This document shows positions 1-39,553 of a stretch of 39,553 nt of DNA, piece by piece. The translations under genes were made by a program, and so were the position numbers. The notes under the pieces are model-generated. The model did not search any database and had not been told where the DNA came from. It saw only the letters and a list, made by a program, of their open reading frames with translations. Source of the stretch: Cytophagaceae bacterium (GTDB lineage Bacteria; Bacteroidota; Bacteroidia; Flavobacteriales; Flavobacteriaceae); contig PAUP01000083.1 in assembly GCA_002712765.1 (NCBI GenBank), forward strand, positions 1-39,553. Reading direction: 5' to 3'. Numbering within the stretch: the first letter of the stretch is position 1; every line of letters begins with the position of its first letter.

Positions 1-99
1 ACGCGCTAAGATTCAAAAATGATTCAACGACAGTCAGCGAAGATTCGCTCATATACTCAATTTCGTTCAAAGTGAAAGATTCAGGCGACAAAATCGGGG
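1..99. repeat. 99-base terminal redundancy, copy 1 (contig closes as a circle)
   Basis: Bases 1-99 are identical to 39455-39553. The repeat lies inside the coding sequence of the gp4-like gene and keeps its reading frame, so joining the ends restores one intact gene. This is the usual signature of a circular assembly graph closed with a one-k-mer overlap. A genuine 99-base terminal repeat cannot be excluded from sequence alone. P22-like phages normally package circularly permuted, terminally redundant DNA, which also assembles as a circle. Confidence 0.95.
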
Positions 100-680
100 G
101 ATTGCTGGATGATGGTACACGCCAATGGTCAAGCATCGTGTCGATAAGTGGGTCAGTTGTGACATTAAATGACGCACTGACCGGGGCAGCCACCAGCGCA
201 AACAGCGTCTATTCTTACACAAGCAAGATTGAGCGCCCGCTACGAGTATTAAATGCACGCTATCAAGACAAGCTAAGCGCGTCCGAAATCCCGACGACTG
301 AGTGGTCGAGGGAAAGATATTTCAACCAAACAGACAAAACAAGTCAAGGGACAGTTACCCAATGGTATTATGACCCACAACTTGCGCAAGGCGTTTTATA
401 TGTTTGGTCTACCCCTAGCAGTTCAGACGCCATTTTAAACATAACCTACACCAGACCATTAGAAGTGAACACGACCAATGCAGATGCGCCGGACTTCCCT
501 AGTGAGTGGTTTATGGCTTTATCATATAACTTGGCGGCCATGCTAGGCCCCCGCTATGGCGTCCCACAGCCAAAAATGCAAGAAGTTAAGATGATGGCCG
601 CGGAATATCTAGAGGACGTCTTAGGGTTCGACTCTGAACCCGTGGCGCTATCGATTGCCCCTACCAATTGGAACAGATAA
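1..680 (+). CDS. P22 gp4-like head-closure / packaged DNA stabilization protein, 3' part (start at 38803)
   Basis: This is the C-terminal part of a gene that starts at 38803 and runs over the contig junction. The open frame continues from the first bases (codons begin at base 3). With the 99-base overlap collapsed, the whole gene is 1332 nt, 443 aa. Proteins of this family form a ring below the portal after packaging, close the head and receive the gp10-like protein. The C-terminal part here has the typical run with ...RPLRVLNARYQD, then a helical region with PSEWFMALSYNLAAMLGPRYG near the end. It is followed immediately by the gp10-like gene, matching the P22 order gp4-gp10. Family assignment is from overall pattern and gene order. 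The midsection (roughly residues 75-200) is Thr/Ser/Ala-rich and looks like an inserted beta domain. Confidence 0.75.
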   Translation, partial: ALRFKNDSTTVSEDSLIYSISFKVKDSGDKIGGLLDDGTRQWSSIVSISGSVVTLNDALTGAATSANSVYSYTSKIERPLRVLNARYQDKLSASEIPTTEWSRERYFNQTDKTSQGTVTQWYYDPQLAQGVLYVWSTPSSSDAILNITYTRPLEVNTTNADAPDFPSEWFMALSYNLAAMLGPRYGVPQPKMQEVKMMAAEYLEDVLGFDSEPVALSIAPTNWNR

Positions 681-681
681 C

Positions 682-2148
682 ATGCCAAAAGCTCCGATCC
701 CTTTTGTGCGAGGGCTATATCAAGCACAATCAAAACCTGTGGCTAACTTAGAGCTACAGAATTATTATGTAAATATCCCCTCCACAGAGGTAGTAAGCCC
801 CGCGCAGTTATACCCGACAGCAGGGCTTACCCAGTTGGCGAACTCTGGCAATTTTGAAATTAACCGGGGTTCGTGGACAATGAACGAGATCCCATACTTT
901 GTGAACGGGGAAAAGTTACAACGTTTAGACCGCACAATCGATGCCAACGGGGTGGAGACATTCAGCACCACGAATTTAGGCACTATCAGCGGTTCAGGTC
1001 GGGTATCTATGGCAGATAACGGCGAACAATTGCTGATTGTTGTGCCGGACAGCAAGGGATACGTTTACACCGTTTCCGGGGGGCTGGTTGAAATCACGGA
1101 CACGGACTACACAACAACACACGGCCCCTCGCAATACGTTGTTTATGCGGACGGGTATTTCGTCCATTTCAAAGATAAGGTGTTCTTTAGTTCAGATTTA
1201 GACGACGGCACATCATACGGGGCGCTTAATTTTGCGGAGGCAGAAACCGACCCCGATGATATCCAAGGCTTGCATGTATTCCAAAACCAACTATATGTAT
1301 TAGGCCGCCGAACTACTGAAGTATTCCAAAACGTAGGCGGGGCCGGGTTCCCCTTTCAAAGGGTTCAAGGCTTCGTATTGCAAAAGGGTTTACGTGCTAA
1401 ATTCTCAACGGTCGAGTATGAAAACTCGATCGCGTTCATTGGGGCAGGGCGTAACGAACAGCCGTCAGTGTGGCTTTTACAGGGTCAAGGGTTCGTCAAC
1501 ATCGCCAATGAGTCAATTAATGAAATACTGCAAAAGTTCAGTGATACGGATTTATCACAATCCTTCGCGTTCACGTATTCATTGAATGGGGCGAACTTTT
1601 TAGGGTTGTCCTTCCCTAACAGAACGATAGTGTATGATTCCATGGCGTCGAAAGCGGCAGGGGTCAACCTTTGGCATGAGCGCCGCAGCTCAAGCCTTGC
1701 GCAGGTCGACAGATGGCGGGTCAATAGCATAGTAGAAGCATATGGGCGGTTGTTGGTCGGCGACACGGAGGGGGGCATTATTGGCGAAATATCAGAAGAC
1801 GTTCTGACAGACTACGGAACCCCCATAAAACGTATATTTTCAGCGGGGCCAATACCTACACAAGGGGGGTCGATATTTTGGAACTCGATTCAAGTGGTAG
1901 TCGAAAATGGGGTAGGCAATAGCGACGCCCCCGATCCACAGTTGCGCATGTCATACAGCGATGATGGGGGGCGTAACTATTCATATGAGCGCTCGAAAAG
2001 TATGGGGAAAGTGGGCGAATACCGCCATAAGGTTTTTTATCCTCGGCTAGGTCGCAGTGATATTTCAAGGGTTTTCAGGTTTGAAATGTCCGACCCGGTT
2101 AAGTCAACAATTATTAACGTTATAGGTGATGTATATGGCAGCGAATAA
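682..2148 (+). CDS. P22 gp10-like packaged DNA stabilization / tail accessory protein
   Basis: The 488-aa product resembles P22 gp10, the tail hub protein that binds under the gp4 ring and closes the virion channel. The family start is clear: a short N-terminal stretch IPFVRGLYQAQSKPVAN, then NYYV...(S/P)Q LYPTAGL, followed by a beta-propeller-like body (LHVFQNQLYVLGRRTTEVFQNVG, residues ~190-220). P22 gp10 is about 470 aa, so the length fits. I chose ATG 682. A TTG 27 bases upstream would overlap the previous gene and has no better ribosome site. It sits one base after the gp4-like stop and overlaps the next gene slightly, consistent with one structural transcript. Confidence 0.85.
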   Translation: MPKAPIPFVRGLYQAQSKPVANLELQNYYVNIPSTEVVSPAQLYPTAGLTQLANSGNFEINRGSWTMNEIPYFVNGEKLQRLDRTIDANGVETFSTTNLGTISGSGRVSMADNGEQLLIVVPDSKGYVYTVSGGLVEITDTDYTTTHGPSQYVVYADGYFVHFKDKVFFSSDLDDGTSYGALNFAEAETDPDDIQGLHVFQNQLYVLGRRTTEVFQNVGGAGFPFQRVQGFVLQKGLRAKFSTVEYENSIAFIGAGRNEQPSVWLLQGQGFVNIANESINEILQKFSDTDLSQSFAFTYSLNGANFLGLSFPNRTIVYDSMASKAAGVNLWHERRSSSLAQVDRWRVNSIVEAYGRLLVGDTEGGIIGEISEDVLTDYGTPIKRIFSAGPIPTQGGSIFWNSIQVVVENGVGNSDAPDPQLRMSYSDDGGRNYSYERSKSMGKVGEYRHKVFYPRLGRSDISRVFRFEMSDPVKSTIINVIGDVYGSE

Positions 2149-2395
2149 ACCAGAAGTGATCGCCCCTAATCGCCAAATACCAATAGTGTTTGGCAATGGG
2201 GCAATGGGCAATATTTTTGCTAGTTGGGTCAATTCAGTCACAGATTTTGAAATAATATCGGGCACAGGGACGCCTGAAGGTGCAGTGTTTGCAAAGAAGA
2301 CTAAACTTTATATGGACGAATCAGGATCGGCGGGGAATATTTTGTATATAAAAACTACTGAGGTACAATTAAACACCGGGTGGGTGTTAGTATGA
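2135..2395 (+). CDS. small structural protein with GTPEG...TGW motif
   Basis: The 86-aa product ends in a pattern I recognise from many phage neck, tail and fibre proteins: GTPEG (residues 45-49), a short strand LYM, LYIK (70-73) and TGW (81-83). In larger proteins this module is a small beta domain at a chain end, so this looks like a stand-alone virion component. Start: ATG 2135 follows AGGTGAT at good spacing; in-frame GTG 2126 and ATG 2129 lie within that ribosome site. The gene overlaps the end of the gp10-like gene by 14 bases, and its stop overlaps the next start (ATGA at 2392). Exact role unknown; a neck or tail accessory part is the likely reading. Confidence 0.65.
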   Translation: MAANKPEVIAPNRQIPIVFGNGAMGNIFASWVNSVTDFEIISGTGTPEGAVFAKKTKLYMDESGSAGNILYIKTTEVQLNTGWVLV

Positions 2396-2838
2396 TTAAT
2401 ATATCCCGCACTTTAGATATTGGCCTTTGCATGTCCGTCGTGCACGATGACCGCATATGGGCGACGACGGCAGAAGATGGGGCCAATAAAGTGCAGTGCA
2501 TCCCCGACGTCATAAACGAGTATTGGCTAGCCGTTGAAAGGTTCGGCGAGTGTCTAGGCGTAATCCGTTGCCATGCGATGACTACAAATGTGATACAATG
2601 CCATATAAATATATTGCCGGAACACCGCCAACATTCAAAACAAATCGGCCAATTAGCGATAGAATGGATACGCGAAAACACGGAACACCAGAAAATCTAT
2701 ACACAAGTACCCGCTATTTGTGAAAACGTGATCAAATACCTAGTTAGTTTTGGATTTAACGAAGAAGGCGAAATCAAAAACTATTGGCTAAAAGGTGGCA
2801 AGCTTCACAGCGTCACAATTCTAACTAAGGATCTATAA
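2392..2838 (+). CDS. GNAT-like P22 gp14-type protein (head assembly region)
   Basis: The 148-aa protein has the shape of a GNAT-fold protein. A central strand region (WLAVERFGECLGVIRCHAMTTNVIQCHINILPEHRQHSKQIG) corresponds to acetyl-CoA-type beta4/beta5, and a helix beginning AIEWIREN and the strand KIYTQVPAICENVIKYLVSFGF follow. Proteins of this type lie just before the ejection proteins in P22-like phages (gene 14, often labelled DUF2824), and the position here is the same. No catalytic acetyltransferase activity is established for that phage family as far as I know. The start ATG 2392 overlaps the previous stop as ATGA. The stop overlaps the next ATG (TAATG at 2836-2840). Confidence 0.65.
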   Translation: MINISRTLDIGLCMSVVHDDRIWATTAEDGANKVQCIPDVINEYWLAVERFGECLGVIRCHAMTTNVIQCHINILPEHRQHSKQIGQLAIEWIRENTEHQKIYTQVPAICENVIKYLVSFGFNEEGEIKNYWLKGGKLHSVTILTKDL

Positions 2839-5561
2839 TGCCTGCATATGTAGCCGCAGCCGTTGCCGTTTACGGGGCCGTACAAGGTCAGAAAAACGCG
2901 AAAACACAAGCCAAACAGATTGACCAAGCCGGGGAGCGTTCTAGCGCCCTTGCAGCTCAAGCGCGACAAGATGCCCTAACACTTTACGGGCCAGCGTTTC
3001 AGCGCATGTTCGACGCCACGCAAACCGCAAAAGATGAGCTGATCTCCGGCAGACAGCGCACTTTTGATGTGTTGCAACAGGCCACGGGGAACGCTCAGCA
3101 GTTTCTAACGCAAGGGGCACAGGCCGCACAGTCAGCGTTATTGGGTCAACCTTCACAGGCTTTCAATGATAGCACTATGTTTCAAGGAGACATACAGCAA
3201 GGAGTTGGCCTCGGCGGTGCATTCAACGCTGGCAACAACGCGCAAAACATCGTTAATTTTCAGCAAGGAATAGGCGGCCAAACCGTCGGCGGAAATCTCA
3301 TTGATCCGGCTTTCTCACAGACTGACCAGCAAATCACCCCGGAGCAATTGGGCGAACAAGTCCCGGTCGGCGCAGGGGAGGCGGACACGGAAAAAAGTAA
3401 ACAGCCACCATTAAAGGGGCCAATCCGCCCACCAGAAACAGACATCCACCCACCCAAGGCGGGCCGGGGTGCGGGCAATTTTGAGGGGAGTTTAATGAAT
3501 AGACCACTACCGGGGCCAACTACCGGGGGGATTCGCCCTGCAGCAGGTGTGCCAACTCTAAGCGCTGCAGATTTAGGGACAAACGCGGGACAGTTTCAAC
3601 AGTTTGACCGTTCACAGATAGTTAACCAGCCAGTTTTTGCGGGTGGCGACCCTAGACTAGGGAACCGCCCAATGGATCAGTTACATGGGGCGGGCGCTAT
3701 CACACAGCAAACGCGCATCCCTTCACGAAATATGGACGGCACAGCCCCGCAACTAGGGGGAATACGCACGACCGCAGGAACTCCGATAAACACTGACTTT
3801 GACCTAGTCCGCCCTGATGTCTCTATCCCCGGTGGGGGTCAGACAATTGGCGGCAATCTAACGGGCCAGTTTGATATGGGGCCATTCCAAGGGAATAATG
3901 TGCCTGTTGCAGGCATCATTGACAACCCACAGCAATTAATAGCGACATTGATCCAACAAAACAACCAGCAGCAAGCGTCAAACCTGCAGGGGTTCGATTT
4001 AGGACAACAGCCTAACCCATTCGCTAATCAACAGACACCATCAAACATTGGTTTAGGTGGTGCAGAAACCGCACTAGGCATGGGTTTAGCCGGGGCAACT
4101 AATGCAATTGGTGGGGGTATCGCGGGCGCGGCCAACACCGTAGGGCAGGGGGTCATGGGGTCAGAGCAAGCCATACGCGACGCAACTATGAAGCAATTAC
4201 AAGCGTTGCAGGGTGGAACAGGTCAGGCTATCGGCTCATTAACTGGGTTTGGTGATATCGCCCGCGGAGATATGCTTGCCGGGGCAATGGCCGCAGACGA
4301 CACGCTAGGTCAGACCCGCGGGGATGTGCTTTCTAGTTTTGGCGGGGCTAATCAGCAAATAGGCCGAACCTTTGACCGTGCCCGAAATGACATTGCAAAC
4401 ATAACGGGCCAAAGCATCGGCAGAATTGATCAATCTCAAGGGCAGGCACTAGACCAAATACGCCAAGGCACAACGGCGGCGACGGGTAGACTTGATCCTT
4501 TTGCGTCTACAGGCATGACGGCCCTTCAAAGGGAGGCGGCGCTATCAGGCGCACTTGGCCCCGAAGCTGAAGCCGCAGCACAGCAAGAGTTCACAGAGTC
4601 GGCGGGCCAAAAGTTTTTACGCGAAAGACAGGAAAAAGCGCTACTACAAAATGCCAAAGCTACCGGGTTAGGGACGCGAGGCGGTAATGTGTTAACAGCT
4701 CTACAAGAGCAGGCCGCAGGCATCGCAGCACAGCAACAGCAGCAACGCCTTGAAAACATGCGCAGCTTAGCAGGCAGAGGACAAGACGCCGCAGGACAGC
4801 AAGGCGCTTTTGAAATGCAAGGCGGCCTAGCAGGTAATCAGGCCATACAAAATTTCTCGGGCCAAAGGGCAGGGGCTTTTGGGCAACAAGCGGGATTAAC
4901 TGGACAAATGGCAGGGCAGCAAGCGGGATTAACTGGACAACTAGCAGGGCAGCAAGCGGGCCAGCTCGCAGGCATTGGCGGGCAGCGTGCCGGACTACAA
5001 GCCCAAACAGGCCAAAACCTAGCAGGTCTAACGCAGAACATTGGCGGCAATGTCGCAGGGCTGCAAGCGGGACTAGGAGGTCAACAGGCGGGAGTTTTTG
5101 GCAATCAAGGCCAGTTCATCGGGGCAAATCGATTTAATGCCGCGCAAAACTTAGCAGGTATGCAGAACCAAGCGGGCCAAAACTTAGCAGGTATCCGCGC
5201 AGGGTTCGGCCAAAACTTAGCAGGTATCCGCAATGAAGCGGGCCAAAACTTAGCGCAACAAAATAATGCTCTCGCGGCCATGCTTGCACAGCAACAGACT
5301 AATCTAGGCAGCCAACTAGCAGGGGTTGAGGGTCAAACAGCGGCCAACTTGTCGAACCTTGCAAGACAGCTCGGTGTAGATGAATCGCAATTGCTCGGCA
5401 GCTTGGCGGCATTACTGGGTAATATCTCGGGCGGACAATCTAGTCAACAACTACAATTAGGGCAGTTACAAGCACAAGCCACAGGCGGGCAAGCAGCGGC
5501 GCAACAGAACACAATGGGAACACTTGCACAGCTAATCGGCATGTTCGGCGGCGGCGGTTAA
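2838..5561 (+). CDS. DNA ejection (transfer) protein 1, Gln/Gly/Ala-rich repeats
   Basis: This 907-aa low-complexity protein occupies the position of the first P22-type ejection protein (gp7/gp20/gp16 set), which leaves the virion with the DNA and builds a conduit across the envelope. The N-terminus has a short hydrophobic Ala/Val stretch (residues 3-14) followed by a helical AKTQAKQIDQAGERSSALAAQ segment. Residues ~180-480 are Pro/Gly-rich with repeated IGG-N motifs. The last third is made of repeats built on GQQAGLTGQ and GQNLAGI (DNA repeats around 4870-5260). A compact helical part (residues ~570-640) separates them. It is translationally coupled to the previous gene (TAATG). Function is inferred from position, size and composition, not from catalytic motifs. 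Confidence 0.65.
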   Translation: MPAYVAAAVAVYGAVQGQKNAKTQAKQIDQAGERSSALAAQARQDALTLYGPAFQRMFDATQTAKDELISGRQRTFDVLQQATGNAQQFLTQGAQAAQSALLGQPSQAFNDSTMFQGDIQQGVGLGGAFNAGNNAQNIVNFQQGIGGQTVGGNLIDPAFSQTDQQITPEQLGEQVPVGAGEADTEKSKQPPLKGPIRPPETDIHPPKAGRGAGNFEGSLMNRPLPGPTTGGIRPAAGVPTLSAADLGTNAGQFQQFDRSQIVNQPVFAGGDPRLGNRPMDQLHGAGAITQQTRIPSRNMDGTAPQLGGIRTTAGTPINTDFDLVRPDVSIPGGGQTIGGNLTGQFDMGPFQGNNVPVAGIIDNPQQLIATLIQQNNQQQASNLQGFDLGQQPNPFANQQTPSNIGLGGAETALGMGLAGATNAIGGGIAGAANTVGQGVMGSEQAIRDATMKQLQALQGGTGQAIGSLTGFGDIARGDMLAGAMAADDTLGQTRGDVLSSFGGANQQIGRTFDRARNDIANITGQSIGRIDQSQGQALDQIRQGTTAATGRLDPFASTGMTALQREAALSGALGPEAEAAAQQEFTESAGQKFLRERQEKALLQNAKATGLGTRGGNVLTALQEQAAGIAAQQQQQRLENMRSLAGRGQDAAGQQGAFEMQGGLAGNQAIQNFSGQRAGAFGQQAGLTGQMAGQQAGLTGQLAGQQAGQLAGIGGQRAGLQAQTGQNLAGLTQNIGGNVAGLQAGLGGQQAGVFGNQGQFIGANRFNAAQNLAGMQNQAGQNLAGIRAGFGQNLAGIRNEAGQNLAQQNNALAAMLAQQQTNLGSQLAGVEGQTAANLSNLARQLGVDESQLLGSLAALLGNISGGQSSQQLQLGQLQAQATGGQAAAQQNTMGTLAQLIGMFGGGG
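4866..5260 (+). repeat. in-gene short repeats encoding GQQAGLTGQ / GQNLAGI units
   Basis: Within the first ejection protein gene, near-identical 27-30 base units (core gcgggattaactggacaa, twice near 4889-4940) and several copies of caaaacttagcaggtat (from about 5150 to 5230) are spaced irregularly. They keep frame and encode amphipathic Gln/Gly/Leu-rich repeats. Such repeats can change copy number by slippage or recombination. Confidence 0.8.
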
Positions 5562-5576
5562 TAGGAGAATTCAACA

Positions 5577-6869
5577 ATGGCTTTCGGTTTCGATCCTTCA
5601 GCAGTAAACATCATGGGCGCTTTTGACCAAGGTCAACAGCAAGCCCGCAACATGGAACAACAGCAGCTTTTAAGCGGCATACGTGGTCAGCTCCAACAGG
5701 GGCAAAACGTCGACCCTTCAGCGTTGCAACAGCTCGCAACGTTCAACCCTCAACAGGCGGCAGTGCTTAAAAATATGTTTGGTGATATGAAACAAGAACA
5801 AATCGCCGACGCATTTATGACGGCCCCCGTCGCCTTTAGTCTGTCAGGTCAGGAACGTAATCAGTTTCTACAGAACAAACTAAAAGAGATCCCCGCTAAT
5901 TCGCCCTTTCGCCCGCAAATTGCCTCACTGATAGGCAAGAGCGAGAGCGAGCAGAACGAAGCGCTTTTATCCTTCACGGCCCTTGGTCAATCAATGGGTG
6001 TATTGCCTAAAGATAAAGAAGAATCCGGGACACGTTTTCAGTCGGGTGCAACCCGTGAATTTATAGGCCCTGACGGTAAAAAGGTTCTTGGCTCCACAAG
6101 GTTTAATCCTAAAACGGGTGAAATGGAAACCGTTTTAGCCTCAACGCCTGAAGGGTTCCAGTTAGCCGGAGAAACCGCACAGGAAAAAGTGGATCTAAAA
6201 GTACAAGAGGCCGAGCGCAAAGAGCAGGCCAAACAGATAGAGACACAGCGGGCAGAAATCCGCAAAACGATAGTATCGAATGGTCTCACAGCAAGCCGCA
6301 ACAAATCAAAATTGTTACGTATACGCGAGGGGTTAGAAGCTGTTAAAACGGGTAAACTCGCCGAGGCTAAACGACTATTAGGGCCATATATCCCTAACGT
6401 TGACCCAAGCAGTGAGCAGGCCATGCAAGCGGTTTTGAATACTCAGGTTTTCCCGATTCTTGCGAATTTTGCGGGGGCTATCTCAGACCGTGAAACGTTA
6501 TTCGCTAAAGAGACAGTGGCAAGTTTAGGCAATACGCCCGCGGCCAATGCGATGATCTTAGACTCGATGCTAAGAACCATTGATGACTCAATCGAAGAAC
6601 GCGACCAGTTCCGTAAATTTGTTAAGCAAGGAGGCAAGGCCGAGAATTTCCTATTTGAGCCGAGCGACTTAACGGGTCAAGTAAACATACAACAGGCAGC
6701 ACCGCAGGCAGCACCGCAGGCAGCACCGCAGGCAGCACCGCAGGCAGCACCACAGGGGTTCAATAGTCCAAAACTAGGCCGCATGGTCACTGAACAGGAA
6801 ATATCCCAAATCATGCAGAAAACGGGGCTTACCCGCGAAGCTGTTTTACAACGTTTAGGGGTTCAATAA
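5577..6869 (+). CDS. DNA ejection (transfer) protein 2
   Basis: The 430-aa protein begins MAFGFDPSAVNIMGAFDQGQQQA and is Gln-rich and helical up to about residue 150, then has a short beta segment (REFIGPDGKKVLGSTRFNPKTGEME), a Lys/Glu-rich coiled-coil stretch (~195-245) and a compact helical region (~250-350). It resembles the middle member of podovirus ejection-protein trios and lies between two other such genes. Near the C-terminus (from residue ~373) are five AAPQ repeats, then a conserved-looking tail (LGRMVTEQEISQIMQKTGLT). A ribosome site (AGGAGA) precedes ATG 5577. The stop overlaps the next start (TAATG at 6867). No enzyme motif seen; transglycosylase residues were not found. Confidence 0.6.
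   Translation: MAFGFDPSAVNIMGAFDQGQQQARNMEQQQLLSGIRGQLQQGQNVDPSALQQLATFNPQQAAVLKNMFGDMKQEQIADAFMTAPVAFSLSGQERNQFLQNKLKEIPANSPFRPQIASLIGKSESEQNEALLSFTALGQSMGVLPKDKEESGTRFQSGATREFIGPDGKKVLGSTRFNPKTGEMETVLASTPEGFQLAGETAQEKVDLKVQEAERKEQAKQIETQRAEIRKTIVSNGLTASRNKSKLLRIREGLEAVKTGKLAEAKRLLGPYIPNVDPSSEQAMQAVLNTQVFPILANFAGAISDRETLFAKETVASLGNTPAANAMILDSMLRTIDDSIEERDQFRKFVKQGGKAENFLFEPSDLTGQVNIQQAAPQAAPQAAPQAAPQAAPQGFNSPKLGRMVTEQEISQIMQKTGLTREAVLQRLGVQ
6693..6752 (+). repeat. five 12-base tandem repeats (AAPQ)
   Basis: Five consecutive copies of caggcagcaccg (the last with one change) encode repeated Ala-Ala-Pro-Gln in the second ejection protein. Repeats of this kind form a flexible linker and can vary in number between isolates. 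Confidence 0.92.
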
Positions 6870-8767
6870 TGCCAACGTTAGAAGAATTATTCCCTGAAAT
6901 GGCGCAGCAACAGCCCGCGCCACAGCAACAAGATTTAATGAACCTTTTCCCTGAAATGGCGCAGCAACAGCCCGCGCCGCAGCAGGATCAAGAGGAACTA
7001 CTAAAACAGATCAGCCGGGATTCTCTCGGGTTTGAGCTACCCCCTGAAATTACCGCCGGGTTTATCGGCGCGGGTAAAGGATTAACAGACTTTGGCCGAG
7101 GTGTCGCAACATTGGCCGCGGACATTTTCGGGTCTACTAACCCCGCATTGCGCCAAAAGGCTGACCAACTACGTGCGAAGGGTAAAGCATCGGTTGATGA
7201 CTTGGCCGAACTTAAAAAAGAATTCCCGGTATCTACTACCGTAGGGCAGGTTTTGGGCGAAGCAGCCCCGGCGATTATACCTGCCAGTGGCGCAGGTGCA
7301 TTGGCGACCGCAGGGGGCCGCATCTTAGGTGGGGCATTGTTAGGGGGTGCAGAGTCCGGCATATTAGAAGCAGGCAGGGGCGGGGATGCCGCAGACATTG
7401 GCGCACAGGCAGGAATAGGCGCAGCATTGGGGGGCGGAATAGGAACGATAGGCGAAGGGTTAGGGAAAGCTATAAAAGGCTTTACGGGTGCGATTCCTAA
7501 AAAAGAGGCGGCAATACTTGCACAAGCTGACCAGCTCAACATACCAGTGAAAACCACAGACATTTTACCACCAGATACAGCAATTGGTAAGCTGTCTCAA
7601 TCCGCCGCTGAAAAGATTCCCGTTTTCGGCACCGCTGCAGCACGTCGCGCACAAGCCGAGGCCCGCGCACAAGCAGTGCCGCAGATAGCTGGAATGTTTA
7701 ACCCAGTGCGCCCTATGGACGCAGCAGAGGACATCGCTAATTCTTTGTCTAGTAGCGCCAAAAAAACATTAAAAGCCGCAGGTAAGCGCATAGGCGCATA
7801 TCGCGGCAGTATTGGAGAAGTCCCTATCGACGGCACAGTCAGCAAAATAGACGAAGTTATCGAAGGGCTACAGCGTAAAGGTGTAGTGACTGACCCGACC
7901 GCAATCAAAGAGCTTGAGAAATTCCGCGACACCTTGCAGGAGGCACCGCAAACGTTTGATATGTTGATGACAAATCGAACACGGTTCCGCGACATAAAAG
8001 AGACATTCACAACGGCGCAGCGGTCACAGTTGCCCAAGTTTATAAATACCCAATTAGATGACATTAACCGGGCCATGACTGATGACTTAAGCGCAGCCGT
8101 CGAAAAGTTTGGGGGAGAAAGGGAGTTAAAACGGTGGCAGGCGGCAAACAGCATTTATCAGCAAGAGGCGGAACGGCTAACAAAAACACGATTAAAAGGT
8201 GTGCTAGATAAAGCGGAACTTAGACCAGAAGACGCCCTCGGGCTTTTATTTAGTACCAAACGATCAGAGGTTAAGGCCCTATATAATGCCCTCAACTCAG
8301 ACGGACGAGCGAAAGCGCGATCGGCTATAATTGGCCGGGCAATGGAAAAAATGGGCGATGATGTCAGCCCGTCCAAGTTTGTAAAGGAACTAGGTAAAAT
8401 GAAGGATCAATTAGATGTCGTTTTCAAACCAAGAGAGCGCCGCGAGTTAATAGGGTTCAAGAAACTAATTGAGGCGACACAGCAGGCAGAAAACGCGACG
8501 ATTGCGACCCCTACAGGTATGCAGAACATACCCTTTATAATGGGGGGCGCGGTAGGTACTCAACCGATGATAACCATACCTACTTTATTTTCAGCAGGCA
8601 TGTCGGCAAGATTTTATGAATCTAAAGCTGTTAGAAATTTATTGCTAAGATTAAGTAATGAGGCGGTAGGAACACCGAAGTATCAGCAAATTATCAGCCA
8701 GCTAACACAACAAGCTAACATCGTGGCACAGGCGGCCAAAGACGAGGAATTAGGAGATAACCAATAA
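6869..8767 (+). CDS. DNA ejection (transfer) protein 3
   Basis: The 632-aa product is in the place of P22 gp16, the third ejection protein. The N-terminus carries a duplicated LFPEMAQQQPAPQQ motif (residues 7-20 and 26-39, encoded by a 32-base direct repeat). Gly/Ala-rich, membrane-compatible helices follow (about residues 128-205; AGALATAGGRILGGALLGG), as expected for a protein that inserts into the envelope. The rest is mostly helical and charged (~290-530) with a final GMQNIPFIMGGAVGTQPMIT hydrophobic segment. Its start overlaps the previous stop (TAATG), and its stop overlaps the tailspike-anchor start the same way. Role inferred from position, length and membrane-like segments. Confidence 0.6.
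   Translation: MPTLEELFPEMAQQQPAPQQQDLMNLFPEMAQQQPAPQQDQEELLKQISRDSLGFELPPEITAGFIGAGKGLTDFGRGVATLAADIFGSTNPALRQKADQLRAKGKASVDDLAELKKEFPVSTTVGQVLGEAAPAIIPASGAGALATAGGRILGGALLGGAESGILEAGRGGDAADIGAQAGIGAALGGGIGTIGEGLGKAIKGFTGAIPKKEAAILAQADQLNIPVKTTDILPPDTAIGKLSQSAAEKIPVFGTAAARRAQAEARAQAVPQIAGMFNPVRPMDAAEDIANSLSSSAKKTLKAAGKRIGAYRGSIGEVPIDGTVSKIDEVIEGLQRKGVVTDPTAIKELEKFRDTLQEAPQTFDMLMTNRTRFRDIKETFTTAQRSQLPKFINTQLDDINRAMTDDLSAAVEKFGGERELKRWQAANSIYQQEAERLTKTRLKGVLDKAELRPEDALGLLFSTKRSEVKALYNALNSDGRAKARSAIIGRAMEKMGDDVSPSKFVKELGKMKDQLDVVFKPRERRELIGFKKLIEATQQAENATIATPTGMQNIPFIMGGAVGTQPMITIPTLFSAGMSARFYESKAVRNLLLRLSNEAVGTPKYQQIISQLTQQANIVAQAAKDEELGDNQ
6890..6978 (+). repeat. 32-base direct repeat duplicated in ejection protein 3
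   Basis: The 32 bases at 6890-6921 recur at 6947-6978, offset 57, in frame. The repeat encodes FPEMAQQQPA followed by Pro/Gln. The duplicated short motif may be a docking peptide present twice. Confidence 0.85.
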
Positions 8768-9240
8768 TGACCAGATTTGCAAACCCGCAGCCGCAATTTT
8801 CCGATAAAAACGGCGTCCCTTTGGCTGGTGGAAAACTCCACTTTTACACAGTTGGAACCAACACTAACAAAGACACCTATTCGGATGATGCTTTATCTAC
8901 CCCCAACGCAAACCCTGTCATACTAGATGGGGATGGGCGACCCACAACAGATATAAATATAGATGGTGTTTACAAGGTCGTTTTACGGGATAAAAACAAT
9001 GTTGTAATATGGGAAAAAGACCCCGTCGGGGGCGTCGGCAGTACGATAGCTTTTTCTGATTGGGTCAACAATGTCTCATACTCGACGGGGGACTTAGTGA
9101 CAGGCTCGAATGGTCGATATTATAGAAGTCTCACTAACGCCAACTTGGGCAATGACCCCTCAACACCTTCCGTTTTTTGGGAGGAAATATACCTTTTACC
9201 ATCTAGCGCGGTGCGCACTCATTTCTATAGGAATCGTTAA
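8767..9240 (+). CDS. short tailspike-like protein: head-binding domain plus small carbohydrate-binding-like domain
   Basis: The 157-aa protein starts like the virion-binding domain of P22-group tailspikes: FANPQPQF, then AGGKLHFYTVGT, a SDDALSTPNANPVILDGDGRP loop and a VYKVVLRD strand (residues ~1-92). Residues ~98-140 form a second small domain with aromatic spacing W..NV.Y..GD.V...G.YYRS...N.G.DPS....FW, like the small beta domains of chitin-binding (CBM5/12) type. It then stops, whereas a normal tailspike continues for 400 or more residues with a beta-helix. Either it is an adaptor to which another receptor-binding protein attaches, or the spike has been reduced. It starts on a TAATG overlap with ejection protein 3. 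Confidence 0.7.
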   Translation: MTRFANPQPQFSDKNGVPLAGGKLHFYTVGTNTNKDTYSDDALSTPNANPVILDGDGRPTTDINIDGVYKVVLRDKNNVVIWEKDPVGGVGSTIAFSDWVNNVSYSTGDLVTGSNGRYYRSLTNANLGNDPSTPSVFWEEIYLLPSSAVRTHFYRNR

Positions 9241-9242
9241 TT

Positions 9243-9590
9243 ATGGCAACAGTAATCGGACAACTCGGGGCGGTGGCGGTAGCCGGAACCGGGACCCTGA
9301 CGGACATATACACCGTCCCCACAGATAAAAAAGCAGACGTTAATATAACAATCGCTAACCGGGCAGATACGGACACTAACATCCGCGTCGCGCACATAAA
9401 AGCAGCGTTGGCGGCAAGCGTAGCAGATGAAGACTATATAACGTATGATTTACCCACAAGTACCTTGGCGGATAATCGCGCCCCTATGAGTTATACAGCC
9501 ATATTGATGACCGCAGGGGACACCATAGCCGTATATTCTAGCGCGTCCGCGGTATCGGTGCAGGTCAATGGCATAGAAGAGGACGTTTAA
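9243..9590 (+). CDS. small beta-rich virion protein, unknown
   Basis: This 115-aa product has no recognised family. It is rich in Ala, Thr, Val and Asp with alternating beta-strand patterns (TLTDIYTVP, ADVNITIANRA, IRVAHIKAA), a layout seen in small phage beta-sandwich proteins at tail or head surfaces. It lies 2 bases after the tailspike-anchor stop and 2 bases before the next gene, so all three are probably made together. Because the tailspike anchor has no receptor-binding body, this protein is one candidate for the host-contact part. That role is inference only. Confidence 0.55.
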   Translation: MATVIGQLGAVAVAGTGTLTDIYTVPTDKKADVNITIANRADTDTNIRVAHIKAALAASVADEDYITYDLPTSTLADNRAPMSYTAILMTAGDTIAVYSSASAVSVQVNGIEEDV

Positions 9591-9592
9591 AT

Positions 9593-10009
9593 ATGGCGAT
9601 TAATATACCATACAAAGGTGGCTCCGACGTACTTCCGAGGCTGGCCCCCGATCTAACGTGGCCGAGCGCCCCCGCTACAGCGAACGTGACATATGTTCAA
9701 GTCCTATCAATAAACGCTACCGGGGGCTTGACCACGGCGCTATCCTTGACAGGTAAATATGCGGTGTCGCATTTAGCATTTATCAACATGACAGCGGAAA
9801 CCGTTACTGTTAAAATGACGGTCGACGATGTCGTGATATGGAACGACACATTTACCTCGGGCAATGCTGTAGAATTGTTCGGGTCTAGGACTGTATCAGG
9901 CGCAGGCCCGGACGAAGTGATGATGTGTGAAAAAAGCCTTTTGCTTGAAGTGCAAACCGCAACAGATACCGATATTCGACTAAACTACGTGGCGAGGCCC
10001 ATACTATGA
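9593..10009 (+). CDS. small beta-rich virion protein, unknown
   Basis: The 138-aa product is again predicted from its pattern to be mostly beta-strand (VTYVQVLSINATGG, HLAFINMTAETVTVKMTVDDVVIWNDT, LLEVQTATDTDIRLNYVAR). It resembles in style the proteins encoded at 9243 and 38254 and is likely a structural part. The stop overlaps the next start by ATGA (10006). No signal peptide, catalytic motif or membrane segment is visible. Confidence 0.55.
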   Translation: MAINIPYKGGSDVLPRLAPDLTWPSAPATANVTYVQVLSINATGGLTTALSLTGKYAVSHLAFINMTAETVTVKMTVDDVVIWNDTFTSGNAVELFGSRTVSGAGPDEVMMCEKSLLLEVQTATDTDIRLNYVARPIL

Positions 10010-10353
10010 ACGATTTAAAAACAATATTTGATAATGGTACCCACAAAGTACAGATCCCCGCGGGGGCATCTGTTAAATATGGAGGGCCGCCCACAACTAT
10101 CACTCAATTAGCGTTTATCAACCGCCTAACCGAGGATGAATATGTTGCTATTGATATGGCATCGGCAGGCAACACAGAAAACGCGGCCCGCTTGCGGCGG
10201 TTCATTAAGCAGTTAGAGCTGGCAGGGAAAATAGATCTATCTAAGCAATCAGTAATAGACGGGGTTAATGCGCTTGTGCCCTTTGGACTATTGACCGCTG
10301 ACAGGGCTAATGAAGTATTAACCGCAGATATTCAGCAAGAAGAAAGGGCCTAA
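10006..10353 (+). CDS. small tail-region protein with RLTxxExVAID-type helical C-terminus
   Basis: The first ~33 residues of this 115-aa protein look like a short strand region (THKVQIPAGASVKYGG). The rest is helical, with FINRLTEDEYVAIDMAS, a charged RLRRFIKQLELAGKIDL helix and VDALVPFGLLTADRANEVL-like end (here VNALVPFGLLTADRANEVL). The helical module is one I recognise from small proteins near tail-fibre genes in many phages. Its function is not known to me. It is translationally coupled to the previous gene (ATGA). The gene ends the tail block; 69 bases then separate it from the holin. Confidence 0.55.
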   Translation: MNDLKTIFDNGTHKVQIPAGASVKYGGPPTTITQLAFINRLTEDEYVAIDMASAGNTENAARLRRFIKQLELAGKIDLSKQSVIDGVNALVPFGLLTADRANEVLTADIQQEERA

Positions 10354-10356
10354 GTT

Positions 10357-10385
10357 TTGTATATCCTTCAATTGTCGCCCATACT
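10357..10385 (+). promoter_or_regulatory. possible weak promoter before the holin-lipase pair
   Basis: TTGTAT at 10357 is followed after 17 bases by CATACT. This lies in the only sizeable gap between the tail block and the holin, so a separate late promoter for lysis would make sense. The -10 box is poor and the match may be chance. Confidence 0.25.
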
Positions 10386-10422
10386 TAAGGTACAACATTT
10401 TAGTGAAAAAGGACGAAAAAAC

Positions 10423-10683
10423 ATGGGATCACCTCACGAAAGTACGGGGAAACTATGCTCTTTTGGAGGTTTCATGTTCGGCGCTTGGTCGTTTATTGGA
10501 GATAATGCAGTCGCTATTGGGGCGTTTATGTCCGTCGTGTCCGTGTTTGTGGCCCTGTTTTTCTATATATTAGATTACCGGGCTAAACGACGGAAAGAAC
10601 GGCAGGAGTTGAACTTGTTAACCGAGCTTGTTAAACATATGAACGAAACAAACGCGAAGCCTAAAGACCATGATAAATGTTAA
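10423..10683 (+). CDS. holin, one-membrane-segment type
   Basis: This 86-aa protein has a short polar N-terminus, a hydrophobic stretch (about residues 20-49, FMFGAWSFIGDNAVAIGAFMSVVSVFVALFFYIL in the protein) and a strongly basic tail (DYRAKRRKERQ), then an acidic/polar end. This is the look of small phage holins of the HP1/lambda-like groups, which form holes in the inner membrane and time lysis. ATG 10423 is chosen because AAAGGA lies 8-9 bases upstream. A longer frame from TTG 10357 has no ribosome site. The end overlaps the lipase gene by 14 bases, which makes a lysis pair. Confidence 0.7.
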   Translation: MGSPHESTGKLCSFGGFMFGAWSFIGDNAVAIGAFMSVVSVFVALFFYILDYRAKRRKERQELNLLTELVKHMNETNAKPKDHDKC

Positions 10684-11296
10684 ACATAGTGAATTGGCCG
10701 AAATATGCCACAAGGCGGCAATGTTCCACAGTGCAGAGGCCGCCGAACTTGAATACTTGATAGAAGATCAACCGGGGCAGACTGTCCTTGCCATCCGTAG
10801 CACTGAGGCGAGCGGTTTTTTGCACAATGGGGGGTGGCGGGACATACTCCGCGATCTGCGAGTATTCCCTACCAAGCACCCGTCAGCGGGATGGGGTCAC
10901 AGTGGATTCTTGAAAGGTGCCGATAGAGTGGCAAAAAGTTTAAAAGGGCTTATCAGCAAAGATAAGCCTTTAGTTTTATGCGGTCACAGCCTTGGCGGGG
11001 CTATCGCTTCGGCACTTGTGCCTATGCTTACAAATCATGGGTATCTGGTTGCCGGGTGCGTGACTTTCGGCGCTCCACGAGTGTTTATCGGGGGCCGCAA
11101 GTATTGCGTCGAAATGGTTCATTATAGACATGGTAAAGATATCGTTTGCTGTCTGCCCCCTGTGTGGTTGGGGTTTCGCCGTTGTGGTGTCACATTAGAA
11201 GTGGGCCGCGTTGGGAATCCCTTCCCTAACTTCAGCGACCATTCAATCAAAAAATACATAAGGGCTATCAGGGCCGTGGAAAGGGATACTTTATAG
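10670..11296 (+). CDS. class 3 lipase (alpha/beta hydrolase)
   Basis: The 208-aa product carries the full class 3 (Lipase_3) signature. The nucleophile elbow is GHSLGG with Ser107, followed by VTFGAPRV (131-138), the acid RHGKDIVCCLPP with Asp157, and His191 in SDHSIKKY. Upstream, RSTEASGF and GWGHSGFLKGADRV match the usual lid-side segments. The enzyme would hydrolyse acyl esters of lipids. No signal peptide is visible, so release would depend on the holin, whose gene it overlaps. It may damage membrane lipids during lysis, by analogy in position with LysB esterases of mycobacteriophages, though it is not related to them by sequence as far as I can see. The gene's 3' end overlaps the convergent gene by 29 bases. 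Confidence 0.85.
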   Translation: MINVKHSELAEICHKAAMFHSAEAAELEYLIEDQPGQTVLAIRSTEASGFLHNGGWRDILRDLRVFPTKHPSAGWGHSGFLKGADRVAKSLKGLISKDKPLVLCGHSLGGAIASALVPMLTNHGYLVAGCVTFGAPRVFIGGRKYCVEMVHYRHGKDIVCCLPPVWLGFRRCGVTLEVGRVGNPFPNFSDHSIKKYIRAIRAVERDTL

Positions 11297-11576
11297 CGTT
11301 GGCCTGACGGGTCAGAATGTAGGCCCGTAATTGTTTAAGCGCTCTAATGTTTTCGTTTATCAATTCCAACGTTTTAGGGTCTTCCATGGCTTTAGCGCTT
11401 TTTAAATTTATGGCGTGGACATGGTGCGCGTGAGAATCTAAGTCTAAAAACGTTTCTAGAACCTCTTTATAACTTACACTGTTGCCCCGTTCAACCTTCA
11501 CTAGCTCTGCATTGTCTGCGATGTCGGCTTTCAACACTTCAGTCATGTCGAATTTTTCATACAATTTCTTTGGCAT
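11268..11576 (-). CDS. hypothetical protein, last gene of the leftward arm
   Basis: I do not recognise this 102-aa soluble protein. It is helical and charged (FDMTEVLKADIADNAELVKVE, then LDLDSHAHHVHAINLKSAKAME and an INENIRALKQLRAYILTRQ helix). The start ATG 11576 is one base after the helicase stop. Its 3' end overlaps the end of the rightward lipase gene by 29 bases, so the two long transcripts collide here with no intergenic terminator. Confidence 0.6.
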   Translation of the reverse strand: MPKKLYEKFDMTEVLKADIADNAELVKVERGNSVSYKEVLETFLDLDSHAHHVHAINLKSAKAMEDPKTLELINENIRALKQLRAYILTRQANAIKYPFPRP

Positions 11577-11577
11577 G

Positions 11578-13089
11578 TTAGACCCCTTCTTTCATGCGTT
11601 TATATAATTCCAACGCTTTTAAAATATGAATTTGGTTAACCTCTTTTTCCTCAAGCGTTGAGGCGATCACTTCGTCAACTGTGTTTTCCGTGATAATTCG
11701 GTATATGATAGGTGGGATAGTTTGGCCCTGCCTATCAACCCGTTTATTAAACTGCAAATACAACTCAAGCGACCAGTTTAATGTGAGCCATACCGCGATA
11801 TGTCCCCCATATTGTAAGTTTAGCCCGTGTCCGGCACTTGCGGGATGACACACTAACATTTTTATAAGGCCCGCATCCCATCGACGCTGCAAATCTTGCT
11901 CTTGCTCTGGTGTCATGCCAGATTTAAGGAACTCGGCTTCAGGGAATGCCTGACGCAGCTTTTCGGCCTCATGTTTGAAGCTATACGCGACTAACAAGGG
12001 TTGGCCTTTGTGGGCGGCCTGTATGCGCTTTAATTCTTCGATTTTGCGGTCGTGTGTCGATACCCATTCAGCACCCTCACCATAATAGACCGAACCCGCC
12101 GCATATTGGACGCATTTATTCATTAATGACGCAGCGTTCAGGGCTTCTATCTCTGCCCCCTCAATATCTAAAAACATTTGTTTTTCTAGTTCGTCATACT
12201 CTTTGCGGTTTTTAGTGGATAGCTTGACATTTAAGTCCCGCACCGTTGCCGGGGGGGTGTCCAAGTGGTCAGCAGCTTTAACCCGGTGGATTATGTCATG
12301 TATTTTTTCGTTTATCTTTTCTTCAGCCCAATCATGGGGAACCCAATGATACCCCATGTAGTCCTCCTTATAAAAATATCTGTCCTGAAAGGCTGTGAAG
12401 GACGTCCCTAAACGCTCGCCACCATCTAATACGCATATTTGACCGAACAAGTCCCCGATAGATTTAGGAACGGGGGTGCCCGTCAACCCTATCACCCTGT
12501 CAAATTTAGATACTAGGCGTTTCCACCGCTTGAACCGTTTAGACGAAGGGCTTTTCATCTTGGTCAATTCATCCCACACAAGCGTATCAAAAGGCCACTT
12601 TTCAACCGGGGTTTTTTTAAGGACTTCCCCTAGCCACATTAGGCCCTCATAGTTGATTGTGAAAATGAACGCTTTGCTTTTCAGCGCCGAGGCTTTGCGC
12701 TTCATGGCCTCTTTTAAAAGCTTCTTATGATTTAGTTCGTATTCTTCACGGGCCGCCCCTTCTTCAGCACCAGATAGCACTGGTCGCCCCTCCGCATCTA
12801 CCGCCATTCGGTAATTGCTGACAGGCAGGCCGCCGCCCTCTAATATTTGGCAGGTCATCCAGTTGAAGTTATCCCATTTATATATTTCAAGAGGCCAAAC
12901 GATGCGGGACACTCGCAAGGGCGCAACAATCAATACGCCTTTACACTCCGCCCGGTCTGCCAGCTCATTGATCGCATGTAATGTGATCGCTGTCTTGCCT
13001 ACCCCACAATCCGCAAAAAGGCCAGATATGGGGTTATTAATAACAAATTGAGCGGAATCATGCTGGTAGTCGTGTGGTTTAAAGTTCAT
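11578..13089 (-). CDS. SNF2/DEAD-like DNA helicase
   Basis: The 503-aa protein is a superfamily 2 ATPase. The Q-like start FKPHDYQHDSAQFVI is followed by Walker A GVGKT (residues 29-33), a motif Ia VLIVAPLRV and motif II VWDELTKMKSPSS, i.e. DELT in place of the usual DEAH. Motif III is GLTGTP, and C-terminal motifs are GHGLNLQYG and LQFNKRVDRQGQ. Phage proteins of this type lie in replication modules beside VRR-NUC nucleases and probably remodel forks or protein-DNA complexes. The start overlaps the upstream VRR-NUC stop by ATGA, so the two are coupled. Precise substrate unknown. Confidence 0.88.
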   Translation of the reverse strand: MNFKPHDYQHDSAQFVINNPISGLFADCGVGKTAITLHAINELADRAECKGVLIVAPLRVSRIVWPLEIYKWDNFNWMTCQILEGGGLPVSNYRMAVDAEGRPVLSGAEEGAAREEYELNHKKLLKEAMKRKASALKSKAFIFTINYEGLMWLGEVLKKTPVEKWPFDTLVWDELTKMKSPSSKRFKRWKRLVSKFDRVIGLTGTPVPKSIGDLFGQICVLDGGERLGTSFTAFQDRYFYKEDYMGYHWVPHDWAEEKINEKIHDIIHRVKAADHLDTPPATVRDLNVKLSTKNRKEYDELEKQMFLDIEGAEIEALNAASLMNKCVQYAAGSVYYGEGAEWVSTHDRKIEELKRIQAAHKGQPLLVAYSFKHEAEKLRQAFPEAEFLKSGMTPEQEQDLQRRWDAGLIKMLVCHPASAGHGLNLQYGGHIAVWLTLNWSLELYLQFNKRVDRQGQTIPPIIYRIITENTVDEVIASTLEEKEVNQIHILKALELYKRMKEGV

Positions 13090-13373
13090 ACTGCCCCCGT
13101 TAGTTCAAGATCTAGGATGGTTTCCGCCTGCCCTTTATGGTCGCAGACGTAGACGCGTTGGCCTCGATCTCTCAATTTCTGTATTTCCCTTAGTTGCATA
13201 ACCGACAAGTTCCCGGTCTCGTTCTTAAACTCAATGAAAAATGACACCCCATTAGGGCATACTATCAGACGGTCAGGAACGCCCCGACGCGCAGGGCTTG
13301 AGAATTTATAGGCTATGCAGCCGCTTTTTGTGGCGTATTTGCAGAAGTCACGCTCGATTTTACTTTCGCGCAT
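13086..13373 (-). CDS. VRR-NUC domain nuclease
   Basis: This 95-aa stand-alone VRR-NUC protein has the family pattern: an early acidic residue (SKIERDFCKYA), the G-x-PDR motif (RRGVPDRLIV), the E-x-K core (FFIEFKNETG), a Q-containing helix (LSVMQLREIQKLRDRG) and a final strand (QRVYVCD). Members cut branched or structured DNA such as Holliday junctions. Phage copies are usually next to an SNF2 helicase, as here. The start lies 14 bases inside the previous gene and the stop is coupled to the helicase by ATGA. Confidence 0.88.
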   Translation of the reverse strand: MRESKIERDFCKYATKSGCIAYKFSSPARRGVPDRLIVCPNGVSFFIEFKNETGNLSVMQLREIQKLRDRGQRVYVCDHKGQAETILDLELTGAV

Positions 13374-13656
13374 TTATATATGCTTCAAGTTCGGCCTGTT
13401 CGTCGCGGGCGATCGTTTTGTTATATCGCGCTTTCAGCTTGTCGAGCATGTGGGGTCTACATTGCCCCTGTATTTCTAACATCATTAGGATTCGCAGGTC
13501 TTGCACAGGTGGCTTAGATTTAAAGAACTCACTAAGAACCAGCCAGTTTTGTAAATGTTTTGTATATTTATTCTCGTCATGCAGGGAAACCGCCCCCGCC
13601 GTATCTTCGCCCTTGCTAAGTGGCATACGTAAAAAACTCGGTAGTATTGCTTTCAT
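13360..13656 (-). CDS. hypothetical protein between DNA polymerase and VRR-NUC
   Basis: This 98-aa protein of unknown function begins MKAILPSFLRMPLSKGEDTAG and is followed by a helical region (NKYTKHLQNWLVLSEFFKSK and RPHMLDKLKARYNKTIARDEQAELEAYI). It is coupled on both sides: ATGA with the DNA polymerase stop at 13653, and a 14-base overlap with the VRR-NUC gene. This tight packing suggests a part in replication or recombination. No motif supports anything more specific. Confidence 0.6.
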   Translation of the reverse strand: MKAILPSFLRMPLSKGEDTAGAVSLHDENKYTKHLQNWLVLSEFFKSKPPVQDLRILMMLEIQGQCRPHMLDKLKARYNKTIARDEQAELEAYINARK

Positions 13657-15620
13657 TTTCTATACCTTCTATCTATGTACCCTTCAGCCTTTAAGGGCAT
13701 CCCTTCGGCCCACGCTGGCAGCGTACAAATTAATGATTCAAAATGTTCGACGTCTTCGAACGTGTCTTCTTTTTCTGCGATTATCTCGTCGTGTACCGTT
13801 GCGATAATCGGGAACCCCTCGGACTCTGCAGCCCTCATGCCGTTCGCCATCAAATCCCTAGAAAGGGCTTGGATGATATTTTCAACAAGTTTACCCCCAT
13901 ATGTTGTACACGTCCCCCATTTCATGCTAGCGCCCAGTTTACCATAAAAGGCGATGTTTTCGCGGTCGCGGCCCCACTTATCCTTTTTCGTGATAAGTCT
14001 AACTTTAGGATAGGCCAGCTTGCGCCCGGAGGGTAGACGGATAAATAAGAACCCTTCTTTTACTTTAAATTTTAAACGGTCTAGTGTTATGACTTTACCT
14101 GTCTTAATTGCCTGCTTGGCCGCTTTTTCAACGTCGGCCCATAGTTGAACTATTTTTGCGTATTTCTTGCGATAACTACGGATCGCGGTTTCGGCTAGGT
14201 CTTTGCCGATATCCATGCCATACCCTGCACAAGTGGCGACAAACGTATCGACCCACATACCATAACCACAGCCTAAAATTACTTGTTTACCTAGCTGACG
14301 TTCAGCGCTTGCGACTTGACTAGGGGGCTTATTAAAGATGAAAGCCGCCATATGTTTATAAATATCTTCCCCGGTTCTGAATATTTCGAGGGCTTCTTCC
14401 TCACGCGCCAGCCAGCACAGCCCCCGCGCTTCAATGGCGGCATAGTCTGCCACAACTAACTTTTTACCTTCAGGGGCGCAAATCATGGCCCGCATACAAC
14501 TGGAAACGGCTTCTAGTGGGTCAGCGTAAAACATTTCTATAAAATCAAGGTCGCCGCTTTTCAACACCTCGAGTATTTGGGGCACGTTTTTGATCGTAGG
14601 GCGCGAAAAATTGTGTGGTTGGAGCTTTTGGCCTGACCATCGGCCCGTTGTGGCCCCATGATATAGTAATGTGCCCCGCGCCCGGCAATCCTCTGAAGCA
14701 ATAACCATCATACTGACCAGCTTTTTGACTGATGCGCGTCCCACGCTCTTTTTAATACCTAGCACACGTTTAACTAGGGCAGATATGGCGGGGTGTTCTA
14801 AATACTCGTCAATGGTCGCCGCTTGGGTGTTCTTAAGTTGAACGTTTGAGTTATCATTGACCCATTCCAATATCTTTGCACGTTGTGTTGGGGAGATCCC
14901 CCCGGTCATCTTCTCGGCAATCATTACTTGCTTGGCTGTGTAGACGTCAACGATTCTTTGGAACTGGCGCACTGTCTCAATGTCGAGAGGGAGGCCCCTA
15001 TTATTAATAGTGTTATCTAATCGCCATATTTCTAGCTCTGAATCGTCCATGAGAAAATGCTTAACCTTTTTGACGCTCGCCCGCTCGGCGTTTGTATCAT
15101 CTATGCAATATTCTTGGAACTCTAAAAACTCGTCAGGTTCGTCACTAGGCGTTATGCGCGTTGATGGGTTGTTTTTGGTCGGTTTGCGGGGTTTGCAGAA
15201 TTTACGGATTAACGCCTTGCCCCGGGGGTCTTTGTTGACAGGGGATTTTACAGCCGTTGCGAATCCATCGAGCGAGCGCGGGAGGGCCAGCGTTGCAGCA
15301 ACAGCAGCAGAACACCGCCACCGCTCAATGTTTGGCACGGGCCACCCCAGCTTTACTAGTACGTTTTCAATAACTGCTTTTTCAAACCCGGCGTTATGCG
15401 CCCATATTAGGGCAAAATTATTCTCGAATGCTTGCTTAAAATCGGCGGGCATTTGGGGATAATCTAGGCGAGTATCGACGCTTATTTTTGTAGGCTGGTC
15501 ATCAATGGCATAAGACATCATAAGCACTTCACAGCTTTCATGTTCAGTGTATCGGATATGCCCCACGTCGCGGATATCTAACACGCAAAAGGTTTCAAAA
15601 TCTATGTGTAATTCGTTCAT
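13653..15620 (-). CDS. family A DNA polymerase with 3'-5' exonuclease domain
   Basis: The 655-aa protein replicates the phage DNA. The exonuclease domain is intact: Exo I DFETF (Asp7, Glu9), HNAGFEKAVIE (Exo II region) and YCIDDTNAERA (Exo III). The polymerase domain shows motif A DYAAIEAR (about residues 389-396), motif B RQLGKQVILGCGYGM (about 437-451) and motif C ATVHDEIIAE (about 605-614). There is no 5'-3' exonuclease domain. I chose ATG 15620, which puts the first exonuclease aspartate at its usual place close to the N-terminus. A 47-residue upstream extension would overlap the ssDNA-binding gene and has no family features. The gene lies behind a terminator-like hairpin (15645-15661). 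Confidence 0.93.
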   Translation of the reverse strand: MNELHIDFETFCVLDIRDVGHIRYTEHESCEVLMMSYAIDDQPTKISVDTRLDYPQMPADFKQAFENNFALIWAHNAGFEKAVIENVLVKLGWPVPNIERWRCSAAVAATLALPRSLDGFATAVKSPVNKDPRGKALIRKFCKPRKPTKNNPSTRITPSDEPDEFLEFQEYCIDDTNAERASVKKVKHFLMDDSELEIWRLDNTINNRGLPLDIETVRQFQRIVDVYTAKQVMIAEKMTGGISPTQRAKILEWVNDNSNVQLKNTQAATIDEYLEHPAISALVKRVLGIKKSVGRASVKKLVSMMVIASEDCRARGTLLYHGATTGRWSGQKLQPHNFSRPTIKNVPQILEVLKSGDLDFIEMFYADPLEAVSSCMRAMICAPEGKKLVVADYAAIEARGLCWLAREEEALEIFRTGEDIYKHMAAFIFNKPPSQVASAERQLGKQVILGCGYGMWVDTFVATCAGYGMDIGKDLAETAIRSYRKKYAKIVQLWADVEKAAKQAIKTGKVITLDRLKFKVKEGFLFIRLPSGRKLAYPKVRLITKKDKWGRDRENIAFYGKLGASMKWGTCTTYGGKLVENIIQALSRDLMANGMRAAESEGFPIIATVHDEIIAEKEDTFEDVEHFESLICTLPAWAEGMPLKAEGYIDRRYRK

Positions 15621-15641
15621 AATTTGTGCCCTGATAGTTGG

Positions 15642-15661
15642 AAAAGAGGGGCCGAAGCCCC
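15642..15661 (-). terminator. UUCG-loop hairpin with U-run between ssDNA-binding and polymerase genes
   Basis: On the minus strand GGGGC-TTCG-GCCCC (15648-15661) is followed by TCTTTTCC. It looks like an intrinsic terminator or attenuator with a very stable tetraloop. The plus-strand reading also ends in a T-run (ATTTTTTA), so it could act both ways. It sits inside a leftward operon, so it probably lowers transcription of the polymerase and downstream genes relative to the ssDNA-binding protein. Confidence 0.65.
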
Positions 15662-15669
15662 GCCATTTT

Positions 15670-16233
15670 TTAGAATAAATCTTCGCCGTCGTCGTCCATT
15701 TCGTCCAAAATGTCGAACTCGTCTTCAGCGTCAACATGTCCCGCCCCAAATGATTCACCATCCTTGACGAATTGGACAGCGCGAAGGTTAGCGTTTATGC
15801 GTTTACCAAATTGATTATCCTGTGCCCAAAAGCTAACGGTCATATTTACATAACAGCCCGCATACACAATCCCGTCTTCTTCGGCTACCGGGTTACGTCC
15901 ACGATCAACGACCACGGGGCGCGTTTTATTACTGGCAGGTAAGAACAGCATACCTTCATACCCATCATAGTCTTTTTCGTTCCCGTCTTGTAAGCAGTAT
16001 TTAACCGCTTTAGGGACTTTCCCTTCGCCCCATTTAGCGACCGCCGTAGCCTTAATTTTCGCCTTAATTTCGTCGATAATTTTAGCGTGTTCTTTGTTGT
16101 CCGGGTCGAGTAGTGCCGTTGCACTGAACTTCGGATCACCTTGCCCATTCACTTGTTGCGCTTTGAACAGCGTCGGGAAAGAAAGGCGCACGTTTTTAAG
16201 TAACACTTTAACTTCTGTATTCGATTTAGCCAT
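15670..16233 (-). CDS. DUF2815 single-stranded DNA-binding protein
   Basis: The 187-aa protein matches the DUF2815 type of phage ssDNA-binding protein. The N-terminus KVLLKNVRLSFPTLFKAQ, a central KYCLQDGNEKDYDGYEGMLFLPASNKTRPVVVDR, then VYAGCYVNMTVSFWAQDN and RINANLRAVQFVKDGE are characteristic of the OB-fold core. The C-terminal 20 residues are strongly acidic and end in Phe (DDDGEDLF), as in T7 gp2.5 and bacterial SSB, where the tail contacts polymerase and helicase. It lies between the RecB-like nuclease and polymerase genes, as in many phages. A ribosome site (AGAGAG) precedes the ATG. Confidence 0.9.
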   Translation of the reverse strand: MAKSNTEVKVLLKNVRLSFPTLFKAQQVNGQGDPKFSATALLDPDNKEHAKIIDEIKAKIKATAVAKWGEGKVPKAVKYCLQDGNEKDYDGYEGMLFLPASNKTRPVVVDRGRNPVAEEDGIVYAGCYVNMTVSFWAQDNQFGKRINANLRAVQFVKDGESFGAGHVDAEDEFDILDEMDDDGEDLF

Positions 16234-16254
16234 AATATTAATCTCTCTATTTTC

Positions 16255-17490
16255 TTACATTAAAAAATCATCATCTTCAATCGCGTCTAGATCTTCAAAA
16301 TCCGCGGCGAAATCTAATGCTTCACGTTTGTCTGAAGATAAAACCAAGGTCGGTTTACCTTCGCTTTTAACTACTAAGCTTTCGAACTTCTTAGTAAAAT
16401 GGGGCGTTACCTTGTCAGGGTTGGCCTTGACCATTTTTTCAGCTTTGGCAACACTTAACAATGTTTTCTCGAAAATTTCGTCTTTCGTGAATTTACTATT
16501 AAGCATTTTCTCGGCGTCTGCATCGTCGGCCCATTTGCGTGACCCGCGGCCCGCGACCACCTTTAACCCCTCTATTTGCCCGCCTGCCATAATGCGATCA
16601 GCAGCAAGGGTTTCTACGTCTGACAACCAGCGCTTGAACATGCCCGAGTGCTTGACGACAAGTGCCACCTGTTCGTCTGTCAGTTCTTCAGGTGCCGTCG
16701 GCTCTGGCAATGTTTCAGATTCTAGCGCGTCTAGGTCTTCAAAATCCGCGGACAATATGCGCATGTTGTTACGCGCTTCATGTTTACATTGACCGCGAGC
16801 GGGGCACCAATGGCAAGCCTGTTCACTTGCGCTGAATGTCACCGCCCCTTCTTCGATCTGCTTAACTTTTAGCAGCGTTTCTTTTCTGAACTTTTCAAGT
16901 TCTTTGAAAGTGTAAACGCGACGCGAAAAGTTTTTTATGCGCGGTTGGATAATATGCACGGATACAAAGGCAATATTAAAATAATCCCGGTATTCGTCAT
17001 ATGCGCTTATGCCATATATCAAAAGCTGTGTGTTCCCATCGGCTTCGACTTCATGCCGCCCATACTTCAGATCGAAAACATGGAGGCCCCCCGTTTCGCG
17101 GTCATAGAATACAACATCGCTAGAACCAAAACCTTGTTTACCCCTAAACGAATAGAATAATGGTAGACGCACCTCCGGCCATAAAAAGTCGCTAGCATCT
17201 AGGGGGGTGAGTTTAGCCACTGCGTCAAGATATAGGTTGACACTATCAATCATTTCCTGATCGATAGTAATACTGAACCCGTCCTGTTCCACGACTTCGC
17301 CTAATTCGACGTCGGGGCGCTTTTGCTCTACTAGGCAGCGTTCCGCGAGAGCATGGGCGACCGTTCCTTCTGCAGCGGGATAGCTCGGCTTTTCCGGCAC
17401 TTGGTTGAACGTTTCGATATATTCTACCGATGCTGTACAGTTCAACCAGCGCCCGGAACTACTCGGCGATAGTATGAAATGATCAGACAT
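16255..17490 (-). CDS. DUF2800 RecB/Cas4-like nuclease
   Basis: The 411-aa protein is a PD-(D/E)XK nuclease of the DUF2800 kind. It begins with the family motif SPSSSGRWLNCTASV, then EGTVAHALAERCL (the conserved H of RecB-like nucleases), the Asp motif GFGSSDVVFYD and the core HVFDLKYGRHEVEADGNTQLLIYG, i.e. D-x-K-YG with Gln of motif QxxxY. A cysteine cluster CHWCPARGQC (about residues 222-231) probably binds an iron-sulfur cluster together with Cys18. It may process DNA ends during replication or recombination. GGGAGAG precedes ATG 17490. Its C-terminus (DFEDLDAIEDDDF) repeats an acidic motif also present at about residues 248-253. Confidence 0.88.
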   Translation of the reverse strand: MSDHFILSPSSSGRWLNCTASVEYIETFNQVPEKPSYPAAEGTVAHALAERCLVEQKRPDVELGEVVEQDGFSITIDQEMIDSVNLYLDAVAKLTPLDASDFLWPEVRLPLFYSFRGKQGFGSSDVVFYDRETGGLHVFDLKYGRHEVEADGNTQLLIYGISAYDEYRDYFNIAFVSVHIIQPRIKNFSRRVYTFKELEKFRKETLLKVKQIEEGAVTFSASEQACHWCPARGQCKHEARNNMRILSADFEDLDALESETLPEPTAPEELTDEQVALVVKHSGMFKRWLSDVETLAADRIMAGGQIEGLKVVAGRGSRKWADDADAEKMLNSKFTKDEIFEKTLLSVAKAEKMVKANPDKVTPHFTKKFESLVVKSEGKPTLVLSSDKREALDFAADFEDLDAIEDDDFLM

Positions 17491-17492
17491 AT

Positions 17493-17981
17493 CTACTCTC
17501 CCACTAACGCTTTAAGTGCAGCGTATACCGTTTGAAGGTCTTCTTCAGGAAGTGAACTAATATTCGGGTGGCCCGTCGAGTTTATTATCGCCTTGCATTC
17601 GTCCTTTTTGCCCGCTTTTAACGCTTGTTGCGCTAAGTCACGCAGCATGTCGGCGGTCACAGCTTCTTCGGTCACAGCTTCTTCGGTCACAGCTTCTTCG
17701 GTCACAGCTTCTTCGGTCACAGCTTCTTCGGTCACAGCTTCTTCAGTTTCTTCTGAAACGTCGCCCGAACTATCCACGCTTGATCCGCTTTCGTCTGAAT
17801 CGCTAGGTTTATTATCAGCCTTTTTTTGCTTACGCGGCTTTTTATCTTGGGTCTTAGGTGTTTTGACATCGTCTTCCCCTGCCCCTGCTTGTTTGATGGT
17901 AGTATTCGCGCCCGCTGTCAGGGCTTGTGCGATTACTTCTAATGCTGTGGCGATTCTCTCGATATTGTTTTCTAATGACAT
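17493..17981 (-). CDS. acidic protein with EEAVT repeats, unknown
   Basis: The 162-aa product has a helical N-terminus (SLENNIERIATALEVIAQALTAG), a Lys-rich linker (residues ~38-58), a Ser/Asp-rich linker, six EEAVT repeats, and a C-terminal helical domain (MLRDLAQQALKAGKKDECKAIINSTGHPNISSLPEEDLQTVYAALKAL) that I recognise as a small module found in phage replication-region proteins (rLlk-AGk-...-v-dipee). It may be a scaffold or partner for the adjacent DUF2800 and ssDNA-binding proteins. I prefer ATG 17981, since AGAAGGA lies 8 bases upstream. The in-frame ATG at 17990 would abut that site. Confidence 0.65.
   Translation of the reverse strand: MSLENNIERIATALEVIAQALTAGANTTIKQAGAGEDDVKTPKTQDKKPRKQKKADNKPSDSDESGSSVDSSGDVSEETEEAVTEEAVTEEAVTEEAVTEEAVTEEAVTADMLRDLAQQALKAGKKDECKAIINSTGHPNISSLPEEDLQTVYAALKALVGE
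17655..17744 (-). repeat. six perfect 15-base tandem repeats (EEAVT)
   Basis: Six consecutive units of ggtcacagcttcttc (plus-strand reading) encode Glu-Glu-Ala-Val-Thr six times. All are in frame and identical at the nucleotide level, so they are recent and likely to change in number by slippage without breaking the frame. Confidence 0.95.
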
Positions 17982-18007
17982 AGTGGTCATCCTTCTGTTT
18001 TAATGGT

Positions 18008-18340
18008 TTAGTTTAAAGTGCGGTTTGCGGGGATATATTCCTCGCTCGCCAAAGATTCATTTACAGCCGTTTCCGCCTGTTCGATCAGGTCTTCGTCTAT
18101 GCCGAAAGATGGCCCGAAGCCTAGTTCCATCATGTATTTCAATGTGGCTAGCTCGTAAACCCCGCCGACGGTGGTTGATTCCTGAAGCCCGATGCTTGCA
18201 CTAACTACGTCTTGATCCGTGTCCGGGCTTTTATACCCCGTCGTAAACGTGTAGGCGATGCCGTTTTCCTCGCATAGATCCATGACTCGATCTGGCAGTG
18301 GGCCGATCTCTTTCTCAATCACTTCGCTTTCTTTGCTCAT
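18008..18340 (-). CDS. hypothetical protein
   Basis: I do not recognise this 110-aa protein. It is acidic, begins with a polar helix (SKESEVIEKEIGPLPDRVMDLCEENGIAYTF), has a short strand segment (VVSASIGLQES) and ends with a helix (DEDLIEQAETAVNESLAS). A GGGGGAAAA site precedes the ATG, which overlaps the stop of the upstream gene by ATGA. It lies in the replication arm between two unknown genes. Confidence 0.6.
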   Translation of the reverse strand: MSKESEVIEKEIGPLPDRVMDLCEENGIAYTFTTGYKSPDTDQDVVSASIGLQESTTVGGVYELATLKYMMELGFGPSFGIDEDLIEQAETAVNESLASEEYIPANRTLN

Positions 18341-18879
18341 GATTTTCCCCCTTTTGCGTTGCTTTTAAATTCGTCTGATTTACGGATGTCTTTACATTTC
18401 GCACTGAAAGCGTTGTCGTCTTTCGATGCCCCATAGGCTTTACGAATGCTTGCATAGTGGTCTGTTGCCTTCTGCTTTTTGTTCCATGCGCGGATACCGT
18501 CAAGGCGGCGCTGTTCTGTTGCGGCTTTTTTGGCTTCTGCAATGGCCGCATCCCCTTTTCGCTCTCCAATTGTCCGGCGCAATATGCAAGCATTCACGCA
18601 CTCAATGAACATATTTAGAACACGAAGGGTTATTTTACCGGAACCTAGTTCGATTACTTCCTGTTGACCTATCGCATTTTTAACAAACAGGCTGAATTCA
18701 TTCCCCCGGACTTTGAACAGTGTAAAAAGTCTGTCAGGCCCTATGAAAACCTCTAATGTGTGAAGTTCATCGGTTTGCTCATAGTGCGTGCGGTGGCCCT
18801 TAACATCGGCCGCCTCCGGGACGTCTAACATGATGGCATTAATCAGCATGTTGAAAATTCGCTTTTCGTCTTCTCTCAT
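18337..18879 (-). CDS. hypothetical protein with charged C-terminus
   Basis: The 180-aa product begins with helical and beta segments (EKRIFNMLINAIMLDVPEAADV, then TLEVFIGPDRLFTLFKVRGNEFSLFV). A conserved-looking IELGSGKITLRVLNMFIECVNACI and a very basic C-terminal third (about residues 120-180, AWNKKQKATDHYASIRKAYG ... SNAKGGKS) follow, which could bind nucleic acid. AAGAGGG precedes the ATG. It is coupled by ATGA to the gene at 18340. No family recognised. Confidence 0.6.
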   Translation of the reverse strand: MREDEKRIFNMLINAIMLDVPEAADVKGHRTHYEQTDELHTLEVFIGPDRLFTLFKVRGNEFSLFVKNAIGQQEVIELGSGKITLRVLNMFIECVNACILRRTIGERKGDAAIAEAKKAATEQRRLDGIRAWNKKQKATDHYASIRKAYGASKDDNAFSAKCKDIRKSDEFKSNAKGGKS

Positions 18880-18891
18880 CTTCGTACCCTC

Positions 18892-19071
18892 TTACCTTTT
18901 AATGAATATATCGCGGACGTTTCTGCCCACCATGATGTGCAGGGCTATATATACAGGCCATAAGATTAACAGGGCCGCCCATACACGGTAATTGTTCACT
19001 GACGTATAGAAACATATCTTAAAAGACACATAGCCGCTTAGAAACGCATACAGCAATATATAAGTAATCAT
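18892..19071 (-). CDS. 59-aa two-helix membrane protein
   Basis: A short reading frame encodes 59 residues: a first hydrophobic segment (TYILLYAFLSGYVSF, residues 3-17), a polar link with VNNYR, a second hydrophobic segment (WAALLILWPVYIALHIMVG, 31-49) and a basic end (RNVRDIFIKR). The ATG (19071-19069) overlaps the stop of the upstream gene as ATGA, and the stop is 12 bases before the next ATG, filling an otherwise empty gap exactly. These are strong signs of a real gene. Small early membrane proteins of phages often act on the host or on superinfection, but no specific function can be given. Confidence 0.7.
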   Translation of the reverse strand: MITYILLYAFLSGYVSFKICFYTSVNNYRVWAALLILWPVYIALHIMVGRNVRDIFIKR

Positions 19072-19616
19072 TTGAAAGCCTTTTTAAACATTTGGTTGAT
19101 CTTCGTGGATGATACTTTCATATCACGCGCATACGTCACCACCCCCACGGCGGCGGCTATTCTGAAATTAAGATAGGTATTTGGGCCAAGTGATAGAAAA
19201 CGCGCCATGTGGGCCGCTACCGAGTAAATAGATTTGCTTCCAAGGCGGGCGATATCTTCTGACGCTTTTTTAATTTCGGCATACGCTTGTGGCTTTGTCT
19301 CGATGCTTTCGTCATATATTTTGGCTAACAGGTCGATACTGTGGATTATTTGTGGCAGAGGTGCGCCGCCTGACTTCTCATGCTTTGCAATTGCAAGAGA
19401 TAATAGGCCCCTGATTAACTCCGCAACTCGGTAATGGTCTAGCTTGCGAACCATTAACCAGACTAGATCCCCGTCAGTGTTTGCCCCGCCTACTAATTTC
19501 GAGGCGTTGATCTCTTGCTCCACTGGCAGCCCTAAATCGGTCATCTGCTCCATATAGCGGACTTTGCCCATTTCGCAGGCGTTCATATCTGTAAGTTGAT
19601 TATATTTGATCTTCAT
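19068..19616 (-). CDS. hypothetical protein, first gene behind an internal leftward promoter
   Basis: The 182-aa protein has an N-terminal motif (LTDMNACEMGKVRYMEQMTDLG followed by DLVWLMVRKL) that resembles a small alpha-helical family I have seen labelled putative immunity or Imm-5-like protein in phages and bacteria. The assignment is weak. The rest is helical (ELIRGLLSLAIAKHEKS, SIDLLAKIYDESIETK, and a C-terminal basic helix KINQMFKKAFK). GAGGG lies 7-8 bases before the ATG. A promoter with the shared TTTAC-N7-GTAAA block is located directly upstream (19647-19674), so this gene heads a separately regulated leftward unit. Confidence 0.6.
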   Translation of the reverse strand: MKIKYNQLTDMNACEMGKVRYMEQMTDLGLPVEQEINASKLVGGANTDGDLVWLMVRKLDHYRVAELIRGLLSLAIAKHEKSGGAPLPQIIHSIDLLAKIYDESIETKPQAYAEIKKASEDIARLGSKSIYSVAAHMARFLSLGPNTYLNFRIAAAVGVVTYARDMKVSSTKINQMFKKAFK

Positions 19617-19646
19617 GTTCTTGCCCTCTAACCATATTGAGTTTTA

Positions 19647-19674
19647 ATAATAGACGTTTTACGTATTTAGTAAA
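19647..19674 (-). promoter_or_regulatory. leftward promoter with TTTAC-N7-GTAAA operator-like block
   Basis: On the minus strand -35 TTTACT (19674-19669) and -10 TATTAT (19652-19647) are separated by 16 bases. The block TTTACTAAATACGTAAA covers the -35 region and is the same as those at 24904 and 25339 except for one base. The leader then reads TTAAAACTCAA, also as in the rightward copies. Confidence 0.65.
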
Positions 19675-19693
19675 GTTTTATTTTAATAAAATT

Positions 19694-22264
19694 TTAAAAA
19701 TCGTCGTCGCCTAGTGACTCGCCCAATATATCTAGGTATTTGTTATCTTTTAGCAGTTCTTCTTTATGGTCACTTTTAACCCATACCGTGTGCTTACGGC
19801 CATTTATACGTACCCGGGTTCCCCCGAATATTTTTTCGAACTCAAGCATACGCAGGGTGTTGGCAACCTCTCGATTACTGACACGCGCTTCAATCCCATT
19901 TTGCTGTATATAAAATGGTAGTTGTGCCGTTAGTGATGTGGAGGATACGACTTTATCAGTCACACCCGCTTCCCCTTCGCTGATCAGTTCCTTAATGGCG
20001 ACCTGAAGCCCACACATCGAATCTTCTATCATTTCTTGACGGTAATCCGTTTCCGGGGCGTGCCCTTGGTAGCTGAATTTTTCAGATATTTTAAACGTCC
20101 GTAAAAATTCGTGCATAGCCGATGCGGATTCGATGCTAAAATCTGCAGATTCAAAATTATACCGCTGAATAGGGGCGAACATCCCCTCGTCAAGGCGGCC
20201 CATTATCTCTTTACGGGTGCGCAGGGATTTAAGCACATAATATCGGCGGTCTCCTTGCTCAAGTGGCAAGGCGTCATCGTGGTTACTGAACAGGATTAGG
20301 TTAGACACGTTCTTGACTATTTTTTCAGAACTATACATGTTCCGAGTGCTGACCACTTCGTCAGAAATATAGGGCTTCAATTTATCCATTAAGAATTTAC
20401 GATTTTTTCCGCTGATGCGCATTTCTTCCATGCACACTAGCTGCTTGAATCCAGCCCAAGGTGTGTATTTTTCCTCTACACCTGACCGCGTGATTTTAGT
20501 TACATTACTAAGCCCTAGCAGTCCGCCAAGGATGCCGAAAATTGTAGACTTGCCACAGCCTTGACGCCCGACTAATACTAGTGCCCACTTAATCCTGTGT
20601 TCCGGGTGTTGTACCATGTGGGCCATGAAACTGATCAGCATGTTGGCGTATTCCCGGTTGTCATTGAGCAACCAAACAAGATGATCAGTTAGTATGTTCC
20701 CCGCGTCGGTCACTTGGTCTTCTGATACTTCAATCAGTTTAGGGGCTTGATATATGTTGAATAACTTTTTACCGTCATCAATGAAGTAAAGCCCATCTGA
20801 AGGGGAATAGCTTTTATCATATACTTGGGTGATACCACATTGATTTTGTAAATACTCTGCGGGCAATACCTTTGGACGGGGTGCGCGTTTTATGATGTCT
20901 TCTTCTGTCATCATAAAACGGCTGAATGTTGTATTAAACGCAGTGGGTGAATATTCGGCACCTGTCCGCGTGTCAAAATAAACGCCCGTTGTGCCAATGT
21001 TAGAAATGAATATAAAATTTTCTGCCCACTTTGGCACCTTAATAGAGTCATGCAGGATCATGCCGTCTTCAGCTTCATAGATGCCGCTTTTGTCTAACTT
21101 ATACCTACACGCGTCTTTAATATCCGGCACAGTGTATCCGATATGCAGGCGCTTACACGCTACTTTAAATTCATTGACGATTAACGCTTTCGCATATCTG
21201 TCCATGCTTATGCTGGACACTTTCTTCATTAGGTCGTTTATTTCGGTGAGGTCTTCAGCGTTTTGTATCTGTTCGCTGATGTCCTCTAGATCCGATTCCG
21301 TGGCGCTGTTGTCCCACCCGTTATCAATTGCCTTGCGTAGCAATGTTTTGATAGTGGTCGGGTCCCGGTGCGCAGGGTTAGCTTTAAAAGTGTTCCACAT
21401 GCGCAGGTTTGATTCAGTCCCTTCATATACCCGCTCGACCGCACCGCTTGACCATTGATCAAATAGCAAAAAGCCCGCGTCCTCGTCGTTTTGAAACTGG
21501 TGTTTAATTGCGCAAGCTATTTCTTTCCATTCGTGCATATTGCAGTCAGGGCTAATGTGTTCAAGGGCGGCCTGTACCGTATCGATTGATATGTCTATGG
21601 GTGGAACCATATAGACCAGTGCGTCGTCGTCCGCCGGGCGCTCTCCTTCGTTGAATAGCTCGGGTTGTACTTCGTCGCAATCTTCTAAAGAGAAAGGGCG
21701 GCCCGAAAAAGACCAGAATTTTGTATAGTTGCCGCCATCATCTGAACACACGGTCGGCACGAACATCGGCTGACAGGGCACGAGCGATTCGGATGTGATC
21801 TTAGACAGGCCCAACAATTCCCCGATGCTTCGAATACATGCGGCATAGTATGCGCTATCTAGTCGGATGCTCGCTTCTACAATTATCCGCAATCGCGGGT
21901 TTTTCGGGGTAGAAGACAAGGTCGAATACACCGCATAATTAAATGTGCCTAGCGCCGCGTCAATGGTGAATTCATCTAGTTCCCGCGCTTGGTCGGGGTC
22001 GTCGATGTCTAAACAAATAACCTGTATTTTATTACAGTTTGGTAATGATCGGACTTCGTCGAACATCGAACAGGGGGTGAAATATTTACCATTCTTATAA
22101 GAAAACTTTTCATCTTTGGAAAGTTTCTGGTATTCCGCGCGGGCGATATCTACTACCACAGGATTGTCTAGCAATTTTACTACCATGTTTTCGAAGGTAG
22201 TTTCCACCGCTTTGACTTTCTGTGATAGCACCGTTTTGCCGAAAGGCACATTTAAAAGTTGCAT
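19694..22264 (-). CDS. primase fused to SF3 (D5-like) replicative helicase
   Basis: The 856-aa protein probably starts and drives phage DNA synthesis. The N-terminal ~230 residues look like an archaeo-eukaryotic primase/PrimPol-type domain (VICLDIDDPD, then NPRLRIIVEAS and PCQPMFVPTV). A PriCT-2-like segment follows (ALEHISPDCNMHEWKEIACAIKHQF, about 240-300). The C-terminal half is a superfamily 3 helicase with Walker A GRQGCGKST (about residues 565-573), Walker B-type LVCMEEMRI, and sensor NLILFSNHDDALPLEQGDRRYYVL. The end looks like a small winged-helix (EVANTLRMLEFEKIFGGTRVRINGRKHTVWV). GAGGGACGAAC precedes ATG 22264. Its catalytic Asp pair (DID) is present. Confidence 0.85.
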   Translation of the reverse strand: MQLLNVPFGKTVLSQKVKAVETTFENMVVKLLDNPVVVDIARAEYQKLSKDEKFSYKNGKYFTPCSMFDEVRSLPNCNKIQVICLDIDDPDQARELDEFTIDAALGTFNYAVYSTLSSTPKNPRLRIIVEASIRLDSAYYAACIRSIGELLGLSKITSESLVPCQPMFVPTVCSDDGGNYTKFWSFSGRPFSLEDCDEVQPELFNEGERPADDDALVYMVPPIDISIDTVQAALEHISPDCNMHEWKEIACAIKHQFQNDEDAGFLLFDQWSSGAVERVYEGTESNLRMWNTFKANPAHRDPTTIKTLLRKAIDNGWDNSATESDLEDISEQIQNAEDLTEINDLMKKVSSISMDRYAKALIVNEFKVACKRLHIGYTVPDIKDACRYKLDKSGIYEAEDGMILHDSIKVPKWAENFIFISNIGTTGVYFDTRTGAEYSPTAFNTTFSRFMMTEEDIIKRAPRPKVLPAEYLQNQCGITQVYDKSYSPSDGLYFIDDGKKLFNIYQAPKLIEVSEDQVTDAGNILTDHLVWLLNDNREYANMLISFMAHMVQHPEHRIKWALVLVGRQGCGKSTIFGILGGLLGLSNVTKITRSGVEEKYTPWAGFKQLVCMEEMRISGKNRKFLMDKLKPYISDEVVSTRNMYSSEKIVKNVSNLILFSNHDDALPLEQGDRRYYVLKSLRTRKEIMGRLDEGMFAPIQRYNFESADFSIESASAMHEFLRTFKISEKFSYQGHAPETDYRQEMIEDSMCGLQVAIKELISEGEAGVTDKVVSSTSLTAQLPFYIQQNGIEARVSNREVANTLRMLEFEKIFGGTRVRINGRKHTVWVKSDHKEELLKDNKYLDILGESLGDDDF

Positions 22265-22274
22265 TGTTCGTCCC

Positions 22275-23087
22275 TCAGTCCAGTTTGAAATACTTTAATG
22301 TTTTCCAAACGCTGTAAAATGTCAGGCCCCCGAAAATAAGCGTGAAGTCTTTATTCGTGGTTTGAATATCAAGTATAAAGCAAACCCCTAGTGTCATCCA
22401 CACTGCTACCCAGAACAGTGTGATCATGCTAACGGCGGCCCATTTCAAAATGGGGCTACCACGGAGGGGTTTTTGTTCTTCGGCGCTTTTACCGCTTATC
22501 ATTTTATATACTCGCTCATGCACCCGGTATATGTAAAAATCGTTCATATTGGCAACTGCCTCGATCACATTCATGACATTGTTCACAAGCTGCGTACGCT
22601 TATCATGGTGCGCGTGGTGGGCCGCGTGGGCCGCCTCTGAACAAGCATAATATATAAGCTCGGACTCTCTACATTTGGCATTGGCGTAGCAATATCGGCA
22701 CTCTTCATAGGCGCACTCTGCCGCGCCCGCACTACTAAGTGACCCTATTTTAATCCAACTTTTAGCCTTTAATATTGAGCGGTGCGCTTCTTGGAAACTG
22801 TCACGCAATCCGATATGTGATTCAATTTTGGTGCCATTCAATGCCATCCCGGCTAGGTCAGTGGCAAGGCAGACAAGATCGACAGGTTCAAGAAGATATG
22901 ACGCCATGGTCACGAAGTCTTCTAATGTTAGCCGCATTTCCTGTGGATGGCTTGTGCCCCGGTAGTATTCGCCCATAAGTTCTGCTAAGTCGACCCGCTC
23001 TATTCCGCAGGGAGCGTTAAATATAAACCGTCTGATTAAATCATCCGAAGGGGTGAACCCCTCAAGTTCTGTAAGTGATATTTTCAT
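22275..23087 (-). CDS. Cys/His/Ala-rich protein with two C-terminal membrane segments, unknown
   Basis: The 270-aa protein has a soluble N-terminal part (FTPSDDLIRRFIFNAPCGIERVD...) and a helix bundle with an unusual Cys run (CAYEECRYCYANAKC). An Ala/His stretch (EAAHAAHHAHH, about residues 155-165) follows, and two hydrophobic segments near the end (about 211-232 and 240-258). The Ala-rich central part resembles families annotated as putative immunity proteins (Imm-5-like), but this is weak. The Cys/His cluster could bind metal. It starts on an ATGA overlap with the pentapeptide gene and shares its 5' junction sequence with that gene's own 5' junction (see the 16-base repeats). Confidence 0.55.
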   Translation of the reverse strand: MKISLTELEGFTPSDDLIRRFIFNAPCGIERVDLAELMGEYYRGTSHPQEMRLTLEDFVTMASYLLEPVDLVCLATDLAGMALNGTKIESHIGLRDSFQEAHRSILKAKSWIKIGSLSSAGAAECAYEECRYCYANAKCRESELIYYACSEAAHAAHHAHHDKRTQLVNNVMNVIEAVANMNDFYIYRVHERVYKMISGKSAEEQKPLRGSPILKWAAVSMITLFWVAVWMTLGVCFILDIQTTNKDFTLIFGGLTFYSVWKTLKYFKLD

Positions 23088-23095
23088 TTTTTAGC
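23080..23095. repeat. 16-base direct repeat, copy 1, bordering the pentapeptide gene
   Basis: Bases attttcattttttagc at 23080-23095 recur at 23694-23709; extended by 5 more bases, 20 of 21 match. The two copies lie exactly on the 3' and 5' borders of the pentapeptide gene, and each encodes an ...AKK stop overlapping an ATGAAA start. Confidence 0.85.
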
Positions 23096-23701
23096 ACCTC
23101 TCAAGTCTGCACCGCGCAAGTTTGCACGGTTCAAGTCCGCCTCTATCAAGTTGGCATGTCTCAAGTTTGCGCGGTTCAAGTCCGCATGTCTCAAGTCTGC
23201 CCCGGCCAATTTTGCACAGCGCAAGTCTGCATCCCTCAAGTCTGCATCCCTCATGTCTGCACCGCTCATGTCCGCAAAGAACAAGTTCGCATCCCTCAAT
23301 TCTGCACCGCTCATGTCTGCACCGCGCAAGGTTGCACTGCTCAAGTTTGCACCTTTCAAGTTTGCACTGCTTAAGTCTGCATGTTTCAAGTTTGCACTGC
23401 TCAAGTCTGCATGTTTCAAGTTTGCACCGAACAAGTTTGCACCGAACAAGTTTACACCGCGCAAGTTTGCACCGAACAAGTTTACACCGCGCAAGTTTGC
23501 ACCTCTCAAGTTTGCGCTGCTCAATTCCACATATCTCAATTCCGCACTGCTCAAGTCTGCTTGTCTCAAGTCGGCATGTGTCAAGTCGGCATGTGTCAAG
23601 TCTGCTTGTCTCAAGTCTGCACCGCGCAAGTCTTCACCTCTCAGGCATATATTGCCGGGGGCGGCGATTATCTTTTCAAGTTCCGCCTGTGTCATTTTCA
23701 T
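23084..23701 (-). CDS. pentapeptide-repeat protein A
   Basis: This 205-aa protein is almost wholly made of A(D/N)LxX repeats (about 35 units from residue ~19 to 203: GADLR, HADLT, SANLK). These fold as a right-handed square beta-helix, and there is only a short leader, MKMTQAELEKIIAA. Some relatives (Qnr, MfpA) mimic DNA and bind gyrase, but most phage members have no known role. It shares its leader with the second paralogue at 25405, where 38 of the first 41 coding bases match. It is coupled by ATGA to genes on both sides. The 16-base repeats at its two borders suggest it entered as a cassette. Confidence 0.9.
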   Translation of the reverse strand: MKMTQAELEKIIAAPGNICLRGEDLRGADLRQADLTHADLTHADLRQADLSSAELRYVELSSANLRGANLRGVNLFGANLRGVNLFGANLFGANLKHADLSSANLKHADLSSANLKGANLSSATLRGADMSGAELRDANLFFADMSGADMRDADLRDADLRCAKLAGADLRHADLNRANLRHANLIEADLNRANLRGADLRGAKK

Positions 23702-23709
23702 TTTTTAGC
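23694..23709. repeat. 16-base direct repeat, copy 2, bordering the pentapeptide gene
   Basis: This is the second copy of attttcattttttagc (first at 23080-23095). Recombination between the copies would remove the 614-base pentapeptide cassette and join the upstream membrane-protein gene to the gene at 23087 with start and stop intact. Confidence 0.85.
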
Positions 23710-23889
23710 CCCTCGTTTAATGGTGGCCGCTACTTCTTTACCGACGACAACCCCGGTGTATAGGCCGAGCGTGAAAATTAGACCGTTGGCAAACAGTGGG
23801 TGAAGTTGGAACATGTTAGCCAGAATGGACAGGCTGAACGATGCGATAAGAACATATAAAGGTGCAAGTAGTGTGTGTTTAAGTTTCAT
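23698..23889 (-). CDS. small two-helix membrane protein
   Basis: The 63-aa product has two hydrophobic segments (LLAPLYVLIASFSLSILANMF, about residues 7-27, and LFANGLIFTLGLYTGVVVG, 32-50) and a basic end (KRGAKK). AGAGAGATATATT precedes the ATG, and the stop overlaps the pentapeptide start by ATGA. It is one of the first genes expressed from the leftward promoter. Such early small membrane proteins often modify the host envelope or block superinfection; that is only a possibility here. Confidence 0.65.
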   Translation of the reverse strand: MKLKHTLLAPLYVLIASFSLSILANMFQLHPLFANGLIFTLGLYTGVVVGKEVAATIKRGAKK

Positions 23890-23913
23890 AATATATCTCT
23901 CTGGTGTTGGTGG

Positions 23914-24180
23914 TTAAAAAATTTGGGCCGCGGTTTCTTTCAAGATGATCTCAGTATGTCGACCATCGAACACCACGCGCACAACTTCAGACCCGCGCAC
24001 CATTTCAAGGTTTGTCGGGTGAGGTTCGCGGGCGTGGAAGAAACCTTCTTTAATAAGGAGGGCGCGAACAGTTCGGACGCAGTCCCAACTTTCACGGATA
24101 GAAAAAGGGTGGTAGTTGTTCAGTTGGCGGGTGAGCTTAACTTTTAATTTGATGGTGTCCGCGCATTGAAAAATGTTCAT
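23914..24180 (-). CDS. hypothetical protein, first gene of the leftward arm
   Basis: I do not recognise this 88-aa protein. It contains KLKVKLTRQLNNYHPFSIRESWDCVRTVRALLIKEGFF, which suggests a small alpha/beta domain with a C-terminal strand (EVVRVVFDGRHTEIIL). The ATG is preceded by GAGGG with 7-base spacing. The leader TTTATGAGGGCA is exactly complementary to part of the structured element at 24554-24565. As the first gene behind the strong promoter at 24336-24363, it should be made earliest, perhaps as a host-takeover or regulatory protein. Confidence 0.6.
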   Translation of the reverse strand: MNIFQCADTIKLKVKLTRQLNNYHPFSIRESWDCVRTVRALLIKEGFFHAREPHPTNLEMVRGSEVVRVVFDGRHTEIILKETAAQIF

Positions 24181-24335
24181 TGTTTTGCCCTCATAAATGT
24201 TTGTCCACTAAAACGATAAAAACGGCGTCTTCCCATGGGGTTTTGCTGGTGGATTTTACCCCCTCAAAAAGAGGTGAAATTCTACCCCATTATGGGCTGC
24301 TTTTATAGGCCGTTTGCCTCGTTTTTTACGCTTTT

Positions 24336-24363
24336 AGTATAGACCCTTCGCAAGAGGTGTCAA
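24336..24363 (-). promoter_or_regulatory. strong leftward early promoter
   Basis: On the minus strand TTGACA (24363-24358) and TATACT (24341-24336) are separated by 16 bases, a near-consensus sigma-70 promoter. It would start transcription about 150 bases before the first leftward gene (24180), leaving a leader with a small hairpin (CCTC-AAAAA-GAGG) and a GAGGG ribosome site. Confidence 0.8.
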
Positions 24364-24415
24364 TAAAATATCTGCAAATAAAAGTTTTAAATTTTTGGTG
24401 GGCTTGGTGGGCAGG

Positions 24416-24465
24416 AGATCGGATTCCGTAAATTCCTAAAACGGGTAATTTACGGAATCCGATCT
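24416..24465. repeat. perfect 19-bp inverted repeat with 12-base spacer
   Basis: AGATCGGATTCCGTAAATT (24416-24434) is followed by 12 bases and its exact reverse complement (24447-24465). No T-run follows on either strand, so it is not a typical terminator. Each arm contains CCGTAAA/TTTACGG, the half-site of the repeated promoter block. It could be a master operator, an origin hairpin or an RNA hairpin in the transcript. Confidence 0.9.
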
Positions 24466-24506
24466 GTGGTTAACAAGTTTTACATTTGTACCACTACAAG
24501 GTATTT

Positions 24507-24683
24507 TTATGAGTCCAGCTACAGGCCCCGCCGCTAGCGGGCTGGAAAAATTGTGCCCTCATAAACGCTAACTTTCTACTCTTGTATATTGAAAAAAAAA
24601 AATTATACTAAAAACGTAAACGAAAAAAAAATTACAATATAAAGGAACGAAAAGTTACTGTCTATGAGTCCATGAGGGCACGT
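24507..24683 (+). other. structured intergenic element, copy 1
   Basis: This copy has the 20 bases TTTTATGAGTCCAGCTACAG, a GC-rich hairpin ending GCGGGCTG, the segment GTGCCCTCAT (24553-24562), an AT-rich stretch with ACTCTTGTATATTG, and the segment ATGAGGGCAC (24672-24681), exact complement of the former across 109 bases. Copy 2 at 32877 has the same order but GTGGACTCAT / ATGAGTCCAC, a compensatory double change. It may be an RNA domain or paired protein-binding sites around a promoter. No known ribozyme or riboswitch consensus was recognised. Confidence 0.65.
24582..24609 (+). promoter_or_regulatory. rightward promoter inside element 1
   Basis: TTGTAT (24582-24587) and TATACT (24604-24609) are spaced by 16 bases in an A-tract-rich context. 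The -35 neighbourhood (CTCTTGTATATTG) is conserved in element 2. AAAACGTAAA follows the -10 box and resembles the sequence that follows -10 in the leftward promoter. Confidence 0.5.
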
Positions 24684-24710
24684 TTTAAAATTGGGTACTA
24701 TTTTTAGGCA

Positions 24711-24755
24711 TTTTTAAGGGGTATTTTTGACAAGTTTTTAAGGGGTATTTTTGAC
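24711..24755. repeat. iteron-like 21-base direct repeats
   Basis: TTTTTAAGGGGTATTTTTGAC occurs at 24711-24731 and again at 24735-24755 (period 24), with a degenerate partial copy just before (from about 24700) and a related TTTTTGAGGG after. Short tandem direct repeats beside an AT-rich region are typical initiator-binding sites. Confidence 0.75.
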
Positions 24756-24903
24756 CGGGTTTTTGAGGGCTAAATATTGGCAGAATTGGCGGGTTTTTAT
24801 GATGCAGTTTTTGGGGCCGATTTTGTGCAGTTTTGGAGATAAAAACTTAAGAATTGAAAAAATGCCCCCCTTAAAAAGTTTTCAATTTATTTCAATTTTA
24901 TAC

Positions 24904-24932
24904 TTTACTAAATCCGTAAATAATACTATATT
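24904..24932 (+). promoter_or_regulatory. rightward promoter with TTTAC-N7-GTAAA operator-like block (copy 1)
   Basis: TTTACTAAATCCGTAAA (24904-24920) begins with a -35-like TTTACT; a -10-like TATATT lies 17 bases on (24927-24932). The following leader TTTAAAACTCAAACAACAAA matches the leader of the next promoter copy at 25339. Confidence 0.6.
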
Positions 24933-24963
24933 TAAAACTCAAACAACAAACCGGGCAAATCAA

Positions 24964-25224
24964 ATGCAAACTATCACTTCAATATCTAAACTTCGCGCAT
25001 CAATGCTAACTAATGGCCTAGTTAAATTTGAAACCCGCGGCGTGGTCACTACCGGAAATACTAACGGGTTCCGTGGGAAGGTTTTCAGAGGCAAAGACAT
25101 TATCATTCGCAAAAACCTTGATGGCTCTTACCTTTTCGCAATCAAAGAGCGTGAGACCGGGGCAATCGCTAAGATATCAACATTTACCACAATAGCGGCC
25201 CTTAAAGACCACTGGAATCGATAG
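24964..25224 (+). CDS. small protein, first rightward gene, unknown
   Basis: The 86-aa protein starts MQTITSISKLRASMLTNGLVKFETRG and continues with a beta-rich core (GFRGKVFRGKDIIIRKNLDGSYLFAIKER) and a final helix (TTIAALKDHWNR). It is basic and might bind nucleic acid. Its place as the first rightward gene, behind the operator-bearing promoter and in front of a good terminator, makes a monocistronic regulatory gene attractive, though no DNA-binding motif is recognisable. I chose ATG 24964. An upstream extension from TTG 24751 would run over the repeats and the promoter. The leader has CCGGG rather than a normal ribosome site. Confidence 0.6.
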   Translation: MQTITSISKLRASMLTNGLVKFETRGVVTTGNTNGFRGKVFRGKDIIIRKNLDGSYLFAIKERETGAIAKISTFTTIAALKDHWNR

Positions 25225-25230
25225 CCTCGA

Positions 25231-25263
25231 AAACCCTGTCATTTAATACCTGACAGGGTTTTT
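25231..25263 (+). terminator. intrinsic terminator after the first rightward gene
   Basis: AAACCCTGTCA and TGACAGGGTTT form an 11-bp stem around a 9-base loop, followed by TT, giving a five-T run. The gene at 24964 is thus probably a single-gene unit. Confidence 0.85.
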
Positions 25264-25338
25264 ACCCCTTCATAAGCCCCACTTATCAACCCCTGCCCTC
25301 ACATAAGAAAACATCATGTAAAATTATCAGTATCCACC

Positions 25339-25366
25339 TTTACTAAATCCGTAAAAGGGTTATACT
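25339..25366 (+). promoter_or_regulatory. rightward promoter with TTTAC-N7-GTAAA operator-like block (copy 2)
   Basis: TTTACTAAATCCGTAAA (25339-25355) starts with -35 TTTACT; TATACT (25361-25366) follows after 16 bases. The leader ACTCAATCAACAAATC and CCGGG repeats that of the promoter at 24904. It drives the pentapeptide gene and the small genes behind it. Confidence 0.7.
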
Positions 25367-25404
25367 CATAACTCAATCAACAAATCAACCGGGACATTAA
25401 ACCC

Positions 25405-25968
25405 ATGAAAATGACACAGGCAGAACTTGACAAGATAATCGCAGCGGGCCATGTAGACTTGCGCCGTGCAGACTTGCGCCGTGCAGACTTGCGCCATGTA
25501 GACTTGCGCCGTGCAGACTTGCGCGATGCAGACTTGCGCCGTGCAGACTTGCGCGGTGCAGACTTGAGCCATGCAAAATTGCGCGGTGCAAACTTGATCG
25601 ATGCAAACTTGAGACACGCATACTTGATACACGCAGAATTAAACGAGGCAGACTTAGGATTTGCGGACTTGAGGGGTGCAAACTTGAGGGGTGCAAACTT
25701 GAGATATGCAGAATTAAGCGAGGCAAACTTGAGCAGAGCAGACTTGCAGTACTCAATGGGGGATGGGCGTCGTATAAAAACTCTACACTGTGGAATGTAT
25801 CACGTCGTTATGTGGGATGATTGCATGGCTATCGGATGCACTAGCAAGAGCGTTGATGAATGGCTAGGTCTCAGTGAAGATGATATCCACCGCATTGACC
25901 GCTACGCGGTAAAGTGGGCGAAAACTTGGAAACCAATTCTAGAAATGATTTTAAAAGCAGAGGTGTGA
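25405..25968 (+). CDS. pentapeptide-repeat protein B with extra C-terminal domain
   Basis: The 187-aa protein starts with the same leader as pentapeptide protein A (MKMTQAELDKIIAA), then has about 20 pentapeptide units (residues ~17-115, mostly RRADL / RGANL) forming a beta-helix. The last ~70 residues form a different domain (RRIKTLHCGMYHVVMWDDCMAIGCTSKSVDEWL ... RIDRYAVKWAKTWKPILEMIL). I recognise that domain as a common C-terminal partner of phage and bacterial pentapeptide proteins, of unknown function. The DNA repeats (gcagacttgcgccgt) are nearly perfect, pointing to recent expansion. It has its own operator-bearing promoter; no strong ribosome site is visible. Confidence 0.88.
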   Translation: MKMTQAELDKIIAAGHVDLRRADLRRADLRHVDLRRADLRDADLRRADLRGADLSHAKLRGANLIDANLRHAYLIHAELNEADLGFADLRGANLRGANLRYAELSEANLSRADLQYSMGDGRRIKTLHCGMYHVVMWDDCMAIGCTSKSVDEWLGLSEDDIHRIDRYAVKWAKTWKPILEMILKAEV

Positions 25969-25969
25969 T

Positions 25970-26224
25970 ATGTGTATTATCAGAACAGGCGAAATTGAAA
26001 CGATGGCGCAGCAGTTAATCAGAGAGTACGGCAGCAATATCGATGGATTATTAGAAGATGCGAAGTATTCGAGTATTCACCATTCGACCCGGAGGTGGGG
26101 CAAATTTCACGACTTCATTTTCGAAGACCATAGCAAGCTGGTGGTCGGGTTTAACGGCGCACATGATGACGGCATGGCAACGGATGCGGATATTCATAAA
26201 CTGGGCATGGGGGTAGAAGCATGA
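25970..26224 (+). CDS. hypothetical protein
   Basis: This 84-aa protein of unknown function is polar, with GEIETMAQQLIREYG (helix) and a beta-like WGKFHDFIFEDHSKLVVGFNGAHDDG. An AGAGG site lies 8 bases before ATG 25970, one base after the pentapeptide stop. Its stop overlaps the next start by ATGA. It belongs to the short operon behind the promoter at 25339. Confidence 0.55.
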   Translation: MCIIRTGEIETMAQQLIREYGSNIDGLLEDAKYSSIHHSTRRWGKFHDFIFEDHSKLVVGFNGAHDDGMATDADIHKLGMGVEA

Positions 26225-26472
26225 GTATTACAACTTTAGAAATACGCAAAGGGGATATCCTGAACGTCGAAGGTATGCTCGTTCGGGCGGCATCAATCCG
26301 CGAGATATGCGGCCTTTATCGCCTAACGATTTTTAATATCCAGTGTGATGTTATTGACGAGTTAGGCACGGAACATGAATCACACATGTTCGACGATAGT
26401 GAGCGCTCAACGTTAACCATCCAAGGCAATAAACACACGCTTTGGGAATTAGTCAGCAGAATGGGAGAATAG
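26221..26472 (+). CDS. hypothetical protein
   Basis: The 83-aa protein looks like a small beta-barrel-type domain (TTLEIRKGDILNVEGMLVRAASIREICGLYRLTIFNIQCDVIDELG). No family is recognised. It is coupled to the preceding gene (ATGA), and the next gene begins 2 bases after its stop, so this is one operon. Confidence 0.55.
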   Translation: MSITTLEIRKGDILNVEGMLVRAASIREICGLYRLTIFNIQCDVIDELGTEHESHMFDDSERSTLTIQGNKHTLWELVSRMGE

Positions 26473-26474
26473 TC

Positions 26475-26744
26475 ATGGACTTTGAATCTTATTTCATTAT
26501 TGCAATAATCGCCTTACTAGTTATCCCGGCGGTGTTTCAAGAAATCGTACTCGATAATAAGCCGATAAAGCTCAAGCATTACCCTAAGATGGTGGTTTAC
26601 TCTAACATATGTTTTGCACTGGTGGCCGTTGCATTCACTTTCGGGGTCGCCGTGTGCGGCCTCCTAATCGTCTGTATCAATCATCTAGCGTTTGATGGGC
26701 CTTCGGTCGAGTTAATCGCTAAAACGCTATTCTGGCAGCTTTAG
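26475..26744 (+). CDS. two-helix membrane protein next to the endolysin, possible second holin or antiholin
   Basis: The 89-aa protein has two hydrophobic segments (SYFIIAIIALLVIPAVFQEIV, about residues 5-25, and ICFALVAVAFTFGVAVCGLLIVCI, about 45-68), with a charged link (DNKPIKLKHYPK) between them. GGGAG lies 8 bases before ATG 26475. It is 47 bases upstream of the endolysin. Two short transmembrane segments beside an endolysin suggest a holin or antiholin, but the sequence alone does not prove it, and a separate holin-like gene lies at 10423. Confidence 0.6.
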   Translation: MDFESYFIIAIIALLVIPAVFQEIVLDNKPIKLKHYPKMVVYSNICFALVAVAFTFGVAVCGLLIVCINHLAFDGPSVELIAKTLFWQL

Positions 26745-26755
26745 GGCTGCTTTTT
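26735..26755 (+). terminator. weak intrinsic terminator before the endolysin
   Basis: GCAGC and GCTGC pair around TTTAGG and are followed by five Ts. The hairpin overlaps the membrane-protein stop. Immediately after it, TATAAT (26758-26763) could be a -10 box for the endolysin, though no good -35 is seen. Confidence 0.5.
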
Positions 26756-26791
26756 GCTATAATTAAACACTAAACGTATGAGGTCACAGCC

Positions 26792-27214
26792 ATGAAAAAT
26801 TATAAGCTATCCGAATCTAGTAAGAAAAACCTTGCAACGTGTAACCTGTGCATAGTCGACGCGGTGGAGTATGCCTTGCAATTTGTAGACATTGGCGTGG
26901 TGTGCGGTCATCGCCCTATAAGCGTGCAAATGTCACTGATGGAACAGGGCCTAACTAAAACATTAGATTCAAAACACTGCAGACTACCGAGCCACGCGGT
27001 CGATCTTATGATATACGTTGCGGGGTTTGGATATGTTACCGAGAAAACAGACCCGGAGAAGTACCGCCAATATTACGGACGTTTGGCGGGCATACTTGAA
27101 ACGTATTGCCACCACCACGGTTTGCACTTCAGATGGGGCGGCGATTGGGACAAGGACGACAGTTTCAATGATCAGTCGTTTGATGACCTAGTACATTTTG
27201 AAATTTACCCATAG
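26792..27214 (+). CDS. endolysin, M15-type L-Ala-D-Glu / D-Ala peptidase
   Basis: The 140-aa enzyme should cut peptidoglycan stems. It has the M15 zinc-peptidase features: GHRPISVQMSLMEQGLTKT, the metal motif SKHCRLPSHAVDL (His62, Asp71, with a small insertion compared with the usual S-x-H-x2-G-x-A-x-D), FRWGGDWD (113-120) and the final DLVHFE (His135). Length is as in T5-type endolysins (about 137 aa). No signal peptide is seen, so a holin must release it. GAGGTCAC precedes the ATG. It is encoded far from the holin-lipase pair (10423-11296), an unusual split of lysis genes. Confidence 0.88.
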   Translation: MKNYKLSESSKKNLATCNLCIVDAVEYALQFVDIGVVCGHRPISVQMSLMEQGLTKTLDSKHCRLPSHAVDLMIYVAGFGYVTEKTDPEKYRQYYGRLAGILETYCHHHGLHFRWGGDWDKDDSFNDQSFDDLVHFEIYP

Positions 27215-27218
27215 ACAT

Positions 27219-27257
27219 AAAAAAAACCCCCGGCCAGATGCAACAAAGGTCGGGGGT
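27219..27257 (-). terminator. intrinsic terminator facing left, behind the endolysin
   Basis: ACCCCCGGCC (27226-27235) pairs with GGTCGGGGGT (27248-27257) with one G-T wobble. Eight As precede it on the plus strand, so only leftward transcripts meet the hairpin plus U-run. All genes around point rightward, so it would stop antisense transcription. Confidence 0.6.
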
Positions 27258-27364
27258 AAAAGCAGAAATATCAAGAGAGATATTTTAAACATTCGAGGGC
27301 ACGAACGTTAAATGTTATTATCAGGTATAAACTAATTTAATGCAAGTGAGAAGGATAAAAAATA
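27258..27364 (+). promoter_or_regulatory. leader of terminase genes with inverted repeat and orphan ribosome-site motifs
   Basis: AAATATC-AAGAGA-GATATTT (27266-27285) is a perfect 7-bp inverted repeat. AGAGAGATAT and GAGGGCACGAAC match ribosome-site leaders used by other genes here (16233, 23889, 22264, 19616), but no gene follows them at the right spacing. A true AGAAGGA site lies at about 27350 before ATG 27365. Confidence 0.4.
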
Positions 27365-27847
27365 ATGGCCGCCTCGTATAAATATCAAACCCACTTCCCG
27401 GACATGGCCTACCGTCTGACCCTCGCCGGGTATTCTACCACAGATCTAGCCAAAGCCTTTGATGTGTCCATTCAGTCAATTTGTTACTGGTTAAAAACAT
27501 ACCCGGAGTTTAAAGCAGCCGTACACGCCGCCCGCCACGAATCTAATGCCGAGGTAGTGGCCGCCCTGTATAAATCTTGTGTGGGGTTTTCCCGCAAGGT
27601 TACGAAGGAGATATCAACGGTCGACGGCGTGCAACAGGTAGAAGAAGAAAAGTTCTTCGCGCCACACATAGGGGCCATTAAATACTTTCTTAATAACCGT
27701 TGCCCGGACAAGTGGAGCGAGCGGCAAGAGTTAGAGCTATCCGGCGGAGGGGTTAGTTTTAACCTCGATTTTACTGGTAAAGGCCAGCCGAAAAACAATG
27801 GAGAAGATACCCCCGAAGATGCAGAAAACATGGACTTTCTAGACTAA
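27365..27847 (+). CDS. terminase small subunit
   Basis: The 160-aa protein shows the terminase small subunit pattern: a helix-turn-helix near the N-terminus (LTLAGYSTTDLAKAFDVSIQSICYWLKTYPEFKAAV, residues ~18-53), an alpha segment SNAEVVAALYKSCVGFSRK, and the conserved end HIGAIKYFLNNRCPDKWSER. The C-terminus is acidic. It recognises phage DNA to begin packaging together with the large subunit at 28476, from which two small genes separate it. AGAAGGA precedes ATG 27365. Confidence 0.85.
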   Translation: MAASYKYQTHFPDMAYRLTLAGYSTTDLAKAFDVSIQSICYWLKTYPEFKAAVHAARHESNAEVVAALYKSCVGFSRKVTKEISTVDGVQQVEEEKFFAPHIGAIKYFLNNRCPDKWSERQELELSGGGVSFNLDFTGKGQPKNNGEDTPEDAENMDFLD

Positions 27848-27894
27848 CGTGTTAAAATTTATATAAACCGTAAACCAACATAGAGGGCCGCAAC

Positions 27895-28128
27895 ATGGGA
27901 CACCATTTTAACTGTCATTGTGCAGAGCGACAGAAACCACTATTGGAACGCAAATGGGAAATTCTGCAGTACAAGTGGAATTCAGGCGCGTTTGTTAAAG
28001 GCGATGGGGAACCGTCGGATTATTCCACCATAGTTTGCCATTCGTGCGACCGGGTGGGCAGAACTAAAGCGGCGTATATCGACCGCTTATTTGTAAATCA
28101 AAAGCAAGCAGAGGGCGAAACATTATGA
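27895..28128 (+). CDS. small protein with CxC...CxxC, probable zinc-binding
   Basis: This 77-aa protein begins GHHFNCHCAERQ (Cys7, Cys9) and has CHSCDRVG (Cys48, Cys51), a spacing that suits a small zinc ribbon, with basic residues between. GAGGGCCGCAAC precedes the ATG. Lying between terminase subunits and coupled by ATGA to the next gene, it could help packaging. No exact family recognised. Confidence 0.55.
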   Translation: MGHHFNCHCAERQKPLLERKWEILQYKWNSGAFVKGDGEPSDYSTIVCHSCDRVGRTKAAYIDRLFVNQKQAEGETL

Positions 28129-28472
28129 TCCAGCAAAACCTATTAAGTGACAAGCCGATGACCGATGCAGAGCTGCTAGAGTTCTGCAAAAATGAGTACG
28201 AGCGGGCTTGTGAAACGCTCAGCAATGCTAAAATCGCAGTGAAAGAAGAACAGTTATTCTTATGTGATTGTGTTCAAATCCGGCTAGAATTTCAAAACTC
28301 CACCAGCTTTCAAGAGTTCGACTATGAAGCGAATCTCGCGGATCTGCAGACGGACGAAAACGAAGCAATGAAAGCGCTATGCGAAGCAATATCCGACTGT
28401 ATCGAGGCGGAACGTATAAAAGAAACGGCGCTTGAACAATACGAAACTTTAAAAGCTAATCAGAAGGAATAG
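28125..28472 (+). CDS. hypothetical helical protein between terminase genes
   Basis: The 115-aa protein is mostly helical and acidic (DAELLEFCKNEYERACETLSNAKIAVKEEQLFLCDCVQIRLEF, then a long helix with EAMKALCEAISDCIEAERIKETALEQYETLK), consistent with a coiled coil. It is coupled to the previous gene by ATGA, with 3 bases between its stop and the terminase large subunit start. No family recognised. Confidence 0.55.
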   Translation: MIQQNLLSDKPMTDAELLEFCKNEYERACETLSNAKIAVKEEQLFLCDCVQIRLEFQNSTSFQEFDYEANLADLQTDENEAMKALCEAISDCIEAERIKETALEQYETLKANQKE

Positions 28473-28475
28473 CCT

Positions 28476-30071
28476 TTGTTCACTGTAAATTATGCGGCTG
28501 GCCCTACCGGGGCCGCCCTTCACAGAAGTAAAAAAGTTGTACGGGGTTTCATGGGGCCAGTGGGGAACGGTAAATCTGTAACCTGCATAATGGAAATGCT
28601 AAGGATGGCGCAGGCCCAGAAACCAAATGTAAACGGTGTTCGAAAAACCCGGTGGGTTATAATCAGGAATACCAACGAGCAGTTAAGAACGACCACCCTA
28701 AACACATGGAAGCAATGGATCCCTGAAATCATATCGCCCGTTGTCACCCACCCCATGATACGCACTACCCTTGTGCAAGAAATCAAGCAAGACGGCACAA
28801 GCATTGAAATGGAGGTCTACTTCATTGCACTTGACCGCCCGGATGATGTTAAAAAGCTTTTATCTTTGGAAGTGACAGGGATATTTATCAATGAGGCCCG
28901 CGAAATCCCTTACGCAGTTGTTAAAGCAGCGCGGGAACGCATAGGCCGATACCCGGCACAAGTTGACGGCTATGTCGATGACAAAGAGAAAGAATACAAA
29001 GCGCCACGCGGCCCCCGGGGTGAGCTTAAACCCTGTACGCGTAAAGCCCTGCTAATGGACACGAACCCACCAGACGACGAACACTGGTGGTATCAATTGG
29101 CGGAACTCGGATACCTTAAAACCGCAGAGAATACACAAAAAGCCAAGAAGGAAACGGAACGTATTTTCGACTTTTTCCGGGGGCCTGCCCCACTAATCAA
29201 AGATAAGAATGGGGATTATCAACCTAACCCACTGGCTGAGAACATCGCTTATCTTGATGGCGGATACCAATACTATCTTGATATGATAGCAGGTAACACT
29301 GAAGATCATATCAATGTGCAAGTTCTAGGCAACTATGGCACAATCAAACAGGGCAAGCCTGTATATCCTGAGTACAACGATACAATGCACTGCCCACCAA
29401 AACACTTTTTACCTGATCCAAGCTTGCCTATATGTCTAGGGTGGGACTTTGGCCTAACCCCGGCATGTGTCATCGGGCAGATGACATCGACGGGTCAAGT
29501 GCGTGTACTTAGCGAATTATGTTCCGAGGACATGGGGGTCTATCAGTTTGCCCGGGATGTCGTTAAGCCATACCTAGCCCGATGTTTTAAAGGGTACTCA
29601 ATCGGGTTCAGCTACGGCGACCCGGCGGGCAACAACAAAGGCGAGGGCCGGGGTGAATCTGCCATCGGAATATTAAATGATGACGTTGAAATCGAAGGGC
29701 AAGAGCCACTAAACATGGGCTTTACTACTGAAAAATGCCCCAATATCGGCAACAACGACATAACGAAACGCCTTAATTCTGTTATATCATTTCTAACCCG
29801 GCTAGTGAATGGATCCCCCGCGTTCATGCTAGACAAGCGGTGTGCAATGTTGCGTAAAGGATTCAACGGGGGCTATTGTTATAAAAGGGTCAACGTTGTG
29901 GGGATAGATGAAAAGTACCGCGACAAACCAGACAAAGATAAATACTCGCACCCACATGACGCCCTACAATACCTTATGGTGGGTTTCGCTGGTGGTTTCG
30001 TTAAAGACGACTCTATCGAGCAGGACGAATGGGAACGCGACTACAAAGACACTAACGCATTAGGATATTAA
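28476..30071 (+). CDS. terminase large subunit
   Basis: The 531-aa packaging motor shows Walker A GPVGNGKS (residues 27-34), a Walker B-like VTGIFINEARE (about 133-143) with the catalytic Glu, and a MDTNPPDDEHWW coupling motif. A C-terminal RNase H-like nuclease has Asp in LGWDFGLTPACVIG (about 322-335), YGDPAG and HPHDALQYLM. It translocates DNA into the prohead through the portal, encoded next. The start is TTG 28476, with AAGGA 7 bases upstream; the first ATG would fall just before Walker A and remove the N-terminal strand. Confidence 0.92.
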   Translation: MFTVNYAAGPTGAALHRSKKVVRGFMGPVGNGKSVTCIMEMLRMAQAQKPNVNGVRKTRWVIIRNTNEQLRTTTLNTWKQWIPEIISPVVTHPMIRTTLVQEIKQDGTSIEMEVYFIALDRPDDVKKLLSLEVTGIFINEAREIPYAVVKAARERIGRYPAQVDGYVDDKEKEYKAPRGPRGELKPCTRKALLMDTNPPDDEHWWYQLAELGYLKTAENTQKAKKETERIFDFFRGPAPLIKDKNGDYQPNPLAENIAYLDGGYQYYLDMIAGNTEDHINVQVLGNYGTIKQGKPVYPEYNDTMHCPPKHFLPDPSLPICLGWDFGLTPACVIGQMTSTGQVRVLSELCSEDMGVYQFARDVVKPYLARCFKGYSIGFSYGDPAGNNKGEGRGESAIGILNDDVEIEGQEPLNMGFTTEKCPNIGNNDITKRLNSVISFLTRLVNGSPAFMLDKRCAMLRKGFNGGYCYKRVNVVGIDEKYRDKPDKDKYSHPHDALQYLMVGFAGGFVKDDSIEQDEWERDYKDTNALGY

Positions 30072-30074
30072 ACC

Positions 30075-32189
30075 ATGAGCTTAAGCAAACTATTAGACTT
30101 CATACGTAAACCGAACATTTCTGAAGAAATCGACCAAGACGTCAAAGACCGCCTAGCGCGGTTTGTTGTTGAATGCCACACCGAAGAAGTCGAAAGCATG
30201 TCCGAATGGTCAGAGTTCATCGAAAAAGGGGTAGAGATAGCAAAACAGGAATTGACAGCGCGGTCGTATCCTTGGGATGGCGCAGCCAACTTTAAAAGCC
30301 CTATTCCTTTGGAGGCGGTCACTTTGTTTGGGGATCGCGCAACGACTGAGATTCTAAGGGACGGGGACCTAGTCAAGTCCCGCATAACTGGAAAAGAAAC
30401 ACCCGAGAAAAAGGCAAGAGCTGACCGGGTCATGGGCTACATGAATTATCAGTTTAATACTGAGCTTGAAAACTGGCGCGACCAACAAAGCGGATTGTTT
30501 TACACACTAGCGGCCTATGGCGTGGTGTTTAAGAAGACATTCTTTGACGGGTCAAAAGGTCATAACGTGTCGGAGTCGATAACATATCCCAATTTCTCGG
30601 TGAATCAATCATGCGGTAAAGGAGACAGCCTTGAGGCGTTCACCCACATTCTCCGATATACTCGAAACGACATCGAAGAACGGTTCCGCGCTAAGATATG
30701 GGAGCGCGTCGACCTGTTCAGGGCCGAAGATTCACAAGAGCATAAAGATTCAAAGATCGAATCAAAGGAACCCGAAGAATTTTTAGAGCATCATTGTAGT
30801 TTTGACCTAGACGAGGACGGCTACGCAGAACCATACGTCGTGACAGTTCACAAGGAATCGTCGCAAATCGTCCGCATAGTTGCACGCTACGAAGAAAACG
30901 ACATCATTGTCATGAATGCCCTCGGGGTGGCACGAAAGCTTGAAAACGCTTTACAAGAAGCGCAAGAGCGTATCGATATGCAGCAGCAAGACGTTATGAT
31001 GGCGAATCAGTTAGCGTCAGCCCAAGGTCTGCCCGAGCAAGTTCTACCCGAGCTAGACACTGAAGCGGTCATGAAAGACCTTGAACTTGTCCGCATTACC
31101 CCCATGGAAATGATCACTAAATATGGGTTTGTGCGCCCCATTGATGGGTCATACTTAGACCATGGATATTTGCATATACTAAGCGCATATGCACAAGCAG
31201 TTAACACGACAACGAATCAGCTAGTAGATTCGGGAACATTGGCAAACTTGCAAGGCGGGTTCGCCTCTAAAGATTTCAGAAACACCGGGGTAAAACTATC
31301 GGTTAAAGCCGGGGAATTCACCCCTTTAAAAGGTGTTACCGCCCAACAACTGCAGACGGGCCTTTTTCCCTTCCCATTTAAAGAACCGTCACAAGTTCTT
31401 CTTGCCCTGAATGAGCAGACCAAGAACGAAGCGCGGGGGATGACTTCAGTCATCAATTTTAAAGAGGTTATGGGGCCGAATGCGCCAGCCACAACAACCC
31501 TCGCACTGTTACAAGAAAACATGATCCCCACGTCAGCTTTAATGACTCGGATCTTGACGGCCATGTCGTCCGAGTTCCGAAAAATGTTCAACCTTAACCG
31601 TAAATACATAGACCCGTTTACCTATCGCCAAGTGTTAGACGATTTTGAGGCAAGCTTCGAAGCTGATTTCTCGCAGACTGACATTGATATCGTACCCACT
31701 GCAAATGCACAAATGACGTCACAGATGCAGCGTTTGCAAATGTCAGCGGTATTACTTGAGCAGTTGCCCGCCATCATGCAAACCGGGGGCGACCCTAAAC
31801 CCATCATGTCGCAGTTCATTGATAACATAGATTCAGAATTAACGGATCTAGTGTACCCGGCAGATGGTGAGCTAAGCCCTGAACAGCAGCAATTACAGCA
31901 GCAACAACAGGAAATGGCCGAAATGCAAAACCAGCTACTTGAGAAACAAAACCAGCTACAAGAGCAGCAAATAATGCTGGCTAAGCAAGACCTAGACCGC
32001 AAAGACCGCGAGGCAGAGGCAAAAGCAGCTAAAACCATGAAAGAAATTGAGAAGATGAACACTGAAATGGTGTTAAATCTAGAAAAGGCAGAGTCAGAGG
32101 ATGTAAAAAATCAAATAGAGAACTATACTAAGCAGGTTCAAGCCTTAGTACAGGGCTTGGGCGCTTTAAACAATATGAACAACCAATAG
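30075..32189 (+). CDS. portal protein, P22 gp1-like
   Basis: The 704-aa protein is the size and layout of P22-type portals. It has an N-terminal body with WPWDGA-like segment (here SYPWDGAANFKSPIPLEAVTLFGDRA), the GLFYTLAAYGVVFKKTFFDG wing region and DLDEDGYAEPYVVTVHKES. Helical crown and barrel parts and a long Gln/Glu-rich coiled coil at the C-terminus (about residues 595-690) follow, like P22's barrel. It forms the dodecameric channel for DNA entry and ejection and the docking ring for terminase and the gp4-like protein. It starts 3 bases after the terminase stop. Codon use is like its neighbours. Confidence 0.88.
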   Translation: MSLSKLLDFIRKPNISEEIDQDVKDRLARFVVECHTEEVESMSEWSEFIEKGVEIAKQELTARSYPWDGAANFKSPIPLEAVTLFGDRATTEILRDGDLVKSRITGKETPEKKARADRVMGYMNYQFNTELENWRDQQSGLFYTLAAYGVVFKKTFFDGSKGHNVSESITYPNFSVNQSCGKGDSLEAFTHILRYTRNDIEERFRAKIWERVDLFRAEDSQEHKDSKIESKEPEEFLEHHCSFDLDEDGYAEPYVVTVHKESSQIVRIVARYEENDIIVMNALGVARKLENALQEAQERIDMQQQDVMMANQLASAQGLPEQVLPELDTEAVMKDLELVRITPMEMITKYGFVRPIDGSYLDHGYLHILSAYAQAVNTTTNQLVDSGTLANLQGGFASKDFRNTGVKLSVKAGEFTPLKGVTAQQLQTGLFPFPFKEPSQVLLALNEQTKNEARGMTSVINFKEVMGPNAPATTTLALLQENMIPTSALMTRILTAMSSEFRKMFNLNRKYIDPFTYRQVLDDFEASFEADFSQTDIDIVPTANAQMTSQMQRLQMSAVLLEQLPAIMQTGGDPKPIMSQFIDNIDSELTDLVYPADGELSPEQQQLQQQQQEMAEMQNQLLEKQNQLQEQQIMLAKQDLDRKDREAEAKAAKTMKEIEKMNTEMVLNLEKAESEDVKNQIENYTKQVQALVQGLGALNNMNNQ

Positions 32190-32205
32190 TTAAGGAGTGT
32201 AAGAC

Positions 32206-32490
32206 ATGCACGACCCTATCAATATTAACAAGCAGATTGCAGAGCTTGAAGAAAAAAACCGCAATAACCCCGTATCAATGGAAAACTTCGATTACTGGCG
32301 ACGTAACCCTGTCACCAAGCGTTTTTTCAGAGACCTAGCCATTCTAATGCACGATTTAAACACCCAACCTTCAGCGGACACCGTGGAAGCTTTAGCGCTC
32401 CACACGGCGGGCCGTATTGCCGTTAATGACTTGGTGGAATTGTTAAATGAGTGGGAACCCAAAGAACTAGAGGGAGTATTTGAACGATGA
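32206..32490 (+). CDS. hypothetical protein after portal
   Basis: The 94-aa helical protein (NINKQIAELEEKNRNNPVSMENFDYWRRNPVTKRFFRDLAILMHDL) has no recognised family. Similar small helical proteins follow portal genes in related phages and may belong to the packaging or scaffold machinery. AAGGAGTG precedes the ATG. Its stop overlaps the GroES-like start by ATGA. Confidence 0.6.
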   Translation: MHDPININKQIAELEEKNRNNPVSMENFDYWRRNPVTKRFFRDLAILMHDLNTQPSADTVEALALHTAGRIAVNDLVELLNEWEPKELEGVFER

Positions 32491-32846
32491 AACCATGCGG
32501 ATATTATGTACTGGTTAAGGTTGAGGAAGTTGAAGTAAAATCGGCTTCTGGCATCATTATCCAAACCCGAGAAGGGGCGGAACGGGAATTCACCGGGCAA
32601 TGTATCGGTCAAGTGCAATCGTTTGGCCCCCTAGCTTTTAAAGGCTTGGCGGGTGGCAAATGTAAAACCCCTAAAGATTGGGGGGTAGAAGTTGGCGACA
32701 TGGTGGAATTTAACCGATATGACGGCAAAGTCCCCCACGCGGAGGGGTTCAGTAATTACCGATTGATACAAGATGAACATATATGGGCGGTTATCAAAAA
32801 AGGTGATTGTTCTAAAAAACTTCATATTCATGACGAAAACGCATAA
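32487..32846 (+). CDS. GroES-like co-chaperonin
   Basis: The 119-aa protein has the Cpn10 fold pattern: MKPCGYYVLVKVEEVEVKSASGIII at the start, the mobile-loop region at TREGAEREFTG (shorter and different from GroES), GQVQSFGPLAF, the VEVGDMVEFNRYDG barrel segment and a final YRLIQDEHIWAVI strand. T4 gp31 and similar phage proteins replace GroES to fold the coat protein with host GroEL. Its place just before scaffold and coat genes fits that role. A His-rich tail (KLHIHDEN) extends the usual length of ~97 aa. A direct contact with GroEL is inference. Confidence 0.82.
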   Translation: MKPCGYYVLVKVEEVEVKSASGIIIQTREGAEREFTGQCIGQVQSFGPLAFKGLAGGKCKTPKDWGVEVGDMVEFNRYDGKVPHAEGFSNYRLIQDEHIWAVIKKGDCSKKLHIHDENA

Positions 32847-32876
32847 AAAGTGCCCACCTAAAAACGGGACAAAATT

Positions 32877-33055
32877 TTATGAGTCCAGCTACAGCCCTTT
32901 AGGTATGCGGGCTGCAAATTTTGTGGACTCATAGACACCATTTTTTAACTCTTATATATTGGGATTTTTTTTTACACATAACGTACATATAAAAAAAATA
33001 TTATATATAGGGGAGAAATAAAGCGCGTTTTACGCGTCCATGAGTCCACAAGGGC
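32877..33055 (+). other. structured intergenic element, copy 2
   Basis: This copy has TTTTATGAGTCCAGCTACAG, hairpin CAGCCC...GGGCTG, the segment GTGGACTCAT (32923-32932), ACTCTTATATATTG, AT-rich sequence and ATGAGTCCAC (33040-33049). GTGGACTCAT can pair with the upstream ATGAGTCCA (32879) or with the downstream ATGAGTCCAC across 107 bases, so two exclusive structures are possible. It lies between the co-chaperonin and scaffold genes and may carry the promoter for the head genes. Confidence 0.65.
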
Positions 33056-33087
33056 AATGTTTAAGAAAATAGACAAAAGGTGATAAT

Positions 33088-34047
33088 ATGGCAGATGGTA
33101 AAGACACGACCACCCAAGAAGAACAAAACGAAAACATGGCAGATTTTGATCTGCAAGATTTTATAAACTCCGACCCGGATAATGATGTCATCGAAGGGGA
33201 AGTCGAAGAAGTGGTCGACGACAACGACGACAACGTCGATGAGCTGGACGACGACAATGTCGATGAGCTGGACGACGACCCCGAGGTCGACCCTGAAATC
33301 GAGAAGGCCCGCGCAGGCGGCCACGTCAGCAAAGATGAATGGGTTGCGCAAGGTAAAGACCCCGACGATTGGGTGAGCGCTCGACGGTTCAATGAACGCG
33401 GCAGCATGATCGATACAATCAAAAACCTACAAGAGCAGACCAAAACTTTTGACAAACGACTAGAAAACGTTAACACCCTTGCGATGCTCCAATTGCAGCA
33501 GGTGCAAACACAGCTTGCATCCCTTGAGCAAGAAAAGCGCGAAGCTATCGAAATGGGGGACGTTGAACTAGTTGATCAGCTACAAAACCAAATCAACAAC
33601 GGGCAAGGTACGGTAAACATATTAAATAATCAGATACAGTCTGAACAGAAACCGCAGGGGGTCCCATCTGATGTCGTGCAACTCGAAACTGAGTGGAACA
33701 GTCGTAATCCTTGGATCAACACCACCGACCCAACTAACCCGGATTTTGGTAAAGCTCATTTTGCTCAAGGGCTATACGCCAATTTACTCAACCAAGGTGT
33801 CGCCCCTGCAAATGCTTTGCAACAGGTCGATCGTACCGTCCTTGAGAAATTCCCACCAGTTAACCCCCGCCGCAAAGAAGCAGGGGCGGCGGACTCGTCA
33901 AAACCAAAAGGCACAGCCCCAAAAGGCGGGAAACTTTCATGGTCGGACTTATCGCACGATGAAATAAAACTTTTTAACGGGATGGCGGGGACTTGGACTA
34001 AAGAAGAATTTCTCCAAACCGTTGCAGATTCACGCAAAACTAACTAA
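33088..34047 (+). CDS. scaffolding protein
   Basis: The 319-aa acidic protein has an Asp/Glu-rich N-terminus with a duplicated NVDELDD motif (residues ~48-66, a 24-base DNA repeat) and a moderately conserved ARRFNERGSMIDTIKNLQEQTKTF. A long helical coiled-coil region (about 110-185, LQQVQTQLASLEQEKREAIEMG...) and a Pro/Lys/Gly-rich linker before a C-terminal helix (SWSDLSHDEIKLFNGMAGTWTKEEFLQTV) follow. This is the profile of phage scaffolds, which organise coat assembly and then leave. AAGGTGAT precedes the ATG. The location between portal/co-chaperonin and coat is typical. Confidence 0.75.
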   Translation: MADGKDTTTQEEQNENMADFDLQDFINSDPDNDVIEGEVEEVVDDNDDNVDELDDDNVDELDDDPEVDPEIEKARAGGHVSKDEWVAQGKDPDDWVSARRFNERGSMIDTIKNLQEQTKTFDKRLENVNTLAMLQLQQVQTQLASLEQEKREAIEMGDVELVDQLQNQINNGQGTVNILNNQIQSEQKPQGVPSDVVQLETEWNSRNPWINTTDPTNPDFGKAHFAQGLYANLLNQGVAPANALQQVDRTVLEKFPPVNPRRKEAGAADSSKPKGTAPKGGKLSWSDLSHDEIKLFNGMAGTWTKEEFLQTVADSRKTN

Positions 34048-34058
34048 GGGGCTAAGAC

Positions 34059-34502
34059 ATGGCGAATAACAGAGAAAGACAAGATACTAACAAAAAGATC
34101 GATCAGCAAAAAGCGGGATCGGGTCGCGCAGAACGCGGCACTGAACGGGTGCCGATGGGTTCAACCTTAAAACTATTACATCATGGGATGGACCCAAATT
34201 ATCATTATCGTTGGATGTCTGCAGCGGACGGCCGCCTAGAACAAGCGCAAGGTGCATGGTATGAATTTGTTCTTGATGAAGCCGGAAACAAGAAGAAACG
34301 CACCAAGGGCGCATCTACTTTGTATTTGATGCGCTTACCTATGGAATTCCACCAAGAAGATCAAAAGTTGAAGGAACGACGAATCATTGATACACTTAAC
34401 AAGGAACAAGTTTTAGAAGATGGTGAATACTTACCAGATGATCGCCGCTCGGTACTGCAAAAAGACAACGCAGCCTCAGACGATTTCGATCCCTTGGGAT
34501 AA
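34059..34502 (+). CDS. conserved-looking head-region protein, unknown
   Basis: The 147-aa polar protein has a basic start (NNRERQDTNKKIDQQKAGSG) and a core with MGSTLKLLHHGMDPNYHYRWMSAADGRLEQAQGAWYEFVLDEAGNKK that I recognise as common before coat genes in podoviruses, with unknown role. It ends in a helical, charged tail (EDQKLKERRIIDTLN). It follows the scaffold by 11 bases, and an intrinsic terminator lies behind it. Confidence 0.6.
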   Translation: MANNRERQDTNKKIDQQKAGSGRAERGTERVPMGSTLKLLHHGMDPNYHYRWMSAADGRLEQAQGAWYEFVLDEAGNKKKRTKGASTLYLMRLPMEFHQEDQKLKERRIIDTLNKEQVLEDGEYLPDDRRSVLQKDNAASDDFDPLG

Positions 34503-34521
34503 CTATTCAACTTCATAGCAA

Positions 34522-34545
34522 GCGGGACATGTTCCCGCCTTTTTT
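34522..34545 (+). terminator. intrinsic terminator before decoration/coat genes
   Basis: GCGGGA and TCCCGC pair around a 5-base loop and are followed by CTTTTTT. It ends the scaffold transcript, and the next genes have their own promoter. Confidence 0.85.
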
Positions 34546-34587
34546 GGAACGGAAAAAAGAAAAAAGTTTCGTTAACAAAAAACAAAT

Positions 34588-34606
34588 TATACTCAATTAA
34601 GAGTAT
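34588..34606 (+). promoter_or_regulatory. promoter -10 with overlapping palindrome before decoration/coat genes
   Basis: TATACT (34588-34593) is a good -10 box, with GTTTCG about 16 bases upstream as a weak -35. ATACTC-AATTAA-GAGTAT (34589-34606) is a perfect inverted repeat over the -10, suggesting an operator. The leader TATACTCAATT resembles leaders of the other promoters. Confidence 0.5.
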
Positions 34607-34636
34607 TACTTATTTTTATTTAACGGAGTTATCATA

Positions 34637-35194
34637 ATGGCTGGATTTAAACCTATTAAATCACAAGCTGGCGCAGGTTCAGAAGGTAAATTATTCACCT
34701 ATGAAGTTGCCGCAGCACATGCAACCCTTTTATCCCCGGGCGACGTTGTCCGTATCACTGGCACAGCGGGCGCGGCTACAGGCGTACCACAAGCGGACGC
34801 GGCCACAGCGACGCAGTCAATCACGGGCGTTCTAGACTCGGTTGATTTTATCCTTTCGGGTGAAAACTTAACGGAAACGGGCCTACCCGCATCGACCGCA
34901 GGAACTATCAAAGTTAATGTTGATCCACAGATGCTATATGAAGTTGAAGTCGCTAACGGCCCGCTAGTCGTGGCAAATGTCGGCCTTAACGCTGATATAG
35001 TGGCGACAGCGGCGTCAAAATCTGGCGGCCTTACCGTTTCAAATATGAAGCTTAACGCCACAGGCGTAGCAACAACACAGACCCTTCCTTTCCGCATTGT
35101 TGCGTTATTGGAAGATTCGGCAGGTGTTTTAGGAAATAAGGCGCTAGTCCGTCCTAACAACATGACTTCAGGCGATGGCGCTACAGGCGTTTAA
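34637..35194 (+). CDS. head decoration-type protein
   Basis: The 185-aa protein is Ala/Thr/Gly/Val-rich, with beta patterns (LLSPGDVVRITGTAG, SITGVLDSVDFILSG, GTIKVNVDPQMLYEVEV, LPFRIVALLEDSAGVLGNKALVRP) seen in capsid decoration and stabilisation proteins encoded just upstream of the coat gene. It follows its own promoter, has GGAG before the ATG, and is separated from the coat gene by 17 bases. Assignment is by position and composition. Confidence 0.65.
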   Translation: MAGFKPIKSQAGAGSEGKLFTYEVAAAHATLLSPGDVVRITGTAGAATGVPQADAATATQSITGVLDSVDFILSGENLTETGLPASTAGTIKVNVDPQMLYEVEVANGPLVVANVGLNADIVATAASKSGGLTVSNMKLNATGVATTQTLPFRIVALLEDSAGVLGNKALVRPNNMTSGDGATGV

Positions 35195-35211
35195 TAAGGG
35201 GAACTAGACAC

Positions 35212-36132
35212 ATGTCAGGAACAATTACCACGGGCAACATGCCACGACTTTTGCAAGAAGGTCTAAATAAAATTTTCGGTGCCTCTTATAAAGAGCATAT
35301 GACCGAATGGGACAAGATTTTCGACGAGCATAAAAGCTCTAAAGCGTATGAAGTTGACGCACAGCTAGAGGGCTTCGGCCTTGCCAGTGTGAAAACCGAA
35401 TCGGATGATCTGGCGTTTGACTCTATCCGCCAAGGTTTCACACCTAAGTATCAACACTTAACATACGCTAAAGGCTTTATCTGTTCTAAAGAAGCGATTC
35501 AAGATGAACTATATGGCCAATTCCAAGCAAAGGCGCGACGTTTAGCGCGTTCTATGCAAGTGACAAAGGAAGTCGTCGCGGCTAACGTTTTAAACCGTGC
35601 GTTTAATTCGTCGTATACGCAAGTGGATGGCGACGGCTTAAGTTTACTTAATGCCGCCCACATCAACGGGCCGAGCGGTGGCACGTATAGCAACATTCTT
35701 TCAGTCGCGGCGGATTTAACCGAAGCGTCACTAGAAGATATGATGATCTTAATCGGTAACGCCACAGACGCCCGCGGTATCAAAATCGCTTTGATGGCGC
35801 AGCGTTTGATTGTACCAACTGATCTACAGTTCGAAGCTCAGCGCATTCTAGGCTCAGTCCTTCAGAATGACACGGCTAACAATGCGACCAATGCTTTGCG
35901 TGACATGCGAGCAATCAAAGACGGCTATGTGGTTAATCACCGCCTAACTGATCCTGATGCTTGGTTCATCAAAACGGACGCACCAGAAGGATTGAAACAC
36001 TTCAGCCGTCAAGGTGTAGAATTCGGCCAAGACAACGCCTTTACTTCAGGTAATGCGCGATTCAAAGCTGATGAGCGCTACTCGTTTGGATGGTCTGACC
36101 CTCGCGGCTTATATGGCAGCGCAGGCGCTTAA
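35212..36132 (+). CDS. major capsid (coat) protein, HK97-fold, Mu gpT-like
   Basis: The 306-aa protein is the expected size of a compact HK97-type coat protein. Recognisable parts are TGNMPRLLQEGLNKIFGASYKEH, FTPKYQHLTYAKGFICSKEAIQDELYGQF (spine helix region), ARRLARSMQVTKEVVAANVLNRAF, and LIVPTDLQFEAQRILGS near the A domain. It ends FKADERYSFGWSDPRGLYGS. This resembles the Mu gpT type rather than P22 gp5, which has an inserted domain and is ~430 aa. GGGGAAC precedes ATG 35212. A strong terminator follows, consistent with a very highly expressed two-gene unit. Confidence 0.85.
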   Translation: MSGTITTGNMPRLLQEGLNKIFGASYKEHMTEWDKIFDEHKSSKAYEVDAQLEGFGLASVKTESDDLAFDSIRQGFTPKYQHLTYAKGFICSKEAIQDELYGQFQAKARRLARSMQVTKEVVAANVLNRAFNSSYTQVDGDGLSLLNAAHINGPSGGTYSNILSVAADLTEASLEDMMILIGNATDARGIKIALMAQRLIVPTDLQFEAQRILGSVLQNDTANNATNALRDMRAIKDGYVVNHRLTDPDAWFIKTDAPEGLKHFSRQGVEFGQDNAFTSGNARFKADERYSFGWSDPRGLYGSAGA

Positions 36133-36145
36133 GATTAAAAAGAGT

Positions 36146-36173
36146 AAAAAGGGGGCCTAGTGCCCCTTTTTGT
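36146..36173 (+). terminator. intrinsic terminator after the coat gene
   Basis: AAAAAGGGG and CCCCTTTTT pair around a short loop and give a T-run. It ends the decoration-coat transcript. Confidence 0.88.
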
Positions 36174-36193
36174 TATCATGACGGAGTATACAA

Positions 36194-36520
36194 ATGTTTG
36201 AATTCACTATAGAGGGCAAGCCCCACAGAATTAACCCGGTTGACCCTTTCGGCGATGGCAATGAATTAATCCTAAATATGGAATGGTACGACGGCCAGAA
36301 GTGGATCAGGGAGGCATACCCTTCGATATATGTCACCCAATGCGCTGACACGCCATCAACTCACGCGGCGTTTAACAAGGCAATATCAGAGATAAACGCT
36401 AAGTTAGAAACCATGTACGGCGGAGGGGCGACCATCCCGACCCGGGGTTTCGACTTATTGCGATATTTGATCGATAATAAGCTAGAATTAAAAGGTATAG
36501 AGTTAGTAAAGAAACCTTAA
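36194..36520 (+). CDS. hypothetical protein, downstream of coat
   Basis: The 108-aa protein starts with a beta-like segment (FEFTIEGKPHRINPVDPFGDGNELILNMEWYDG) and continues with helical parts (FNKAISEINAKLETMYGGG, FDLLRYLIDNKLEL). No family recognised; probably a small head or neck component or an assembly factor. CGGAG precedes the ATG, just behind the coat terminator. Confidence 0.55.
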   Translation: MFEFTIEGKPHRINPVDPFGDGNELILNMEWYDGQKWIREAYPSIYVTQCADTPSTHAAFNKAISEINAKLETMYGGGATIPTRGFDLLRYLIDNKLELKGIELVKKP

Positions 36521-36543
36521 ACGCTCTATATACCCATTAATGG

Positions 36544-36569
36544 CCCACATGGGCTGAATATTTTTTTTG
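36544..36569 (+). terminator. possible weak terminator
   Basis: GCCC-ACAT-GGGC is followed by TGAATATTTTTTTT. The stem is short, so termination would be partial at best. AAGGGGCAC then acts as ribosome site for the next gene. Confidence 0.35.
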
Positions 36570-36583
36570 TTAAGGGGCACATT

Positions 36584-37261
36584 ATGCCGACACGTTTTAA
36601 AGGTGGTATCACTACCGCAGCAAAAGCCGATCCACTCGGCGAATTTATCCTCCCTGATATGACGAAAGCCCATATCTATTTTAATGACTTTGACCACTAC
36701 CTAGCGGCGGATTGGACGGTCACAGAAGTTGGCGTCGCAACTCAAGCACTGACTAACGCAGACGGCGGGGTGTTACTAATCACCAACGCTGCAGCGGACG
36801 ACGATTCAAGCTTTAGTCAGAAAGTAGGCGAGTCGTTCAAAGCCGAATCCGGCAAAAAAATGTGGTTTGAAGCACGTTTGAAAGTTTCAGACGCGACACA
36901 ATCTGATTGGGTTGTGGGTCTGCAAATCACGGACACCACGCCGCTTGATGTCACTGACGGGATCTATTTCCAAAAGGATGATGGCGACACCAATATTGAC
37001 TTCCATGTCGAGAAAAACAACACAGCGACGTCTAGCGCGGCCATTGGCACTAATGCCGATGATACTTATGTGCGTGTGTCATTCTATTACAATGGCGTAG
37101 ATGAAGTCGTTGCCTTTGTTGATGGCGTCCGCAAAGCGTCAGTCGCGGTCACAAACCTACCAGATGACGAGGAACTTACTGTCAGTTTCGGTATTCAGAA
37201 CGGCGAGGCAGTGGCTAAAACAATGTCAGTCGATTATATCTTGGCCGCAAAGGAGCGTTAA
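36584..37261 (+). CDS. virion protein with concanavalin-type beta-sandwich look
   Basis: The 225-aa protein has an N-terminal RFKGGITTAAKADPLGEFILPD motif, FNDFDHYLAADWTVTEVG, then FKAESGKKMWFEARLKVSD, WVVGLQITDTTPL, GIYFQKDDGDTNIDFHVEKN and VRVSFYYNGVDEVVAFVDGVRKASVAV. This is a laminin-G/lectin-like beta-sandwich pattern that I know from structural proteins in podoviruses, which may decorate the capsid or bind sugars. AAGGGGCAC precedes the ATG. Exact location in the virion unknown. Confidence 0.65.
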   Translation: MPTRFKGGITTAAKADPLGEFILPDMTKAHIYFNDFDHYLAADWTVTEVGVATQALTNADGGVLLITNAAADDDSSFSQKVGESFKAESGKKMWFEARLKVSDATQSDWVVGLQITDTTPLDVTDGIYFQKDDGDTNIDFHVEKNNTATSSAAIGTNADDTYVRVSFYYNGVDEVVAFVDGVRKASVAVTNLPDDEELTVSFGIQNGEAVAKTMSVDYILAAKER

Positions 37262-37263
37262 TA

Positions 37264-37419
37264 ATGAAATATCGAATCACGGCCAATGATGACAAAAAAA
37301 CGGCTAAAGATTTCCCTTTTGTGATCGTCCTTGACCCTGAAGGGGCCGCGGAGATAATGGGGAAAGCGTCAAGTATCATTGAAGCGCTCATGGTGCTTCG
37401 GTCTATTTTAAAGGGGTAA
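37264..37419 (+). CDS. 51-aa hypothetical protein
   Basis: A 51-residue frame fills the gap between two structural genes. It contains KYRITANDDKKTAKDFPFVIVLD and GAAEIMGKASSIIEALMVLRSIL. Its ATG is 2 bases after the previous stop, behind AAAGGAG, and its stop is 3 bases before the next gene, which starts behind AAGGGG. This spacing and context argue that it is translated. Function unknown. Confidence 0.65.
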   Translation: MKYRITANDDKKTAKDFPFVIVLDPEGAAEIMGKASSIIEALMVLRSILKG

Positions 37420-37422
37420 TGT

Positions 37423-38250
37423 ATGCCTGAAGGTTCACGAAGTTTAGGCATGAATATCCCCCATAGGGATTTTTTGCTTGATGTGATCATGGGCCGCATG
37501 GAGGGGTACACTCCGGCTTTTGCCGTCGGTGTCACCCCCAACCTAGACGCGGTTGATGGAACGGTAACACTATGGGATGGTGCGGACTATGGCGCAGCGG
37601 GCGGAGGCATAGTTGTCCCGTTAACCGTTGGGACTAACCTATACATATCAAGTTCAAGCGCGGCGGATACCGCGGTCACGGTACTAGTCGAAGGGCTAGA
37701 CGCTAATCATGTCGAGCAAGTCTTAACAGTAGCGGTAAATGGTCAAACCCAAGTATTGATAGGTAATTTCATTCACGTTCAAGTTGCGACGGTTGTTGCA
37801 GGGAACCCGGCGGGGGATCTGTATATTGCCACATCCACGGCATTAACCGGGGGAGTTCCTAACACAAAAACCACAATAAAAAGTAAAGTCATACAGGGTA
37901 AAAACATTACCCATAATTGCTTTTATATGGTTCCGGCGGGCAAGGGTGCGATTATTATGAGCATACGCGGCAGCACGAACAGCAATAGGGATGCACTAGT
38001 TACCACACATTTAACATATTTAAATCAGCCAAAAGTTGAGTTTATCAGCTACGACATAGCGTCATGGGTTCAGTGGGGATCACCGACACCCATAGCAACG
38101 AGGGACGCAGCAGGGAACCGATTTATAATCATCCCCGAAAAGTCGTTTTTAGAGTACCGAGTATCTGTAGAAGATAATAACACCCGGACTTTTTTCAGCT
38201 TTGATATGGTCTTAGTTGATAACCAACAATTTAACATTGCAGAGGTCTAA
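37423..38250 (+). CDS. structural protein, beta-rich, unknown
   Basis: The 275-aa protein starts MPEGSRSLGMNIPHRDFLLDVIMGRMEGYTP, followed by beta-rich segments (DGTVTLWDGADYG, NLYISSSSAADTAVTVLVEGLDANHVEQVLTVAVNGQT, GDLYIATSTALTGG). I know this N-terminal and ISS(S)SAAD-x-V-x-V-x-G-LD pattern from head or capsid-associated proteins of podoviruses and myoviruses (upper-collar or fibre regions). Its place among head genes supports a virion role. AAGGGG precedes the ATG. Confidence 0.6.
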   Translation: MPEGSRSLGMNIPHRDFLLDVIMGRMEGYTPAFAVGVTPNLDAVDGTVTLWDGADYGAAGGGIVVPLTVGTNLYISSSSAADTAVTVLVEGLDANHVEQVLTVAVNGQTQVLIGNFIHVQVATVVAGNPAGDLYIATSTALTGGVPNTKTTIKSKVIQGKNITHNCFYMVPAGKGAIIMSIRGSTNSNRDALVTTHLTYLNQPKVEFISYDIASWVQWGSPTPIATRDAAGNRFIIIPEKSFLEYRVSVEDNNTRTFFSFDMVLVDNQQFNIAEV

Positions 38251-38253
38251 CAC

Positions 38254-38544
38254 ATGGGACGCAGAACAGTTACAAAGCCAACAACCGACCCGGTTCAATT
38301 TGTGATGAATCACAAAGGCACACATTCATACGCCGCGACAATTTTAAACCTGACAGGGGCCAATATCACCGTGACCGTGACAAACCAAGATATACAAAGC
38401 ACAACCAGCCCGACATATGCAGCGCCCGCGGCGGGGGCTTTAGTAATATCAGCTAACACAATGGGGTCGATTAATGTGCCATATGAAGCCATGAATTTAG
38501 CGGGTACTGGCACAGGCACCATTGAGATCGTCGAGGTGGGCTAG
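38254..38544 (+). CDS. small beta-rich virion protein, unknown
   Basis: The 96-aa protein has an extended N-terminus (RRTVTKPTTDPVQFVMN) and alternating strands (YAATILNLTGANITVTVTNQDI, GALVISANTMGSINVPYEAMN, GTGTIEIVEV), suggesting a one-domain beta-sandwich, much like the proteins at 9243 and 9593. It is 3 bases after the previous stop and 1 base before the next start. Probably part of the head-tail surface. Confidence 0.55.
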   Translation: MGRRTVTKPTTDPVQFVMNHKGTHSYAATILNLTGANITVTVTNQDIQSTTSPTYAAPAAGALVISANTMGSINVPYEAMNLAGTGTGTIEIVEVG

Positions 38545-38545
38545 G

Positions 38546-38806
38546 ATGAAACAGCGGATCGGAAAAAATAGATACGTCGCGGGTGACTATTTAGTGAAAA
38601 GCGACAGGTCAGGCCGCGTCTTTTTGCGTTCTCAAATGCGCAAAACATGGGACGGTCTGCTTGTCCATCATTCGGAGTGGGAACCAAAGCACCCACAACA
38701 AGAATTAAGGGTTATTCAAGAACAGAATATTGTAGATGAAACCCGCGTAGAATCGGACAACGACGCCGATTTATTACAAAAAGTTGGGAGCGTTGACGAA
38801 CTATGA
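38546..38806 (+). CDS. small basic protein before the gp4-like gene, unknown
   Basis: The 86-aa protein is basic at the start (MKQRIGKNRYVAGDYLVKSDRSGRVFLRSQMRKTWDG) and acidic at the end. The pattern GDYLVKSDRSG...S-x-M-x-KTWDGLLVHHSEWEPKHPQ is one I recognise from small proteins beside gp4-like genes; function unknown. ATG 38546 follows the previous stop by one base and its stop overlaps the gp4-like start by ATGA. A longer frame from 38522 would overlap the previous gene needlessly. Confidence 0.6.
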   Translation: MKQRIGKNRYVAGDYLVKSDRSGRVFLRSQMRKTWDGLLVHHSEWEPKHPQQELRVIQEQNIVDETRVESDNDADLLQKVGSVDEL

Positions 38807-39553
38807 CCAGAACCGCCGTTTTAAATTCAACAGCTATCGAGCTGATAACCGATGCCCTCGACATATTGACTGTTGCGGACGCAAATCAGCCACTTTCAGC
38901 AGAAGACCAAGCAACAGGGCTACGCGTGTTTAACCAAATGATTAAACTTTGGCAGGCGCAAGGCAAACACCTATGGTCTCTCACAGAAGCAGTTATCCCG
39001 CTAGAAAAAGGGGTTAACGCGTACACACTAGGCCCGGGCGGGTCAAATGTTGCGAACCTGTCTGATTTCATAAGCACAACATTGGCCGCTGATGCCGCAA
39101 TGTCCGCAACAACTATCACACTCTCGTCAGTTGCGGGTATGCTTGGCGCGGCTAACACCCTAGCCAGTGACCCCGCTGACTCGACAACGGGATGGGCCAC
39201 CACAGGCTCGACTATCGCGTCAGATGGGGACATTTTAACACTCACTAACAGCGGCGCGGCTTCAGGGTATGCGGATTACACGCTAACCACTGAGTTCGGC
39301 GAAACATATATCGTGGATTTCGAATACACGCTAGGCACTTCCGCTGGGGCCACGTTCAGCATAGAAGACACCATCGACGCCGCTACACTGGCAACCTTGA
39401 ACCTGACGGCCACCGCATCGGGCCAACTTGAATTTACCGCCACGCAGAACAGCCACGCGCTAAGATTCAAAAATGATTCAACGACAGTCAGCGAAGATTC
39501 GCTCATATACTCAATTTCGTTCAAAGTGAAAGATTCAGGCGACAAAATCGGGG
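38803..39553 (+). CDS. P22 gp4-like head-closure / packaged DNA stabilization protein, 5' part (continues at 1-680)
   Basis: This is the first part of the 443-aa gp4-like protein, cut by the contig end. The N-terminus has the family pattern TAIELITDALDILTVADANQPLSAEDQATGLRVFNQMIKLWQAQGKHLW followed by AVIPLEKGVNAYTLGPGG. In this family a helical body is used to sit under the portal. An inserted Thr/Ser/Ala-rich beta region (residues ~75-200) is much longer than in P22 gp4 (166 aa). The start overlaps the previous stop (ATGA). The frame agrees with the continuation at base 3 of the window when the 99-base overlap is collapsed. Confidence 0.75.
   Translation, partial: MTRTAVLNSTAIELITDALDILTVADANQPLSAEDQATGLRVFNQMIKLWQAQGKHLWSLTEAVIPLEKGVNAYTLGPGGSNVANLSDFISTTLAADAAMSATTITLSSVAGMLGAANTLASDPADSTTGWATTGSTIASDGDILTLTNSGAASGYADYTLTTEFGETYIVDFEYTLGTSAGATFSIEDTIDAATLATLNLTATASGQLEFTATQNSHALRFKNDSTTVSEDSLIYSISFKVKDSGDKIG
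39455..39553. repeat. 99-base terminal redundancy, copy 2
   Basis: Identical to bases 1-99. See copy 1. Confidence 0.95.

Follow-up and report, generated by a model that had tools for sequence, protein, structure and literature searches.

Phage HK022 carries two copies of a structured intergenic element, the put antitermination RNAs, in one genome. The element described here likewise occurs twice in one phage, its structure being predicted from the DNA sequence. Cluster A mycobacteriophages such as L5 and TipsytheTRex carry asymmetric 13-bp stoperators in promoter regions and short intergenic spaces (PMC9283540), and P2-like phages and phage 186 (pR-pL) have face-to-face early promoters with Apl/Cox sites, the promoters of P2-like phages being 40-60 bp apart (PMC7498355). 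The present locus resembles the L5 type in that asymmetric 13-bp sites lie in the promoter and intergenic DNA of a single phage genome. However, L5 has more than 20 such sites and this phage eight, in two clusters, and stoperator orientation follows transcription, whereas the boxes found here stand in inverted pairs and coincide with a -35-like hexamer. With the P2-like phages and 186 it shares two promoters that face each other together with operator repeats, although the promoters are here predicted from sequence; the Apl sites are described as direct repeats between the promoters, whereas the boxes of this phage lie at and behind each -35, and, unlike in those phages, a second copy precedes the capsid genes. 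A stoperator-type two-domain repressor had no Pfam or PHROG match among the 32 window ORFs scanned (Pfam and/or PHROGs), and the same scans recognised neither a repressor nor an integrase. These likenesses do not place the phage in either system.

The stretch of DNA analysed, called the window, is a contig of 39,553 bases (G000:C83 = IMGVR_UViG_2788499960_000007) with a 99-base terminal direct repeat, on the strength of which it is probably a complete phage genome. Genes with family matches on the + strand code for the small and large terminase, the portal, a GroES-like protein and the major head protein, and those on the - strand for polymerase, primase, exonuclease, helicase and ssDNA-binding proteins. 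For the ORF at 33088, PHROGs gave no match; it is labelled a putative scaffold because its homologues, too, are found between the GroES-like gene and the head gene. The element is found at two positions:

24505..24685, + strand: copy 1, in the control region
32875..33055, + strand: copy 2, between the GroES-like gene and the putative scaffold gene

Copy 1 is part of some 570 bp of non-coding DNA that separates the leftward replication genes from the rightward genes. The copies are homologous over about 180 bp, non-coding, and each contains a strong long dyad; within the window they match each other with an E-value of about 2e-10, with 77% identity over the first 87 bases. Each opens with the same 20-mer, TTTTATGAGTCCAGCTACAG, starting at 24505 and 32875, two bases ahead of the starts given in the earlier note. 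From its left end, each copy runs through the ATGAGTCCA box in inverted orientation, GC-rich DNA that ends in GCGGGCTG, segment A', a T-rich spacer, TATATTG and an A/T-rich middle to a 3' part with ATGAG boxes; the block from the upstream box to A' spans 56 bp in both. TTGTG and ACTCTTRTATATTG are likewise present in both copies, and the complementary segments are as first reported, namely A' GTGCCCTCAT (24553-24562) and A'' ATGAGGGCAC (24672-24681) in copy 1, and A' GTGGACTCAT (32923-32932) and A'' ATGAGTCCAC (33040-33049) in copy 2. A common GC hairpin had also been proposed, of which the 3' GCGGGCTG is indeed identical, but the 5' arms differ, so that the two copies form different hairpins. 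In an alignment of the clipped copies, the spacer ACTCTT and the GCGGGCTG block are kept.

The longest perfect inverted arms measure 10 bases in copy 1 and 12 bases in copy 2, lengths equalled in 2/300 and 0/300 dinucleotide shuffles, respectively, and the RNA fold of the A'-A'' stretch has z-scores of -4.2 (copy 1) and -7.0 (copy 2). Given the identity between the copies, the rarity of such arms and these z-scores, the observation of a dyad present twice is more than chance. A conserved small ORF beginning at ATGAGTCCAGCTACAG was considered and rejected, because inspection by eye revealed a stop after seven codons in copy 2.

The repeated segments of the element fit an asymmetric 13-bp motif, TGSMCTCATRRAC. 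Allowing at most one mismatch, it matches the window eight times, in every case outside genes as called, with seven matches in the copies and one elsewhere; the mean in shuffles is 0.42 and the maximum 3, and none of 100 shuffles reaches eight. The motif was written from these same sites, so the enrichment is partly circular and the contrast of 8 with 0.42 overstates its significance; independent evidence for the box comes from the site at 24186. As a background, 83 capsid-relative loci (L033-L115; 840,625 bases) hold seven box matches, all single and unclustered, one in each of seven loci. The boxes are as follows:

24186..24198, + strand: outside box TGCCCTCATAAAT, just upstream of the first leftward ORF and more than 300 bp from the next box
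24505..24517, - strand: copy 1 upstream box TGGACTCATAAAA, motif match
24554..24566, + strand: copy 1 A' box TGCCCTCATAAAC, at the -35 of the rightward promoter-like core
24660..24672, - strand: copy 1 box1 TGGACTCATAGAC, aligning with A'' of copy 2
24668..24680, - strand: copy 1 box2 TGCCCTCATGGAC, containing the A'' of the earlier note
32875..32887, - strand: copy 2 upstream box TGGACTCATAAAA, motif match
32924..32936, + strand: copy 2 A' box TGGACTCATAGAC, motif match
33036..33048, - strand: copy 2 box1 TGGACTCATGGAC, containing the A'' of the earlier note
33044..33056, - strand: copy 2 degenerate box2 TGCCCTTGTGGAC, two mismatches to the motif

The 3' part of each copy thus holds two tandem boxes offset by 8 bp, of which box1 is ATGAGTCCA in both copies, and box2 is of the GGGCA type in both and degenerate in copy 2. 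Among the 32 window ORFs scanned (Pfam and/or PHROGs) no DNA-binding regulator was recognised; the only HTH match was to the small terminase and stayed below its cut-off.

Several of the boxes run into promoter-like sequences, which are located as follows:

24562..24590, + strand: rightward core TAAACG-17-TATATT of copy 1, with a weak -35
24636..24664, - strand: leftward sigma-70-like core TAGACA-17-TATATT of copy 1, 10/12, facing the rightward core
32932..32960, + strand: rightward sigma-70-like core TAGACA-17-TATATT of copy 2, 10/12, some 130 bp ahead of the putative scaffold ORF
24336..24363, - strand: leftward promoter-like site TTGACA-16-TATACT, 11/12, in the control region

In three of the four half-elements formed by A' and box1, the box passes at its end into a -35-like hexamer (TAAACG at A' of copy 1, TAGACA at A' of copy 2 and TAGACA at box1 of copy 1), with TATATT following 17 bp on. 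TATATT is absent at that spacing from box1 of copy 2, where the spacer of the leftward half is longer and a matching core is lacking, and from the upstream boxes, box2 and the box at 24186. The two 10/12 cores, on the - strand of copy 1 and the + strand of copy 2, sit at the same place relative to their box. Cores of this quality occur anywhere in 4.6% and 12% of the element shuffles, and are only mildly unusual for such an A/T-rich composition. The sigma-70-type site at 24336 fits Bacteroidota promoters poorly, and the link between phage and host may for this reason be a matter of binning.

The earlier note had left a choice between an RNA switch and paired protein sites around a promoter. 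Its protein-site and promoter half is supported by the eight boxes, one of them outside the copies, and by promoter-like cores at a fixed distance from boxes, whereas its argument from selection for pairing does not hold up, as discussed below. We consider it slightly better than an even bet that the element is a phage-specific DNA promoter/operator module, present twice. In such a module, a candidate phage-coded regulator would bind the asymmetric 13-bp box, the end of which would serve as the -35 of a sigma-70-like promoter in both A' boxes and in box1 of copy 1, with TATATT 17 bp on as the -10. Two promoters of this kind would face each other across the A/T-rich stretch in copy 1, and the leftward half of copy 2 would have lost the spacing. 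In each copy, the inverted box that precedes A' by 45 bp may act as an auxiliary or looping site. The complementarity of A' and A'' would follow from the opposite orientations of the boxes. Copy 1 would then control rightward transcription from the main control region, a role with which the change of GC skew at 24-25 kb agrees, although gene orientation changes there as well, and copy 2 would provide the scaffold and capsid genes with an additional promoter, at a point where the compared relatives lack a spacer; the binding protein, promoter activity, regulation, looping and timing are predictions of this model. Against it stand the negative result for a regulator among the ORFs scanned, the modest rarity of the promoter cores, the unbroken RNAalifold pairs of the clipped alignment described below, a conservation of ACTCTT and GCGGGCTG that exceeds what a plain promoter would need, and an RNA fold of copy 2 far better than that of its shuffles. 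If correct, the model offers a specific operator/promoter candidate for a little-studied phage group.

The position of copy 2 was compared with relatives sought by terminase, portal, primase and capsid; the portal and primase scans of IMG/VR returned the window alone. Among 29 loci examined, 19 had both GroES-like and scaffold hits, 18 of which are distinct (L112 repeats L044), though these 18 are not independent of one another. With the spacer measured from the earliest possible start codon in the window and relatives alike, the two genes overlap or lie at most 4 nt apart in 16 of the 18 (L044, for instance, has a 1-nt overlap), and in the remaining two, L033 (242 nt) and L037 (143 nt), the gap is occupied by a small ORF. 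A non-coding GroES-scaffold spacer of more than 4 nt was therefore found in none of the 18 distinct relatives having both genes; the window junction comprises 241 nt without a gene. The upstream ORFs matched Cpn10 of Pfam in 10/10 cases at E-values of at most 0.001, nine of them above the curated cut-off. Since the junction is closed in these relatives, copy 2 is an extra element there, and would illustrate how a control element can come to stand between GroES-like and scaffold genes that otherwise adjoin.

A structured RNA is the main alternative to the promoter/operator module, and we regard it as rather unlikely. According to this explanation, a read-through transcript would fold into a long, imperfect hairpin closed by A' and A'', the upstream ATGAGTCCA being able to pair with A' instead, and the structure would work as a switch, an antiterminator or an RNase processing site ahead of two transcription units. 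What favours an RNA role is that each copy folds well and that a partner is available to A' in every case: besides the A'-A'' z-scores, the hairpin of upstream box and A' in copy 2 has a z-score of -3.8, the perfect arms are longer than the 9-base box core, and the tandem second box of copy 1 still allows pairing. The corresponding hairpin of copy 1 (z-score -1.24), however, folds no better than shuffles. Rfam gave no match at the gathering threshold in the window and sub-threshold matches only at the copies; the one to a microRNA precursor at copy 2, which counts in favour of an RNA, reflects a long hairpin. The presence of a box outside the copies, at 24186, also speaks against an RNA, as do the promoter-like cores inside the element, transcripts from which would omit A'. 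Across the dyads, read on the + strand, 7 GU pairs stand against 6 A-C mismatches (3:4 in copy 1, 4:2 in copy 2), along with 8 other mismatches; on these few counts, selection at the RNA level is not apparent. The possibility that ATGAGTCC belongs to a hammerhead was dismissed after visual comparison with the hammerhead core motif; ATGAGTCC or its complement occurs in 8 of the 83 capsid loci, and AGCTACAG or its complement in 12 of the first 25.

The argument for RNA pairing had depended on two adjacent positions that appeared to have changed on both sides of A' and A''. MAFFT, applied to the clipped copies, picks the register on which this claim was based, and RNAalifold on that alignment yields 33 pairs, none broken, with 3 one-side and 4 both-side changes, the latter split evenly, two each, between A'/A'' and a small 3' stem; this is the strongest point for the earlier note. 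With the 3' flanks included, however, the matching A'' segments are not homologous, and the small 3' stem rests on the same register. Copy 1 has ATGAGTCCA at 24664-24672 besides ATGAGGGCAC from 24672, and a global alignment with flanks places 24664 on 33040 and 24672 on 33048 (ACAAGGGCA) at 6/6 gap settings. Box1 is thereby paired with box1, in conflict with the assumption that A'' occupies one homologous position in both copies. The minus-strand flanks agree by eye, copy 1 ttaaaacgTGCCCTCATGGAC standing opposite copy 2 ttaaacatTGCCCTTGTGGAC. The ungapped preference is moderate, with 37/75 identical in the box1-box1 register versus 32/75 in the earlier one. Copy 1 can also be compared with itself, without recourse to copy 2: its left half aligns without gaps to its reverse-complemented right half from CTCAT through TATATTG (27/37 identical), and this alignment passes through box1 (24660-24672) and not box2, so that the two altered A' bases again stand opposite an unchanged box1.

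The box1-with-box1 register is therefore the best supported, though not certain. The type of A' corresponds to box2 in the first copy and to box1 in the second. On the evidence of the flanked alignment and of the alignment of the copy 1 halves, we read A' as having changed on one side only, with two tandem types of downstream box supplying the match in each copy. The claim that the compensatory changes reflect selection for base pairing is thus unsupported, as in this register the two altered A' bases of copy 1 face unchanged ATGAGTCCA, and the seeming covariation is probably a comparison of two different boxes and not of matched mutations. Two tandem box types can mimic compensatory covariation when two copies are aligned with their flanks cut, which calls for caution.

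A replication origin module, in which the boxes would be iteron-like initiator sites flanking an A/T-rich unwinding region and copy 2 a secondary origin, is an unlikely explanation. It draws on the location of copy 1, since GC skew switches sign at 24-25 kb, where gene orientation also switches, as expected for a control/origin region. The same non-coding region holds two 24-base direct repeats beginning TTTTTAAGGGGTATTTTTGAC (24711-24758; 92% identical), which are iteron-like and closely follow copy 1, and a perfect inverted repeat (24416-24465), whose arms are 18 bases or longer and which is not followed by a T-run; it stands ahead of copy 1, on the side of the leftward promoter-like site, which it separates from that copy. 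No lasting change of skew accompanies copy 2, however, the boxes are not regularly spaced repeats, and promoter-like cores at a fixed distance from three boxes also speak against it.

The DNA and RNA explanations could also be combined in a dual switch, to which we assign a distinctly low probability: the boxes would be operators in DNA and pair as RNA in read-through transcripts, A' choosing between one upstream and two tandem downstream partners. If this were true, complementarity would be kept by a change of partner and not by compensatory mutation, and the element would link early control to capsid expression. It is very unlikely that the element is small mobile or duplicated DNA of the MITE-like kind that itself regulates nothing and reached the GroES-scaffold junction by copying. 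The absence of copy 2 from the 18 relatives compared and the inverted ends of both copies are compatible with such an origin, but no transposase was found among the 32 ORFs scanned, no target duplication is evident by eye, one box lies outside the copies and the collections searched held no further copies. Template-switch (quasipalindrome) mutation can leave multibase compensatory changes (PMC8794818) and would explain the two-base match without selection if the register picked by MAFFT on the clipped copies were right, but this is highly improbable, because with flanks the matching arms lie at non-homologous positions and no such process is needed.

Searches of IMG/VR, of phages, of plasmids and of the host order brought no recognisable homologue of the element to light. 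A conserved-block pattern matched the window's own record alone, and a spaced pattern matched only the window among 296 genomes of the host order. Three single matches outside the window's record were taken as chance: one to an exact 17-mer in IMG/VR (L005), which lies inside an ORF, one to the pattern of upstream box and A' (L118), which overlaps a mechanical ORF, and one to the box-promoter pattern (L119), judged from its sequence. Distant blastn searches of phages with both copies and of plasmids with copy 2 only gave 1, 3 and 1 records, all partial, covering 10-27% of the query with a best E-value of 1e-3. The DNA of copy 2 matched 42 of 99 host-related genomes at E-values of at most 0.1, the window's own included; the best match outside the window had an E-value of 4.2e-4 over 39 bases, and these short matches fell mostly on the A/T-rich part. 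A covariance model built from the two copies, run on 986,006 bases from 71 sources, matched both copies and their own reverse strands (E-values 5e-5 and 0.17) and L088 (E-value 0.71), so that below 0.7 only the window was found.

Six fuller relatives, each compared with itself across its intergenic gaps (at least 90 bases, E-value at most 0.01), showed no intergenic element in two copies; repeats were confined to single gaps, apart from one 16-base match that joins two gaps of OK172329. Long gene-free stretches occur in three capsid relatives, L130 (G066; about 690-850), L128 (G066; 645-1374) and L136 (G068; 2553-3200). ARAGORN and Rfam (gathering threshold) were negative on these three loci; long-range helices can be drawn in the stretches by eye, for example GCATTGA..AGAGT/ACTCT..TCAATGC, and one stretch ends in a tRNA-like GGTTCGATTCCC arm. 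Another contig of the window's assembly, L030 (G000:C67; 38% GC), codes for a distant relative of the portal that is 30-33% identical. Finally, the control region is flanked on opposite strands by two pentapeptide-repeat-like proteins, at 23084-23701 (-) and 25405-25968 (+), so labelled from their sequence pattern; both begin with MKMTQAEL(E/D)KIIAA, their DNA has a 15-nt periodicity, and the PHROGs match of the protein at 25405-25968 is to families of unknown function.
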